A stretch of DNA of 64,000 nt from Kibdelosporangium persicum. Lineage in GTDB: Bacteria; Actinomycetota; Actinomycetes; Mycobacteriales; Pseudonocardiaceae. The stretch is from assembly GCF_013280595.1 (NCBI RefSeq), contig NZ_JAAATY010000003.1, positions 248,001 through 312,000 of the forward strand, read 5' to 3'. Position 1 is the first letter of the stretch; the number at the start of each line of letters is the position of its first letter. The notes under the pieces were generated by a model. It searched no databases. It was given only the letters and a program-made list of their open reading frames with translations, and had not been told where the DNA came from. Positions 1 to 64,000 of the stretch are shown in pieces. The translations under genes were made by a program, and so were the position numbers.

Positions 1-1122
1 GTGCGCCTGGCGCGAGGCCGCGGTCAGCGCCGCGTTGGAGAAGTACTTCGACCAGGTCCAGCCGCCGAGCGACAGGTTGACCTTCAGGTGCGGGTACTTG
101 GCCTTCAACTGCCTGATCTGGTTGAGGTTGCCCGCCAGCGGCTGGTTGTAGGTGTCAGCCTGGCCGTTGACGGTCAGGTCCGCGGTGAAGCGCCGCTGGT
201 AGTCCGCCCACGCGTCGCCCTGGCCGAGCTGGTTGGCCTGGAAGCACCGCCCGGCGGAGTCGATGTTGCCGAACGCGTAGTTGATGTGCGTGAGCTTCGC
301 GGCCGAACCCGAGGTGTCGAGGTTCTTGATGTAGTACGCGCGGTCGTAGACGCTCCACTGCGTGAAGTAGCCGATCTTGCGCTTGCCACCAGGACCGGGG
401 TCTCCGGACTCCTTCGTGGTCGTCGACACCGGCGCGCTCAACGCGGAGACGTTTCCGGCCTTGTCGCGCGCCCGCACCCGGAACGTGTACGTCGTCGACG
501 GCTGCAAGCCTCCGGCGGTGAACGACGTCGACGTCGCGGTGCCGATGGGGGTCGTCGAGTCGCCCTGGAAGACGTCGTAACCGCTCACGCCGATGTTGTC
601 GGTCGACGCGGTCCAGCTCAGCGGAACAGTGCTGCTGGTTGGCGCGCCCGCGGTCAAACCAGAAGGCACGCTCGGCGCTTCGGTGTCCGGCGTGCCGGAG
701 GACCCGTCACACGGACTGCCGTTGACGGTGCAGTTGACCGGCGAGCCGGGGCCGGAACCGTTGAACCCGAAAGCTGTCGTGGCACCCGCTGCCACATTTC
801 CGTTGTAGGAGCGGTTCACGAACGTGTAACTGTCGCCGACGCGGGTCATGCCGGCTTCCCAGGCCGATCCGATGCTGGTGCCCGCGGGCAGGTCGAACTT
901 GACGGTCCAGCCGTTGAGCGGGGTGCTGTCGCCGGCCTTGACGACGACCTGGCCGGTGAAGCCGGTGCCCCAGTCGGACACCTTGCTGAACGTCGCGGTC
1001 GGGGTGGCGGCGGCTTGCGCCGTTCCGGGCAGAACGGTGCCGGACAAGCCGGTCAAGGCGAGTGTTGTCGCGGCCAGCAGAACGCCGAACCGCTGTCGCC
1101 GAGCTGACGGTCTCGATGACAT
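1..1122 (-). CDS. Secreted family 18 chitinase, CBM2-Fn3-GH18 (3' part outside window)
   Basis: Exported chitin hydrolase; 374 codons are visible and the catalytic DxxDxDxE stretch lies beyond the left edge. The ATG at 1122 opens a signal peptide (twin Arg/hydrophobic core, predicted AQA-A cleavage near residue 37). A family 2 carbohydrate-binding module follows (about 40-138, ending in a Cys131/Cys138 pair), then a fibronectin type III domain (about 148-236), a Gly/Pro linker, and the GH18 barrel starting with KRKIGYFTQW. The segment LSLGGWTWSKYFSNA is the typical GH18 beta-3 region of Streptomyces ChiC-like enzymes. Two DasR-type boxes lie in the promoter, so induction by chitin or GlcNAc is inferred. 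Confidence 0.93.
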   Translation of the reverse strand, partial: MSSRPSARRQRFGVLLAATTLALTGLSGTVLPGTAQAAATPTATFSKVSDWGTGFTGQVVVKAGDSTPLNGWTVKFDLPAGTSIGSAWEAGMTRVGDSYTFVNRSYNGNVAAGATTAFGFNGSGPGSPVNCTVNGSPCDGSSGTPDTEAPSVPSGLTAGAPTSSTVPLSWTASTDNIGVSGYDVFQGDSTTPIGTATSTSFTAGGLQPSTTYTFRVRARDKAGNVSALSAPVSTTTKESGDPGPGGKRKIGYFTQWSVYDRAYYIKNLDTSGSAAKLTHINYAFGNIDSAGRCFQANQLGQGDAWADYQRRFTADLTVNGQADTYNQPLAGNLNQIRQLKAKYPHLKVNLSLGGWTWSKYFSNAALTAASRQAH

Positions 1123-1180
1123 GGGGCCTCTTCCTCGCAGGGGGGCAGGGTTGTGGCAGGAAGACCACACGGAACAGTTA

Positions 1181-1195
1181 TTGGTCCAGACCAGT
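1181..1195. promoter_or_regulatory. DasR (dre)-type operator, promoter-proximal box of chitinase
   Basis: TTGGTCCAGACCAGT, read on the minus strand as ACTGGTCTGGACCAA, agrees with the DasR consensus (ACTGGTCTAGACCAGT) except at the centre and one flank. It also equals the classical 12-bp TGGTCCAGACC repeat of Streptomyces chitinase promoters. It lies about 60 bp upstream of the chitinase ATG. Confidence 0.78.
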
Positions 1196-1204
1196 GATCA
1201 ACTC

Positions 1205-1219
1205 AAGGTCTAGACCAAG
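1205..1219. promoter_or_regulatory. DasR (dre)-type operator, distal box of chitinase
   Basis: AAGGTCTAGACCAAG holds the perfect palindrome GGTCTAGACC. Its centre is about 24 bp from the first box, so the two sit on nearly the same helix face, as in Streptomyces chi promoters. A TTGATC -35-like element lies between the boxes on the minus strand. Confidence 0.78.
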
Positions 1220-1270
1220 CTTCGTCACCTGACCGCAACCAGTCCACGCGGGAAACGTCGTTTCACGCGA

Positions 1271-1304
1271 GAAAGCGCCCTGACACGCGTGTCAGGGCGC
1301 TTTC
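1271..1304 (-). terminator. Perfect 34-bp palindromic terminator after ggt
   Basis: GAAAGCGCCCTGACACG and its exact reverse complement abut, giving a 17-bp-arm hairpin 23 bp past the gamma-glutamyltransferase stop. There is no long T-run, as is usual in actinomycetes. It also insulates ggt from the chitinase promoter. Confidence 0.75.
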
Positions 1305-1326
1305 CCCGATTCCTGTCCGGAAGCCG

Positions 1327-3117
1327 CTACCAGCGAGCCGGAATCACCACAGCGGCCGAACCACCGCCACGCCGCACAGTTTCCGCCGCCGCGATCCAGC
1401 GGCCGTCAGGCAAACGCTCCACACCGGTCGCCGCACCGATCTCGGCGGCGGCCTGGACGTTGAAGCCCTGCCCGCGCTTCATCAGCGGGTCCGCCTCGGG
1501 CTGCGCCAGGAACTCCTTCTCCACCTGGGCCAGTGCCGCGTTGCGCTGCGAAGCCCGTGGTTCCGCGATCGCGTTCTTGAGCGTCATACCCCGATCCACT
1601 CGCCCGGTGATCACCTGGGTGACCGTGGTGATGATCGAAGCGCCGCCGGGCGAACCGGTCGCGAGAAACGGCTTGCCGTCGCGCAGCACGATGGTCGGCG
1701 CCATCGACGAACGCGGACGCTTGCCGGCCGCGGGCAGGTTCGGGTCGGGCACGCCGGGGACCAACGGCGCGAAGTTGAAGTCGGTCAGCTCGTTGTTGAG
1801 CAAGAACCCACGTCCCGGCACGACAATCCCGTTGCCGCCCTCAGACTCGATCGTCAGCGTGTACGACACGACGTTGCCCCACGCGTCAGCGGTCGTCAGG
1901 TGCGTGGTGTGCTGGCTGCCGATCTCCGCGGGCGCACCCTGACCAGCGGTCGCACACGGCTGCGGGTTGCGGGGATCGCCAGGCGCGACGGGGCTCGTGA
2001 GGGCCTGGTTCGGGTTGATCAGGCAGGCACGGGAGTCGGCGAAGCGCTGCGAGAGCAGTTCGTTCGTCGGCACGTCACTGAACGCGGGGTCGCCGACCCA
2101 TCGGTTACGGTCCGCGAACGCCAACCGCGTCGACTCGAGGAAGTAGTGCAGGTAGTCCACCTTCGACAGCTTGCTGACGTCCTTGGTCTCCAGGATGTTC
2201 AGCGCCTCGCCGACGGTCGTGCCGCCAGATGACGGCGGCGCCATGCTGTAGATGTCCAGCCCGCGGTAGGTCGTCTTGCTGGGCGCACGCAGCGGAGCGT
2301 CATAACGGGCGAGGTCCGCCTCGGTCATCTTGCCGGGCCGGACGTTCAAAGTGGACGCCGGGTCCTTCGGCGGCTGCTGCACGGTCTTGACGATGTCCTT
2401 GCCGATCGGACCGCGGTACAACGACTTCAGGTTGGTGTCGGCCAGTTCCCGGTAGGTGTTGGCCATGTCCGGGTTGCGGAACTTCGTGCCCACCGCGGGC
2501 GGCTGTCCGCCCGGCAAGTACAGGTCACGGGTCGACGGGAACGCGGAGAATCTAGCCGCGTTGTTGGTGATCTGGTTGCGGAAGGTTTCGTCAACGACAA
2601 AACCGCGGCGGGCCAGTTGTTCCGCGGGCTTCATCACGTCCTTGAGCGACTTGCGTCCCCACAACTGCAACGCCCGCTGCCACGTACGCGGCGTACCGGG
2701 CACACCGACACTTAGCCCACTCGTGACGCCCTCGGCGAACGGGATCGGCGCCCCGTTCTCCTGGAACATCGTTTCGGAACCGGCCATTGGTGTGGTCTCG
2801 CGACCGTCGATCGTGTGGATCTTGCCGGTGCGGGCCTCGTAGAACACGAAGAATCCGCCACCGCCGATGCCGTTCGAGAACGGATCCGTGACGCCGAGCG
2901 CCGCCGCCGTGGCAACCGCGGCGTCGACGGCGTTGCCACCTCGGCGCAGCACGGAGATGCCGATCGCCGTGGCGTCAGCGTCGATACTGGCCACCGCCCC
3001 GCCGTAACCGGTCGCCTCAGGAACCTTGGACCGGCTGGGGCTCGCACCCACCTCCGCTCCGCCGACGAGCACGGTTGTTGCGGTGAGCAACGCGACTAGG
3101 GCGGCTGACCTGCGCAC
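1327..3117 (-). CDS. ggt: Secreted gamma-glutamyltransferase
   Basis: Gamma-glutamyl transpeptidase/glutathione hydrolase that cleaves the gamma-glutamyl bond of glutathione and relatives outside the membrane. I place the start at the GTG at 3117: GGGAGGT lies 6 nt upstream and the product begins with a clean signal peptide (MRRSAALVALLTATTVL). A 5-codon longer reading from 3132 is possible. About 596 residues, normal for the Ntn-hydrolase proenzyme. Early GGNAVDAAVATA and GIGGGGF stretches are family hallmarks. The nucleophilic threonine at which the precursor self-cleaves is in HTTHLTTAD, followed by the SEGGNG and LLNNEL substrate-pocket motifs. Monocistronic, with a strong terminator downstream. 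Confidence 0.95.
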   Translation of the reverse strand: MRRSAALVALLTATTVLVGGAEVGASPSRSKVPEATGYGGAVASIDADATAIGISVLRRGGNAVDAAVATAAALGVTDPFSNGIGGGGFFVFYEARTGKIHTIDGRETTPMAGSETMFQENGAPIPFAEGVTSGLSVGVPGTPRTWQRALQLWGRKSLKDVMKPAEQLARRGFVVDETFRNQITNNAARFSAFPSTRDLYLPGGQPPAVGTKFRNPDMANTYRELADTNLKSLYRGPIGKDIVKTVQQPPKDPASTLNVRPGKMTEADLARYDAPLRAPSKTTYRGLDIYSMAPPSSGGTTVGEALNILETKDVSKLSKVDYLHYFLESTRLAFADRNRWVGDPAFSDVPTNELLSQRFADSRACLINPNQALTSPVAPGDPRNPQPCATAGQGAPAEIGSQHTTHLTTADAWGNVVSYTLTIESEGGNGIVVPGRGFLLNNELTDFNFAPLVPGVPDPNLPAAGKRPRSSMAPTIVLRDGKPFLATGSPGGASIITTVTQVITGRVDRGMTLKNAIAEPRASQRNAALAQVEKEFLAQPEADPLMKRGQGFNVQAAAEIGAATGVERLPDGRWIAAAETVRRGGGSAAVVIPARW

Positions 3118-3175
3118 GACGTGACCTCCCACAGACGACTGAGGTGGCCCACTCTGCCTCGCCCGCGTGACGATC

Positions 3176-3585
3176 TCAACCCAGCTTGGTCTTCACCTGC
3201 TTGACGCGCGTGTAGTCCTCCAGCCGATCGCGGACAGATCCTTGCCGAACCCGCCGTGCGGCATCTCCGAGACAAGCGGGCCGTGGGTGCCCACCCAGAC
3301 GCACCCGAATTCGAGCTCGGGCGGCACAGCTGACGTCGGTTGTCCACACCGAGGACGCCGGTCCTTGCGGAACGTCGTTCGCGCTGGTCAAACCCTCGGC
3401 TTCGATACCGAACCGCAGAACGGTGACGACCGGGGGGTGAACACCTGTTCCTGGACGATCTCGTCGTCCTGCCGCACTCCGGAAACGACGGTCGGTTCCA
3501 GGAAGAAGCCGCGGTCGCCGAACCTTTTCTCCACAGTGGACAACCGCGTGCCCGGGAAGGGGTCGAGCAGGTCGAGGGTGTTCAT
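3176..3585 (-). pseudogene. Remnant of aldehyde dehydrogenase (C-terminal part, frameshifted)
   Basis: Three reading frames in turn encode consecutive aldehyde-dehydrogenase C-terminal segments. The first has RGFFLEPTVVSGVRQDDEIVQE (3388-3585). The second has the SSVWTTDVS stretch. A third has FGCVWVGTHGPLVSEMPHGG near 3245-3320, and the second frame then resumes with LEDYTRVKQVK and a stop at 3176. At least three frame changes are needed, and the N-terminal two thirds (Rossmann fold, catalytic Glu and Cys) are missing. The C-terminal wording resembles gamma-aminobutyraldehyde or betaine-aldehyde dehydrogenases. The fragment begins four bases inside the preceding TPP-enzyme relic, so the original operon overlap survives. 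Confidence 0.85.
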
Positions 3586-3764
3586 CTGTGCTCCAGCTGG
3601 GTCGGGGCGAACATCTTCAGCAATGCGGGCAGGACAACGACCCGCGGTCCGTCCGCGGACAGAGCATCGGCCAGGTCGGCCCGGAGTCGTTGCGGTGCCG
3701 TCTGGACGGCCGGGACGCCGAAGGATTCGGCCGGCGCGACAAAATCGAGCCTCGTCAACTCCCT
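3582..3764 (-). pseudogene. Remnant of a thiamine-pyrophosphate-dependent enzyme (extreme C-terminus)
   Basis: About 60 codons read LDFVAPAESFGVPAVQ, then a DGPRVVVLPALLKMFAPT ending. This matches the last part of the C-terminal TPP-binding domain of acetolactate-synthase/benzoylformate-decarboxylase-like enzymes. It is fused in frame, without its own start, to the symporter fragment at about 3765. The simplest explanation is a large deletion that removed most of both genes. The specific enzyme cannot be named. Confidence 0.65.
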
Positions 3765-4097
3765 GTCGCGAATGTCGAGCATTTCGGAGACCGTGTAGAC
3801 CTCCTCAGCCGCTGGATGCGTCGGGCGTAGGCGGCGGACAACAGCAGGATGCCCAGGCCGATAGCGAGAACAAGCCACGCGCCGGAGATGCCGACCTGGT
3901 AACCGAGGCCCACGCCGCCGACCGTCGACGCGCCACCCAGCACGGTCGCGGACATCGTGCCCGAGTACATCGGGCCACCCAGCCGTCGCGCAGCCACCAG
4001 ATATTCGCTCTTAGTGGTGGCCCCTGCGCATGCCCCACCACCCCATCGCGACCATGCCAAGCAGGTAGGCCACAATCACTGCGTTGTCGAGGGCCAT
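3765..4097 (-). pseudogene. Remnant of a sodium:solute symporter (N-terminal part, frameshifted)
   Basis: From an ATG at 4097 the sequence encodes MALDNAVIVAYLLGMVAMGWWGM, then hits a stop near 4016. A neighbouring frame continues with TKSEYLVAARRLGGPMYSGTMS and STVGGVGLGYQVGISGAW, the first helices of an SSS-family permease. A second frame change near 3810 leads to VYTVSEMLDIR, again symporter-like. The sequence then jumps into a TPP enzyme, so the remaining roughly 400 residues are lost. Two frame changes plus a truncation make it non-functional. Confidence 0.8.
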
Positions 4098-4222
4098 GTC
4101 GATCTCCGACGCGTGGCGTTTCGTTCCGGTCACCGTAGAGAGCCGCGGCTGGTCTCGTTCAGAGGTTGTTCTGCACAATCTGGCCAGTCACCGTTGGACG
4201 AACCGGCCGGGGGAGGCGTGCC

Positions 4223-5737
4223 ATGGTGCTCAGGACCATCCCGCTGCGGGCGTTGGTCAGCCGCGCTGAGTTAGGCCTGGAGGTCCGGGCCGGCAAATCC
4301 CGGCTGGACCGGCCGGTCTGCTGGGCGCACGTCAGCGAACTGCGCGATCCGGTGCCGTACTTACTGGGTCAGGAGCTGCTGCTGACCGCGGGCGTGAACT
4401 TCCCGCGCACCCCAGCGGAAATCGACGCGTACGTGGAAAGCCTGGTCAACGCAGGTGTGACGGCGTTGGGGTTCGGGATGAGCCCGGTGTACGACGCGGT
4501 GCCGAAGGAATTGGTCAAGGCGTGCCGCGACCGTGATCTGCCTTTACTCGCCGTTCCGGAACGCACGCCGTTCCTGGCCGTCAGCCAAGCTGTCGGCAAT
4601 GCGCTTGCCGAGGCGCAGAACGTCGAACTCCGGGTCATCGCCGACGGCCAGCGCAATCTGACGCGCGCCGCGACCCGTCCCCGGCCGATCGAGACGACCG
4701 TCCGCGCGTTGGCCACCTCGCTCACCGGCTGGGCGATGTTGCTCGATTCGGAAGGCACGGTCGTGACCCGGTCCGGACTGGCGCCCGAACCATCCGATGA
4801 TCTGCTGTCTTTGGCTTCCCGGTTGCGTGGCGGATCGGGTCCGCGAAGCGCGAGCACGCACCTTGGTGGCGATCACGTCGTTCTGTACCCCGTCGACTTG
4901 TCCTGCGTGCTCGTTGTCGGACGCAATCGTGCGTTCAGCGTCGGTGACCGGGCGGTCGTGGCGATGGCTCTGGCGATGATCGGCCTGCTCCGTCGCGAGA
5001 CCGATACGTCACGCGGTCACGCGTCCCGGTTGTCGGCCCGGCTGCTTCTGGCCGCCGGCTCGGCCGCCGAGTCGACCGGTGATCTGCTCGCCGCGTTGCT
5101 GGACAACCGCGCAGGTCAGGACTACCGGGTGTTAGCGGGTGTCGATGTGCGCCACGGGCAAAGGACCGACCTGGACAGCGACTTCGCCCAGCTCGTCCAG
5201 TTGCTCGGTACTCCCCTGGTCGATCTCGCGGGCGGCAGCTTTCGTGCGATCGTCGCCGCGCGCTCCGCACCGTCACCGACCGCGTTGGACACGCTGCACA
5301 AGCGCGGTTGGCTCGTCGGCATGAGTGGTGTCGTCGGCGTCGCCGACTTACGAACCGCGGAACGTGAGGCCGTCGCACTCCGACGCCGTGCCGCAGCCTC
5401 CGGCCATCCGGTCAGTGCCGACAACGAGTCAGAGAGCGTTTCGTCGTTGATCGACCCGGCGCAGGCGCGTGCATTCGCTCGGCGCACTTTGGCACCGCTC
5501 ACCGAAATACGCTCGCCCGGCCCGGGGCAATTGGTGGAGACGCTCCGGGTGTGGCTGGCCAATCACGGCAACTGGGACCGCAGCGCCACCGCGCTGGACG
5601 TACATCGCAACAGCGTCCGGCACCGCATCGGCCAGATCGAGCGGGCACTGCACGTGGACCTGTCGCAGGCGCAGCACCGGATGGATCTCTGGTACGCGGT
5701 GAACTGGCTGCCACAGGATTGGCCCGGTGGCCAGTAG
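4223..5737 (+). CDS. PucR-family transcriptional regulator
   Basis: DNA-binding regulator of 504 residues. The start is the ATG at 4223, with GGGAGG six bases upstream; an upstream in-frame ATG at 4166 lacks a ribosome site. The N-terminal about 130 residues form a PucR ligand-sensing domain (VSELRDPVPYLLGQELLLT, GFGMSPVYDAVP). The middle resembles a GGDEF-like/CdaR region. The C-terminus is the PucR helix-turn-helix (LANHGNWDRSATALDVHRNSVRHR). It is divergent from the symporter/TPP-enzyme/aldehyde-dehydrogenase relics and presumably once controlled them. The gene itself looks intact, so it is either newly orphaned or has other targets. Confidence 0.9.
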   Translation: MVLRTIPLRALVSRAELGLEVRAGKSRLDRPVCWAHVSELRDPVPYLLGQELLLTAGVNFPRTPAEIDAYVESLVNAGVTALGFGMSPVYDAVPKELVKACRDRDLPLLAVPERTPFLAVSQAVGNALAEAQNVELRVIADGQRNLTRAATRPRPIETTVRALATSLTGWAMLLDSEGTVVTRSGLAPEPSDDLLSLASRLRGGSGPRSASTHLGGDHVVLYPVDLSCVLVVGRNRAFSVGDRAVVAMALAMIGLLRRETDTSRGHASRLSARLLLAAGSAAESTGDLLAALLDNRAGQDYRVLAGVDVRHGQRTDLDSDFAQLVQLLGTPLVDLAGGSFRAIVAARSAPSPTALDTLHKRGWLVGMSGVVGVADLRTAEREAVALRRRAAASGHPVSADNESESVSSLIDPAQARAFARRTLAPLTEIRSPGPGQLVETLRVWLANHGNWDRSATALDVHRNSVRHRIGQIERALHVDLSQAQHRMDLWYAVNWLPQDWPGGQ

Positions 5738-5812
5738 GGCCGAAAGTCATCATTCCGGCGATGGCTTCTGGCTCTGCCGTCCGGCCGTCGCGGCGGATCA
5801 GAATCGACTGTG

Positions 5813-6388
5813 ATGGCTACGAACTTGGTCAACTACCTCGACGCCCTGGTTCCGGCGGCGGTCAACGGCGACCCTGAAGCAATTGGCAGGGTGCTGACGA
5901 CGATCCGGCCCATGGTTGTGCGCTATTGCCGCGCCCGCGTCGGCCGAGGGGAACGGTCGTATACCTCTGCCGACGACATCGCGCAGGAGGCTTGCCTCGC
6001 GGTTCTCACCGCACTGCCCCGTTACGAATATCAGGGACGTCCATTCCTGGCGTTCGTGTACGGCATCACTGCCCACAAGGTCGCCGACGCGCATCGAGCT
6101 GTGGCCCGCAACCGGGAGCAACCGGTCGCGGACATCCCGGACGTCCCCGAAAACGAGGGCAGCCCGGTTCAGCACGTGTTGCAGGGCGAGGCGGCGAAGC
6201 GGATCAACGAACTGCTGAGCTTCCTGCCGAACCGGCAACGCGACATCCTGGTGTTGCGGATCGTCGTCGGTCTGTCCGCTGAGGAGACCGCCGCGGCGGT
6301 CGGCTCGACGCCTGGCGCCGTTCGCGTCGCGCAACACCGGGCGTTGGCCCGGCTGCGGCGCAGGGTGAACATCGCCGAACTCGTCTAG
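5813..6388 (+). CDS. ECF-like RNA polymerase sigma factor (SigD/ShbA type)
   Basis: A 191-residue sigma-70 family protein. Region 2 is SADDIAQEACLAVLTALPRYEYQGRPFLAFVYGI. Region 4 runs from LPNRQRDILVLR through AEETAAAVGSTPGAVRVAQHRALARLR. The wording is close to mycobacterial SigD and Streptomyces ShbA, which transcribes the principal sigma gene in streptomycetes. No anti-sigma gene lies next to it and the usual guaB-linked position is absent, so the subgroup call is tentative. GTG at 5810 and ATG at 5813 are adjacent starts with no clear ribosome site; initiation may be leaderless. Confidence 0.85.
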   Translation: MATNLVNYLDALVPAAVNGDPEAIGRVLTTIRPMVVRYCRARVGRGERSYTSADDIAQEACLAVLTALPRYEYQGRPFLAFVYGITAHKVADAHRAVARNREQPVADIPDVPENEGSPVQHVLQGEAAKRINELLSFLPNRQRDILVLRIVVGLSAEETAAAVGSTPGAVRVAQHRALARLRRRVNIAELV

Positions 6389-6610
6389 CTAACCGTTGGC
6401 GACCAAGCGGGCTTTCTCGCCGTCGACGTCGACCACGTCGCCGTGCCGCAACTGCCTGCCCCTGCGGACCTCGACCTCGTCGTTGACCAGCACGTCCTGC
6501 GCCTCGATCAGGTCCTTGGCGTGGCCGCCGTCCTCGGCCAGCCCCGCCAGTTTGAGGAACTGGCCAAGCCTGATCGAGTCGTCCCGGATCGACACCTCAC
6601 GAATGCTCAT
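6389..6610 (-). CDS. Small S4-domain RNA-binding protein
   Basis: 73 residues, nearly all one S4 fold: IRLGQFLKLAGLAEDGGHAKDLIEAQDVLVND followed by EVRRGRQLRHGDVV. This size and layout match the stand-alone S4 proteins (YaaA/RlbA/RqcP-like) that bind structured RNA or ribosomal particles. Which of these roles applies cannot be decided. The ATG at 6610 is chosen because it begins the conserved part; in-frame codons further upstream code nothing recognisable. It ends at the same point as the convergent sigma gene (6388/6389). Confidence 0.85.
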   Translation of the reverse strand: MSIREVSIRDDSIRLGQFLKLAGLAEDGGHAKDLIEAQDVLVNDEVEVRRGRQLRHGDVVDVDGEKARLVANG

Positions 6611-6622
6611 CACCTGAGAGCC

Positions 6623-6678
6623 TACCGTCCGGTCGGGAGGGCAGCGGAGCTGCATGATCGTCCGCCTACCGACCGGTA
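6623..6678. promoter_or_regulatory. Two TACCG-N2-CGGT(A/C) boxes upstream of the S4 gene
   Basis: TACCGTCCGGTC (6623-6634) and TACCGACCGGTA (6667-6678) are near-identical inverted repeats of TetR-operator style. They lie 44 bp apart, about four helical turns, in the promoter region of the S4 gene. No TetR gene is in the neighbourhood, so function is a guess. Confidence 0.3.
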
Positions 6679-6690
6679 AACGGCCACGGG

Positions 6691-7839
6691 TCAGCCGGAC
6701 TTCGTCTGGGCGTGCAGGAACTCGACAACACCGCCCAACGATCCGGTTCTGGCGAAGGCCGCGCGTTGCCGGGCCGCGCCACATCCGTCCAGCACCAAAC
6801 GGGCCAAAGACTCGTCAACGAGTTCGTAGTCGCCGGACACTTCGAGAGCCGGACGGATCCAACGAACCAATGAGCCTGCCAGGTCCGCGGCCGGAGCCAG
6901 TTCCCCGGTCACGAGATCCACGCCCAGCCCTTCCAAGCCGTCACGAGCCGCGCGCCACAACGCCGGGCGCAGAACGTGCTGCGGCACGTCAGGCGCACAC
7001 GCACCCGACGCCAACGCGGTGGCCGCGATGCCGCGAACCAACGCAGCCATCAGCACCGCGTCGTCCGCTGTCGGCGCGACGTCGCCGACTCGGACCTCGA
7101 CGGTTGGCTGATGGGCGGAAAGCCGCACGTCCCAATACAGCATTCCCAGGTCCATCGCCGCGCCGCTGGCGACGACCCGTTCTCGCGCCGAGTAGTAGTC
7201 GGCCGCCGATTCGAACCACGGTGGTGCGCCGGCCGAAGGCCATCGGCTCCACATCAAGTACCGCCAACTCGCATATCCGGTGTCGGTGTCGTTGCAGTAC
7301 GGCGAATTAGCACCGACCGCCAGGAGCGTTGGCAGCCAGTAGCGGATGTGGTTGCAGACCACCACCCGGGCCTCGTCATCAGGCAGACCGATATGCACGT
7401 GGCAACCACACACGGGCAGATCCGCGATGAGCGCACGGAATTCCCGGGTCATCCGGTGATACCTCGGCAACGGCGTCAGCGCGTTGGGCGACTCACGTCC
7501 CAGCACCGGCGCCCCGGTGGCGATCAGCCACGTTCCGTGCCGTTCAGCCTCCTCGGCCAGCAGGTGCCGAGCTCCGATCAGCTGTGCGCGCAGCTCAGGC
7601 ATCGTCATGCAGATGCCGCTGGCCGATTCCACCTGGCTCAGCGTGATTTCGGGCTGCAGATCATGCCCCTGACCGTCGGCGTCCGAAAGGATGTCCGGGG
7701 CACGGTCGGCCAGCCGGCCCGACTCGACGTCGACCAGCAGGAACTCTTCCTCGACGCCTACCGTCAACCGGTCGACCAGCTGATCGACCTGGGTGGCGGC
7801 CAACACGTACTCCCGGGTGCCGAGCTGGGCTTCGCTCAC
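6691..7839 (-). CDS. Carboxylate-amine ligase, GCS2 (YbdK) family
   Basis: ATP-dependent ligase related to plant-type glutamate-cysteine ligase. The GTG at 7839 is preceded by GGAGG at a 6-base gap; the open frame extends further upstream without support. 382 residues, normal for YbdK-type enzymes. The N-terminus has the ATP/metal motif TVGVEEEFLLVD, then QPEITLSQVE, the CGCHVHIG metal-binding stretch and NSPYCNDTDTGYASWR. YbdK shows weak glutamate-cysteine ligase activity, and relatives (EgtA) serve ergothioneine synthesis. No other thiol-biosynthesis gene is nearby, so the substrate is open. Confidence 0.88.
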   Translation of the reverse strand: MSEAQLGTREYVLAATQVDQLVDRLTVGVEEEFLLVDVESGRLADRAPDILSDADGQGHDLQPEITLSQVESASGICMTMPELRAQLIGARHLLAEEAERHGTWLIATGAPVLGRESPNALTPLPRYHRMTREFRALIADLPVCGCHVHIGLPDDEARVVVCNHIRYWLPTLLAVGANSPYCNDTDTGYASWRYLMWSRWPSAGAPPWFESAADYYSARERVVASGAAMDLGMLYWDVRLSAHQPTVEVRVGDVAPTADDAVLMAALVRGIAATALASGACAPDVPQHVLRPALWRAARDGLEGLGVDLVTGELAPAADLAGSLVRWIRPALEVSGDYELVDESLARLVLDGCGAARQRAAFARTGSLGGVVEFLHAQTKSG

Positions 7840-7972
7840 GCCTGCCTCCAGTGACGGCCCGTCCTGCTGTCGACAGTAGGAGTTGGCACCGCCACTTCGC
7901 ATGCGGCGTTGGGCTGAACCGTGCGAGTTTCGGGACGCAACGTTGTTACCCCGCCGCGGTCATCTAATAGAT

Positions 7973-8215
7973 GTGACCACCATAAGCCTGCAGGCCGATC
8001 TGCACACGGATGCGCACAACGCCGAGTTGCATGCTGGTTCGCATGGTCGCCCCTGGAACGGGTTCAACTGCGCGTCGGCGCTGATCGACAAAGCGGCCGA
8101 CGGAGTCGAGACTGTGAGGCCCGAATTCACCGGCGACGGTTTGTTCGTCACGCGCCGATCGAACCTGAAAACCAGAAGGTGTCGATCGGTCCTGGCTGGT
8201 GCAGGGCCGGGACAC
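7973..8215 (+). pseudogene. Possible small gene broken by a frameshift (unknown function)
   Basis: From a GTG at 7973 a frame with strong G/C third-position bias encodes a His-rich start (LHTDAHNAELHAG) and HGRPWNGF, then DGLFVT near 8145. Beyond this the bias moves to a neighbouring frame, which reads QKVSIGPGWC. That pattern suggests a short protein of 70-80 residues with one frame change near 8150. The 3' end runs into the convergent priA gene, so a clean stop is not visible. I do not recognise the family, and the reading rests on codon bias only. Confidence 0.35.
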
Positions 8216-8218
8216 GAA

Positions 8219-10267
8219 TCAGACGAGCTCCAGCGGATCCAGCCGGACCCGCATGGACTCCGGTTCCTTCCGCGCCGTTCGTTCTTTCTGAGCGACCGCC
8301 AGCGCGGCGGCGAGCGAACGGCCGTCGGTGCGCGGCGTGCGGATCAACGCACGTTCATTCGTCTCGCTGATCGGCACCGGACCCAGCACTTCCGCCGGCT
8401 CCGGCAAGAGAAGGTGCTCCAGGAAGTCGGCGAGCGCGTCCGGCGATCCGTCCACTGACGCCATCCGCACCGCGGGCGGGAAACCCAACTCGGCCCGCGC
8501 GGCCAATTCCTGTGCGGCGTGCCATGCCGGGTCCCAGCGCACCAACGCCTGAACGGGAGCGAATGAAGAGTCCGCCACCACGACCACTCGCCCGCCGTCC
8601 ACACCAGGGCGGACCAAGGCCGCCGCGCCCATCCAGCGCCGCAGCGTTTCTTCGGTCGCCCGCAGGTCCGCGCGACCGAGCAACGCCCAACTGTCCAGCA
8701 ACAGCGCGGCACCGTAACCGCCTTCGGCGACTGGTTCGGCGCCGGGCGTCGAAACGACGAGCGCGGGTGCGCTGGAAACCGTGGCGAGCACTTCGTCGGC
8801 GCCCGACGTCCGGACAGGCACGCCGGGAAACGCACGGCCCATCTCCTCCGCGGTCCGCTTGGACCCGACCACGACCGCTCGCAAACGGCGTGATCCACAG
8901 TTGCCGCACCGGAATGCCGCTTCAGCCGCACCGCACCAGCGGCACGCTGCTGGACGCGCCACACCGTCGTCCTGCCCGCCGGGGAGCGCGAGCGGTCCCG
9001 CGCACCTGCGGCAACGTGCGGGCGCGCGACATTGCGCGCACGCCAACGCGGGTACGTAACCCCGTCGCGGTACCTGGACCAAGACCGGAGCACCTGCCGC
9101 GAGTGCACCGCGCGCGGCTTCGAAGCCGACGGACGGAAGGCGCGCCGCCCGCGCGGCGGGGTCGCGAGCCAGCTGGACGTCGGTCTCGCCGATCGCGGTC
9201 ACCCTCGGGGCTGACTTCCTGACCTCGTCCCGAGCCGCGATCACTTCGTGCGCCCAGCCGGTGTCCAGGAGCAATTGAGCCTCGGCTGTTCTGGCGAACG
9301 CACCGATCACCATCGCGGCACCGGTCTGATGCGCTCGAAGCGTCAGCACCTCGCGAACGTGTGCATAAGGAGAGCGCTGATCGGCGTGCAGGTCGTCACC
9401 GTCGTCCCAGATGACGACCAGTCCGGGATCTTTGACGGGTGCGAACGCGGTCGCCCGGGTGCCGAGAACGATCCGCGCGGACCCTCTGAGCACCGAAAGC
9501 CATCGTTTGTACCGCGTAGAGGGCCCCAGATCGGCCGACAGCGCCACAACGGCCGACTCCCGTTCCTTGCCGACCAGGGCGAGGCACGCGGCGTGCAAAC
9601 GAGCGACATCGCGATAGTCGGGAACCACCATGACCACGCCTCGGCCGGTCGCCGCGACCGTCACCGCGAGCTCAGCCAACCGCCGCGGCCAGTCGTCGTT
9701 CGGCAACGCCTGCCACACCGCATGGGCGTTTCGACCGGCCTTCACAGCGTCAAGCAACGCCGGGCCCCGCGGATAACGGCCCCAGCCGGTCTCCGCCGGC
9801 GGGTCGACGTCGACCGGGTCCGGCGACGGCGCCGCCTCGGCGCGCGCGTGCCGCGGCGGGATGGCCAGCCGCAGCACGTCCATCATGGTGCCGGCGTACC
9901 GGTCGGCCACGGTTCTGGCCAGCTGCGCGATCTGCGGCGCCAATACCGGTTCGGGCGACACCACCTTTTCGAGGAACATCGGCTTCGGGTGCTCGGATTC
10001 CGCCGCTCGCTCGATCACGTAGGCGTCCACGAGCCTGCCCGAGAACCGCACTCGCACCCGGCATCCGGGGACTACTTGGTCGTCCAGCTGCGCGGGGATC
10101 AAGTAGTCGAATGTCTTGTCCAGGTGCGCCAGCGGCACGTCGACGTAGACACGGGCAACCGGAAGGTCGGCAGCCGGCTGCCGTTCGCCTTTGTTCCGAT
10201 TACCCGCGTTGACCACGCCCTGAGGTTTACCAGAGGCTTTCACCACGACCATCTCCGCCCAGGCCAC
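8219..10267 (-). CDS. priA: PriA-like primosomal protein N', actinobacterial form lacking helicase motifs
   Basis: Replication-restart protein. It has the N-terminal 3'-DNA-binding domain (VYVDVPLAHLDKTFDYLIP, PGCRVRVRFSGR) and a C-terminal zinc module with paired CxxC motifs (CAQC, CRRC, CRWC, CGNC). The ATPase core is degenerate. Where PriA carries GSGKT this protein has AATGRGVVMVVPDYRD, and the DEEH Walker B is replaced by WDDGDD. Actinobacterial homologues are known as primosome proteins without helicase activity, so this is lineage-typical rather than damage. The start is uncertain: GTG 10267 gives 682 residues and the ATG at 10252 is an alternative. Last gene of the pyr-metK block. Confidence 0.9.
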   Translation of the reverse strand: MAWAEMVVVKASGKPQGVVNAGNRNKGERQPAADLPVARVYVDVPLAHLDKTFDYLIPAQLDDQVVPGCRVRVRFSGRLVDAYVIERAAESEHPKPMFLEKVVSPEPVLAPQIAQLARTVADRYAGTMMDVLRLAIPPRHARAEAAPSPDPVDVDPPAETGWGRYPRGPALLDAVKAGRNAHAVWQALPNDDWPRRLAELAVTVAATGRGVVMVVPDYRDVARLHAACLALVGKERESAVVALSADLGPSTRYKRWLSVLRGSARIVLGTRATAFAPVKDPGLVVIWDDGDDLHADQRSPYAHVREVLTLRAHQTGAAMVIGAFARTAEAQLLLDTGWAHEVIAARDEVRKSAPRVTAIGETDVQLARDPAARAARLPSVGFEAARGALAAGAPVLVQVPRRGYVPALACAQCRAPARCRRCAGPLALPGGQDDGVARPAACRWCGAAEAAFRCGNCGSRRLRAVVVGSKRTAEEMGRAFPGVPVRTSGADEVLATVSSAPALVVSTPGAEPVAEGGYGAALLLDSWALLGRADLRATEETLRRWMGAAALVRPGVDGGRVVVVADSSFAPVQALVRWDPAWHAAQELAARAELGFPPAVRMASVDGSPDALADFLEHLLLPEPAEVLGPVPISETNERALIRTPRTDGRSLAAALAVAQKERTARKEPESMRVRLDPLELV

Positions 10268-10352
10268 GCGCGTGCCGACGGCCGCAACCGGATGGCCGAA
10301 GACCGCAGCGCCTGTTCCAGGCCCCGGTCGCTGCAGAATCCTGAAAACGACG

Positions 10353-10383
10353 AACGGCGCGGGCGGAAATCGCCCGCGCCGTT
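10353..10383 (-). terminator. Strong hairpin terminator after metK
   Basis: A 13-bp perfect stem (AACGGCGCGGGCG with its complement) around a 5-base loop lies 17 bp beyond the metK stop. It probably limits read-through into priA. Confidence 0.75.
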
Positions 10384-10399
10384 ACGTGACGGAAAACGG

Positions 10400-11605
10400 T
10401 CAGAGACCGGCGGCCTGCTTCAGGGCCTCCGCACGGTCCGTGCGCTCCCAAGGAAGGTCCAGCTCCGGACGGCCGAAGTGACCGTACGCCGCGGTCGGCG
10501 CGTAGATCGGCCGCAGCAGGTCCAGGTCGCGGATGATCGCGGCCGGACGCAGGTCGAACACGGCCGAGATGGCGGCCTGGATCTTCGTCGGGTCCACCGT
10601 CTCGGTGCCGAAGGTCTCCACGAACAGGCCGACCGGGGCGGCCTTGCCGATCGCGTACGCCACCTGGACCTCGACTCGCGAAGCCAATCCCGCCGCCACC
10701 GCGTTCTTGGCGACCCACCGCATGGCGTACGCCGCGGAACGGTCCACCTTCGACGGGTCCTTGCCGGAGAACGCGCCACCACCGTGCCGCGCCATACCGC
10801 CGTACGTGTCGACGATGATCTTGCGGCCGGTCAGGCCCGCGTCGCCCATCGGACCGCCGATGACGAACCGGCCGGTCGGGTTGACCAGCAGGCGCACGCT
10901 GGACGTGTCCAGGCTCAGGCCGGCGATCTCCGGCTCCATGACCTGCTCGCGGATGTCCACACCGAGCAGGCGCTCGAGGTCGATGCCCTCGGCGTGCTGG
11001 GAGGACACCACGACGGTGTCGAGCCGGACGGCCTGGTCACCGGCGTACTCGATGGTCACCTGGGTCTTGCCGTCCGGGCGCAGGTACGGCAGGTCACCGT
11101 CCTTGCGGACCTTGGTCAGTCGCATGGAGAGCCGATGCGCGAGCGCGATCGGCAACGGCATCAGTTCCGGTGTGTCGGTGCACGCGTAGCCGAACATCAG
11201 GCCCTGGTCACCGGCACCCTGGCGGTCGATCTCGTCGTCGGCCGACTCGACACGGGACTCGTAGGCGGTGTCCACACCCTGGGCGATGTCGGGTGACTGC
11301 GCCCCGATCGCGATGTTCACGCCGCAGGAGTTGCCGTCGAAGCCCTTGGCCGAGGAGTCGTAGCCGATCTCGAGGATCTTGTCGCGCACGATGGACGGGA
11401 TGTCCGCATACGCCTCGGTGGTCACCTCGCCGGCCACGTGGACCTGGCCCGTCGTCACCATCGTCTCGACCGCGACGCGGCTCCGTGGGTCTTTGCGCAG
11501 CAGGGCGTCCAGGATCGAGTCGCTGATGGCGTCACAGATCTTGTCCGGGTGCCCCTCCGTGACCGACTCCGACGTGAACAGCCGGCTGGCCTTGTTTGTC
11601 GCCAT
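10400..11605 (-). CDS. metK: S-adenosylmethionine synthetase
   Basis: Makes SAM from methionine and ATP. 401 residues, full length. Signature features are [14 protein letters not shown] at the N-terminus (ATP/Mg binding), [12 protein letters not shown], the P-loop-like [19 protein letters not shown], and the late [14 protein letters not shown]. The ATG at 11605 lies closely behind a GAGGGG ribosome site. The 51-bp gap to coaBC holds no SAM riboswitch that I can see, so expression probably follows the upstream block. Confidence 0.98.
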
Positions 11606-11656
11606 TACCCCTCACTTCATCACGGATGAGCTGCATGGATCAGCCTACTGAAGGAT

Positions 11657-12910
11657 TCACCCAGCCGTTCGAGAAGTGCTGGACTTCATGACGAAGTCCC
11701 AGATACCGGCCGCCATTTGCGCTTTTGAACCCAGTCCGATAGGCCGTTCGGAGCCGTCCGCGGCCAGCAGCCATCCGGCGTTGTCCTCCACCTCGAACGC
11801 CCGGCCCTCGCCCACGGCGTTGACGACGAGCAGGTCACAGCCCTTCCTCGCCAGTTTCGCGCGCCCGTGCGTGAGCACATCGCCCTGGTCGTCGCCGGTC
11901 TCGGCGGCGAACCCGACGATGTACGCGTCCAGATTGCCCTCGGCACGGGAGGCGACCAGTTCGGCGAGCACATCCGGGTTGCGGGTCAGCAGGACCGGGT
12001 CTGGGTCCCTGTCGGACTTCTTGATCTTGTGCTCGGCCTTGCTGACCGGCCGGAAGTCGGCCACGGCGGCCGCCATGACCACGATGTCCGCCTCGGCCGC
12101 GGCCTTGTGCATGGCGTCACGCAGCTCGAGCGCGGTGCCGACATTGACGATGTCCACGCCCGCAGGTTCCGGCAACGCGACGGTGTGCGCGGAGACCAAG
12201 GTGACTTGGGCGCCCCGCTGCGCGGCGACTCGCGCGAGCGCGTAGCCCTGCTTGCCGGACGAACGATTGCCCAGGTAACGGACCGGGTCCAGGGGCTCAC
12301 GTGTCCCGCCGGCGGACACCACGACACGCTTGCCGACCATGTCACGCGGCAACGCGTCGGCACGGGCGAGCAGCAACCGGGCCAGGTCGACGATCTCCGC
12401 GGGGTCGGCCAACCGCCCCTTGCCGGTGTCGGTGCCGGTCAGGCGGCCACTGGCGGGTTCGGTGACGACGATGCCGCGTGAGCGCAGCAGCGCGACGTTG
12501 TCCTGCGTCGCCGGGTGCTCCCACATCTCGGTGTGCATCGCCGGGATCATCAGCACCGGGCACCTCGCGGTGAGCAGCGTGCCGGTGAGCATGTCGTTGG
12601 CATTCCCGTGCGCGGCCTTGGCCAGCAGGTCGGCCGTCGCCGGGACGACCACGACGAGGTCGGCTTCCTTGCCGATGCGGACGTGCGCGACCTCGGGGAC
12701 GTCCTCGAAAACGCCTGTGTAGACAGGCTGGTGTGACAGCGCCTCGAACGTCGCCTTGCCGACGAAGTTCAACGCCGATTCGGTGGGCAACACCTGTACC
12801 CGGTGACCGGACTCGGTCAGCCGGCGAAGGACCTCACAGGCCTTGTAGGCGGCGATGCCCCCGCCGACCCCGAGCACCACCCGGGGCCGGCCAGAAGCCG
12901 GGGTGGTCAC
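11657..12910 (-). CDS. coaBC: Bifunctional phosphopantothenoylcysteine decarboxylase / phosphopantothenate-cysteine ligase
   Basis: Two steps of coenzyme A synthesis. The N-terminal half (residues 1 to about 180) is the FMN-dependent CoaC decarboxylase, with [24 protein letters not shown] and the substrate clamp [11 protein letters not shown]. The C-terminal half (about 185-400) is CoaB, with [24 protein letters not shown] and the later DFRP and KIKK motifs. 417 residues, the normal fused form. The GTG at 12910 overlaps the rpoZ stop as GTGA, so the two are translationally coupled. Confidence 0.97.
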
Positions 12911-13188
12911 TCGCCTTCGGTGTGCTCTAGCAGGCCGGAGTGGATCTCGCGAAGCGCGATGGACAGCGGCTTCTCCCGCGGGCCCGGCTCGACGAGCGGG
13001 CCGACGTACTCCAGCAGGCCCTCACCGAGCTGCGCGTAGTAGTCGTTGATCTGGCGGGCACGCTTGGCGGCGTAGATCACCAGCGCGTACTTCGAACTGA
13101 CCTTGTCAAGCAGGTCGTCGATCGGCGGGTTGGTGATGCCTTCCAGGTTGGTGGTCGGCTCGCCCAGTGCGCCCAGCTCGGTGGTCAA
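12907..13188 (-). CDS. rpoZ: RNA polymerase omega subunit
   Basis: 93-residue omega subunit that helps beta' assemble. Family residues include [32 protein letters not shown] and the C-terminal [11 protein letters not shown]. The start is a TTG at 13188 preceded by GGAG with a 6-base gap. It lies between gmk and coaBC, the standard actinobacterial order gmk-rpoZ-coaBC-metK. Confidence 0.96.
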
Positions 13189-13206
13189 GAGGAACTCCAG
13201 GGGTTT

Positions 13207-13812
13207 TCAGACATCGGTACCGGTCATCAAGGTTAGCAACTCGGCCGCGGCCTGCTTCACGTCGGTGTTCACCACCAGCGCGTCGAACTCGCCCTGCGCG
13301 TCCAGTTCCTTCTCGGCCACGGCCAGACGGTGCTTGACCACCTCGGGATCCTCGGTGCCACGGCCGGTCAACCGGCCGACCAGGGTCTCCCAGGACGGTG
13401 GCACGAGCATCACCAGCTGTGCCTCGGGCATCGCGGCACGAACCTGCCGCGCGCCCTGAAGTTCGATCTCCAGGATCGCGTGCCGTCCCGCGGCCAGCGC
13501 GTCGAGCACCGGTTGCCGGGGCGTGCCGTAACAGTTGCCCGCGTATTCGGCCCATTCCAGGAACTCGCCGCGCGCCGCCATCTCGTCGAACCGCGCACGG
13601 TCGACGAAGTGGTAGTGGGCGCCGTCGACCTCGCCGGGCCGCTGTCCGCGGGTGGTCATCGAGACGCTGAAGAAGATGCTCGGGTCCAGCCTGCGCAGCT
13701 GTGCCACCACAGTGGACTTGCCGACGCCGGACGGACCCGACACAACAGTGAGCCGGGGCCGGGCGCGCACACCCGTCCCCGGCTCGCCGGCACTCAAGTG
13801 ACTGCCAGTCAC
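13207..13812 (-). CDS. gmk: Guanylate kinase
   Basis: Phosphorylates GMP to GDP. 201 residues with the P-loop GPSGVGKST near residue 26, the GMP-binding [37 protein letters not shown], and the lid residues around [13 protein letters not shown]. The GTG at 13812 overlaps the mihF stop (GTGA). Confidence 0.97.
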
Positions 13813-14126
13813 TCGCCGCTGAACTCGGCGAGCAGCGCCTTGCGCTGCCGGTCGCCGAGACCCCTGAGGCGGCGGCTTGGGGCGATCTGCAACCGCTCAA
13901 TGATCTGGGTGGCGCGCACCTTGCCGACGCCGGGGAGGGCCTCCAGCAGTGCGGTCACCTTCATCTTGCCCAAGACCTCGTCGCTGTCGGACTGGGCGAG
14001 CACGTCCTTGAGGGTCGTGCCGCCTCGCTTCAGTCGCTCTTTGAGCTCAGCCCGGGCCCGACGAGCGGCAGCCGCCTTCTCCAGCGCTGCGGCCCGCTGC
14101 TCCTCGGTCAGCTGGGGAAGGGCCAC
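13809..14126 (-). CDS. mihF: Actinobacterial integration host factor
   Basis: 105-residue nucleoid-associated DNA-binding protein of the actinobacterial IHF family, unrelated to the E. coli alpha/beta IHF. The basic, Ala-rich helix ([23 protein letters not shown]) is followed by a helix-two-turn-helix core ([23 protein letters not shown]). The GTG at 14126 has GGAGG at a 5-6 base gap. Immediately upstream of gmk, as in mycobacteria and streptomycetes. Confidence 0.95.
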
Positions 14127-14169
14127 GATTTCCTCCGTGGGGTGGGTGTTTCCGGATCGGGTGCTGGCG

Positions 14170-14199
14170 ACCGTACCGACACGCCCGGGTCAAGGACAA
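14170..14199 (-). promoter_or_regulatory. Candidate promoter of mihF
   Basis: On the minus strand TTGTCC (14194-14199) and TACGGT (14170-14175) are separated by 18 bp, about 45 bp upstream of the mihF start. This would give mihF-gmk-rpoZ its own transcription besides read-through from pyrF. Confidence 0.4.
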
Positions 14200-14237
14200 C
14201 GTGGGTCGCCGATCCTGCGCAGATCACGCGTGGTACA

Positions 14238-15118
14238 TCAATGGTGACCCGTGGCCGACACGATCGCGTCACGGGTCCGGAGGGCCTCGCTACGCAGCGC
14301 GAACACCTCCGGGCCCGCCTTGAGGACGTCCCGTGACGAGGCCGGAAGCACGTTATGCAGGGATTTTCCGAAGAGTGTCCGGATATCGGACAGCGTGCCC
14401 CCTTGTGCCCCGAAGCCGGGCACCAGCAACGGTCCGTTGAGGGCGTCCAGGTCCACGCCAAGAGCCCCGATGGTGGCCCCGACGACAAGACCGATTCCAC
14501 CGATCGGCCGAACACCGGCGTTGCGTTCGGCCGCAGCGTCGACGACCGTTTGCGCGATGCTGCGTGGGCCGTTGAGCGCACGCTGGATCTCGGGCGCCTC
14601 AGGGTTCGAGGTCAGAGCGAGGACGAAAACGCCCCGTCCGGACTTCTCCGCCGCCTGCAACGCAGGTTCGAGAGAGCCGAATCCGAGATACGGTGACAGT
14701 GTTATGGCATCCGCGGCCAACGGCGAACCGTCGGTCAGGTACGCCGCCGCGTAGGCCGCCATGGTGGAGCCGATGTCGCCGCGTTTGACGTCCAGCAGGA
14801 CGATCGCTCCGGCCTCTTGGGACTCCGCGATGACCCGCTCGAGCACCACGATGCCCTTCGAGCCATACCGTTCGAAGAAGGCCGACTGTGGTTTGAGGAC
14901 CGCGACCTCGTCCGCCAACGCCTCGACGCAGGTCATCGCGAACCGTTCGAGCCCGTTCGCGTCGTCCGCCAGACCCCATTGCGTCAGCAGACCGGGATGT
15001 GGGTCGATGCCGACGCACAACGGGCCACGCTGCGAAACGACCGTGGTCAGCCGCGCACCGAACGGAGCACGCGTCGGTGCGCTCGCGGAATTGCTCTGAG
15101 AATTGCTCCCCGATTGCG

Positions 15119-15122
<4 letters not shown>
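14238..15122 (-). CDS. pyrF: Orotidine 5'-phosphate decarboxylase
   Basis: Last step of UMP synthesis. 294 residues of the long (type 2) family common in actinobacteria. The active-site Lys-Asp array is [32 protein letters not shown] and [13 protein letters not shown] are the other phosphate/base-binding stretches. The GTG at 15122 overlaps the carB stop as GTGA; longer upstream readings run inside carB and are rejected. Confidence 0.96.
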
Positions 15123-18445
<3,323 letters not shown>

Positions 18446-18448
18446 CTG

Positions 18449-19558
18449 TCAGGCCTCATCCATCAACGTCACGAACTGGTCGAACAGGGGCGCGGCGTCG
18501 TGCGGGCCGGCGGCCGCCTCGGGGTGGTACTGGACACTGAACGCCGGGACGTCCACACAACGCAGACCTTCGACGGTGCCGTCGTTCGGGCAGTAGTGGC
18601 TCACCTCGGCAGCGCCGTACGGCGTGTCCAGTTTCTGACCGACCTCGCCTTCCAACGCGAAGCCGTGGTTCTGGGACGTGATCGCCACCCGGCCGGTGGC
18701 CGCCTCGATCACCGGCACGTTGATGCCTCGGTGGCCGTAGGTCATCTTGTACGTGCCCATGCCCAGGGCGCGGCCCAGGATCTGGTTGCCGAAGCAGATG
18801 CCGAACAACGGGATCCGGCGTTCGAGGACCTGCTGCGTCAGCGCGATCGCGTGCGCCTGGGTCTCCGGGTCGCCGGGGCCGTTGGCCAGGAAGACGCCGT
18901 CGGGCTCGACCGCGAGCAGGTCGTCCAGAGTGGACCCGACCGGCATCACGTGGGTCTCGATGCCGCGCTGGGCCATCATCCGCGGCGTGTTGAACTTGAT
19001 GCCCAGGTCCAGCGCGGCGACCTTGAACCGCCGTTCGCCGTTGGCCGGGACGACGTAGGTCTCGTCGGTGCTGACCGCGCCGGAGAGGTCCGCGCCCTTC
19101 ATCTTCGGGCTGTCCCGCACGGCCTGGACCATGGTGTCCACATCGGTCACCGCGTCGCCCGCGAAGATCCCAGCGCGCATCGCGCCCTGTTCGCGGATGT
19201 GCCGGGTGATGGTGCGGGTGTCCACGCCCGCGATGCCGACGATGCCTTGGTCGGTCAGCTCGTCGTTCAACGAACGGCGCGAGCGCCAGTTGGACGGGAT
19301 TCGTGCCGGATCACGCACCACATAACCCGCCACGTGGATCTTCCTGGACTCGTCGTCCTCGTCGTTCCAGCCGGTGTTGCCGATCTGCGGGGCCGTCGCC
19401 ACCACGATCTGTCCGTGGTACGACGGGTCGGTCAACGTTTCCTGGTAGCCGGTCATCGCCGTGCAGAAGACGACCTCGCCCAGGGTCGACCCCACCGCGC
19501 CGAACGCTTCACCCCGGAAGACCCGGCCGTCCTCAAGCACCAATGCAGCTGGTGTCAC
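18449..19558 (-). CDS. carA: Carbamoyl-phosphate synthase, small (glutaminase) subunit
   Basis: Class I glutamine amidotransferase feeding ammonia to CarB. 369 residues. The N-terminal CarA-specific domain has FGAVGSTLGEVVFCTAMTGYQE. The amidotransferase half carries the catalytic Cys in LFGICFGNQILGRA and the His-Glu pair in VQYHPEAA. The GTG at 19558 overlaps the stop of the upstream membrane-protein gene. Confidence 0.98.
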   Translation of the reverse strand: MTPAALVLEDGRVFRGEAFGAVGSTLGEVVFCTAMTGYQETLTDPSYHGQIVVATAPQIGNTGWNDEDDESRKIHVAGYVVRDPARIPSNWRSRRSLNDELTDQGIVGIAGVDTRTITRHIREQGAMRAGIFAGDAVTDVDTMVQAVRDSPKMKGADLSGAVSTDETYVVPANGERRFKVAALDLGIKFNTPRMMAQRGIETHVMPVGSTLDDLLAVEPDGVFLANGPGDPETQAHAIALTQQVLERRIPLFGICFGNQILGRALGMGTYKMTYGHRGINVPVIEAATGRVAITSQNHGFALEGEVGQKLDTPYGAAEVSHYCPNDGTVEGLRCVDVPAFSVQYHPEAAAGPHDAAPLFDQFVTLMDEA

Positions 19559-20058
19559 TTCGCCGCTCCTCCTTTGGCCAGGCCGGTCAACGCCTCGACC
19601 CAGTCCGCGTACACGTCTTTGTCATCTCCCCGGAAGCCTGTGTCGAGCTCGTGCTCGCCCAGCCGCCAGCGCACGACGAGCAGGCCGTCGCGCTTCATCA
19701 CCTTCCCGGCGATCGCACGGTCGGTGCGTGCGCTCACCACCGACTCCGCCGGGATCCACACCCGGTCCGCGCCTTCCCTGTCGAACAGCACGCCGTCGTC
19801 GGTGAGGTGCACCGTCGCGGCGGCACGGAACCCGATGTCCCCGACCGCGACCCGGTCCTGCCAGCTCTTCGCGGTCGTGGTGCTGATGTACACGCCGGTC
19901 GCGGGTTCGAGCAGGTCCTTCTTGAGGGTCTGCGGCGGCTGCGGGAACTGCGGCAGGTCCGGGCGCTGCCTACGGGCGCGGTTGCGGTAGCCCCACCACA
20001 TCGCCAGCACACAGAGCAGGAAGAAGGCCACGACCGCGAGCGTGAGCAAGATCCTCAT
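19555..20058 (-). CDS. Membrane-anchored protein of the pyr operon (PH-like domain)
   Basis: 167 residues. One N-terminal membrane helix ([24 protein letters not shown]), a basic stop-transfer, then a soluble beta-rich domain ([18 protein letters not shown]...[14 protein letters not shown]) resembling bacterial PH-like domains. The ATG at 20058 overlaps the pyrC stop (ATGA) and its stop overlaps carA. It is therefore a true operon member, and actinobacteria commonly keep such a gene between pyrC and carA. Its biochemical role is unknown; a membrane anchor for pyrimidine enzymes is conceivable but untested. Confidence 0.88.
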
Positions 20059-21341
20059 CTGACGGCCCGCCCATCCCGCGCGGTCACTTTGCCTCGGAGC
20101 AATGTCGCCTTGATGACGCCGGGAAGCTCCATGCCTTCGTACGGGGTGTTGCCCGCGAGGCTGGCCAGCCGCGCGCCGTTCACCGTCCACGTCGCCTTCG
20201 GGTCGACCAGGACGAGGTTCGCCGGTTCGCCGACCGCGATCGGCCTGCCGTGGTCGGGCAGCCCGGCGATCTCCGCGGGCCGCTCGCTCATCACCCGCGC
20301 CACCCCGCGCCAGTCCAGCAGCCCGGGCTTAACCATCGTCTCGATCACCACCGAAAGCGCGGTCTGCAGGCCCAGCATGCCCGGCCGGGCCGCGGACCAC
20401 TCGCAGTCCTTGTCCTGGGGCGCGTGCGGCGCGTGGTCGGTGGCGACGCAATCGATGACGCCTTCGGCGAGCGCTTCGCGGAGCGATTTGGTGTCCGACG
20501 AGGTCCGCAGCGGCGGGTTGACCTTGTTGACCGGGTCGTAGGTGTTCAGCCGGTCGTCGTCCAGCAACAAGTGGTGCGGGGTGACCTCGGCCGAGACCTG
20601 CGTGCCGCGGGCCTTCGCCCAGCGCAGCACGTCGGCGGTGCCCGCCGTCGACACGTGGCACACGTGCAGCCTCGCGCCGACGTGACCGGCGAGCAGGCAG
20701 TCGCGCGCGACGATCGACTCCTCAGCGGCCGCGGGCCAACCGGCGAGTCCGAGTCGCGCGGCTGTCTCACCTTCGTGCGCCTGCGCGCCGACCGTCAGAC
20801 GCGGCTCTTCGGCGTGCTGCGCGATGAGCACGTCCAAACCGCGGCTGTACTCGAGCGCACGCCGCATGATCAGTGGGTCGGCGACGCACATGCCGTCGTC
20901 GGAGAAGATCCGAACGCTCGCATTGCTCCGAGCCATTGCACCGAGCTCGGCGAGGCGCTCGCCTTTCAGCCCGACGGTCACCGCACCGATCGGGTGGACG
21001 TCCACTAACCCGACCTCGCGGCCACGGCGCCAGACATGCTCGACGACGACCGGGTTGTCGGCGACGGGGTCCGTGTTGGCCATCGCGAAGACCGCCGTGT
21101 AACCGCCGAGCGCGGCCGCCGCTGATCCCGTCTCGACCGTCTCGGTGTCCTCGCGACCGGGTTCGCGCAGGTGCGTGTGCAGGTCGACGAAGCCCGGCAG
21201 GACGACGAGGCCCTGGGCGTCGATGACATCCTGGCCGGTCTTCTTCTTGAGCTCGCCGATCTCGGCTACCTGGCCGTCTTCGACGAGAATGTCGACGGGG
21301 TCACCTTCGCCGTAGAGCACGGCGCCTTTGATCAGCGTCAC
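20055..21341 (-). CDS. pyrC: Dihydroorotase
   Basis: Closes carbamoyl aspartate to dihydroorotate. 428 residues, type I amidohydrolase. The metal site starts with [22 protein letters not shown] and [12 protein letters not shown] supply further ligands and the catalytic Asp. The start is the GTG at 21341, overlapping the pyrB stop (GTGA). The longer open frame upstream lies inside pyrB and is not used. Confidence 0.97.
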
Positions 21342-22270
21342 GCGACTTCCTCTTCTCCGGCGAGCAGGTGGTACAGCACGGCCATGCGGACGTGAACTCC
21401 GTTTCGCACTTGGTCGGTGATCGCGGCCCGTGGCGAGTCCGCAACGGTGGACGCGATCTCCATGCCGCGCAGCATCGGTCCGGGATGCAGCACGACGGCG
21501 TGGTCGGGGAGCAGGCGCAGGCGCGCCTCCGAAAGACCGTATGCGATGGAGTACTCGCGTGCAGAGGGGAAAAAGCCGCCGTGCATCCGTTCGGCCTGCA
21601 CCCGAAGCATCATCACGGCGTCCACAGCGGACAGTTCGGCGTCGAGCTCGTGCGACACCGTTACAGGCCAACTGTTTACGCCCGCGGGCAGCAGAGTGGG
21701 CGGCGCGACGAGGACGACCTCGGCGCCGAGCGTTGTGAGCAAATGCACGTTCGACCTGGCGACCCTGCTGTGCAACACGTCACCCACGATCGCGATCCGA
21801 CGGCCGTCCAGACCGCCGAGCCGCTCCCGCAACGTGGCCGCGTCGAGCAACGCCTGCGTCGGGTGCTCGTGCATGCCGTCGCCGGCATTCACCACCGACG
21901 TGTGCGTGCCGGACAGCCAACTGGCCAGTCGGTGCGCCGCGCCGGACGCCGGATGACGCACGATCACGCAGTCCGCTCCCGCTGCAGCCAACGTGAGCGC
22001 GGTGTCGCGCAGGGACTCGCCCTTGCTGACCGACGATCCGCTCGAGGACACGTTGATGACGTCGGCGCTCATCCACTTGCCCGCGATCTCGAACGACACA
22101 CGCGTACGAGTCGAGTTCTCGTAGAACATCGTGATGACCGTGCGACCGCGCAGTGTCGGCAGTTTGCGGACCTCCCGGCCCAGAAGCGTCTGCTTCAGCG
22201 CTTCGGCGGTGTCCAGGACAGCGGTGGCTGTGTCGCGGCTCAGGCCGTCACAGCTCAACAGGTGTTTCAT
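21338..22270 (-). CDS. pyrB: Aspartate carbamoyltransferase, catalytic subunit
   Basis: Condenses carbamoyl phosphate with aspartate. 310 residues. The carbamoyl-phosphate site is [13 protein letters not shown], followed by [16 protein letters not shown] and the [11 protein letters not shown] loop. The late [10 protein letters not shown] motif contacts substrate. No pyrI is present, as expected in actinobacteria. The start overlaps pyrR by four bases. Confidence 0.97.
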
Positions 22271-22839
22271 CCGACAAGCTCCACGGCGTCGCGGCCGTCC
22301 AGTTCCTCGAGCAGCACTTCGATGCCTTCCGACCGGGCGGTAGGCACGTTCTTGCCGACATAGTCGGCTCGGATCGGCAGTTCCCGGTGGCCGCGGTCGA
22401 CCAGGACCGCCAACTGCACCGAGCGGGGCCTGCCATGGTCACGCAGCGCATCCAAGGCAGCACGGACCGTTCGGCCGGAATAGAGCACGTCGTCGACCAG
22501 GACGACGAGTTTGTCCTCGATACCGCCCTCGGGCAGGCTCGTCGGCTCGAGCGGGCGGTTGGGATGGCGGCGCAGGTCGTCACGGTAAAGCGTGACGTCG
22601 AGCACGCCGGTCGGGACCTGGACTCCGCTGAAATCCGCGATCCGGGCGGCCAGACGCTTGGCCAGCGGTGCGCCCCTCGTCGGAATGCCGATCAGCACGA
22701 CTGGAGCAGCGTCAGGTGCACCGAGAGTCGTCTTCTCGATGACCTGATGGGCCATTCGGGCGACAGTGCGCGCGACGTCCCCGGCCGAAAGCAGCTCGCG
22801 CCGCCCGCCGGGATCCGCCGCGCCACGGGTGCGTGGCAC
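22267..22839 (-). CDS. pyrR: Pyrimidine operon regulator / uracil phosphoribosyltransferase
   Basis: RNA-binding attenuator and repressor with weak UPRTase activity; first gene of pyrRBC-carAB-pyrF. 190 residues. The PRPP loop is [21 protein letters not shown], with [14 protein letters not shown] and [10 protein letters not shown] upstream. I choose the GTG at 22839, with GGAGG nine bases before it. The ribosome site lies directly after a hairpin matching the PyrR-binding loop, so UMP-dependent translational repression is inferred. Confidence 0.94.
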
Positions 22840-22856
22840 TGGCGTGGACCTCCTTC

Positions 22857-22874
22857 CCCGCCTCACCGGACGGG
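22857..22874 (-). promoter_or_regulatory. PyrR-binding loop-like hairpin in the pyr leader
   Basis: Read on the minus strand, CCCGTCCGGTGAGGCGGG forms a CCCG/CGGG stem whose loop matches the PyrR recognition sequence ARUCCNGNGAGGYU at the TCCGGTGAGG core. It lies just 3 nt upstream of the GGAGG (22849-22853) of pyrR. This suits mycobacterial-style repression of translation rather than a Bacillus-type antiterminator; no competing terminator is evident. Confidence 0.7.
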
Positions 22875-22993
22875 TCGTTAAAGGATGTCGAGGACCCTCA
22901 CTACCAGGGTCATCAGGCACGTTACCAGGGCACACCGGTACACCGTCCGGGTGGTCTTCACGTCGATCTCGATACTGCAACTGAGCGAGGTGC

Positions 22994-23022
22994 TTGACCT
23001 ATTGGCCACGGCAAGTAACCAT
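22994..23022 (+). promoter_or_regulatory. Candidate bldD promoter
   Basis: TTGACC (22994-22999) is followed after 16-17 bp by TAACCA/AACCAT. The start of transcription would fall in or just after the BldD box. Confidence 0.45.
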
Positions 23023-23035
23023 TACTCTGCGTATC
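23021..23035. promoter_or_regulatory. BldD box in the bldD promoter
   Basis: ATTACTCTGCGTATC fits the 15-bp Streptomyces BldD consensus nTnACnCWGnGTnAn at every fixed position but one (T for A near the end). It covers the expected -10/+1 region of bldD, matching the known negative autoregulation by BldD bound to cyclic di-GMP. Confidence 0.7.
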
Positions 23036-23102
23036 GATCTAAGCAGAGACCCGTCGGCTCGCCTTCCCGGCCGCCGGGGCGAATGAAATGGAGAACCGCC
23101 AC

Positions 23103-23591
23103 ATGGGCGATTACGCCAAGGCGCTAGGGGCCAAGCTCCGTGGCATCCGCCAGCAGCAAGGCCTGTCGTTGCACGGCGTCGAGCAGAAGTCCGGCGGACG
23201 CTGGAAGGCAGTCGTCGTCGGCTCCTACGAACGTGGCGACCGTGCAGTGACCGTGCAGAAGCTGGCCGAGCTGGCCGACTTCTACGGAGTACCGGTGGTC
23301 GAGCTTCTGCCTGAGGGAAGGGTCCCCTCCGGTGCCGAGCCCGCCACGAAGATCGTCATCAACCTGGAGCGGCTGCAACAGCTTCCGGCCGAAAAGGTCG
23401 GTCCGCTGGCGCGCTACGCGGCCACCATCCAGAGTCAGCGAGGGGACTACAACGGCAAGGTGCTGTCCATCCGGACCGAGGACCTGCGGTCACTCGCCAT
23501 CATCTACGACATGACCCCGGGCGAGCTCACCGAGCAGCTGATCGACTGGGGCGTGCTTCCGCCGGAGGCCAGGCCGTCGAAAGAGGACTGA
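23103..23591 (+). CDS. bldD: Developmental master regulator BldD
   Basis: XRE-type repressor that in streptomycetes dimerises around a tetramer of cyclic di-GMP and represses sporulation genes. 162 residues. The N-terminal helix-turn-helix (AKLRGIRQQQGLSLHGVEQKSGGRWKAVVVGSYERGDRAVTV) is near identical to Streptomyces BldD. The C-terminal domain keeps the c-di-GMP signature RGD (SQRGDYNGKVLSIR). The ATG at 23103 has GGAGA nine bases upstream; an in-frame ATG at 23088 is an alternative. Confidence 0.96.
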   Translation: MGDYAKALGAKLRGIRQQQGLSLHGVEQKSGGRWKAVVVGSYERGDRAVTVQKLAELADFYGVPVVELLPEGRVPSGAEPATKIVINLERLQQLPAEKVGPLARYAATIQSQRGDYNGKVLSIRTEDLRSLAIIYDMTPGELTEQLIDWGVLPPEARPSKED

Positions 23592-23599
23592 CATGAAGC

Positions 23600-23646
23600 C
23601 GGCTGCGCGCTGGGGGACCCGTCGCGATGGGTGGCGCGCAGCCGGT
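23600..23646 (+). terminator. Hairpin downstream of bldD
   Basis: A perfect 12-bp stem (CCGGCTGCGCGC with its complement) encloses 23 nt that can fold again (ACCCGTCGCGATGGGT). It starts 9 bp after the bldD stop. The rest of the roughly 300-bp interval up to nusB shows only further GC-rich inverted repeats and no convincing gene. Confidence 0.65.
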
Positions 23647-23898
23647 CGGCGCTGAGCGAAACGGCGTAGGTGCCACGCGGCCGCCCCTGCACGGCCAGGC
23701 GTGCACCGCCACGTCCGGAAATCGCCTGCACTCGCCCAGCTCTCGCCGTGCACCACCGCGGCCCACGGCGCCGATCCACACGGCGACAAAATCCGTCACA
23801 GGGGGAACCCCTAGTTTCCAGTCAACACCAGGGGTCCGACATTTCCCGCCCGCCCATGGGCCTACCTGCGGAAACACGTCCGAGGCTGTCGTCGCGCC

Positions 23899-24318
23899 TC
23901 AGAGCGTCGCGCGCAACCGATCCGCGATCGTGGCGATCCGGCCGAGCAGGCCGTTGACGAACCGCGGCGAGTCGTCGGTCGACAGCATCTTCGCGAGCTG
24001 GACCGCCTCGTCGATGGCCACCGGGTCGGGCACGTCCGACGCCCACAGCAGTTCGTAGAGACCAAGCCGCAGCACAGCGAGGTCGACCGCGGGCATCCGG
24101 TCGAGCGTCCACCCTTCGGAATGCTCGGCGAGCAGCTCGTCGATCCGCGTCAGGTGCGTCTGCACGCCCTCGACCAGCGTGACGGTGTAGTCGTTCACAG
24201 GCGGCACGTCAGGGGAACCGACCCGGTCGGCGAGCAGGCTGACCGGGTCGACGTTCCTGAGCTGCGCTTCGAACAGCAGGTCGACCGCGCGTTTGCGAGC
24301 TTTGCTACGGGCGCCCAT
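23899..24318 (-). CDS. nusB: Transcription antitermination factor NusB
   Basis: RNA-binding partner of NusE in rRNA antitermination. 139 residues. SKARKRAVDLLFEAQLRN is the N-terminal BoxA-binding helix. DLAVLRLGLYELL and DEAVQLAKMLSTDDSPRFVNGLLG form the conserved helical bundle. The ATG at 24318 is one base from the efp stop, in the standard order pepQ-efp-nusB. Confidence 0.96.
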   Translation of the reverse strand: MGARSKARKRAVDLLFEAQLRNVDPVSLLADRVGSPDVPPVNDYTVTLVEGVQTHLTRIDELLAEHSEGWTLDRMPAVDLAVLRLGLYELLWASDVPDPVAIDEAVQLAKMLSTDDSPRFVNGLLGRIATIADRLRATL

Positions 24319-24319
24319 C

Positions 24320-24886
<567 letters not shown>

Positions 24887-24929
24887 GGGTTCGACTCTCC
24901 TGTTTTCAAGTTCCAGGGCGTGCGGGCGT

Positions 24930-26039
24930 TCACACGACCATGAGCTGCTTGGTGGTCAAAGTGAGGAGTTCGGGACCGGCCTCCCGCACGACAAGCGTGT
25001 CCTCGATTCGGACACCGCCCCTGCCGGCCAGATACACGCCGGGCTCCACGGTGACCGCCATGCCGGCCGAAAGTGTACCGTCACCGGTCTTCGACAGGCT
25101 CGGGGCCTCGTGAATCTGCAGGCCAACGCCGTGTCCCAGGCCGTGCAGGAACTCCTCGCCCCGGCCGGCCCGCTCGATGACGTCACGGGACGCGGCGTCG
25201 ATGTCCTTGACGTCCGCACCGACCTTCAACGCCGCGCGGCCGGCCGCCTGGGACGCCGCGACCAGTTCGTAGATCTCCTTCTGCCAGTCGGCGGGCTCGC
25301 CGAGAACGACCGTGCGGGTCATGTCCGAGTGGTATCCGTCGACGAGCGCACCGAAGTCCATCTTCACGAAGTCGCCGTGCTGCAGGATGGCGTCCGTCGG
25401 CCGGTGGTGCGGGATGGCGGAGTTCGCGCCGGTCGCGACGATGGTCTCGAAGGCGGGTTTGGCGGCGCCGTTCTCGCACATCCTGTCCTCGAGCTCACGC
25501 GCCACTTCGCGCTCGGAGCGGCCTGGCCGCAGTCCACCGTGCGCCATCAGATCGGCCAGCGCGCGGTCGGCGGCGGCGCATGCCATCCGCAGCGCCTCGA
25601 TCTCCGTGTCGTCCTTGACGATCCGCAGCTTCTCGATCATGCCCGGCGCGCGGATCAGTTCGATGCCCGCGGCCGCGTCGGCGAGACCGTCCAACGCCTC
25701 GACGGTGACGTGGTGGCTCTCGTAGCCGGTCCGGCGGTGCTTGGTCTTCTGTGTCGCGAGCTTCTTCACCAGCGCGACGGCGCTGGCTCGGTCGATGATC
25801 CGATCGAGGTCCGGCACTTCTTGGCCGACCTGAGTGAGATAACGGCCGTCGGTGCAAAAGATGGTGTGCTTCTCGTCGCCGGGGCTGTCCGCGGCGTGCA
25901 CCGCGAGCGCGGCGTTGGAGCCGGTGAACCCGGTGAGGTAGCGGATGTTCAACAGGTCGACCACGAGCAGGGCGTCCAGCCCCCGCTCCCGGAGCTGGGT
26001 ACGCAGGGCTTCGCGGCGGCGGGCGTAGAGGTCAGACAT
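24930..26039 (-). CDS. pepQ: Xaa-Pro dipeptidase (M24 aminopeptidase P family)
   Basis: Cytoplasmic prolidase releasing residues next to proline. 369 residues. An N-terminal creatinase-like domain ([22 protein letters not shown]) is followed by the pita-bread catalytic domain. Metal ligands sit in [18 protein letters not shown] (two Asp), [15 protein letters not shown] (His) and VTVEPGVYL / [11 protein letters not shown] (two Glu). It lies 43 bp upstream of efp, a typical pairing. Confidence 0.95.
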
Positions 26040-26106
26040 GGGTCGAGCTTAACGTTGGCGCCGGTTGCCGGATCACCGTTCCGCGGCACGCTCGTTATAG
26101 GGTTTC

Positions 26107-26526
26107 GTGGTGCGGTTTTGGCTGATCCGAGGCGGAGTGCTCGCGTTCGTGCTGGCCGGTGCTGATGTCGGGCTGGCCGCGATCGCGGTGCACGTCAGCT
26201 CGCTCGGAGTGCTCCGCTCGACCGTGCTCGGCGTCGTCGCCGGGCTTGCCGCGTTGTGGGGTGCGCTCGACGGTTGGCGGCAACTGGATGACCGCGCCCG
26301 AATCTGGGTGCTGTCGTCGATCGTGGCCGGGTTCGCCAGTGGTCTGTTGCGGGTGATCGGCAAGTCTGTGTTCGTGGACGAGACCGGGCTGAGTTCGCTG
26401 GGCAGCGCGCTGACCGGCGACGCGGCTTTCGGCGCGCTGGTGATTCTCGTGCCCGCCGGGCTGGGGTTGCTCGTCGGCGGACGGATCGCTCAGCGCGCCA
26501 CGGCCAAGGCTGGTCCGACGGAGTAA
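26107..26526 (+). CDS. Small four-helix membrane protein, B-4DMT transporter-like
   Basis: 139 residues with four hydrophobic segments, e.g. GGVLAFVLAGADVGLAAIAV, VLGVVAGLAALWGAL, WVLSSIVAGFASGLL and LVILVPAGLGLLVG. Length, helix count and location next to pepQ fit the B-4DMT family of half-size drug/metabolite-transporter-like proteins. GTG codons at 26107 and 26110 compete as start. Its last 37 bp overlap the end of the convergent lipoprotein gene. Substrate unknown. Confidence 0.75.
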   Translation: MVRFWLIRGGVLAFVLAGADVGLAAIAVHVSSLGVLRSTVLGVVAGLAALWGALDGWRQLDDRARIWVLSSIVAGFASGLLRVIGKSVFVDETGLSSLGSALTGDAAFGALVILVPAGLGLLVGGRIAQRATAKAGPTE

Positions 26527-27983
26527 CTGTCCCACTTCGCCGGCGGGATGTTCTCGACCTGAGACGAGTTGGCCGCCACCGCGACCGGGCTCACCGGGTA
26601 CAAGCGGCTTCCGCCCAGCAGGAACGCGGTTCCCCGGCCTTCGGCCTGCACCGCAGCGGCGCCTGGCGTCACGTGCGCAGCCACCGGTACGCCGTCCAAC
26701 GCGGCCGCCCGTTGACCGATCACGACCGCGCCCATCGTTTCGGCCACCGACCGGCGGTCCACCCGAACCACCTCGGTACCGAGCACCAGATCGAGCGTCC
26801 TTTGCGGCGACGGCATTGCGAATCCTTGCAGCGTCGCGAACGCCGACTGACGAGTGGCGCAGCCGTTGACGGAGTGCAGATCGAGCCCGAACCGCTTCAG
26901 GTCGGTCGGCTCGGCCTTGTCCCGGGTCGCGCGGATGAGGTCGATCGGTACCCGGCCGCACGGATCGGTCAGGGAGATCGGCGCGTGGCCGTCGGACCGC
27001 CGGGCAAGTCCCGGGCCTTCCTCCCATGGGCCCGGAACCAAGACCGGTTCGTACGGATGGATCGTGAAGTCCCGGTTCCAGAAGGTGATCGTGGTGCCGC
27101 CCGCGGTTTCGTGCCCGATCGCGAACGCGTCGAGCGCGTCAACCCACATCCAGTCGGCGCTGAACGCGTCCACAACCGATCTCTCACGGCCGTGGCCCGG
27201 TTTGAAACCGTTCGCACCCAGCATCTCCACGCCGGTGGTGAACGTCGGATCCTGCGACCGCAGAACGAACTGCCCGGCGCCGTTGTCATGCGCGCCAGCC
27301 CCGTTCGTGTCGGTGAACATCAGGTAGAACCAGCCGTCGAGATACAACGCCGACGGTTGTCCAGCTCCGTAGGTGTTGCTGCGACCGACCTCGTATGACG
27401 AGCCGACGATCGGCTCGCCTCCCTTCGCCCGCGTCCAAGTAACGCCGTCAGGGCTCGTCGCCAGCCCGATCGCATTGCCTGAGCTGTGATCGTTCGGCGC
27501 CCCTGTGTAGTACAGGTAGTACGTCCCGCCGACTCTGATCACCGACGGGTCGCACGTATGCCGCCCGTCAAAACCTTGCCCCGCCCCACCGAACACCGCT
27601 CGTGCCCCGGAGAACGGACCCGCTGGCGTGCTCGCTTCGGCATACAGGATGTCATCACCAGGTGGTGGATTGCTGACCAACTGGCTGCACCACCACATGC
27701 GCACCCGGCCGCTGTCAACTATCACCGACGGCGCGTAGTTGTACTGAGCGTTCTCCCCCGCGGCCGCTACAACTCCGCCATCTAACCGCTGGTTGTCCTG
27801 GGATAACGCTCTCGGTTGCGGCGGAGGTGCGGCAGCAGGTGCTGGCGCGGGTACCGGCTTGGCAGACGCCGAAGCACCACCGATGACGGCGCCCCCCGCA
27901 GCGCCTTCGGCCTGTGGCGGAGCCTCCGAGCACGACGACGACAAGGCCGCTGCCCCTAGCAACACCAACACCAAACGACGCAC
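26490..27983 (-). CDS. Secreted beta-propeller lipoprotein, GH43-like
   Basis: Exported protein of about 497 residues. The start is taken at the GTG at 27983, seven bases after GGAAGG. The leader MRRLVLVLLGAAALSSSC looks like a lipoprotein signal with a non-canonical lipobox. An Ala/Pro linker follows, then repeated blades of a five-bladed glycosidase propeller (NYAPSVIVDSGRVRMWW, CDPSVIRVGGTYYLYYTG, SPDGVTWTR, QPSALYLDGWFYLMFTD). This is the fold of GH43/GH32-type sugar hydrolases. I cannot confirm the catalytic triad, so an inactive sugar-binding propeller is possible. Confidence 0.72.
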   Translation of the reverse strand: MRRLVLVLLGAAALSSSCSEAPPQAEGAAGGAVIGGASASAKPVPAPAPAAAPPPQPRALSQDNQRLDGGVVAAAGENAQYNYAPSVIVDSGRVRMWWCSQLVSNPPPGDDILYAEASTPAGPFSGARAVFGGAGQGFDGRHTCDPSVIRVGGTYYLYYTGAPNDHSSGNAIGLATSPDGVTWTRAKGGEPIVGSSYEVGRSNTYGAGQPSALYLDGWFYLMFTDTNGAGAHDNGAGQFVLRSQDPTFTTGVEMLGANGFKPGHGRERSVVDAFSADWMWVDALDAFAIGHETAGGTTITFWNRDFTIHPYEPVLVPGPWEEGPGLARRSDGHAPISLTDPCGRVPIDLIRATRDKAEPTDLKRFGLDLHSVNGCATRQSAFATLQGFAMPSPQRTLDLVLGTEVVRVDRRSVAETMGAVVIGQRAAALDGVPVAAHVTPGAAAVQAEGRGTAFLLGGSRLYPVSPVAVAANSSQVENIPPAKWDSYSVGPALAVAR

Positions 27984-28134
27984 ACACAAGCCTTCCGTCA
28001 CCCAGTCGGGCGACATTCTACGGTCCTGCCACCGAGCATCGGCGAACGCGACCTAACCGTGTGGCTATCGAAGCGGCATGTGCGCGGTGCAGACCACTCC
28101 CCCGCTCACCAGAGCCGTCCGCGATCAGTCCGGC

Positions 28135-29168
28135 TCAGCGCACAGTCCGCGGCAACGCCGCATACACCCGGTGCGGACCGCCGTAGTGCGTTCCAGTGCC
28201 GACATCAATGAAGCCGAGGCGATCAGCGAGCCGATGACTGGCGTGATTCTCCTTGTGGACCAAAGCCCAGATCGCGGGCAGGCGGAGCGTGTGCAGGCCA
28301 TGATCCCTGATCGCGATCGCGGCTTCGGTCGCGAGACCACGCCCCTGGTGGTCTCGGCCGAGATACCAGCCGATCTCGGCAACTCCGCCGGTCAGTTCGC
28401 CTGAAGGGCGCAGGTGACCGATCCCGACCAGGATGTCGTCCTCGATGAACGCCCAGTGCCCCATGCCACTTGGCCCGTCGTAAGCCAACCGGCGGTCGAT
28501 CATCCCGTCGATCGAGCCCGGCTGTCGCGCGTCGGCGTTCAAGAAGTGGGTCAACGCCGGATCACTGAAGATCTCCCGCACATCGAGCCGGTCGTCCTCA
28601 CGCAACGGCCGAATCACCAGCCGTTCGGTCCGCAGCGTGGGCTGCCGGTCATGGCTGTCGGGTTCGGTCTGTGGCAGCAGCACGTGGATGCGAGTCGCCC
28701 CGGCCGGTTGGTAGTAGTCGGCGACGTCAAGGAAGCCAAGCCCCTTGGCGAGGCGAACACTCGGCTCATTGTGCGCGTGGATCACAGCCCAGATCGCAGG
28801 AAGCCCTAGAGTGCGAATGCCGTAGTCGAGCAGGGTGCGCAGCGCCTCAGTGGCGTACCCCTGTCCGACATGTGTCCGGGCGACGAACCAACCGACTTCG
28901 ACCACTTTGCCGGCCAGCCGGTCCGACGGGGTGAACCGGCCGACACCGATCACCGAACCGTTCAGGTCCAGCAACCATGTACCCATGCCGTTGGGCGATC
29001 CCCAACCAAGCCACCGCTCGAAACTTGTCGCCGCGTTGACCGGGTCGGACATGTCGCGCGTCAGGTACTTGCTACTGACCGGGTCGGCGAAGATATTGAT
29101 CACCGCTTCCCGGTCGTCGGCCCGCATCGGCCGCAACGTCAACCGGTTCGTCTCGAACGTCGGCTGAC

Positions 29169-29172
<4 letters not shown>
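28135..29172 (-). CDS. Tandem GNAT N-acetyltransferase (two RimJ/RimL-type domains)
   Basis: 345 residues made of two GNAT domains in one chain. Domain 1 (about 1-160) has [17 protein letters not shown] and [17 protein letters not shown]. Domain 2 (about 175-345) repeats this as [17 protein letters not shown] and [17 protein letters not shown], each with the Q/R-x-x-G-x-A acetyl-CoA loop. The ATG at 29172 overlaps the aroQ stop, so it is translationally coupled to the aro operon. The acceptor (protein N-terminus or small amine) is unknown. Confidence 0.9.
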
Positions 29173-31208
<2,036 letters not shown>

Positions 31209-31212
<4 letters not shown>

Positions 31213-32396
31213 CAGCGCTCCTCCAGTGCCTTCAGGTACGCCTCGGCGTTCGCCCGCGTCTCGCGCATCGAGTCGCCGCCGAACTTCTCCAACGCCGCGT
31301 CAGCCAGGACCAGTGCGACAACCGATTCGAGCACCACACCGGCGCGCGGCACCGCGCACACGTCCGATCGCTGGTGGATCGCCACAGCGGGCTCACCAGT
31401 GACCACATCGACTGTGGACAGTGCTTTCGGGACAGTTGAGATCGGCTTCATGGCAACGCGAGCTCGCAGGGGTTCACCGTTGGTGACACCGCCTTCCAGG
31501 CCACCAGCCCGGTTGGATCGCCGAGTCACGCCCTTCGGGCGACTTCCCCGTTCGATCTCGTCATGCGCCTTGCTGCCCCATCGGCGAGCTGTGGTGAAGC
31601 CGTCACCGATCTCCACGCCCTTCATGGCCTGGACACCCATGAGCGCGCCAGCCAACCGTGCGTCCAGCCTCCGGTCCCAGTGGACGTAGCTGCCGAGGCC
31701 CGGCGGCAAGCCGTACACGATCACCTCGATGACACCACCGACGGTGTCGCCGGCCTGCTTGACCGCGTCAACCTCGGCGACCATCGCGTCAGTCGCTTCC
31801 TGGCCGAATGCGCGGACAGGGCTCTCGTCGATGGCGGCAAGGTCACTGGGCAACGGCTCAGGACCTTCTGGCGCCTCGGCCGCGCCGATGGACACGACGT
31901 GGCTGATGATCTCGACGCCCAGCAACTGGCGCAGAAAGCCCTTGGCGACCGTTCCCAGTGCCGTCCGTGCCGCGGTCTCTCGCGCGCTGGCCCGTTCAAG
32001 GACCGGGCGAGCCTCGTCGAAGCCGTATTTCTGCATGCCCGGCAGGTCGGCATGGCCGGGCCGTGGCCGGGTCAGTGGCTCGTTCCGGGCCAGCCCATCA
32101 AGCTCAGCGGCATCGACCGGGTCGGCCGCCATGACCTTTTCCCATTTCGGCCACTCGGAGTTCTCGATCTTGACCGCGATCGGTCCCCCCTGGGTCCGGC
32201 CGTGCCGGACGCCACCCAGGAACTCGACGGTGTCGGTCTCGAACCCCATGCGAGGGCTACGCCCGAAGCCGAGCCGCCGCCTTGCCAGTTGGGCGGTCAG
32301 CTCCTCGGTGGTGACCTCGACTCCGGCCACCATTCCTTCGAGCACGGCGACAAGGGCCGGGCCGTGTGACTCCCCAGCGGTTATCCAGCGCAGCAC
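31209..32396 (-). CDS. aroC: Chorismate synthase
   Basis: Final shikimate-pathway enzyme; FMN-dependent elimination of phosphate from EPSP. 395 residues. Conserved blocks are [66 protein letters not shown] and the late [20 protein letters not shown]. First gene of aroC-aroK-aroB-aroQ-GNAT. Confidence 0.98.
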
Positions 32397-32429
32397 AGAC
32401 CGATCCTTTCACGTCGCAGGAGCTCAGCC

Positions 32430-33077
32430 CTACCCTGGGGGCGGTTGCCCGGCGGCGAGCCACCGCTCGAATTCCTCTGGGCTGCGCACCCCGTGTTCGA
32501 GGACAGCGGTGTAAATAGGCAACCCACCCGGATAGTCCGGTGATCGGCGCTGAGCGTCCTTGATCGCCAAAATGGACTCGCGCTGACGAGGAGTGACGGA
32601 GTCCCGCAACTCCTCATGCCAGGAAGCGACGTTCTGATGGGCGTCGTGCAACCACAGCGAGAGGTCGATGCACCATTCTCCCGCTGGTCGATCAACGCCG
32701 ATCTCGACGTGGTAGCGCTCATCCCGGACATGTTCAGTAGGACACCGCAGGCCTCTCTCATCCTGATATTCGAAACGCACCACTCCAGGTAACTCGATCA
32801 CTCGCTGGATGAGCCTCATGACGTCAACCGGCATGAATCGCGCGCTGACGAGAACCATCACGTCCAGCTCTCGCCATGTCATGAGACCGGACACAAAGCT
32901 TCCCGCGAGCAGGACTGGACCGGTCTCAGACAGCAGGCCGATGAGATCCAGCTCGCGCAGCAACTCAGCACCCTCTGCATGTAACTTCGCCTGCCGCTGT
33001 ACCAACCCGTGAACCCACTCACGCAGTTCACCACTCCACCGTCGCGGTGCCACGCGGTTTCCCTGCTGGGTCGTCAT
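32430..33077 (-). CDS. Nucleotidyltransferase-fold protein, function unknown
   Basis: 215 residues. LLAGSFVSGLMTWRELDVMVLVS resembles the GS-x(n)-D-x-D core of the nucleotidyltransferase superfamily, but only one acidic residue of the pair is plain (EL-D-V). The tail VTPRQRESILAIKDAQR and YTAVLEHGVRSPEEFERWL resembles uncharacterised actinobacterial proteins of this size. It could modify a small molecule or a protein, or be a toxin/antitoxin-type enzyme; nothing nearby decides. Confidence 0.55.
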   Translation of the reverse strand: MTTQQGNRVAPRRWSGELREWVHGLVQRQAKLHAEGAELLRELDLIGLLSETGPVLLAGSFVSGLMTWRELDVMVLVSARFMPVDVMRLIQRVIELPGVVRFEYQDERGLRCPTEHVRDERYHVEIGVDRPAGEWCIDLSLWLHDAHQNVASWHEELRDSVTPRQRESILAIKDAQRRSPDYPGGLPIYTAVLEHGVRSPEEFERWLAAGQPPPG

Positions 33078-33142
33078 GACGTGGCCAAGTCCTTCTCAGC
33101 CAGGAACGCTCGCATAGTTAGGCCTAACGGCACGGCACGCAG

Positions 33143-34348
33143 TCACGCAGGAGGGTCGAGGTAGCGCTCAGGCACAGCAGCGAACCGTCGGCCATCTTCG
33201 CTGACGAACGTGAACACGCCTGGCGCCGATTCGGTGACAGTCCAGCTGCTGCCTTGTCGCCCGACGCTGTGATGCGCACACGTGGTCCTGACAGGCGTCG
33301 CGCCGACACCAGATTCAGCGTCGTCTGTACGGCGCACCGCGGCGTCACCCCAACTAGCCACAACGTCCGCCCTGCATCCGGGCACTTCGCAACGAACTGG
33401 CGAATCAACGGACACCGCGTACCGGTGGCGGCTGATGTCAAGCACCTGACCGGCCGACACTGGAGGACCGCACTCTGGGCTGAGCCGGGCCTCAGCGGCA
33501 ACCTCGCCATTCTGTCCAGCCGCTACCGCTGTGGGGATGGCCGGTTCCCCGGAGGTCTCGTTGAGTCCTGCGTGAGCGGTCAGCGAGACCGAGCCGTCGA
33601 TTGCGGTGCCGATCGGGTCCGTACCCCTGTGACCGAGCATCAAGTCGGTCAAGACTGCGACGCGACGCTGGCCATCAGTCCGACCATCTCCCGGAGTCCT
33701 GGCTATCTCAGCGAGGTGATCGATCCGTTTCCGGGCAGCTATGGCATCCTCCTCCGCCAGGTCAGCGGTAAGCCTGCTCATCCCCTCAACAGTTGGCTCG
33801 ATGGAGACGTCCGGATTCCGCAAAGCTTCCAGACGGCGCCGTTCCGCTGCCTCTGCCTCAGCTTCGATCACGCGCTGCCGGACCGCGTCCCGGAACCTGC
33901 GGTAGTTCACGCGCCCACCAGCGGCCAGGACGTCCTGCTCAACCCGGATGGCGTCCTCGTCGGACAATCCACCCGTCAGATCCACCATCGCAACGGCTCT
34001 GCGCAAGTCGATGTCTCCGTCAGCCAACGCGGACAGTGTTCCAGGCAACCGAGTGACCAGCTTTCGAGACTTCCTCACCTTCGTGTCAACGACGCGTGGC
34101 GAGATCGCCAGTTCCACAGCAACCTGTTTCCTGGCGTCGTCGGCGAGTTCCATCCCAGCCTTGTCGGGTGGACGCAGCTCTGCGTACCTGGCTAGCGCTT
34201 TGGTGATCTGCGCGTCGCACAACGACTTCAACCTGATGGCGGCGATGATCATCGTCATGCACTGCGATGCGGTCATCTCTTCGATGGGACCAGCCGGCTG
34301 CGGCTCAACGGCACCATGGTCTACCAACGTTTCCGCGGTCATAGTCAA
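33143..34348 (-). CDS. DUF222 (13E12-repeat) protein with degenerate HNH tail
   Basis: 401 residues. The first 250 residues form a DUF222-like helical domain (ISPRVVDTKVRKSRKLVTRLPGTLSALADGDIDLRRA; EDAIAARKRIDHLAE; GRTDGQRRVAVLTDLML). In complete family members an HNH nuclease follows. Here only Cys/His remnants (VRCEVPGC, TTCAHH) are visible and the DAHH/NL.LLC signature is missing, so nuclease activity is doubtful. Such genes are abundant, mobile and poorly understood in actinomycetes. Confidence 0.75.
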   Translation of the reverse strand: MTMTAETLVDHGAVEPQPAGPIEEMTASQCMTMIIAAIRLKSLCDAQITKALARYAELRPPDKAGMELADDARKQVAVELAISPRVVDTKVRKSRKLVTRLPGTLSALADGDIDLRRAVAMVDLTGGLSDEDAIRVEQDVLAAGGRVNYRRFRDAVRQRVIEAEAEAAERRRLEALRNPDVSIEPTVEGMSRLTADLAEEDAIAARKRIDHLAEIARTPGDGRTDGQRRVAVLTDLMLGHRGTDPIGTAIDGSVSLTAHAGLNETSGEPAIPTAVAAGQNGEVAAEARLSPECGPPVSAGQVLDISRHRYAVSVDSPVRCEVPGCRADVVASWGDAAVRRTDDAESGVGATPVRTTCAHHSVGRQGSSWTVTESAPGVFTFVSEDGRRFAAVPERYLDPPA

Positions 34349-34396
34349 TCCAATCGGGGTTTCGAAGAAGTGATGGTATGGGTGGGACGGGTGAAC

Positions 34397-35020
34397 TCAG
34401 GTCCACAAGTGCCCAACGTCAACAGGTAAGCCTGTTCCGGCTGGCAAGTACGCCAGTAACCACGTAGCGGCAAGCAAACCTGGACCGTGTGGAACGCGGT
34501 CTCCATAGCGGCCAAGGGAAACAGCCCGCAAAGCGAGCGTGAAAAAGGCGGCCAGAGCCAGGCCGATCGACAAGGCGAACCAGCCAACCGCGCCGAGGAT
34601 CGCCCCTAGGCTGCCGGAGAGTTTGACGTCCCCACCGCCAAGCGCATCTGGCGCCAAGCGGTGGGCAGTCGCGTGTAGACACAAGAACAGCACGGCGCCC
34701 ACGAGCGCGCGCTCCAGACTGCCCGCGAATGCCAGTAGCACACCGAATACGGGGTAAGCCGAGATCGTCAAGGCGTCGGGAAGCCGACCGTGTAGCAGGT
34801 CTGTCGTTGTGAGCAGAACCGCGAACCAAGCGAGCGTCAAGATCACTGGCAACCACGTGATCGGTACATTGGCCAGCCCTGCCATCGTCCACAGGACGGC
34901 ACAAGCGGCCTCACACCAGCCTGGCCTCACCGTCGCACCGCGCCGTAGTCGACGCAGCAGCCACCGACCGAGCGCTCCTGACAGGAGACCGCCGGCTGCG
35001 AGGGAGGCGATGAAGACCAC
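34397..35020 (-). CDS. Prepilin peptidase (A24 aspartate protease)
   Basis: 207-residue polytopic membrane protein with about six helices. The two catalytic aspartates are in LLTTTDLLHGRLPDAL and in the GGGDVKLSGSLGAILG signature (G-x-GD-x-K). The N-terminal methylase domain of larger prepilin peptidases is absent, as usual in actinobacteria. It lies between the DUF222 gene and a methyltransferase, not among pilin genes; a similar gene beside aroE/aroC is common in this phylum. Confidence 0.88.
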   Translation of the reverse strand: MVFIASLAAGGLLSGALGRWLLRRLRRGATVRPGWCEAACAVLWTMAGLANVPITWLPVILTLAWFAVLLTTTDLLHGRLPDALTISAYPVFGVLLAFAGSLERALVGAVLFLCLHATAHRLAPDALGGGDVKLSGSLGAILGAVGWFALSIGLALAAFFTLALRAVSLGRYGDRVPHGPGLLAATWLLAYLPAGTGLPVDVGHLWT

Positions 35021-35070
35021 GCCACCAGACTGCCCATAGAGGACCGTCGAACGCCACAGTTTGGCGCATC

Positions 35071-35103
35071 GAAACCGTACGAACGGACCGTTCGTACGGT
35101 TTC
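35071..35103. terminator. Perfect 16+1+16 palindrome at the methyltransferase stop codon
   Basis: GAAACCGTACGAACGG and its exact complement flank one A. It begins inside the TGA of the methyltransferase (minus strand), so it would end that transcript. It is equally placed in front of the prepilin peptidase start at 35020, and ACCGTTCGTACGGT resembles TetR-type operators, so a dual role is possible. Confidence 0.55.
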
Positions 35104-35683
35104 AGTCGGGCTTCACCCAGGTGAGCGAGTATCGCGAGAGGATGTGACGGCGGTATCGAACCCCTGGTAGCAGCGTTGAGGCCAGACGTCGCATACTGGA
35201 GTACGTCTCCGGGGGAGGCCAGCATGTCGGTGAAGGATGCTCCCAATAGCCTTTCGTACGACGATGCATGCGCGCCGCCACAGCTCCAGCTAGTTCATAC
35301 GGCACATCACGCATCGTCGGCCTGGCCAGGCCGACGATCACCATCGTCCCGCCGGGCCTCAGCAACGAGTCGAACCGAGCGAGCGCCGCGGCCGCGTCCA
35401 CATGGTGCAGAGCTGCTACTGAGGCGATGAAGTCGAAGGACATCTGGAAGTCGTAGGTGAGCGCATCAGCTACGACGTACGAAATACCGTCGTCGTGCTT
35501 CTTGGCCAAGTCGATGCTCGCCTGGTCGAGGTCCACACCGACGACGTTCGGCACCTTTTCCCGGAGCGCTCGAGCGAGCATGCCTTCACCGCACCCCACA
35601 TCCAATGCGTTTCGTGCGTCCGGCGGCACTGCGGAAAGCACCATCGAGTGGTAGTGGATGTTGTGGTTCCAGCGTTGCGCCAT
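35102..35683 (-). CDS. Class I SAM-dependent methyltransferase
   Basis: 193 residues. The SAM-binding glycine motif is ALDVGCGEGMLARAL, the acidic motif II VVGVDLDQASI, then VADALTYDF and ASVAALHHVDA. The C-terminal half (GYWEHPSPTCWPPPETY; RYRRHILSRYSLTWVKP) is typical of small-molecule methyltransferases annotated only by fold. The ATG at 35683 is used because the conserved part begins there. It lies 2 bp past the EIIA stop but has no evident link to the PTS. Confidence 0.88.
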   Translation of the reverse strand: MAQRWNHNIHYHSMVLSAVPPDARNALDVGCGEGMLARALREKVPNVVGVDLDQASIDLAKKHDDGISYVVADALTYDFQMSFDFIASVAALHHVDAAAALARFDSLLRPGGTMVIVGLARPTMRDVPYELAGAVAARMHRRTKGYWEHPSPTCWPPPETYSSMRRLASTLLPGVRYRRHILSRYSLTWVKPD

Positions 35684-35685
35684 GA

Positions 35686-36141
35686 TCAAGGATGCCAGAC
35701 GAACAACGTCTGTCCAGCCTTGACATCGCCGTCCGGCCTGACGTCCGCCAGCTCGCTGCTCTGTGCGTCCAGCGCGATGACCGGGCAGACCGACGAGTAC
35801 CCAATGGCTTCCACAGAGCCTGGATCCCATCCGATGATCCGCTGCCCCGCGCGTACCGTTTCGCCTTTCACCACGTGCAGTGTGAAACTTTCACCCTTCA
35901 TCTTCACCGTGTCGATTCCCAAGTGGACCAATACAGCTTGCCCACTCTCTGCCGCCACAACGAACGCGTGTGGGTGCAGGGTCACGACGGTCCCGTCGAT
36001 AGGAGAAAGAACGTCAGCGGCCACAGCAGCCGGTTGCACGGCCAGTCCTGGCCCGACCATTGCCTGAGCGAACACGGGGTCCGGCACGGCCGAGAGCGCG
36101 ACGACAGAACCGGTGACCGGGCTGGAAATCCTTAGTGTCAC
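35686..36141 (-). CDS. crr: PTS EIIA component, glucose/GlcNAc type
   Basis: Phosphocarrier between HPr and EIIB. 151 residues of the Crr family. The phosphorylated His73 is in LVHLGIDTVKMKGESF and its partner His58 in HPHAFVV. Streptomycetes use one EIIA(Crr) for GlcNAc uptake. It overlaps EIIB by four bases; both are divergent from EIIC and share its dre operator. Confidence 0.94.
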   Translation of the reverse strand: MTLRISSPVTGSVVALSAVPDPVFAQAMVGPGLAVQPAAVAADVLSPIDGTVVTLHPHAFVVAAESGQAVLVHLGIDTVKMKGESFTLHVVKGETVRAGQRIIGWDPGSVEAIGYSSVCPVIALDAQSSELADVRPDGDVKAGQTLFVWHP

Positions 36142-36374
36142 AGAAGATCCTCGATGTCGCTGGCGATCGTGTCGGCTTCCGGGCCTACGACGATCTGCAC
36201 GGCGCCACCCATCCGTACGACGCCATGCACGCCCAAGGCCCGCAACGCCGGTTCGTCCACCAAGGATTCATCTTCCAGTTCGCAGCGGAGCCGCGTGATG
36301 CACGGCTCGAGTTCGATCACATTGTCGGCTCCGCCAATGGCGGCCAGGATCTTCGCCGCCCGCTCGTCTGCCAT
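36138..36374 (-). CDS. PTS EIIB component, N-acetylglucosamine type (NagF-like)
   Basis: 78-residue stand-alone EIIB. The phosphorylated Cys25 is in VIELEPCITRLRCELED, followed by LGVHGVVRMGGAVQIVVGPEA. The ATG at 36374 has GAGAGG eight bases upstream; longer readings extend into the promoter. Free EIIB plus free EIIC is the layout of the Streptomyces NagF/NagE2 GlcNAc system. Confidence 0.94.
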   Translation of the reverse strand: MADERAAKILAAIGGADNVIELEPCITRLRCELEDESLVDEPALRALGVHGVVRMGGAVQIVVGPEADTIASDIEDLL

Positions 36375-36463
36375 CTGTTGTCCCTCTCCGTTGTGTAGCC
36401 TGCGGACTTTGTACGCGTCACATACCGACCGCGTCACGCATCGACACAAAGTCGTAACGGTCG

Positions 36464-36493
36464 TTGACACGTAACGCCTGGCAGGCGCATAGT
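36464..36493 (+). promoter_or_regulatory. Promoter of the EIIC-HPr genes
   Basis: TTGACA (36464-36469), an 18-bp spacer and CATAGT (36488-36493) point toward EIIC. The dre palindrome begins about 11 bp after the -10, in a position to block early elongation. Confidence 0.5.
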
Positions 36494-36503
36494 CCCGCAC
36501 TTA

Positions 36504-36519
36504 CCTGGTCTAGACCAGG
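36504..36519. promoter_or_regulatory. DasR operator (dre), perfect palindrome between PTS genes
   Basis: CCTGGTCTAGACCAGG is a perfect 16-bp palindrome matching the DasR consensus in all 14 inner positions. It lies in the divergent EIIB/EIIC intergenic region, 48 bp before EIIC, and would control both directions. Confidence 0.88.
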
Positions 36520-36566
36520 GCGGTTGAACGCGTCAGGACACCCGGCCCCGATACGGGAGAATTCCA

Positions 36567-37862
36567 GTGAGCGCACCACAGGTCCAACAGTCCGGCCGTG
36601 GCTTGGCCGGTTTACAACGCTTCGCGCGAAGCCTCATGTTGCCCATCGCGGCCTTGCCGGCCGCGGCCCTGCTGTCCCGTCTCGGCTACATCGACGGCAG
36701 CGGGAAAGGCCAAGGCGAACTGATCGCCGCCATCCCGGGAGCGTTCTTCGACGACGCCGCGAGGGTCATCGGCGCTGGCGGCGGCGCGCTGTTCGACTTC
36801 CTTCCGCTGCTGTTCGCGATCGGTATCGCGATCGGATTCGCACGGAAGGCGGACGGCTCGGCGGCGCTCGCGGCGGCAGTCGGCTACCTGGTGTTCCACG
36901 AGGTGCTCGTGGCGACGATCAACGATCCCAGCCTCACCGAGGGCAAGTCCTTCATGAGCGGGCCGTACGGTGTACTCGGCGGCATCATCAGCGGCCTGAT
37001 CACGGCCGTCCTGTGGACTCGTTTCCACCGCATCAAACTTCCGCCTTACCTCGCGTTCTTCGGCGGCAGGCGGTTCGTGCCGATCATCGCCGCGGTGGTC
37101 ATGCTGATCGTCGGCGTCATCCTCGGCCTGGTCTTCCACTGGTTCAACACCGGTCTGACCCACGTCGGCGAAGCGGTCTCGGGATCCACCATCGTCGGGG
37201 CGGGGATCTACGGCGCGCTCAACCGGTTCCTGATCCCGTTCGGCCTGCACCACATCATCAACTCGTTCGTGTGGTTCGTGTTCGGCGAGGCCAACGGCGC
37301 CACCGGTGACCTCAACCGGTTCTTCGCGGGTGACCCGAACGCGGGCGCCTTCATGTCCGGGTTCTTCCCGATCTTCATGTTCGCCTTGCCCGCCGCGGCA
37401 CTGGCGATCTACCACACGGCTCGCCCGGAGAACCGCAAGCTGGTCGGCGGCCTGATGCTGGCCGCGGCTCTGGCGTCGTTCCTGACCGGCGTCACCGAGC
37501 CCTTGGAGTTCGCGTTCATCTTCGTTGCCTGGCCCCTGCTGATCGTGCACGCCGTGCTCACCGGTGTGTCGCTCGCGGTCACCAACGCGTTGGGGGTGCA
37601 CGACGGGTTCGGGTTCTCCGCCGGCGCCATCGACTACGTGTTGAACTGGAACTTGGCCACGAAACCGTGGCTGATCATCCCGATCGGCCTGGTGTTCGCG
37701 GTCATCTATTACGTCGTGTTCCGTTTCGTCATCACCAAGTGGAACCTGCGCACGCCGGGGCGGGAAGCGGAGCCGTTGGATACCGAAACGACGATGGACA
37801 CGCCAACCGAGCGCGTGCGGCCTCAGCATGGCCAGCCACCGTCTCCAGGTCGACGTGCCTGA
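36567..37862 (+). CDS. PTS EIIC permease for N-acetylglucosamine (NagE2-like)
   Basis: Membrane channel that phosphorylates its sugar during import. 431 residues, about ten helices. LMLPIAALPAAALLSRLG, FLPLLFAIGIAIGFARKADG, IPFGLHHIINSFVW and the sugar-binding FLTGVTEPLEFAF are hallmarks of the glucose/GlcNAc EIIC family. GlcNAc is inferred from the dre box and the split EIIB. The last 35 bp overlap ptsH. Confidence 0.94.
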   Translation: MSAPQVQQSGRGLAGLQRFARSLMLPIAALPAAALLSRLGYIDGSGKGQGELIAAIPGAFFDDAARVIGAGGGALFDFLPLLFAIGIAIGFARKADGSAALAAAVGYLVFHEVLVATINDPSLTEGKSFMSGPYGVLGGIISGLITAVLWTRFHRIKLPPYLAFFGGRRFVPIIAAVVMLIVGVILGLVFHWFNTGLTHVGEAVSGSTIVGAGIYGALNRFLIPFGLHHIINSFVWFVFGEANGATGDLNRFFAGDPNAGAFMSGFFPIFMFALPAAALAIYHTARPENRKLVGGLMLAAALASFLTGVTEPLEFAFIFVAWPLLIVHAVLTGVSLAVTNALGVHDGFGFSAGAIDYVLNWNLATKPWLIIPIGLVFAVIYYVVFRFVITKWNLRTPGREAEPLDTETTMDTPTERVRPQHGQPPSPGRRA

Positions 37863-38121
37863 GGTCCGGGTTCGGGTGGCCAGCGCAGTGGGTCTGCACG
37901 CCAGGCCCGCGGCGCTGGTCGCCCGGCTGGCAGCCGAACAGCCGGTCGCGGTGACCATCCGCAAAGATGGTGGTGAACCGGTTCCAGCGGTCAGCCTGCT
38001 CGGTCTGATGACACTTGGCGTGATGCACGGGGACGAGGTCGTCCTTGCCGCGGAAGGCGAGAACGCGCAGTCCAGTTTGGACAAGATTGCCGGGCTGATC
38101 GCGACCGATTTCGACTCGTAG
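37828..38121 (+). CDS. ptsH: Phosphocarrier protein HPr
   Basis: General PTS protein that passes phosphate from EI to EIIA. 97 residues as read from the ATG at 37828; a GTG at 37855 would give 88, closer to the family norm. The active His24 is in ASAVGLHARPAALVARL. VSLLGLMTLGVMHGDEV keeps the regulatory-site serine region. It overlaps EIIC, so it is cotranscribed. EI (ptsI) is not in the window. Confidence 0.93.
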   Translation: MASHRLQVDVPEVRVRVASAVGLHARPAALVARLAAEQPVAVTIRKDGGEPVPAVSLLGLMTLGVMHGDEVVLAAEGENAQSSLDKIAGLIATDFDS

Positions 38122-38196
38122 GTCATGAGGGGCCTGGAGATCACCATCTGGCGGCCTGGCGAGCCAGAGCGCGTCGTGCGGAAGAACGGCGGGTCC

Positions 38197-38227
38197 GGCT
38201 TCCGGGGCGCCGGTGCCGCCGGAAGCC
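38197..38227. terminator. Hairpin between ptsH and the convergent grpB-family gene
   Basis: GGCTTCCGG and CCGGAAGCC pair around a 13-nt GC-rich loop, about 75 bp after the ptsH stop. It can act on both converging transcripts. Confidence 0.5.
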
Positions 38228-38233
38228 CGTGCG

Positions 38234-38842
38234 TCAGTAGACTGGACAGGGATAGTCAGGGGCGCCCGCGCGTGCCTTGATTTCCTCGATTACCCCGGTT
38301 TTGGCGTCGGCGTAGTTCTGGACGTACTTCCAGTCGCGTTTGGCGAGTTCCTGTTTGGTGGTTTGGTACAGCAGGCGGTCGTCGTCGTGCGTTCGTAGCC
38401 AGTCGCGAAAGACGGTGTACGTGTCGAGTTCGACGCAACCGGCCGTGTACGTGTGCAGGTTGACGTTCCGGGTGTGGCCGCGTTCGAGGCGCGTGTAGAA
38501 GCAGCGGTGCTCGTGGAACTCCGGTTCACGGATCTGCAGGTCGTAGCCTGCCGCGACGAGCGCGGGAACATACGTGTCGTCCTGGGATGAATCAGGCACG
38601 GCGAGGGCGATGTCGATGATGGGTTTCGCCGCCAAGCCAGGAACCGAGGTCGAGCCGACGTGCTCGATCCGCAGGGCGACGTCGCCCAGTGCTGCCCGTA
38701 TTTTGTCCGCTTCCTCGGCGAACCATGCAGGCCACAGAGGGTTGTAGTCGGCGACGACCACCTTCACCGAGTAGGGAGCGGGGGCGTCGCCGACTATCGC
38801 GGCCAGATGTTGCTCGTCCTGGGTCGTGTTGTCCTGAGACAC
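38234..38842 (-). CDS. GrpB/UPF0157 nucleotidyltransferase-family protein
   Basis: 202 residues. VVVADYNPLWPAWFAEEADKIRAAL, the nucleotidyltransferase core RIEHVGSTSVPGLAAKPIIDIALAV and NLHTYTAGCVELDTYTVFRDWLR define the GrpB family, which also occurs fused to dephospho-CoA kinase. The GTG at 38842 follows GAGAGG by seven bases. That ribosome site lies in one arm of an 11-bp hairpin. Enzymatic substrate unknown. Confidence 0.88.
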   Translation of the reverse strand: MSQDNTTQDEQHLAAIVGDAPAPYSVKVVVADYNPLWPAWFAEEADKIRAALGDVALRIEHVGSTSVPGLAAKPIIDIALAVPDSSQDDTYVPALVAAGYDLQIREPEFHEHRCFYTRLERGHTRNVNLHTYTAGCVELDTYTVFRDWLRTHDDDRLLYQTTKQELAKRDWKYVQNYADAKTGVIEEIKARAGAPDYPCPVY

Positions 38843-38849
38843 AGGAAAT

Positions 38850-38885
38850 CCTCTCGATAGACAAGTATTCCAGGCTATCGAGAGG
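38850..38885. promoter_or_regulatory. 11-bp inverted repeat masking the grpB-family ribosome site
   Basis: CCTCTCGATAG and CTATCGAGAGG pair perfectly around a 14-nt A/T-richer loop. In the minus-strand transcript the 3' arm contains the GAGAGG ribosome site. It can be an RNA switch that hides the site or a protein operator (inner half-site TATCGA). Confidence 0.45.
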
Positions 38886-38899
38886 TGCAACCGAATATT

Positions 38900-39058
38900 T
38901 CAGCGCCCGAGTTTGCGCCGAGTAGTGGTCCGTTGTGCCGCTGCGGCCACAGTCCCTACGGCCGCCACCGCACCGAACAACGCCAGAAAACCGGCAAAGA
39001 ACACGGCCATGATGACAAGCACCACGGCCAGCATGCCCATGGTCAACGCTGTACCCAC
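38900..39058 (-). CDS. Small membrane protein, function unknown
   Basis: 52 residues: one long hydrophobic stretch (MLAVVLVIMAVFFAGFLALFGAVAAVG), probably one or two helices, then a basic tail (QRTTTRRKLGR). The GTG at 39058 has GGAGGG six bases upstream; the open frame extends nine codons further without support. It precedes the GrpB-family gene in the same direction. I do not recognise the family. Confidence 0.6.
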   Translation of the reverse strand: MGTALTMGMLAVVLVIMAVFFAGFLALFGAVAAVGTVAAAAQRTTTRRKLGR

Positions 39059-39129
39059 GCACACCCTCCGTTCAGTGATACCCACCGCATCGTGAGCATC
39101 ACCGTCTTGTGTATCACGGGTCAGCCGCG

Positions 39130-39990
39130 TCAGGCCAGCGGCAACGGCACTGTTCCGCCTGTCGCTTCAAACAGCGCGTTCCGCATGACCTCGCGGGGCG
39201 CCGGTCGGCCGGTGAACTGCTCGACCTGGCCGAACGCCTGGTGCAGCAGCATGTCGAGGCCCGTGCCGATCCGGCCGCCACGGGCCTGGACAGCGGCGGC
39301 GAGCGGGGTGGGCCACGGATGGTAGATCACGTCGACAACGCATGGCGCGGCGGCCAGTTCGGCCACATGAGCGTCAGCGACACCGGCGGGCACAGTGCTC
39401 ACCACGACGTCGGACGATGCGACGAGATCCCGGAAATCGGCGTCGGACCAGCGAATCACGTCGAGTTTCACGCCAAGTCGTTCCGCGCAGCGCGAAGCGT
39501 CGGTCGCTCGGGCTGGATCCCTGACGACCAACGCGAAAGAGTCGACGTCCACACTGGCCAGAGCGACCATCGTGGCCAACGCCGTTCCGCCTGCGCCGAG
39601 CAGAAGAGCGTGCGCACCAGGCTTCTTCTGGTAACCCCCCGCGTACAGGAGGGCACCGACAACGCCATCGACGTCCGTGCAGTCCACGCGCCAGCCACCA
39701 TCAGGCAACGGCACAAGCGTGTTGCCGGCGCCAACAAGGGACGCGCGCTCGGTGACCTCGGAGGCCACCGCCAAAGCCGCGTGCTTGCCAGGCATGGTCA
39801 CGGACAAACCCGCCCATTCCGGTCCAAGTTCGGCAACCAGCTCAGGTAACCCGGCGGCGTCGCACGAAATCCGTGAATACGTCCATCCGGTCAGGCCCAA
39901 AGCCGCATACGCCGCCGAATGCAGAACAGGCGACAGCGAGTGCTCGACCGGTTTCCCGACGACCGCCGCACGGCGATCAGTAAGCGCCAC
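39130..39990 (-). CDS. aroE: Shikimate dehydrogenase
   Basis: NADPH-dependent reduction of dehydroshikimate. 286 residues. The shikimate site is VVGKPVEHSLSPVLHSAAYAALGL and SVTMPGKHAAL (catalytic Lys). VGAGNTLV is conserved and the nucleotide fold starts ALLLGAGGTALA. The C-terminal DMLLHQAFGQVEQFTG is typical. The GTG at 39990 overlaps the mltG end by 14 bp, as in the common alaS-ruvX-mltG-aroE order. Confidence 0.94.
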   Translation of the reverse strand: MALTDRRAAVVGKPVEHSLSPVLHSAAYAALGLTGWTYSRISCDAAGLPELVAELGPEWAGLSVTMPGKHAALAVASEVTERASLVGAGNTLVPLPDGGWRVDCTDVDGVVGALLYAGGYQKKPGAHALLLGAGGTALATMVALASVDVDSFALVVRDPARATDASRCAERLGVKLDVIRWSDADFRDLVASSDVVVSTVPAGVADAHVAELAAAPCVVDVIYHPWPTPLAAAVQARGGRIGTGLDMLLHQAFGQVEQFTGRPAPREVMRNALFEATGGTVPLPLA

Positions 39991-41197
39991 GAGCCCTTGC
40001 TTCCCTGATGTTCTGGTCGTGCTGCGCCTGGGTCTCCGCAAAGCACGACGTCCCGTCCTTCTGGCACTTCACGAAGAACACCCACGGCCCGTCCGCCGGC
40101 TTGGTCGCCGCCTGCAGTGCCGCCTTGCTGGTGGCCGCGATCGGCGTCGGTGTGAGGCCGAAGTTGAGGTACGTGTTGTACGGGCCAGGCTGGGCACGCG
40201 CCGAAGCCTCGGTGGTGATGGTCGGCTTGTCGGAGACGTAGTTGATCGTCGAGTCGAATCCGAGGCGGATGTTGTCGGCCAGCCGCCGGTAGAGCACCCG
40301 GGAAATCTTGTCGAAGTCCTTCTCGATGCCTTCGCGCTCGATCAACGACCCCATGATCAGCACCTGGTACGGCGAGTACCCGGTCTTCTCCGCCAGCTTG
40401 GGCATACCCCAGCCGTCGAGGGTGGTCGCCGAGTCCTTGACGACCTTGGTCAACAGGTCCTGGGCGCTCAGGCCCGGCTGGACGTCGTAGACGCCCGGCG
40501 TGATCAGGCCTTCCAGCCGCCGCTTCGGTTCGGCCTGCATCGCGAACGGAACCGCCCACGCGGGCGCGCCGAGCTGGGCGAGGTCGGTCGACTCGGCGAC
40601 CTTGCGCAGTTCTTCGGCTGTCGGGCCGGTCTTCTTGCCGTTGATCGTGGCTGTGCCGGCGTTGGACACCAGGGTGAAGATGCCCGGGGTGACCTTGCCG
40701 TCAGGCTGGGTGATGTCGTTGAGTTGTGTGCCCGCACGGATCTGTAACTGGCCGACCCGTGCGTCCTTGGCGATGATCCGGTCGACCGCGGCCTTGCCGG
40801 ACATCTTGGTCTTCATCAGGTAGAAGCCCGGTTGGATGGCCTTGACCTTCGTCTGGCCGTCGCTCGCCGACGTGAAGGCGCGGGAGCTGGCCACGACGTC
40901 CTTCTCCTTGAGCGCCGCGCCGATGTCGGCCGTGCCCTGCCCGGCCTTCACTTCGACTACGACGTCGGTCTCGCCTGATCCGGCGTAGTCGTCGAACCCG
41001 CCGATGCCCAGGATCTGGGTGACGCCATACCAGGCGCCGCCGCCGATGATCGCGACCACGACCACGGCGACAACCCAGAACGTCGGACTACGGCGTTTCT
41101 TGCGGCGCGGTTTCCGCGGCTCGTCGTCGTAGTCGTCGTAGTCGTCGTGTTGGTCGCGGCTCCGCGAGTTGTCGAACAGTCCGAGTCCGTCGGTCAC
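39977..41197 (-). CDS. mltG: Endolytic murein transglycosylase
   Basis: Cuts nascent glycan strands. 406 residues. An acidic cytoplasmic tail with DDYDDYDDE, a basic patch (RKPRRKKRR) and one membrane helix ([18 protein letters not shown], about 41-58) are followed by the YceG fold. The catalytic Glu287 is in [10 protein letters not shown], with [20 protein letters not shown] downstream. The GTG at 41197 overlaps ruvX (GTGA). The DDY repeat corresponds to a short trinucleotide-type repeat at 41122-41150. Confidence 0.95.
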
Positions 41198-41721
41198 TCC
41201 GCACCCTCCGGTGAACTCTCCCCGACCCGTTCGTTTGTCCTGCGCACAGCGGCCGCGCGCGTGTCCAGCCAAGCCTGCAAAATCTCGACGGCGGCGGCCT
41301 GGTCGACCACGGCCCGCTGTTTCTTGCCGCGTACGCCGCGCTGGGACAGCATCCGGGACGCCGTCACCGTGGTCAGCCGCTCGTCTCCGAGCCGGACGGG
41401 CACGTTCCCGACCCGCTCGGCTAACGCTGTGGCGTAGGCGACCGCGCCGATCGCCGCCGGGCCGTGCCGGCCTGCCAAGGTCTTGGGCAAACCGACCACC
41501 ACCTCGACCACATCGTGTTCCGCGACGAGCTCCGCGATCTGGTCCAGATCGGCTCCGGATTTCTCGTCACGTGACAGAGTAACGAGGGGAGTCGCGAGCA
41601 TCGGCGCTGGATCGCTCAGCGCGACGCCGACCCTCACCGAGCCGACGTCCACGCCAAGCCTCCGACCAGGCCCGGGATCGTGGTCAGCCGGGCGATCCGC
41701 GGTCGGGCTGTCATGCGTCAC
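41194..41721 (-). CDS. ruvX: Holliday junction resolvase-like protein RuvX/YqgF
   Basis: 175 residues of the RNase H-like YqgF family, implicated in rRNA 5'-end processing and proposed to resolve junctions. [16 protein letters not shown] supplies the first catalytic Asp; [14 protein letters not shown] and [13 protein letters not shown] follow, and [13 protein letters not shown] the last. It overlaps alaS by four bases. Confidence 0.95.
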
Positions 41722-44381
41722 GCGCCGCCCAACTCCTTGCGCAGCAGGGCGATGGCGTCGTCGACGCCAGCGGGCCTGGTGCCGCCGCCCTGGGCCATGT
41801 CCGGCTTGCCACCGCCACGCCCTTCGATCGCCGGGGCGAACGAGCCGACCAGTTTGCCGGCGGCCAGTCCCTTGTCGCGGGCGGTACCGGTGGTGGCCAC
41901 GACGAAGCTGACCTTGTCACCGGCCGGGGCGAACAGGGCGACCACGCCGGCCTGGGCGTTGCCAAGCCGGTTGCGGACGTCCGTGGCGAGGGCACGCAGG
42001 GCGCCCGCGTCGACGCCCTCGGGCACGCGCTCCGCGACCAGCAGCACACCGTTGACGTCCTGGGCCTTGCCGGCCAGGTCGCCGGCCGACTGCAGCACCT
42101 GGGCGATGCGCAGCTGCTCGATTTCCTTCTCGGCGCTCTTGATCCGGCCGAGGAGTCCTTCGATCCGGCTGGGCAGCTCGGCCGACGGGACCTTCAGCTG
42201 GTCGGCGAGCTGGCTGACGAGGAGCTGTTCCTTGCGGACGTAGCGCAGGGCGTCGGAGCCGACCAGGGCTTCGACGCGGTGCACGCCGGACCCGATCGAT
42301 GCGTCGGTGACCAGCTTGACCAGGCCGAGCTGGCCGATGCGCTCGACGTGCGTGCCACCGCACAGCTCACGCGAGTACTCGCCCATGTCGACCACACGCA
42401 CGTTGTCGCCGTACTTCTCGCCGAACAAAGCGACAGCGCCCAGCTCAAGGGCCTTGGCCTTGGTGGTGGTGAACGTCTGCACCTCGACGTCGGTCTGCAG
42501 GTAGTCGTTCACCTCCTCCTCGACCTCGGTCAGGATGTCGGTGGACACGGAACCCGGCGTGGTGAAGTCGAACCGCATCCGGCCAGGCGAGTTCAGCGAG
42601 CCAGCCTGAGCGGCGCGCTGGCCGTAGGCGCCACGGACGGCGGCGTGCACCAGGTGCGTGGCTGAGTGGGCACGGGCGATGGACTTGCGGCGGTCACGGT
42701 CGACCGAGCCCGTCACCTCGGAGTCCAGGCCGAGCTCACCCGACAGCACGGTCACCCGGTGCACGAACAGGCCCGGCACGGCCTTCTGCACGTCGTTGAC
42801 CTGGATCTCGGCGCCCGAGCCGACCAGCAGACCGGTGTCGGCGATCTGACCACCGCTCTCGGCGTAGAACGGGGTGCGGTCGAGGATCAGTTCCGCGTTC
42901 TGGCCGGCCGACACCTTGGCCACCGGCTGGCCGTCGACCAGCAGGCCGATCACGCGAGCGGTCGACTGCAGGTCGGTGTAGCCGAGGAACTGGGTCTCGC
43001 CGTGCTGCTCGAGGACCTTGCGGTACTCCGACAGGTCACCGTGCCCGGTCTTGCGGGCGGCGGCGTCGGCCTTGGCGCGCTGCCGCTGCTCCTCCATCAG
43101 CTCGCGGAACCGGGCCTCGTCGACCTGCAGGCCCTGCTCGGAGGCCATCTCCAGGGTCAGGTCGATCGGGAAGCCGTACGTGTCGTGTAGCTGGAAGGCC
43201 TTGTCACCGGCCAACACCTTGTTGCCGGCGTCCTTGGTCTGACCGGCGGCCAGGTCGAAGATCCGCGAACCGGTGGTGAGGGTGGCGCGGAAGGCGTCTT
43301 CCTCGGTCTTGACCACGGCCGAGATCCGGTCGAAGTCGCGGACGAGCTCCGGGTACGACGGTCCCATGGCGTCGCGTACGACGGCGGCGAACTCGGGCAG
43401 TACTGGCTCGTCGACGCCCAGCAGACGCACCGACCGCACGATGCGGCGCAGAAGGCGACGCAGCACGTAACCACGGCCTTCGTTGCCCGGGGTCACGCCG
43501 TCGCCGATCAGCATCACGCCGCTGCGGGCGTGGTCGGCGATGACGCGGAACCGCACGTCGTCGGTGTGGTCGGCGCCGTAGCGGCGGCCGGACATCTCCT
43601 CGGCCTTGCTGATCACCGGACGGACCAGGTCGGTCTCGTAGACGTTGTCCACGCCCTGCAGCAGGTAGGCGACGCGCTCGACGCCCATGCCGGTGTCGAT
43701 GTTCTTCTTCGGCAGGGTGCCGATGGGCTTGTGGCCGTACTTCGGGCTCTGCTCGCCGCGCACGTCCTGCATGAAGACCAGGTTCCAGATCTCCAGGTAC
43801 CGGTCCTCGTCGACGACCGGGCCGCCTTCTTTGCCGTACTGCGGGCCGCGGTCGTAGTAGATCTCCGAGCAGGGACCGCCGGGGCCGGGCACGCCCATGT
43901 CCCAGTAGTTGTCCAGGCCGTCACGGCGCTGGATCCGCTCGTCCGGCAGGCCGGCGATCTTCTTCCAGAGCTGAAGGGCCTCGTCGTCGTCGAGGTAGAC
44001 CGTGGTCCAGATCCGGTCGGGGTCCAGGCCGAAGCCGCCTTCGGCGACCGGGGAGGTGATCAGGTTCCAGGCGTGCTCGATGGCACCGGCCTTGAAGTAG
44101 TCGCCGAACGAGAAGTTGCCGGCCATCTGGAAGAACGTGTTGTGCCGGGTGGTCTTGCCGACCTCGTCGATGTCGCCGGTGCGCACGCACTTCTGCACGC
44201 TTGTGGCGGTCGGGTACGGCGGCGGGGCCTCACCGAGGAAGTACGGTTTGAACTGCACCATGCCGGCGTTGACGAACAGCAGGTTCGGGTCGTCGAGGAT
44301 CAGCGAGGCGCTCGGGACCTCGGTGTGACCGGCGTTCTTGAAGTGGTTCAGGAAGCGGTTGCGAATCTCATGCGTTTGCAC
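41718..44381 (-). CDS. alaS: Alanyl-tRNA synthetase
   Basis: 887 residues, full domain set: class II catalytic core ([42 protein letters not shown]), the tRNA-recognition helices, the editing domain with [12 protein letters not shown] and the Cys/His zinc site in [14 protein letters not shown], and the C-Ala domain ending [13 protein letters not shown]-like (here [14 protein letters not shown]). No T-box leader is visible upstream. Confidence 0.98.
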
Positions 44382-44449
44382 GGCTCATCCCTGGAGGGTG
44401 TTGACGACGGTGGTGGCGGGCACGGCGGAACGACGGGCTGCGAAGCGAC

Positions 44450-44716
44450 TCAGTCGTCCGCCCGTCGCGCTCGCGCGCCGTGCAAGCGCACGCCCGACCG
44501 CTCGGTCACCACGTCCTGCAACTCCCTCTCACGCTCTGCCATCCCCGCGCGCACGTCCGCTCCGAACGCGCCCACGGCGCCCGCCAGCTCACGCACCGCG
44601 TCGCTGACGTTCTCGGCCACACCAGCCGGGGTCGCCTGGTAGGCCTTCTCCCTGAGTTTACGTGACAGCGCGACGCCGGCCGCCACGCCGACGCCGAGCC
44701 AGAACAGCCTGCTCAT
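44450..44716 (-). CDS. Small membrane-associated protein (DUF6167-like)
   Basis: 88 residues with one N-terminal helix (LFWLGVGVAAGVALSRKL) and an amphipathic remainder (VSDAVRELAGAVGAFGADVRAGMAERERELQ). This matches the small protein conserved before alaS in actinobacteria in size and place. It overlaps the DUF948 gene by four bases. Function unknown; a role at the membrane with DUF948 is inferred only from linkage. Confidence 0.78.
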   Translation of the reverse strand: MSRLFWLGVGVAAGVALSRKLREKAYQATPAGVAENVSDAVRELAGAVGAFGADVRAGMAERERELQDVVTERSGVRLHGARARRADD

Positions 44717-45114
44717 TTACGACCCCTACGACGACGCGTGTGCTTGCCCTCGCGCTCATCCTTGCGCTTGCGGCGGGCCTTGATCGCCTTGCTCAGGCCG
44801 TACGACACCGCGGCGACCTTGACAAGCGGGCCGCCGAGGGTGGCGGTGAACACCGAGGTCAAGGCGGACACGTTGCCGCTGACCGCCTGCGCGTTCGCGG
44901 TGATCCCGTCCACCCGCTCAAGCTGCGTGTTGACGTGGTTGAGCGTGGTGTTGGCGCCGGTGAACAGCGGATCGGTGTTCTCGTGCGCCTTGCGGATCGC
45001 GATGGTGGCCTCGTCCAGCGTGCGTCCGAGCTTGATCAACGGGCGCGCCACCAGTATCACCAGCAGCAGGAACACGGCTACTGCCGCAGCCGCGATCCAT
45101 TCCCCTGCGGACAC
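44713..45114 (-). CDS. DUF948 membrane protein
   Basis: 133 residues. The N-terminal helix is WIAAAAVAVFLLLVILVARPLIKLG. A predicted coiled region (LDEATIAIRKAHENTDPLFTGANTTLNHVNTQLERVDGI) resembles methyl-accepting-type helices. A highly basic tail (KARRKRKDEREGKHTRRRRGRK) ends the protein. Conserved upstream of alaS in actinobacteria; function unknown. Confidence 0.85.
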   Translation of the reverse strand: MSAGEWIAAAAVAVFLLLVILVARPLIKLGRTLDEATIAIRKAHENTDPLFTGANTTLNHVNTQLERVDGITANAQAVSGNVSALTSVFTATLGGPLVKVAAVSYGLSKAIKARRKRKDEREGKHTRRRRGRK

Positions 45115-45171
45115 GAAGCCTCCCGTAAGGCGTTGCTCGAATTGGGTGAAGGAAAGGTTACCGGTGGACCG

Positions 45172-45339
45172 TCAGTCGTCCGGCAGCGCCTCAAGAGCGA
45201 CGGCTTTGCGCATCTCGGCACGCGACTGCTTGTACCTGGATGACGGCTCGCCCCAGAGTTCCTTCACCCGCTGCCGCTCGGGCACAGGACGGGTGGTGAG
45301 GTACATGGCGAGCCTGGAGCGGGCAGCGTGGTCGTACAC
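45172..45339 (-). CDS. Small conserved-looking protein, unknown function
   Basis: 55 residues from a GTG at 45339 with AAGGA seven bases upstream: VYDHAARSRLAMYLTTRPVP, then ERQRVKELWGEPSSRYKQS and AEMRKAVALEALPDD. Charged, without membrane segment. The clear ribosome site, G/C-rich third positions and placement in the operon direction between rarA and DUF948 support a real gene. The family is not recognised. Confidence 0.5.
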   Translation of the reverse strand: MYDHAARSRLAMYLTTRPVPERQRVKELWGEPSSRYKQSRAEMRKAVALEALPDD

Positions 45340-45456
45340 ACCACGTCCTTGATGTGCTGTGGCGCGAATAAGTTCACCGGTTCGAGCGACAGCCGCGGCT
45401 CCTCGTGGGCTCGCCGCACGTCTGCCTTGTTTCGTCTGCGGCTTTGCCGTCGACCA

Positions 45457-46821
45457 TCATTCGCCCCGGATCGCCTTGCGGAGCTTGGGCACGCGTTCGG
45501 ACAACGCCCGTTCGGCGCCCCGGTTCGTCGGTTCGTAGTAGTCGCGGCCGACCAAGTTGTCCGGCGGGTACTGCTGCGCGAGGACGCCTTCCGGCACATT
45601 GTGCGGATACCGATAGCCCTGAGCGTTGCCGAGGCGGGCGGCGCCCGCGTAGTGACCGTCGCGCAAATGTGCGGGCACGGTGCCCGCACCGCCGGAACGC
45701 ACGTCGGCGAGCGCGGAGTCGATGGCCGTGATCACCGCGTTGGACTTCGGTGCGGTGGCGAGGTGGATCGTCGCCTGCGCGAGCGCGAGGCGGCCCTCCG
45801 GCATACCGATGAACTGCACAGCGTGATGCGCGGCGACGCACACCTGCAACGCGGTCGGGTCGGCCATGCCGATGTCCTCACTGGCGTGCACGACCAAACG
45901 CCGGGCGATGAACCGCGGGTCCTCCCCCGCTTCGATCATCCGCGCCAGGTAATGCAGCGCCGCGTCGACGTCCGAGCCGCGGATGGACTTGATGAAGGCG
46001 CTCGTCACGTCGTAGTGCTGGTCGCCCTGCCGGTCATAACGGACGGCGGCCTTGTCGACAGTCGCCTCGACCGTCGCGAGGTCGATCTCGGACAGACCGG
46101 TCGCGGCCGCTGAGTCCGCCGCCGCCTCCAGTGCGGTCAACGCCCGCCGGGCGTCGCCGCCGGCCAGCCGGACCAGGTGGTCCTCCGCGTCCTTGGCCAG
46201 TCCGAGCCGGCCGTCCAGGCCGCGCGGATCAGCGACCGTGCGGCGGATCAGCACCCGGACGTCCTCGTCGGTCAACGGGTGCAGCTGCAGCACCAGTGAT
46301 CGGGACAGCAGCGGCGACACGATCGAAAAGAACGGGTTCTCCGTGGTCGCCGCGACCAACAGGACGATCCGATCTTCGACCGCGCCCAGCAACGCGTCCT
46401 GCTGGGTGCGCGAGAAACGGTGCACCTCGTCGATGAACAGCACCGTCGATTCACCCGACCGGGTCAACCGACGCTTGGCCTCGTCGATCACGGCGCGCAC
46501 TTCTTTGACGCCCGCGGTGAGCGCCGACAACGCGACGAACCGCCGGCCGATCGCCTGCGACACGAGCGTGGCCAGCGTCGTCTTGCCGGTGCCCGGCGGG
46601 CCGTAGAGCAACACCGAGGCCGGTGCGGCGCCTTCGACCAGGCGACGCAACGGCGATCCGGCTCCGAGCAGGTGGTCCTGGCCGACGACCTCGTCAAGCG
46701 ACCGCGGCCGCATACGCACCGCCAGCGGAGCGTTCGCGGCGACTCGCTCCGCGGAACCCGGGTGAGGTTGCGGGGCGGATGGCTCGGAAACGTCGAAAAG
46801 GCCCTCGTCCACGGCAAACAC
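45457..46821 (-). CDS. rarA: Replication-associated recombination ATPase RarA (MgsA)
   Basis: AAA+ ATPase acting at stalled forks, related to clamp loaders. 454 residues. Walker A is [14 protein letters not shown], Walker [20 protein letters not shown], sensor 1 [11 protein letters not shown], sensor 2 [12 protein letters not shown]. The tetramerisation tail includes [26 protein letters not shown] and [12 protein letters not shown]. Confidence 0.96.
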
Positions 46822-46830
46822 GCTACCTAA

Positions 46831-47310
46831 TCAGGGCCCGCCCACCGGTCCCGCGGGCAAGACGTCCGCCAGGTAGGCGTCGAGGTCCGGCCGGTCGGGC
46901 GTCATCACGTGGCGCACCCAGGCCGAACGCTCATGGACCAGAGCGGGCAGCTCCCACACGCAGCCGATCAACGGCTCGGTCAGTTCACCGAACGCCACGT
47001 TCTCCAACGGCGAGGAAGCGGCCCGGACGTGCAGGATCGCCTGGTAGACCCACGTGTAGACGTTCAGCCACAACGCGTCCGCGCCCTGGTGGAGCACGGC
47101 GAACGCGTATCGCGGTGAGGCGGCCTGCTCGTGCGCGAGGGACGGATGCGTCAGGGACGACGGCAGCAGCTTGGGCAGGAAGTCGTCCGCGGCGGTGACC
47201 GTCGAGGTGACGATCGGCTCATGGCCGATCGTCACCTGGTATCGCTTGATGGTCCAACCGCCGACCTGGGTGGCGGGCAGCGGCTGGGAGTAGCGCTCGG
47301 CGAAGCTCAT
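46831..47310 (-). CDS. Hypothetical protein
   Basis: 159 soluble residues, no signal peptide or helix of membrane type. Notable stretches are GGWTIKRYQVTIGHEPIV, LAHEQAASPRYAFAVLHQGADALWLNVYTWVY and FGELTEPLIGCVWELPALVHERSAWVRHVM. The even composition and Trp/Tyr-rich core suggest a folded conserved protein. I do not recognise it. The ATG at 47310 is used; the gene lies 11 bp from the GDSL hydrolase in the same direction. Confidence 0.7.
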   Translation of the reverse strand: MSFAERYSQPLPATQVGGWTIKRYQVTIGHEPIVTSTVTAADDFLPKLLPSSLTHPSLAHEQAASPRYAFAVLHQGADALWLNVYTWVYQAILHVRAASSPLENVAFGELTEPLIGCVWELPALVHERSAWVRHVMTPDRPDLDAYLADVLPAGPVGGP

Positions 47311-47320
47311 GGCTCGCACA

Positions 47321-48121
47321 TTAGCGAGCGGGGCCGGCGAAACCCTTGATCATGATCGACAACGCGTACGGCACGAGATCGCGGCCGCGCCGCCACAGCC
47401 AGGGGATGCCCTTCACGACCAGCCATACGACGTGTCCGGCCGTCCCGACCTGACGTCCGCCGGAACACGTCAGGCTCACCGGGTTCGGGATCGCGCATCC
47501 ACGATCGGAAAGCAGCGCGGCGAAGCCCTGCGCCAGCATGCGGTGTCCCAGTTCGGACGGGTGCAGCCGATCGACGCTCCACGCGCTCATCTCGTACGCG
47601 CCGGGCAGCAGGTCAAGATCCAGGCATCCGGCGTCGTAGGCCGCTGAAACCGAATCGATCACCGCGTTGAGCGCACCGATGCGACTTCGCAGCGCACGCC
47701 GCAACGGCCCGGGCAGCCGGAAAACCTTCGCGTGGTCATGGAACCGCACGGTCAGCACAATCGTGCCCACGGCCTGGAGCGCACTGACCACATGCTCCAG
47801 ATCGGCCCGGATGCGTTCCGCGTCGAAGTCCGAACGCAAGGTGTCGTTCATGCCGACGATCAGGATGGCCACCTCGGGCGCCATGGCCAGCGCCTGCGGC
47901 AGCTGGATCGTGCGCACGCAGCCCATCCGGGCGCCGGTGAACGACACGTTGGCGAACCGCACCGATTCGTTGCCGCTGAGCGCGTCGGCCAGCAACGGGC
48001 CGACGCCACGCCATCCACCGCCAGGCAAGGGATCGCCCAGCCCCACCGCAGTCGAATCCCCCAGCACGACGAGGCTGCGTACCTGACGTACTCCCTGGGG
48101 CGCATACTCCAGCACGGTCAC
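47321..48121 (-). CDS. SGNH/GDSL-family hydrolase
   Basis: Esterase-fold protein of 266 residues without signal peptide. The nucleophile block is LVVLGDSTAVGLGDP, the Gly block GARMGCVRTIQLP, the Asn block LIVGMNDTLRSDF, and the Asp-His block WSVDRLHPSELGHRMLAQGF. These are all four SGNH positions. The C-terminal IPWLWRRGRDLVPY follows the pattern of actinobacterial lipid/cell-wall-associated members. Substrate unknown. Confidence 0.9.
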   Translation of the reverse strand: MTVLEYAPQGVRQVRSLVVLGDSTAVGLGDPLPGGGWRGVGPLLADALSGNESVRFANVSFTGARMGCVRTIQLPQALAMAPEVAILIVGMNDTLRSDFDAERIRADLEHVVSALQAVGTIVLTVRFHDHAKVFRLPGPLRRALRSRIGALNAVIDSVSAAYDAGCLDLDLLPGAYEMSAWSVDRLHPSELGHRMLAQGFAALLSDRGCAIPNPVSLTCSGGRQVGTAGHVVWLVVKGIPWLWRRGRDLVPYALSIMIKGFAGPAR

Positions 48122-48192
48122 GGCACAACGATGTCTGCCGTGCGCTCACCAGCGGTGACTTCGGGTTAACCGTCCGAAGACGCCTTTTTGAA

Positions 48193-49389
48193 CTATCGGA
48201 ACGCCGGGTACATCGGCAGGTCCAGGTCCGGGCCGAACTTCTTGGTCAGCCCGTCGACCACGGCCTGCGCGTGTTCGGCGATGTTGTCCGCGCCGGCCCG
48301 TGCGGCCTCGTCGCACAGGTGCCGCCAACGAGCGGCCAACGCGACACTGCGCCGAGGAGACGGCAGGTGGGCGTCGAGCGGACCGTCCTGTTCACCGGGT
48401 CGTGGCAGGAACCAGAACGTGGAGGCCCAGACCCAGAACAGCTGCGCGTCCAGCATCCGCGGCAGCACGACCGAGTCGTCGGCCAGATCCGGCCACATCA
48501 TGCGGACCTCGGCGCGCCACGCGGCGAACATCGCCTCGGTCATCCCGGCGGGCAACGCGAAGGCGCACCAGCACGACGGGAACGGCACCCGCAGGTATGC
48601 CGCGTCGAGCATGATGTTGCGGACGCAGCCGCCTTCGAAGTCCAGGAAACGCACGCCGCGGCTGGTGATCAGGTTGTTGTCCGGGCACAGGTCCGACGGG
48701 CTGAAGCCGCGGTGCCTGCTGGTCGCCAGCAACCACCGGGTGCGCTCGGCGCGCTCGAACACGTGCGCCGGGGTGTGCACGCCGAGAACGTCCTCGATCA
48801 GTTGCGGCAGGCGCTCGATGGCGGCGGGACCGTTGACGGCCAACGGATCACCTTTGACTTTCGCGGAGGACAGCCGTCGCATCAACGCGTCGAAGTCGGC
48901 TTCCCGGCCGGCGGTGGTCGCGTGCAAGCGCCCCAATGACCGAGCCCACGACAACAAGGCGCGTTCCGCGGCCCGTGCGTCGTCGCCGAGGAGTTTGTCG
49001 GCGAGCGTCGGGGCGCGGCCAAGGTCTTCTATAACGATCACGCCCGCCGCGCCATCGTGCGCATACAGCTCCGGGCACATCCGTTCGTCCGCCGTCAGCG
49101 CGGTGAACAGCTGGTAGCTGACGGCCTCGCGGACGAACGCCTCGGACGGCACCGGCTGGTTGTAGCGCTTCACCACGAGTGTGCGCGGAAGCGAGAAGGG
49201 GGTGGCGGCCACGCGCACCCGGACGACGGTCGAGAGTTTGCTGCCGCCGAGGTCTTCCGGCTCGGCGAGCTGGATCTTGGCTCCGTAGCGGCGTCGGAGC
49301 ACGGCTTCCGCGGCGCTCACCGCCTCGGTGATGGCCGGGTTCGGCGGCTGGTCGAGATCGGGCGGGTCGGCGGCGATGTCCACACTCAT
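48193..49389 (-). CDS. Aminoglycoside-phosphotransferase/kinase-fold protein with altered Brenner motif
   Basis: 398 residues of the APH/choline-kinase fold. The ATP lysine is in RTLVVKRYNQP, then VIVIEDLGRAPTLADKLLG. The catalytic HGDLxxxxN motif appears as PSDLCPDNN: Asp233 and Asn238 are kept, His231 is Pro. The metal Asp is in VRFLDFEGG. A GTG two codons inside (49383) has a better ribosome-site spacing than the ATG. Substrate unknown; antibiotic resistance should not be assumed. Confidence 0.82.
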   Translation of the reverse strand: MSVDIAADPPDLDQPPNPAITEAVSAAEAVLRRRYGAKIQLAEPEDLGGSKLSTVVRVRVAATPFSLPRTLVVKRYNQPVPSEAFVREAVSYQLFTALTADERMCPELYAHDGAAGVIVIEDLGRAPTLADKLLGDDARAAERALLSWARSLGRLHATTAGREADFDALMRRLSSAKVKGDPLAVNGPAAIERLPQLIEDVLGVHTPAHVFERAERTRWLLATSRHRGFSPSDLCPDNNLITSRGVRFLDFEGGCVRNIMLDAAYLRVPFPSCWCAFALPAGMTEAMFAAWRAEVRMMWPDLADDSVVLPRMLDAQLFWVWASTFWFLPRPGEQDGPLDAHLPSPRRSVALAARWRHLCDEAARAGADNIAEHAQAVVDGLTKKFGPDLDLPMYPAFR

Positions 49390-49480
49390 CTCCTCTGACC
49401 CTACTCCCGCGTCATAGCGGCCCCGACAGTAGTCACAATCAACGATAGAGACGCGAACTCAGGCCCAACAGGTCACGATC

Positions 49481-50422
49481 TCACCCAGTGGACAACGGAC
49501 GGCCGTTGTCCTGGCTGGTCCACGTCCGTTTGCGCACCAGCAGCACGAACCCCGCGGCCAGGACCACGCCGATCAGGTTGACCACCAGCTGGCCGAACGA
49601 GTACAGACATCGTTGCCATTCCCCCAGCACCGCGGCGACCGCCGCGTAGCCGGCCGCGGGGATGGTCGTCACGGAGATGAACACCCCCACCAACGCGGCG
49701 GATTTGGACGAGGTCATCGACAGCATTCCCGCCGCTCCTGCCAACAATGCCACGATCAGCGAGAACACGCCCACGTCGTAGACGAAATCGAGGTTGTCCG
49801 CCGACCGGACGGCGTTGACGTCCAGCAGTCCCCCGGCCTGCGCGAGCAGTGTGCCGCCAGCCGTGATCAGCATGGCGACCGGGAAACCGACCGCCAACGC
49901 GACCGCGGCCCGGCTGACGAGATCCCACCGCCGGCGCACCATGCCGACCGCCATCGCCGCGAGCGGGCCGAATTCCGGTCCGACCACCATGGCGCCGACG
50001 AGCGTCACGGTGGAGTCGGTCACCACGGCCACTCCGGCCAGCAGGCACGCGATCGTGATGAATCCGAGGAACGTGCCGTTGAGCCGGGACTCCTCGCCGG
50101 TCCGGGTCAGCAGCTCCTGCCACACGACGGCGTCGGCACCCTCACCTGGTGCCGCCGCCATCGCTTCGTCGGCGGCGTCCGAGACTGCCGTATCGATCTG
50201 CTCCACGGTGATCGCACCGAGGTGATCGAGGTCGATCGCGCACAATTGCTCGATCACCTCGTCGGCCGCTTCGCGCGCGACATCGGCCTCGACGACGTCG
50301 CCTTCCGGCGCCACAGCCACACCCGGCAACACGATCAGGTGCGTCGCGCCCGGCTGGGCCTTGAGCAGGTCGACCACCGCGGTGGTGCGCTCGGGCGGGC
50401 ACACCACCCGCAGGTGCAACAT
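49481..50422 (-). CDS. DUF389 membrane protein
   Basis: 313 residues. A soluble N-terminal part (MLHLRVVCPPERTTAVVDLLKAQPGA, about 1-110) precedes some six helices (FITIACLLAGVAVVTDS, LVGAMVVGPEFGPLAAMAVG, AAVALAVGFPVAMLI, VGVFSLIVALLAGAAGMLS, TTIPAAGYAAVAAVL, LVVNLIGVVLAAGFVLL). GAMVVGPEFGPL is the family signature. Function unknown in bacteria. Confidence 0.9.
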   Translation of the reverse strand: MLHLRVVCPPERTTAVVDLLKAQPGATHLIVLPGVAVAPEGDVVEADVAREAADEVIEQLCAIDLDHLGAITVEQIDTAVSDAADEAMAAAPGEGADAVVWQELLTRTGEESRLNGTFLGFITIACLLAGVAVVTDSTVTLVGAMVVGPEFGPLAAMAVGMVRRRWDLVSRAAVALAVGFPVAMLITAGGTLLAQAGGLLDVNAVRSADNLDFVYDVGVFSLIVALLAGAAGMLSMTSSKSAALVGVFISVTTIPAAGYAAVAAVLGEWQRCLYSFGQLVVNLIGVVLAAGFVLLVRKRTWTSQDNGRPLSTG

Positions 50423-50426
50423 CGCC

Positions 50427-52202
50427 TCAGGCCTGCGGCTGCGGCTTGGGCTTGAAGTCGACGCCCGCTTCCTTGCGCTGCTCCGCGGTGATCGGGGCGG
50501 GCGCGCCGGTCAGCGGGTCGTACCCGCCGCCGGACTTCGGGAACGCGATAACGTCGCGGATGGAGTCGGAACCGGACAGCAGCATGCAGATCCGGTCCCA
50601 GCCGAACGCGACACCGCCGTGCGGCGGCGGGCCGTAGGAGAACGCGTCCAGCAGGAAGCCGAACTTCTCCTGGGCCTCCTCCGGACCGATGCCCATCACG
50701 GTGAACGCGCGCTGCTGCACCTCACGGTTGTGGATACGGATCGAGCCGCCACCCAGCTCGTTCCCGTTGCACACCAAGTCGTACGCGTAGGCCTTGGCGT
50801 TGCCGGGGTCCTGCTCGAAGCGGTCGATCCATTCCGGGGTCGGCGAGGTGAACGCGTGGTGCAACGCGGTCCACTTGCCCGAGCCGACCGCGACGTCGTC
50901 CGAACCCTCGACGGCCTGGAACATCGGGAAGTCCACGACCCAGACGAACGACCAGGCGGACTCGTCGATCAGGCCGCACTTCCTGCCGATCTCCAGCCGC
51001 GCGGCGCCCAGCAGCGCGCGGGAGGAGTTCGGTTCGCCCGCGCCGAAGAAGACGCAGTCGCCGGGGTTCGCGCCGACGGCCTTGGCCAGGCCCTCGCGCT
51101 CGGCGTCGGAGATGTTCTTGGCGACCGGGCCGGTCAGGGTGCCGTCCTCGGCGACGAGTACGTAGCCCAGGCCCTTGGCGCCACGCGTCCTCGCCCATTC
51201 CTGCCAGGCGTCGAGCTGGCGCCGCGGCTGGCTGGCGCCGCCTGGCATGACGACCGCGCCGACGTACGGCGCCTGGAACACGCGGAAGGGCGTGTCCTTG
51301 AAGTATTCGGTGAGGTCGGTGAGCTCGACGCCCAGCCGCAGGTCCGGCTTGTCTGAGCCGTACCGGGACATCGCCTCGGCGTAACTGATCCGCGGGATGG
51401 GCAGCGAGATCTCGTAACCGCCGAGTTTCCGCCACAGCGCCGAGATGACCTTCTCGGACAGCGCGATCACGTCGTCCTGGTCGACGAAGCTCATCTCGAT
51501 GTCCAGCTGGGTGAACTCCGGCTGGCGGTCGGCGCGGAAGTCCTCGTCGCGGTAGCAGCGGGCGATCTGGTAGTACCGCTCCATCCCGGCGACCATCAGC
51601 AGCTGCTTGAACAGCTGCGGCGACTGCGGCAGCGCGTACCACGAACCCGGCTGCAGGCGGGCGGGCACGACGAAGTCACGTGCGCCTTCCGGCGTCGAAC
51701 GGGTCAGCGTCGGGGTCTCGATCTCGAGGAAGTTCTCGTCGTGCAGCACTTCGCGCGCGATCCGGTTCGCCTCACTGCGCAGGCGCATCGCGGCGGCGGG
51801 GCCGCTGCGGCGCAGGTCGAGGTAGCGGTGCTTGAGACGGGCCTCTTCGCCGACGCTCAGGTGCTCGTCCAGTGGGAACGGCAGCGGCGCGGCCTCGCTG
51901 AGCACCTCGAGTTCGGTGGCCAGCACCTCGATCTGCCCGGTCGGGATGTCGGCGTTCTCATTGCCCTCGGGGCGGACCGACACCTCGCCGACGATCTTGA
52001 CGCAGAACTCGCTGCGCAGTTTGTGCGCGCGCTCGGCCATCTCGCCTTCGCGGAACACGACCTGGGAGACGCCGGACCGGTCACGCAGGTCGATGAAGAT
52101 GACACCGCCGTGATCGCGCCTGCGGGCCACCCAGCCGCTCAGTGTGACGGTCTGCCCGGCGTGCTCGGACCGGAGAGTCCCGGCCTCATGGGTGCGGATC
52201 AC
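50427..52202 (-). CDS. aspS: Aspartyl-tRNA synthetase
   Basis: About 591 residues. N-terminal OB fold ([25 protein letters not shown]), class II motif 2 ([31 protein letters not shown]), the bacterial GAD insertion and motif 3 ([16 protein letters not shown]). The GTG at 52202 ([14 protein letters not shown]) fits the family start; a longer ATG reading from 52223 is possible. Confidence 0.97.
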
Positions 52203-52379
52203 GGGTAGTGCACTCCAATTCACGATCAGCTGTCAGCTCAGGGCCGAGGTCAGGCCCAGGTGAAAAGGCTAGCCAACGCGTCGACGTCATTTACGGTCGG
52301 CTACCGGCTGACGCGCCAGAAGACCAACTCTTGTCGGTACCACGGGCGGTTACCGCGAAGTAGTGTCGTGTAACGGTTC

Positions 52380-53354
52380 ATGACCCAGGGGAGCCGAACT
52401 ATGGGAGGCTGGCCGGTTGGGGACGCCGGCGCGGTCGACGAGGTCGACGTGCTGGCTGGTGATGCGTTCCCCGTCGCCCTGCGTGCGGCGATCCGCGCGA
52501 GTGGGCTGAGTCTTGACCGGATCCAGTACCGGCTCAGAGCCCGGGGCCTGACCATCAGCGTGACGGCGCTGAGTTACTGGCAGTCGGGCAGGCGCAGGCC
52601 GGAACGGCCGGAGTCGATGAGCGCGCTGAAGCATCTCGAGGAAGTGCTCGGAGTGGAGTCGGGGTCTTTGACCGCGTTGCTCGGGCCGCCGCGTCCGCGT
52701 GGCCGAGCGCAACGTACGCCGACCGCGATACCCATCGACGCGTTATGGAACAACCGCGAGCAGTTGGCGCCGTTGCTGGCGCGGATGGATCTGGCTTCGG
52801 ACACGTCCTTGACGCGCATCAGCCAACACGATCGGGTGGAGATCGCGGGCGACCGTGGCGAACGCAACGTGCGCGTCCGCCAGGTGTTACGTGCCGAGCA
52901 TGACGGCGCCGACCGCTGGATCTCTGTCTACGACGTCGCGAAGCCCGGTAATCCGCTGCCGCGGATCGTGCCGTTGCAGTCGTGCCGGCTCGGCCGCGTC
53001 GCCGAGGACCCCGAGGCCGGTCTGATCGTCAGCGAACTGCTCTTCGACCGTCCGCTGGCACGCGGCGACACCGTGATCATGGAGTACGAGGTCGCCATGG
53101 CCGGGCCGCCGTACGCGCGCGGCGACGATTCGTTCTGCCGCAAGTTCCGGCTGCCGGTCCGTGACTACGTCGTCGAGATGCGGTTCGACCCGACCGATCT
53201 GCCGGCGTACTGCCACCAGGTCAGCACGCCCGCCGACGACCCGGACTCCGCGACGCGGCGGGATCTGGTCGTCGACAGTGCGGGCCGGACGCACGCCGTT
53301 GTGCTCGGTTTCGGGCCGGGCACGTTCACGGTTGAGTGGGGCTGGGTCCCCTGA
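52380..53354 (+). CDS. XRE-type regulator with uncharacterised C-terminal domain
   Basis: 324 residues. An N-terminal helix-turn-helix with a winged look (LSLDRIQYRLRARGLTISVTALSYWQSGRRRPERPES, about 40-85) leads into a helical linker. A beta-rich C-terminal domain follows (HDRVEIAGDRGERNVRVRQVL; GADRWISVYD; DSFCRKFRLPVRDYVVEMRFD) that I cannot assign. It may bind a ligand or partner. The promoter region contains GGTTAC/GTAACG half-sites that could be autoregulatory. It converges on the next gene with a 29-bp overlap. Confidence 0.8.
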   Translation: MTQGSRTMGGWPVGDAGAVDEVDVLAGDAFPVALRAAIRASGLSLDRIQYRLRARGLTISVTALSYWQSGRRRPERPESMSALKHLEEVLGVESGSLTALLGPPRPRGRAQRTPTAIPIDALWNNREQLAPLLARMDLASDTSLTRISQHDRVEIAGDRGERNVRVRQVLRAEHDGADRWISVYDVAKPGNPLPRIVPLQSCRLGRVAEDPEAGLIVSELLFDRPLARGDTVIMEYEVAMAGPPYARGDDSFCRKFRLPVRDYVVEMRFDPTDLPAYCHQVSTPADDPDSATRRDLVVDSAGRTHAVVLGFGPGTFTVEWGWVP

Positions 53355-55020
53355 TCTCGTTCAGGTAGTTGTAGATCGTGTACCTCGTCACCTGCAGTTC
53401 GGCGGCGAGGTAGTCGACGGCGTCCCTGATCAGGAAGAACCCTGCTTCGTCGAGCACTTTGACGACCTGGGACTTGTGCGCCTTCTTCATCAGCCCGACG
53501 GGCACGCCGACGTCCGCGACCGCGCGTTCGACCAGGTGCCGTTGCAGTGTGTCGACGTCGCCGGGGAACGTCTCCACGTCCTGTGCGGGCGGCGTGGCCG
53601 ACATGGACTCGGAGTTGACGCACAGGCATCCGACGGCGACGCCGTCCGGGTCGCGGATGAACACCGTGGACGACGTGATCGGCCGTCCGTCGGGCGCGTG
53701 GGTTTCGTAGTTGGTCAGGTCCTGGGTGGTTCCGCGGCGCACCAAACCGAGCAGCAGGTCGGTCATCGGGCCGCCCACCGTCCGGTGGGTCAGGTCGCCG
53801 GCGATGGCCACGATCGAGTTGGGCAGTTTGCTCAGGTCGTGCAGGACCACTTCGGTGCCCGGCCCGAGTGCCGCGCCGAGTCCGTTGATCGTCGGGATCA
53901 GCGTTTCGAGCACTCCGGCGACCGACCGTTTCGGTTCGGCGCCCGGCCGACCGGTCGGCAGGAGACGCTTCAGCGCGATGGACAGTTGGTCGATGGTGTC
54001 CGCGGTCGTGGACACGTGCGGCGACAACCGGACGTGCTCGGGGCGGATGGTCGCGCTGATTCCCTCCGCGTTGAGGACCGCGCCCACGGTCTCGGCCGGG
54101 TGGCCGGGGATCGTGAACGCCAGGATGCCGGCCCGGCGAGCGGGTTCGAAGGACGAGACGATCTGGCCGCCCGCTCGGTGCACCACGTCGCCGAGTTCGT
54201 CGATCTTGGCCGAGATCTCCGCCTCGATCTGGCTGATCCCGGACTGCTCGACGAGCTCCAGCGCGACGTTCAGCGCGCCCGCCGCGATCGGGCTGAGGTT
54301 CGTCAACGACCAAGCCGCCGCGAACGGCGCCGGTTGGTGCACCTCGTTGTCGAACAGCCCCGGGTCCTCGGCGCCGGTCCAGCCGGACAGCACCGGATCG
54401 AGCCGTTCGAGTGCGCGGTCGGACAACACCATGAATCCGGTCGACCATCCGGCGCGCAGCCATTTCTGTCCGCCGACCACGAGTACGTCGGCGACCTCCC
54501 ACGGTTCGTCGACAACGCCGAAACCCTGGATGCCGTCGACGACGAGCAGGCGGTCGCCGGCGATGTCCCGCATCCGCGCCAGGTCCGCGCGATAGCCCGT
54601 CCGGAAATCGACCGCGCTGAGCGATATCGCGACCGTCTCCTTGGTCAGGCCTTCCCCGATTTCCGTCACATGACGAACCCAGTGCGGAGTCACGCCCGGT
54701 GCCCGTGACCAGGGATAAGTGTTCGCCGGGAACTCGGCCGCGGAGACGACGACCTCGCCGGTCACACCGAAAGCGACCTGGAAAAGGCCGGTGCTGGTGT
54801 TGGGGAGCAGCACGACATGGTCGGTGTCCGTCCGGCAGAGCCGGGCGACCGCCGCTCGCGCGCGCAGATCCTGACGCATCAGGTCGTCGACCGTCGTGGG
54901 CCCGGCGACCGCCGAGTACTCGGTCAGCCGCGACCGCTCGGCGAGCACGGCGTTGGACGGCGGGCCGAACCGCGCGAAGTCCAGGTATCCGGTGGGCTCG
55001 CGGAACTGGTTGGGGATCAC
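53326..55020 (-). CDS. Fusion: class-V PLP aminotransferase-like enzyme + YheO/DauR-type DNA-binding sensor
   Basis: 564 residues. Residues 1 to about 355 form a class-V aminotransferase/cysteine-desulfurase fold: LLPNTSTGLFQVAFG, the cofactor Asp162 and Gln165 in VVDGIQGFG, and the Schiff-base Lys186 in VVGGQKWLRAGWSTGFM. Residues about 366-480 match a YheO-like PAS domain (VVLHDLSKLPNSIVAIAGDLTHRTVGGPMTD). Residues about 505-556 match its helix-turn-helix (KKAHKSQVVKVLDEAGFFLIRDAVDYLAAELQVTRYTIYNYLNEI). This mirrors MocR regulators but with other domain families in the opposite order. It abuts an amino-acid ABC transporter, so an amino-acid-derived signal is inferred. Confidence 0.88.
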   Translation of the reverse strand: MIPNQFREPTGYLDFARFGPPSNAVLAERSRLTEYSAVAGPTTVDDLMRQDLRARAAVARLCRTDTDHVVLLPNTSTGLFQVAFGVTGEVVVSAAEFPANTYPWSRAPGVTPHWVRHVTEIGEGLTKETVAISLSAVDFRTGYRADLARMRDIAGDRLLVVDGIQGFGVVDEPWEVADVLVVGGQKWLRAGWSTGFMVLSDRALERLDPVLSGWTGAEDPGLFDNEVHQPAPFAAAWSLTNLSPIAAGALNVALELVEQSGISQIEAEISAKIDELGDVVHRAGGQIVSSFEPARRAGILAFTIPGHPAETVGAVLNAEGISATIRPEHVRLSPHVSTTADTIDQLSIALKRLLPTGRPGAEPKRSVAGVLETLIPTINGLGAALGPGTEVVLHDLSKLPNSIVAIAGDLTHRTVGGPMTDLLLGLVRRGTTQDLTNYETHAPDGRPITSSTVFIRDPDGVAVGCLCVNSESMSATPPAQDVETFPGDVDTLQRHLVERAVADVGVPVGLMKKAHKSQVVKVLDEAGFFLIRDAVDYLAAELQVTRYTIYNYLNEIRGPSPTQP

Positions 55021-55785
55021 CTATAGCACCTTCGCCAGGAACTGCTGTGTGCGCTGATGTTCCGGGTTGTCCAGGACCTGGCTGGGCGGGCCGGTCTCGA
55101 CGACGGCGCCGTCCACCATGAACACGACATGGTCGGCGACCTGACGGGCGAAACCGATCTCATGGGTCACCACGATCATCGTCATGCCGTCCTTGGCCAG
55201 CCCCACCATCACGTCCAGTACCTCGCCGACCAACTCCGGATCCAGCGCCGAGGTCGGCTCGTCGAACAACATCAGCTTCGGTTCCATCGCCAGTGCCCTG
55301 GCGATCGCTACGCGCTGCTGCTGCCCGCCGGACAACTGGCCCGGATAGGCGTCGGCCTTGTCCGCCAGCCCGACGCGGTCAAGCAGTGCCATCGCCTTCT
55401 TCCGCGCCTCGGCCTGGTCGCGGCGCCTGACCTGGACCGGTCCTTCGACGACGTTCTGCAACGCCGTGCGGTGCGGGAACAGGTTGAACCGCTGGAACAC
55501 CATGCCGATGCCCCGGCGTTGCTTGGCTACGTCACGTTCGCGCAGCTCGTACAACTTGCCGTTGCGCACGCGGTAACCGATCGGTTCGCCGTCGACCCAG
55601 ATCTGGCCGCCGTCGAGCGGCTCCAGATGGTTGATGCAGCGCAGGAACGTGCTCTTGCCCGCGCCGGACGGGCCCAGCAGGCAGACCACCTGGCCGGGCT
55701 GGACGTCCATCGACACATCGTGCAGCACAGTCGTGTGGCCGAATTTCTTGACCACACCGACCGCACGAACCAGTGGTTGCGTCAT
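55021..55785 (-). CDS. Polar amino acid ABC transporter, ATP-binding protein
   Basis: 254 residues of the GlnQ/HisP class. Walker A LLGPSGAGKSTFLRCIN, Q-loop GMVFQRFNLFPHRTALQNV, signature LSGGQQQRVAIARALAM, Walker B LMLFDEPTSALDPELV, switch His in VVTHEIGFA. The ATG at 55785 overlaps the permease stop (ATGA); its own stop directly abuts the fusion gene start. Confidence 0.96.
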   Translation of the reverse strand: MTQPLVRAVGVVKKFGHTTVLHDVSMDVQPGQVVCLLGPSGAGKSTFLRCINHLEPLDGGQIWVDGEPIGYRVRNGKLYELRERDVAKQRRGIGMVFQRFNLFPHRTALQNVVEGPVQVRRRDQAEARKKAMALLDRVGLADKADAYPGQLSGGQQQRVAIARALAMEPKLMLFDEPTSALDPELVGEVLDVMVGLAKDGMTMIVVTHEIGFARQVADHVVFMVDGAVVETGPPSQVLDNPEHQRTQQFLAKVL

Positions 55786-56651
55786 GCCCGCCCCAACTTC
55801 AGTGACCGGCCGACCTTGTTGCGCAGGCGATGCGCGCGGTCGGCGGCGTCGAACGACCGTTCCAGGTAGTACTGGCCGACGCTGGCGATGCTGACCAGGA
55901 TCATGTACCAGGCCGCGGCCGCCAGCAGCGTCTCCATGAACTCCAGGTTGCGCGAGGCGATGTTGCTCGCGGCCTTGGTCAGTTCGACGTACGGGATCAC
56001 CGAGGCGATCGACGTGCCCTTGAGCATGTTGATGAAGTCGTTGCCGGTCGGCGGGATGATCACCCGCATCGCCTGCGGCAGCGTCACGCGGATCAGCGTC
56101 TTGCCGGGTGTCATCCCGATCGACTGCGCGGCTTCGATCTGCCCGCGGTCGACGCTGTTCAGTCCGGCGCGGATGATCTCGGCCATGTAGGCGCTCTCGT
56201 TGAGCCCGAGGCCGAGCAGCGCGGCGGCGAACGCGTTGATCACCGTGTTGGTCGGCGCGTCGACGACGAACGGGATCGAGATGACCGGGAACACCAGCGC
56301 GAGGTTGTACCAGATCAGGATCTGCAGCAGGACGGGCAGACCACGGAAGATCCAGATGTAGCCCCACGCGAACCAGCGGGCGACCGGGTTGGCCGAGCGG
56401 CCCATCAGCGCGATGACGATGCCGATGACGATCGCGCCTGCCTGCGCGGCGACCGCGAGGCCGAGGGTGCGCCACAGGCCGTCGATCATCACCTCGAACG
56501 CGAAGAAGTCCGGGATGTCCTCCCAGAGGATCTGCGCGTCGGCGAACGCGAACCCGAGCGCGACCAGGATGCCGACGATGACCGCCGCGCCGACCCACCG
56601 TCCCCAGTGGGTCAGCCGGACGATCGGCATGGTGGGGTCAGGGGCCGCCAT
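55782..56651 (-). CDS. Polar amino acid ABC transporter, permease
   Basis: 289 residues, HisM/GlnP type with about five helices. The EAA loop reads EIIRAGLNSVDRGQIEAAQSIGMTPGKTLIRVTLPQAMRVIIPPTGNDF and contacts the ATPase. YIWIFRGLPVLLQILIWY is the usual second-helix signature. It overlaps the binding-protein gene by 14 bp. A single permease, presumably acting as a homodimer. Confidence 0.95.
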   Translation of the reverse strand: MAAPDPTMPIVRLTHWGRWVGAAVIVGILVALGFAFADAQILWEDIPDFFAFEVMIDGLWRTLGLAVAAQAGAIVIGIVIALMGRSANPVARWFAWGYIWIFRGLPVLLQILIWYNLALVFPVISIPFVVDAPTNTVINAFAAALLGLGLNESAYMAEIIRAGLNSVDRGQIEAAQSIGMTPGKTLIRVTLPQAMRVIIPPTGNDFINMLKGTSIASVIPYVELTKAASNIASRNLEFMETLLAAAAWYMILVSIASVGQYYLERSFDAADRAHRLRNKVGRSLKLGRA

Positions 56652-57549
56652 TGACGGTGACCTTCTGGATCGCGCCCTGGGTGACGTTCCACGACTGCAG
56701 GATCTTGGTGTACGTGCCGTCGTCCACCAGCGACTGCAGCGCCAGCTGCACGGCTTTGGCCAGTTTCGGGTTCTGCTTGTTCACGCCGATGCCGTACGGG
56801 CCGCCGTTGATCGGCGGCAGGTTGACGACCTCGAAGTACTTGCCCTCGCCCGCGGTCTGGGCCACGTACACCGCGGTCGGCAGGTCGTTGAGGATCGCCT
56901 GGACGCGGCCGGTGCGCAGCTGGTTCTGGTTCTGCGTGTCACTGTCGGTGGCGGCGACCGTGACCTCGCCCTTGCCCTGCTGGGTGCAGATCGTGCCGCG
57001 TTCCTTGGCGTACGTCTCCTGGCTGCTGCCGGAGTTCACGGCGACCGCCTTGCCGCAGAGGTCGTCCGGTGACTTGATGCCCGCCGGGTTGCCCTTCTGG
57101 ACCATGATCGTGATGCCCGACGTGAAGTAGTCGACGAAGTCGATGGACTTCTGCCGTTCCTTGGTGTCGTTCATCGCGGCCATGGTCAGGTCGATCCGGC
57201 CGGCCTGCAGGCTGGTGATCAGCGAGCCGAAGGCCATGTCCTCGTAGACCATCTCCACGCCCAGCCGCTTGCCGATCGCCTTGGCCAGGTCGACCTCGGA
57301 ACCGATCGGTGTCTTGCCGTCGGCGGCGTAGAAGTTGTTCGGCGGGTTCTGGATGTTCGAGCCGATCCTGATCCGGCCGGCCGAGGCGATCTCCGGCGGC
57401 AGCTCCGCCGCCAGTTTGTCGTCCTTGGCCACCGCCGAAACGGGCGAGTCCTGCCCGCTGGGAGCCGGCGCGCCGGCCGGCTCGTCCTTGCCGCCACAAG
57501 CTGTGAGCAGCGCTAACGCCGCTGCCAGCACGCTGATCCGTCGAAGCAT
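56638..57549 (-). CDS. Polar amino acid ABC transporter, substrate-binding lipoprotein
   Basis: 303 residues. Signal with lipobox LLTAC (MLRRISVLAAALALLTACGG), then an SBP type-3 domain: GRIRIGSNIQNPPNNFYAADGKTPIGSEVDLAKAIGKRLG, IDLTMAAMNDTKERQKSIDFVDYF, and GVNKQNPKLAKAVQLALQSLVDDGTY. First gene of the uptake operon. The Arg/Asp ligand positions expected for amino-acid binding are generally present, but the exact substrate cannot be read from sequence. Confidence 0.95.
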   Translation of the reverse strand: MLRRISVLAAALALLTACGGKDEPAGAPAPSGQDSPVSAVAKDDKLAAELPPEIASAGRIRIGSNIQNPPNNFYAADGKTPIGSEVDLAKAIGKRLGVEMVYEDMAFGSLITSLQAGRIDLTMAAMNDTKERQKSIDFVDYFTSGITIMVQKGNPAGIKSPDDLCGKAVAVNSGSSQETYAKERGTICTQQGKGEVTVAATDSDTQNQNQLRTGRVQAILNDLPTAVYVAQTAGEGKYFEVVNLPPINGGPYGIGVNKQNPKLAKAVQLALQSLVDDGTYTKILQSWNVTQGAIQKVTVNGGP

Positions 57550-57559
57550 GCGGAGCAAA

Positions 57560-59032
57560 TTACAACTTTTGGTTGAGGCTGTCCACATTTTGTTGAAGCA
57601 TGAGTTCCAGCTGCTCGGACGCGACGGGCGGCGATGCCGGCGTGGGCTCTGGCATGCTGCCGCGCGGAAAACTGCTGCCTTGCAGGCCGTACTTGCGCAC
57701 GAGCGGCCTGACCCGTTCGGCGAGCCAGTCGCGGTACGTCCGGCTGGCGTAACTGCCGCGCGCGTAGATGCTCCGGTAGTCGTCGAGCAGGTCCGGGCGC
57801 TCGCGCGTCAACCACTCCGTGAACCACTCCCGGGTCCCCGGCCTCAGGTGCAACGGGATCATCGTCGCGCCGGTCGCGCCCGCCGCGGCGACCTCGGCCA
57901 GTACCGCTTCGATCTGCTCACGGGAATCGGTCATCCTGGGGATCACCGGCGCGATCAGCACACCGCACGGCAAGCCGGCGTCGGTCACCCGCTTGATCAT
58001 GTCGAGCCTGGCCTGCGGGCTGGGCGTGCCGGGTTCGAGCCGGTGCTGCAACTCGCGGTCGATCAACGCGAGCGAGACCGCGATGCCGACCGGGACTTGT
58101 TCGCTGACTTTCGCCAGCAACGGGATGTCCCGCACCATGACGGTGCCCTTGGTCAGGATCGAGAACGGCGTACCGGACTCCGCGAGCGCCTCGATGATCC
58201 GTGGCATCAACTTGTAGCGACCCTCGGCACGCTGGTACGGGTCGGTGTTCGTTCCCATCGCGACGTGCTCGCGCCGCCATTTCGGTGAGCGCAGTTGTTT
58301 GGCGACGACTTCCGGCGCGTTGACCTTCACCACGATCTGGGTGTCGAAGTCACGTCCGGCGTCGAACTCCAGGTACGTGTGCGTGTTGCGGGCGAAGCAG
58401 TTGTGACTCACCACGCCGTTGGCGATGAAATCCCCCGTGCCTGTGGTGATGTCGTACATGACGACCGGGTCGCCGAGCGGTTCGATGTTCGCGACGGCAA
58501 GCCGCGGTTCGATCACGCCGTCGATGTCGGTGACGAGCCGGACGCCTGCGGTAAGGAACGGTTGTCCGGTGATCCCTTCGATCACCTGCTGCCAGCCCTG
58601 CTCGGTCAGCAACCGGTGGTCGGCACTCGCGACGAGCGTTGTGCCGTCTTCGAGCGTGACACGGAACGCGGGTTTGACGGTCGTCCAGTGCGCGAGAACG
58701 CGCGTCGGCACACGCAGGCGGTGGTTGCCCAGCCTGCCGGTGCCGTAGATCTCGTCGCCGATCTTGACGTCGGCCAACGGACGGGTGGTGCCGTCGAGCA
58801 TCAGGATCTCGGTGTCGCCCGCGAGACAGTAGGTGCACGCGTGCGAGCAGCCGCGGTACGGGTTGATCGTCCACTGGAACGGCATCGACGAGCTGTTCGG
58901 CACCCGGTTGATCACCGACTTGGCATGCACCTCGTGGAATGTGATGTCGGCGAACTCGGGTGTGCGAACCGTCCGCACCAGCCCCGGTAAGGCCAGTTGC
59001 CCGCGATCGGCCCGTTGAGCGTCCCAACGCAT
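57560..59032 (-). CDS. Rv2578c-family radical SAM protein interrupted by an intein
   Basis: 490-residue precursor; the spliced product would have 347. Fe-S cysteines are Cys62 and Cys66 (RGCSHACTY) and, after splicing, Cys212 (CFARNTHTYLEFDAG), giving C-x3-C-x2-C. Later parts are MGTNTDPYQRAEGRYKLM and VSLALIDRELQHRLEPGTPSP, resembling the spore-photoproduct-lyase-like Rv2578c family. The ATG at 59032 lies ten bases after a perfect LexA box. Function is unproven; SOS control suggests DNA damage response. Confidence 0.93.
   Translation of the reverse strand: MRWDAQRADRGQLALPGLVRTVRTPEFADITFHEVHAKSVINRVPNSSSMPFQWTINPYRGCSHACTYCLAGDTEILMLDGTTRPLADVKIGDEIYGTGRLGNHRLRVPTRVLAHWTTVKPAFRVTLEDGTTLVASADHRLLTEQGWQQVIEGITGQPFLTAGVRLVTDIDGVIEPRLAVANIEPLGDPVVMYDITTGTGDFIANGVVSHNCFARNTHTYLEFDAGRDFDTQIVVKVNAPEVVAKQLRSPKWRREHVAMGTNTDPYQRAEGRYKLMPRIIEALAESGTPFSILTKGTVMVRDIPLLAKVSEQVPVGIAVSLALIDRELQHRLEPGTPSPQARLDMIKRVTDAGLPCGVLIAPVIPRMTDSREQIEAVLAEVAAAGATGATMIPLHLRPGTREWFTEWLTRERPDLLDDYRSIYARGSYASRTYRDWLAERVRPLVRKYGLQGSSFPRGSMPEPTPASPPVASEQLELMLQQNVDSLNQKL
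58400..58828 (-). other. Mini-intein (143 residues) in the radical SAM protein
   Basis: Block A starts CLAGDTEILMLDG with nucleophilic Cys1. Block B is TLVASADHRLLTEQGW (conserved His; Ser where Thr is usual). Block F is VMYDITTGTGDFIANG, and block G is VVSHN followed by Cys+1. There is no homing endonuclease between blocks B and F. The +1 residue is the third cysteine of the host's Fe-S motif, so the enzyme is inactive until splicing. Confidence 0.93.
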
Positions 59033-59041
59033 GACCGGGAT

Positions 59042-59057
59042 TCGAACATACGTTCGA
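59042..59057. promoter_or_regulatory. LexA (SOS) box
   Basis: TCGAACATACGTTCGA fits the mycobacterial SOS consensus TCGAAC(A/G)TNYGTTCGA at all 16 positions. It is ten bases upstream of the radical SAM start and 165 bp before the divergent AraC gene. Confidence 0.88.
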
Positions 59058-59222
59058 GTCGGTGTCAAACTTTGTACAGGTTTTGTACGCCGGTACGCGA
59101 CAGTGATCGTCAGCCGGCGGCGCACAACCCCCCAGGCGCCGCCGGCCGCCAACTCCTGTCGGTTTCCTGTCGCCTCCCGCCCATCGCCCGACGACCTCGA
59201 AACGGCCAGGAAAATCGGCGTC

Positions 59223-60071
59223 ATGACGACAGACCAGTGTTCGGTTCGTCAACCAGGGGGACGCTATCTCCCGATCTTCGAGCGCCAGTGGGCCGACGTG
59301 CGGATCCAGATCTCCCGGTGGCGTTCCGGCCCTGCCACCGAAGGTCTCAGCCAGCTCGATGATCACACGGTCTTCGTCACCCTGGCGGGCGCCACACATC
59401 GAACCGTGGTGACTCTGGACGACGGCCAGCGTTATGTCGGGGCCGACTTCCCGGGCGCCGTCACGTTCCTTCCCGCCGGTGTCCGGCGGCATACGCGCCA
59501 CGAGACCGGATTGGTCGAGTTCATCGCGTTCCGCCTGCGCCAGGACCTGATCCCCTCGGATTCGACCCAACTGCGGGCGTTCACCAACCAGCCCGACCCG
59601 GTGATCCACGACCTGGCCTGGAAGTGCCGTGACGAGACACGGGTGAACGGCGGGCCGAGCACGTTGTTCGTCGACAATCTCGCTACGACGTTGTCTTCGC
59701 ACCTGGTGACCAAGTACTCGGCTTCGTCACCTCGACCGAAATCCGTCGTCGTCGACCGGCGACGGTTGCTGTACGTCCTCGACTACATCAAGGACCATCT
59801 GGCCGAGGACTTGCGACTGGCCAAACTCGCGACGTTGGCCGACATGGACGTCTACCAGTTCGCGCGCGGTTTCAAGCGGGCGACGGGGCAGTCGCCGCAC
59901 CGCTACGTGATCGGCCAGCGGGTGGAACGGGCCGCCCTGCTGCTGGCCCGCTCCACCCGGCCGATCTCCGAGATCGCGCATGAGGTCGGGTTCGCCAGCC
60001 AGGCCCACCTGACCACGACGTTCCGCAAAGTGGTCGGCGAGACCCCGCTGGCATACCGCGAGGATCGTTAG
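59223..60071 (+). CDS. AraC-family transcriptional regulator
   Basis: 282 residues. An N-terminal cupin-like sensing region (TLAGATHRTVVTLDDGQRY; FPGAVTFLPAGVRRHTRHE) is followed by two helix-turn-helix units (LAKLATLADMDVYQFARGFKRATGQSPHRYVIGQRVERA; RPISEIAHEVGFASQAHLTTTFRKVVGETPLAYR). The ATG at 59223 starts the conserved part; AGGAAAA lies upstream. Its end converges on the molybdenum hydroxylase genes, a plausible target. Confidence 0.92.
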   Translation: MTTDQCSVRQPGGRYLPIFERQWADVRIQISRWRSGPATEGLSQLDDHTVFVTLAGATHRTVVTLDDGQRYVGADFPGAVTFLPAGVRRHTRHETGLVEFIAFRLRQDLIPSDSTQLRAFTNQPDPVIHDLAWKCRDETRVNGGPSTLFVDNLATTLSSHLVTKYSASSPRPKSVVVDRRRLLYVLDYIKDHLAEDLRLAKLATLADMDVYQFARGFKRATGQSPHRYVIGQRVERAALLLARSTRPISEIAHEVGFASQAHLTTTFRKVVGETPLAYREDR

Positions 60072-62257
60072 AGCAGCTTGTCCGGAGTGATCGGCAGGTC
60101 ACGCACGCGGCGGCCGGTCGCGTGGCAGACCGCGTTCGCGATCGCGGCGGTCGCGCCGTTGCTGGCCAGTTCACCGACACCTTTGGCGCCGATGTCGCTG
60201 GCGGCCGGGTCGGCTTTGTCGACGAACGCGATGTCGACGTCCGGCACGTCGGCTTCGACCGGCACCAGGTAGCCGGACAGATTCGCGGTCAGGATCCGGC
60301 CCAGGTGCTCGTCGACGATCGTGTGCTCGGTCAACGCGGTGCCAAGGCCCCAGATCATGCCGCCGATGGCCTGGCTGCGCGCGGTTTTGGCGTTGAGCAC
60401 GCGACCGATGTCGAACGCTCCCACGAGCCTGGTCACCCGCACCTCGCCGGTCGCGTCGTCCACTGTGACCTCCGCGAACACCGCGCCGTACGACCTGCTG
60501 ATCCCAGGTGCGGCCGGCCAAACGGCCTCGCTGTCGACCGGACCATGCCGTCGCAGAACGTCGGCATACGTTTCGCGGCGGCGTGGATCCAGGCGATGGA
60601 AGAGTTGTCCGTCGGCCGCGGTCACCTGCGCGGCGGGTATGCCGTACAGGGGCGATCGGTGGTCCGCGACGGCGATCGCGATGACCTTGTCTTTCAGAGC
60701 ACTTCCGGCGTGGTGCGCCGCGGTGCCCACGCTCGCGGCGGTGCGCGAGCCAATGCTCGGAGCACTCGGTGCGAAGTTGGTGTCACCGAGTTCGAATCGC
60801 ACCGACTTAGCGGGGACGCCCAGGGCGTCCGCGACCGTCTGAGTGACGATCGTGTACGTACCCGTGCCGATGTCCTGAGTCGCGGATCGCACCAACGCCT
60901 TGCCGTCGGCGTCCATGCGGATGGACACCGTCGCGGCGCTGACGTATGTCGGATGGAACGCGGTCGCCATGCCGACGCCGATCCATCCTCCGTCCCGGCG
61001 CGTTGAGCGCGGTCGCGGCAGACGGTGGGGCCAGTCGAACAACTTCGCGCCGAGCTCGTAACAGTCTCGGAGGAACTTGCCCGTCCCCCAAGGCTGCGAC
61101 GGGTTCTCCGGATTATGCGTGGAGTAGTTGCGCAGGCGCAGCTCCAGTGGGTTGACACCGGTCGCGTGACTCAGTTCGTCCATGATCGACTCGAGCGCGT
61201 ACCCGCCGACGCTCAACGGCGCCCGCATTGGCGTCGGCGTCCCGAGGTTGAGTCGCACGACCCGTCTGGTCAGCTCCGCGTTCGGGCACGCGTACAGCTG
61301 TGTCGTGGCGTCCATCTCCTCCCAGGACACCTCGTTGAGCATGGACGTCTGCGACACGGCACTGTGCACGAACGCGGTGATCGTGCCGTCCCGTGTCGCG
61401 CCGACAGAGAGCTCTTGAACGGTCTCGGCGCGATGACCGTGCATCGTGTACGACTGCGCTCGGGTCAGCACGAGCTTCACCGGCCTGCCGAGGCTTCGGG
61501 CGATCGCGGCGGTGATGAACGTGTGCGGCCACACGTAGCCCTTGGCACCGAAGCCCCCGCCGAGATAAGGCGAGACGACGCGCACCTGCTTCTGGTCGAC
61601 GCCGAGCATTTCGGCGGTCTTCTGCCGGGTGAACGCCAGCGCTTGGGTGGTCTCGTACAGCGTCAGGTGGTCACCGTCCCACACCGCTGTCGTCGCCGTC
61701 GGCTCCATCGGGTTGTGGTGCTGCATCGAGGTCCTGTACCTGCCACTCACCCGCACCGGCGCCGTGGCCAGCGCGCCGTGCGCGTCGCCGCGGCGGTATT
61801 CGTACCGGAGATTGAAGGGGCCGCGCTCTGGGATGAAGGCTTTGTCCAGATTGGCCTCGACGGAGATCTCCGGTGTCTCCACCGCGTAGTCGATCTGGAT
61901 CAGCGTGGCCGCGTACCGCGCCCGTTCCAGGGTGTCGGCGATGACGACCGCCACGATCTGTCCACTGTGATAGATCACGTCGTTCTGCAGCGGAACATGC
62001 GTCTGTCCGTAGATCCAAGGGTGCTTCGGCGGTTGGTACGCGAACCTCGGACCGTTGTGATGCGTGATCACGCTGAGCACGCCGGGCGAACGGGCGGCCT
62101 GCCCGGTGTCGATCCGGATGATCTTGCCCCGGGCGATCGCGCTCGTCACCAGGACCGCGTGCGTCAGTCCCGGGATGTGCTGGTCCGCCGCGTATTTCGC
62201 GGCGCCGGTGACCTTGGCGGGCCCGTCGACCCGATCGAGTGGCTTGCCGATGATCAC
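60068..62257 (-). CDS. Molybdenum hydroxylase, molybdopterin-binding large subunit (xanthine dehydrogenase/PaoC family)
   Basis: 729 residues. GKPLDRVDGPAKVTGAAKYAAD begins the domain. GGGFGAKGYVWPHTFITAAIA and TPTPMRAPLSVGGYALES shape the cofactor pocket, and the catalytic Glu is in DIGAKGVGELASNGATAAIANAV near the C-terminus. It oxidises aldehydes or N-heterocycles with water as oxygen source; the exact substrate is unknown. No N-terminal signal, so export would rely on the Tat-borne small subunit. Confidence 0.94.
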   Translation of the reverse strand: MIIGKPLDRVDGPAKVTGAAKYAADQHIPGLTHAVLVTSAIARGKIIRIDTGQAARSPGVLSVITHHNGPRFAYQPPKHPWIYGQTHVPLQNDVIYHSGQIVAVVIADTLERARYAATLIQIDYAVETPEISVEANLDKAFIPERGPFNLRYEYRRGDAHGALATAPVRVSGRYRTSMQHHNPMEPTATTAVWDGDHLTLYETTQALAFTRQKTAEMLGVDQKQVRVVSPYLGGGFGAKGYVWPHTFITAAIARSLGRPVKLVLTRAQSYTMHGHRAETVQELSVGATRDGTITAFVHSAVSQTSMLNEVSWEEMDATTQLYACPNAELTRRVVRLNLGTPTPMRAPLSVGGYALESIMDELSHATGVNPLELRLRNYSTHNPENPSQPWGTGKFLRDCYELGAKLFDWPHRLPRPRSTRRDGGWIGVGMATAFHPTYVSAATVSIRMDADGKALVRSATQDIGTGTYTIVTQTVADALGVPAKSVRFELGDTNFAPSAPSIGSRTAASVGTAAHHAGSALKDKVIAIAVADHRSPLYGIPAAQVTAADGQLFHRLDPRRRETYADVLRRHGPVDSEAVWPAAPGISRSYGAVFAEVTVDDATGEVRVTRLVGAFDIGRVLNAKTARSQAIGGMIWGLGTALTEHTIVDEHLGRILTANLSGYLVPVEADVPDVDIAFVDKADPAASDIGAKGVGELASNGATAAIANAVCHATGRRVRDLPITPDKLL

Positions 62258-63210
62258 CGTGCACCGTCCAGCGCCGCCCGAACCGTCCGTTTCAGCAGCT
62301 CGATCTTGAATCCGTTGTGCCTACGGGCGCTCGCTCCGCGCACCGCCACCTCCGCGGCCTCGTCCAGCAGACGGTCAGTCAACCGCCGGCCACGCAACAC
62401 GTCCTCGGCGTCGACGGACCGCCACGGCTTCGGCGCCACGCCACCGAACGCCAACCTCACGTCCTGCACGACCCCATGACGCGTATGCAGCAATACGGCG
62501 ACTGAGACCAGCGCGAATTCGAACGACGCCCGGTCACGGACCTTCACGTACCGGGAGGTGCCCGCGGCCCGGGGAATCTCCACGCCGGTGATCATCTCGC
62601 CGTGCCGCAACACGGTCTCCACCTGCGGAGTGGCGCCGGGAAGCACGTAGAAATCCCTGATCGGCACCGGCGGGCGGCCATCGATGAGCACGCGCGCGTC
62701 CAAAGCCGTCAACGCGACGGCGAGGTCAGACGGGTGCACCTTGATGCACGAATCGCTGCCACCGAACACCGCGTGCCACCGGTTCTCACCGTTCACGGCC
62801 GGACAGCCGCTGCCCGGCGACCGCGTGTTGCACGGCATCGCGGCATCGCGGAAGTACCAGCACCGGGTGCGCTGCATGAGGTTCCCCCCGATGCTCGCCA
62901 TGTTGCGCACCTGTCCGGACGCCGACGCCATCAGCGCCTGCGAGACCAACGGAAAACCGTCTCGGACCAGCGGGTGCCGCGCCACGTCGGTCATCCGCGC
63001 CAGCGCGCCGATCCGCACCATGTCCGCGTGCTGCGTGATCTCGGCCAACGGCACCGGGTTCACGTCGACCACGAGATCCGGTGCCTGCACACTGTCCTTC
63101 ATCAGGTTCAGCAACTCGGTCCCGCCGGCGACGAACGCGGCGCCTGGCCGACGCGCCAACCGGACCGCTTCGGTCACGGACGTCGCCCGGGCGTACTGGA
63201 AGTCCTTCAT
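62254..63210 (-). CDS. Molybdenum hydroxylase, FAD-binding subunit
   Basis: 318 residues of the CoxM/PaoB family. The FAD pyrophosphate loop is AAFVAGGTELLNLMKD and ASIGGNLMQRTRCWYFRD. Extra cysteines (RCWYF, MPCNT, GCPAV, DSCIK) form the insertion that binds a [4Fe-4S] cluster in PaoB and HbaB-like subunits. The ATG at 63210 overlaps the small-subunit stop by four bases. Confidence 0.93.
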   Translation of the reverse strand: MKDFQYARATSVTEAVRLARRPGAAFVAGGTELLNLMKDSVQAPDLVVDVNPVPLAEITQHADMVRIGALARMTDVARHPLVRDGFPLVSQALMASASGQVRNMASIGGNLMQRTRCWYFRDAAMPCNTRSPGSGCPAVNGENRWHAVFGGSDSCIKVHPSDLAVALTALDARVLIDGRPPVPIRDFYVLPGATPQVETVLRHGEMITGVEIPRAAGTSRYVKVRDRASFEFALVSVAVLLHTRHGVVQDVRLAFGGVAPKPWRSVDAEDVLRGRRLTDRLLDEAAEVAVRGASARRHNGFKIELLKRTVRAALDGAR

Positions 63211-63749
63211 CCCGAGACCTCCCGGATCGCCCGCACGATGTTGGGATACGCGCCGCAGCGGCACAGGTTGCCGCTCATCTGTTCGCGGACCTGCGCGTCC
63301 GAACCCGGTTCGCCTTCAGCGAGCAGACCGATCGCGGACATGATCTGACCAGGCGTACAGAACCCGCACTGGAACGCGTCGTGCCGGATGAACGCCTCCT
63401 GCAACGGGTGCCGGACACCCTCGATCGTGGTGATCTCCGCGCCCTCCCGCATCACGGCGAGGGTCAGGCACGACTTGATCCGCCTGCCGTCGACCAGCAC
63501 AGTGCACGCGCCGCATTCGCCTCGGTCGCAGCCCTTCTTGGTGCCGGTCAGCCCGATCTGCTCACGCAACGCGTCCAGCAACGTCACTCTCGGCTCGACG
63601 TCCAGCACATGTTTCTCGCCGTTGACGGTCAACTCGACGCCGGTCGACGCCGAAGCCGTCGCCGACGCGTTGACCGTCATCCCGGCGGCGACGCCCGCCG
63701 CCGCAGTGCCTGCCAGGACTCGCCGTCTGGAAATCCCCTCATCAACCAT
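63207..63749 (-). CDS. Molybdenum hydroxylase, [2Fe-2S] subunit with Tat signal
   Basis: 180 residues. Twin-arginine leader (GISRRRVLAGTAAAGVAAGM), then a plant-type [2Fe-2S] domain (CDRGECGACTVLVDGRRIKSC) and the alpha-helical second cluster domain (CGFCTPGQIMSAIGLL; GNLCRCGAYPNIVRAI). The leader implies that the assembled complex acts outside the membrane, as for PaoABC. ATG 63749 is preferred over 63761. Confidence 0.94.
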   Translation of the reverse strand: MVDEGISRRRVLAGTAAAGVAAGMTVNASATASASTGVELTVNGEKHVLDVEPRVTLLDALREQIGLTGTKKGCDRGECGACTVLVDGRRIKSCLTLAVMREGAEITTIEGVRHPLQEAFIRHDAFQCGFCTPGQIMSAIGLLAEGEPGSDAQVREQMSGNLCRCGAYPNIVRAIREVSG

Positions 63750-63818
63750 GCGCGCATACAACCCGCGATCGGGGAAAACGGTCTTCCATGTTCTTGCGCG
63801 GCTGAGATGATCTTCAGC

Positions 63819-64000
63819 ATGTCGCTACTGGACACGTTGCTGGTGCCGTTCCGCACGCCGGCGATCACGCTCGGCGCCACCAGCACGAGCTGGGGCGAGG
63901 TGGCGGGGTTCGTCACCGGTGCGTTGTGCGTCTGGCTGGTCGCCAGACAGAACGTGTGGAACTGGCCGATCGGCATCCTCAACAACATCGCGTTCCTCGC
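63819..64000 (+). CDS. pnuC: Nicotinamide riboside transporter PnuC (N-terminal part, cut by window end)
   Basis: 60 codons are visible: MSLLDTLLVPFRTPAITLG, SWGEVAGFVTGALCVWLVARQNVWNWPIGILNNIAFL. The Q/N-VWNWPIGI-x-N stretch is the diagnostic PnuC substrate motif. An in-frame ATG at 63807 is a possible earlier start. Divergent from the molybdenum hydroxylase. Confidence 0.88.
   Translation, partial: MSLLDTLLVPFRTPAITLGATSTSWGEVAGFVTGALCVWLVARQNVWNWPIGILNNIAFL

Follow-up and report, generated by a model that had tools for sequence, protein, structure and literature searches.

A class-V PLP enzyme fused to a YheO-type PAS and helix-turn-helix module, and its probable control of an amino-acid importer operon

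Introduction

Regulators of the MocR type pose the question of how the fold of a PLP enzyme became a transcription factor, and a gene of Kibdelosporangium persicum raises it for a second PLP fold group and a second kind of helix-turn-helix (HTH). Within the window, i.e. the whole stretch of 64,000 nucleotides that was analysed, a class-V aminotransferase-like domain is joined to a PAS sensor and an HTH directly behind the genes of an amino-acid importer. Is the PLP half of this protein a sensor or an enzyme, and what does the attached regulator control? We consider it likely that the protein is a bifunctional, self-regulating catabolic PLP enzyme that carries its own autorepressor and thereby controls the import of its substrate, working in a MocR-like way without being a MocR. 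The group concerned is soil actinobacteria, in which the fusion probably switches its own gene and the neighbouring importer.

Results

The fusion gene and the importer operon

The genes and domains concerned are as follows.

56638..57549, minus strand: solute-binding lipoprotein, family 3 (SBP_bac_3), with a lipobox-like LTAC; ATG start at 57549
55782..56651, minus strand: importer permease (HEQRo_perm_3TM above cut-off)
55021..55785, minus strand: amino-acid ABC importer ATPase (PF00005; Pfam/NCBIfam)
53326..55020, minus strand: fusion gene, 564 aa, PLP domain (class V)-PAS_6-HTH_22, GTG start, single frame
53956..55020, minus strand: PLP domain, about residues 1-355 (Pfam and alignment)
53608..53910, minus strand: PAS_6 (YheO-like), residues 371-471 (Pfam)
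53359..53541, minus strand: HTH_22, residues 494-554 (Pfam)

The one-chain PLP-PAS-HTH fusion is real. An earlier interpretation made from the DNA letters (the sequence-only reading) had described such a fusion directly after the importer genes, and both points hold: Pfam places Aminotran_5 (residues 53-322, 59.4 bits vs. a cut-off of 21.5), PAS_6 (100 bits vs. 27) and HTH_22 (71.9 bits vs. 29.6) in one frame, and the ATPase stop abuts the GTG of the fusion gene at 55020 (TAG GTG) with no gap. As the fused frame behind the importer recurs in 136 of 188 distinct loci (187 plus the window), it is neither a chance event nor a sequencing join.

Production of the halves as separate proteins, through a frameshift or an internal start, had been named as the finding that would speak against a fusion, and it is not supported; the fusions read show no break in the frame. 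Each of the 63 fused rows placed by the internal-start scan (64 in all, with L005 unplaced) has a GTG, a TTG or, in many rows, an ATG in the linker region, a Shine-Dalgarno-like sequence precedes scattered ones only, and none is conserved. Because no start with a ribosome site is conserved, internal initiation of a second protein is not supported, although a minor internal start in the linker may occur. The AF2 model of the fusion (mean pLDDT 92.4, pTM 0.70), which supersedes an earlier model made with 19 rows (pLDDT 63), has pLDDT values under 50 in the linker (357-363) and at the C-terminus only; the linker between the PLP and PAS parts varies in length among fusions. Two PAS_6 cysteines, C464 and C466, are invariant in 31/31 fused rows (residue numbers K185, D161, Q164, R330, H334, C464 and C466 count from the second residue).

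The solute-binding protein, the HEQRo_perm_3TM permease and the ABC ATPase together identify a family-3 amino-acid ABC importer; its three genes and the fusion gene, all on the same strand and abutting or overlapping, probably form one operon. No NCBIfam equivalog reached its cut-off for the three importer proteins (for the ATPase, among the best 25 of 189 matches): EhuA, GlnQ and TcyN were the best models for the ATPase, a cystine permease was the best equivalog for the permease, and the matches to cystine, ectoine, glutamine and lysine/arginine models all fell below cut-off. The importer models give a weak prediction of the substrate.

Survey of related loci

Among 390 family genomes 169 matched; one place was read in each of 163 of them and in that of the window, with the weak-match genomes G008, G016, G266, G270 and G304 (E about 1e-30 to 1e-43) left out and the second matches in G086, G091 and G134 kept outside the locus count. 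A class survey of 24 genomes contributed 20 (G677, G755, G537 and the window's own being out), and three more loci together with 22 from other searches brought the total to 208, or 187 after subtraction of 21 duplicates judged by PLP sequence. An importer was called where the solute-binding protein, permease and ATPase each had at least 50% identity within 3.5 kb upstream; L052 (solute-binding protein only) and L029 (a less similar importer 4.6-6 kb before) were counted as importer-less, and L234, whose contig extends only 461 bases ahead of the match, was scored as having none.

Beside the 136 loci with importer and full fusion, 47/188 hold the PLP domain without PAS and without HTH (44 PLP alone, two joined to alcohol dehydrogenase in L088 and L089, and one truncated remnant, L064), four encode PLP-HTH proteins without PAS and without importer (L021, L045, L076 and L077, the absence of PAS being confirmed by Pfam for L021 and L077), and one, L223, keeps PAS-HTH without importer. 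PAS_6 gave 25 matches in 296 phylum genomes, of which that of the window is the only fusion seen; the other 24 lie in frames of 213-306 aa, except for that of G478, which lies in a long, ambiguous frame of 1346.

A tandem palindrome over the promoter

Two further features precede the first operon gene.

57561..57597, minus strand: tandem palindromic operator-like element, TTCAAC-N5-GTGGAC-N3-CTCAAC-N5-GTTGTA
57557..57585, minus strand: promoter-like core overlapping the element, -35 TGGACA (57585-57580), 17 bp, -10 TAATTT (57562-57557)

The sequence-only reading had pointed to 57.55-57.60 kb as the DNA target, and the predicted 37-bp element lies there, within the final codons of the upstream radical-SAM gene. 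Its family consensus, TTCAAC-N5-GTTGAC-N3-TTCAAC-N5-GTTGTA, consists of palindromes in tandem with a 20-bp period and is matched by the window copy with 2/24 mismatches. The element covers the -35 and the spacer, the T, A and last T of the -10-like TAnnnT are invariant in 64/64 aligned elements, and conservation among these copies drops beyond the arms and the core promoter. As only 7 bases separate the -10 from the ATG at 57549, the transcript is likely to be leaderless.

The element is present with at most 2/24 mismatches in 141/141 loci with the HTH, at spacing 5-3-5 throughout (136/136 importer-plus-fusion loci, 4/4 PLP-HTH loci and the 1/1 PAS-HTH locus without importer), and in 1/47 loci without it (L048), raw counts that overstate independence because the surveyed loci are kin; Fisher values, which take no account of this kinship, carry no weight here. 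Half-decayed elements remain in the HTH-less loci L047 (3 mismatches) and L020 (4 mismatches), and 44/47 such loci have a best match of at least 7 mismatches; these counts assume the fixed spacing and miss a decayed copy in L052 (5 mismatches, other spacing). In L021, L045, L076 and L077 it is the PLP-HTH gene that the element precedes, at -76 to -166, and in L223 it stands at -78 before the fusion gene; it thus follows the regulator even without an importer. The window's own 10.35-Mb genome holds no second element at up to 3 mismatches, and in 36 further genomes the element occurs at one place in each of 33 and at none in three, with a control pattern giving 0. This distribution points to the element as the operator of the fusion's HTH, to which the protein would bind, and its position over the promoter suggests repression.

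The PLP half

Lys185, Asp161, Gln164, Arg330 and His334 are invariant in 70/70 aligned PLP domains, stand-alone ones included. Among them is the Schiff-base lysine noted in the sequence-only reading; by motif we take K185 to be this residue, D161 to lie under the pyridine nitrogen and R330 to be the carboxylate arginine. An active site that is unchanged in stand-alone rows is as expected of an enzyme, and the PLP half is presumably catalytically active. Foldseek matched it to the cystine C-S lyase C-DES (TMt 0.81) and to PvdN and a Thermococcus cysteine desulfurase (TMt 0.77); against NCBIfam every score was far below cut-off. Assignment as a cysteine desulfurase of the SufS/CsdA kind was rejected: no catalytic cysteine is conserved in the 70 rows and the SufS model gives 35 bits against a cut-off of 475. 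Cysteine exceeds 20/70 rows at one column of the PLP half only, index 61, where it is not invariant and is far from the active-site loop.

Regulator-free PLP genes occur in three further families and at many loci of the window's own family, and in L020 regulator and importer are gone but the PLP frame remains. A comparison of the neighbourhoods of stand-alone PLP genes found no common partner gene. In family f39 these genes lie in a conserved housekeeping neighbourhood, with PhoH2 in L030 (NCBIfam) and a gene that we read as uppS-like; elsewhere the stand-alone gene overlaps a D-cysteine-desulfhydrase-like gene (L029), lies near a PALP gene of similar start (L107) or has an isochorismatase neighbour (L105). 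The other PAS_6 gene of the window's own genome adjoins a D-serine-dehydratase/alanine-racemase-fold gene. The neighbours of L029 and of this second PAS_6 gene may be circumstantial hints at D-amino acids.

The PAS module and the importer

Importer and intact PAS are concordant in 187/188 loci, and the exception, L223, broke a coupling that had been perfect in the first 113 rows. On a 71-row tree the two differ together in 8/8 independent pairs, all on branches with good support (p 0.008, sign test), and on a quick 113-row tree 5/5 independent pairs are concordant (p 0.0625); of these 113 rows the smaller tree omits 18 as divergent and 24 fused ones as near-identical, and both exclude L064 and the last 86 loci, L223 included. 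The best permease match in importer-less genomes has 37-46% identity (10/10 tested) vs. 71-72% in fused controls (n=2), so the orthologous permease is absent and has not moved; in the L223 genome (96% complete, 6% contamination) the best match elsewhere has 43%. The enzyme appears to have stayed in several lineages while regulator and importer were lost, although the tree counts alone fit loss or gain.

Since it is the PAS, and not the PLP domain, that tracks the importer, the PAS is the likelier ligand sensor. The four PAS-less PLP-HTH proteins keep both HTH and element; a signal may therefore also come from the PLP module, and the PAS, seemingly unneeded for DNA binding, may not be the sole sensor.

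Discussion

We propose that the N-terminal half would be a working class-V PLP enzyme, with a fold like that of cystine C-S lyase and PvdN, that acts on the imported amino acid, and that the PAS_6-HTH_22 half would be the local repressor of its own operon. Class-V PLP enzymes are dimers, and a dimer of the fusion would bind the two tandem palindromes, 20 bp apart, over the -35 and the -35/-10 spacer, shutting off the importer genes and the fusion gene jointly; the imported amino acid or its product would then be sensed by the PAS, and perhaps by filling the PLP site as well, and would free the DNA and open the operon. We infer repression rather than activation, and there is precedent in the PAS_6-HTH protein Cj1387 (CfiR), which represses the adjacent L-PSP gene (PMC4519771). 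It is possible, if rather doubtful, that the fusion is an independent counterpart of MocR in a fuller sense, a still-working PLP enzyme whose turnover or occupancy sets DNA binding.

The sequence-only reading had placed the PLP half in the protein as a sensor, which is not supported as stated: 47 loci have PLP without PAS or HTH, the active site is intact in every stand-alone row among the 70 aligned, and the PAS tracks the importer. The same observations make it improbable that the fusion is a MocR analogue, in which the PLP half is mainly a sensor, the external aldimine moves the HTH and the fused protein is no catalyst, or one only incidentally. L021, L045, L076 and L077, which retain HTH and element without PAS and importer, would fit such a protein, as would the direct repeats 2-3 turns apart and the mixed direct/inverted arrangement of MocR operators (PMC5320631); however, regulator-free PLP genes in three further families and in the own family, with the active site intact where aligned, the PLP frame left behind in L020, and an importer that is tracked by PAS and not by PLP all argue against it.

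More improbable still is a fusion that serves only co-expression or stoichiometry, with a PAS that senses, e.g., redox through its C-x-C and a PLP half without influence on DNA binding. The invariant C464 and C466 and the low-confidence, length-variable linker would agree with it, whereas the near-complete concordance of PAS and importer speaks for a signal linked to what is imported. That the 37-bp element is a strong conserved promoter and no operator of the fusion is very improbable: it does include -35-like and -10-like sequences, but its invariant TTCAAC arms fall outside the promoter hexamers, it tracks the HTH and it occupies one place per genome. We thus favour the self-regulating enzyme with its own repressor.

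In the literature searched there was no paper on this fusion or its operator. PAS_6 has five architectures according to PMC4519771, and PLP-PAS_6-HTH_22 may already be among them; the 37-bp element is new here. Living relatives display stages, namely enzyme alone, enzyme-PAS-HTH with importer and operator, and PAS-less enzyme-HTH that keeps the operator, and the fusion, its defined 37-bp target and the natural PAS-less versions make the sensing module testable. For the little-known YheO-type PAS_6 family, this also adds a target operon whose operator is precisely predicted.

Like MocR, GabR, PdxR and EnuR of the GntR subfamily, the fusion combines a PLP fold-type-I domain and an HTH in one chain. 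It is built from other domains in reverse order, as the sequence-only reading had recognised: MocR has an N-terminal GntR winged HTH and a C-terminal, class I aminotransferase-like Aminotran_1_2, whereas the fusion has an N-terminal Aminotran_5 and a C-terminal HTH_22, with no Aminotran_1_2 match listed and no GntR domain in Pfam, an additional PAS_6, and a PLP half that also occurs alone as a likely enzyme. Direct and inverted repeats near the promoter are common to MocR operators (PMC5320631) and, judged by sequence, to the 37-bp element. With YheO, DauR and CfiR the fusion shares PAS_6-HTH_22 in the same order and above gathering scores; those are stand-alone regulators, whereas here the pair is joined behind a PLP enzyme, and local control of a neighbour gene, proposed for the fusion, is known for CfiR (PMC4519771). 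C-DES, PvdN, SufS/CsdA and EgtE have fold, sequence relation and active-site residues in common with the PLP half, which differs from SufS-type desulfurases in lacking their conserved cysteine and in carrying a regulator. DauR is associated with D-arginine; no paper on this link was found in the literature searched, and no D-arginine link of the fusion was found. PutA, BirA and NadR likewise hold an enzyme and a DNA-binding domain in one chain and control their own operon or pathway, and they do so with other enzymes, folds and DNA-binding domains than the fusion.

Architecture and predicted structure of the fusion protein

The fusion of an enzyme with a regulator is real and conserved: the sequence-only reading correctly described a PLP domain joined to PAS and HTH domains, and this architecture occurs together with the importer in 136 of 188 loci. 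In the window, no base separates the ATPase stop codon from the fusion start codon.

Features of the operon (all three Pfam domains score above the gathering score)
53326-55020 (-): fusion gene, 564 aa, GTG start
Fusion residues 53-322: Aminotran_5
Fusion residues 371-471: PAS_6
Fusion residues 494-554: HTH_22
55021-55785 (-): importer ATPase, upstream of the fusion gene
55782-56651 (-): importer permease, upstream of the ATPase gene
56638-57549 (-): solute-binding lipoprotein, family 3, upstream of the permease gene
57561-57597: predicted operator, inside the last codons of the radical-SAM gene

An AlphaFold2 model of the fusion (78-row alignment) has a mean pLDDT of 92.4 and a pTM of 0.70; pLDDT falls below 50 only at residues 357-363, a short linker, and at the C-terminus; the averages for the linker blocks between PAS and HTH are 66-74. 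The modelled PLP half clearly belongs to the class-V fold group: the best-matching solved structures in Foldseek are class-V enzymes, among them C-DES cystine C-S lyase (TMt 0.81) and PvdN and a Thermococcus cysteine desulfurase (0.77).

On either side of the operon lie a 324-aa protein (52380-53354 (+)), whose gene converges on the fusion gene and shares 29 bases with its end, with no Pfam or NCBIfam match at E 0.001 and with relatives in five other loci (L003-L005, L020, L114); and a radical-SAM-like protein (57560-59224 (-)), whose cysteine motif is split by an intein-like insert (ACTYC-LAGDTEI ... VVSHN-CFARN) that presumably resembles the Rv2578c intein.

Distribution of architectures

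Within the family, 169 of 390 genomes matched a profile built on the PLP half (E up to 1e-30), as did 24 of 394 genomes in a class-wide draw (E up to 1e-70, own genome included). We read the surroundings of 208 loci, of which 187 remained after removal of 21 duplicates, or 188 with the window. Besides the 136 complete loci, importer, PAS and HTH are all missing from 47 (44 with PLP alone, 2 dehydrogenase-joined, 1 truncated); four (L021, L045, L076, L077) have the HTH with neither PAS nor importer, Pfam finding only Aminotran_5 and HTH_22 in the proteins of L021 and L077; and a single locus, L223, has PAS and HTH without importer. Outside the family, PAS, HTH and an orthologous importer are missing from all 23 loci that we read (L025-L044, L105-L107).

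Of the loci in the named collection, the closest three are 91-92% identical to that of the window, whose host genome measures 10.35 Mb, and two of these are titled Kibdelosporangium; L004, deposited as Rhodococcus rhodnii, shares its flanking genes with Kibdelosporangium and reaches 92% identity to the window's protein, and its record is probably mislabelled. The PLP domain shares a frame with a zinc alcohol dehydrogenase in two loci, L088 and L089 (beginning at about 10.1 kb), a second and different fusion; the dehydrogenase part of L088, the one scanned, is TIGR03366 (phosphonate-catabolism associated; 365.5 bits, above cut-off). In L114, 2.5-2.7 kb ahead of the PLP gene, the binding-protein match is broken into residues 1-74 and residues 74-316, apparently by a change of frame; either a frameshift or a sequence error would explain it.

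A predicted operator follows the HTH

All 136 importer loci carry the pattern TTCAAC-N5-GTTGAC-N3-TTCAAC-N5-GTTGTA ahead of the binding-protein gene, none with more than 2 mismatches. An alignment of 64 copies shows arms that hardly vary, variable spacers and lower conservation beyond the element, which contains a promoter-like core (TnGAC, 18 bp, TAnnnT). In the window, 7 bases lie between the -10 and the ATG of the binding-protein gene, so the message is probably leaderless; the element spans the -35 and spacer, where repressors usually bind, which suggests repression.

Leaving aside the element's own opposite-strand reading (5 mismatches), no other site in the 64-kb window matches the pattern with fewer than 9 mismatches; the own genome has no second place at up to 3 mismatches; and 36 other genomes have one place (33 genomes) or none (3), with 0 matches to a control pattern. 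It is present at 0-2 mismatches in 141/141 loci with the HTH and in 1 of 47 without it (L048), half-decayed copies persisting in the HTH-less L047 and L020. At L223 and the four PLP-HTH loci the element precedes the PLP gene itself, at a distance of 76-166 bp; as it is kept there without an importer, it is tied to the HTH and not to the importer. Judged from these sequences, the fusion most probably regulates itself, and its predicted operator is precisely defined.

Gain and loss of the importer-PAS pair

A 71-row tree has 10 changes of the paired importer and PAS state, of which well-supported branches force 8 or more, and the two agree in 8/8 independent pairs (sign test p 0.008); a quicker 113-row tree gives 9 changes and agreement in 5/5 supported pairs (p 0.0625). 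Both trees predate the last 86 loci, the source of the sole discordant case, L223, and their change counts do not separate loss from gain.

L020 gives a direct view of loss. It is closely related and has unchanged flanking genes, but lacks both the importer and PAS-HTH; its PLP gene now comes after the radical-SAM gene, at the importer's former start. The end of the PLP frame looks like a remnant of the former C-terminus (EIRGSNPTRR vs NEIRGPSPTQP). No orthologous permease was found elsewhere in 10 importer-less genomes tested (best matches 37-46% identity vs 71-72% in two fused controls); in the L223 genome the best match has 43%.

In L052 the binding-protein gene (-1006 to -14 before a stand-alone PLP gene) is the sole importer gene left, and the operator has decayed to 5 mismatches. 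L064 keeps a truncated PLP remnant (85/351 profile positions, the frame stopping after 117 aa) between gene clusters in common with Saccharothrix-type loci, so that the enzyme itself can also be lost.

Enzyme, sensor and substrate

The sequence-only reading had further proposed an importer-coupled sensor working through PLP. We consider this less likely than an enzyme joined to a PAS-based repressor. All 70 aligned PLP rows, down to 34% identity, share K185, D161, Q164, W186, R188, R330 and H334 (numbered from the second residue, as in alignment A1), and this persistence with an unchanged active site is the behaviour of an enzyme. PAS and importer are concordant in 187/188 loci, so the PAS domain probably responds to the imported compound or its derivative; both cysteines of its G-C-L-C-V-N stretch are invariant in 31/31 fused rows, and a redox or sulfur signal through them is a possibility. 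The PAS-less PLP-HTH proteins still keep the element; unless these act as constant autorepressors, only their PLP domain is left as a candidate sensor.

Our guess, at low confidence, is that the substrate is a sulfur- or D-amino acid. The importer permease is closest to a cystine model and the ATPase to EhuA, GlnQ and TcyN models, all below cut-off. No conserved cysteine was found in the PLP-half alignment, which argues against a SufS-type desulfurase. In L029 a stand-alone PLP gene has a 4-base overlap with a gene whose nearest models are D-cysteate sulfo-lyase and D-cysteine desulfhydrase, and an importer 4.6-6 kb away has a permease closest to the cystine model, all below cut-off; in L107 the partner with the same 4-base overlap is a PALP gene. 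Among other PAS_6 genes, the second of the own genome (L001) adjoins a D-serine-dehydratase/alanine-racemase-fold gene, one in family f21 (L137) adjoins a PALP enzyme gene, and several adjoin RidA-like genes (assigned by reading the sequence). The dauR of E. coli is presumably its YheO gene. PMC11026471 places dauR of a uropathogenic E. coli ahead of the sulfur-relay genes tusDCB.

Comparison with known systems

Our literature searches found no paper on a PLP-PAS_6-HTH_22 fusion or its operator. The fusion is similar to MocR, as PMC5320631 describes it, in general idea and operator layout, but Pfam finds in the fusion neither of two features that define MocR, an N-terminal GntR HTH and a C-terminal Aminotran_1_2. 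For PAS_6, PMC4519771 reports five architectures and a PAS_6-HTH protein that represses an adjacent gene; among 25 PAS_6 matches in 296 genomes of the phylum, we saw a fusion only in the window, with one long frame (G478) unassigned. The fusion thus carries both domains of the PAS_6-HTH regulators and differs from them in that these domains do not stand alone.
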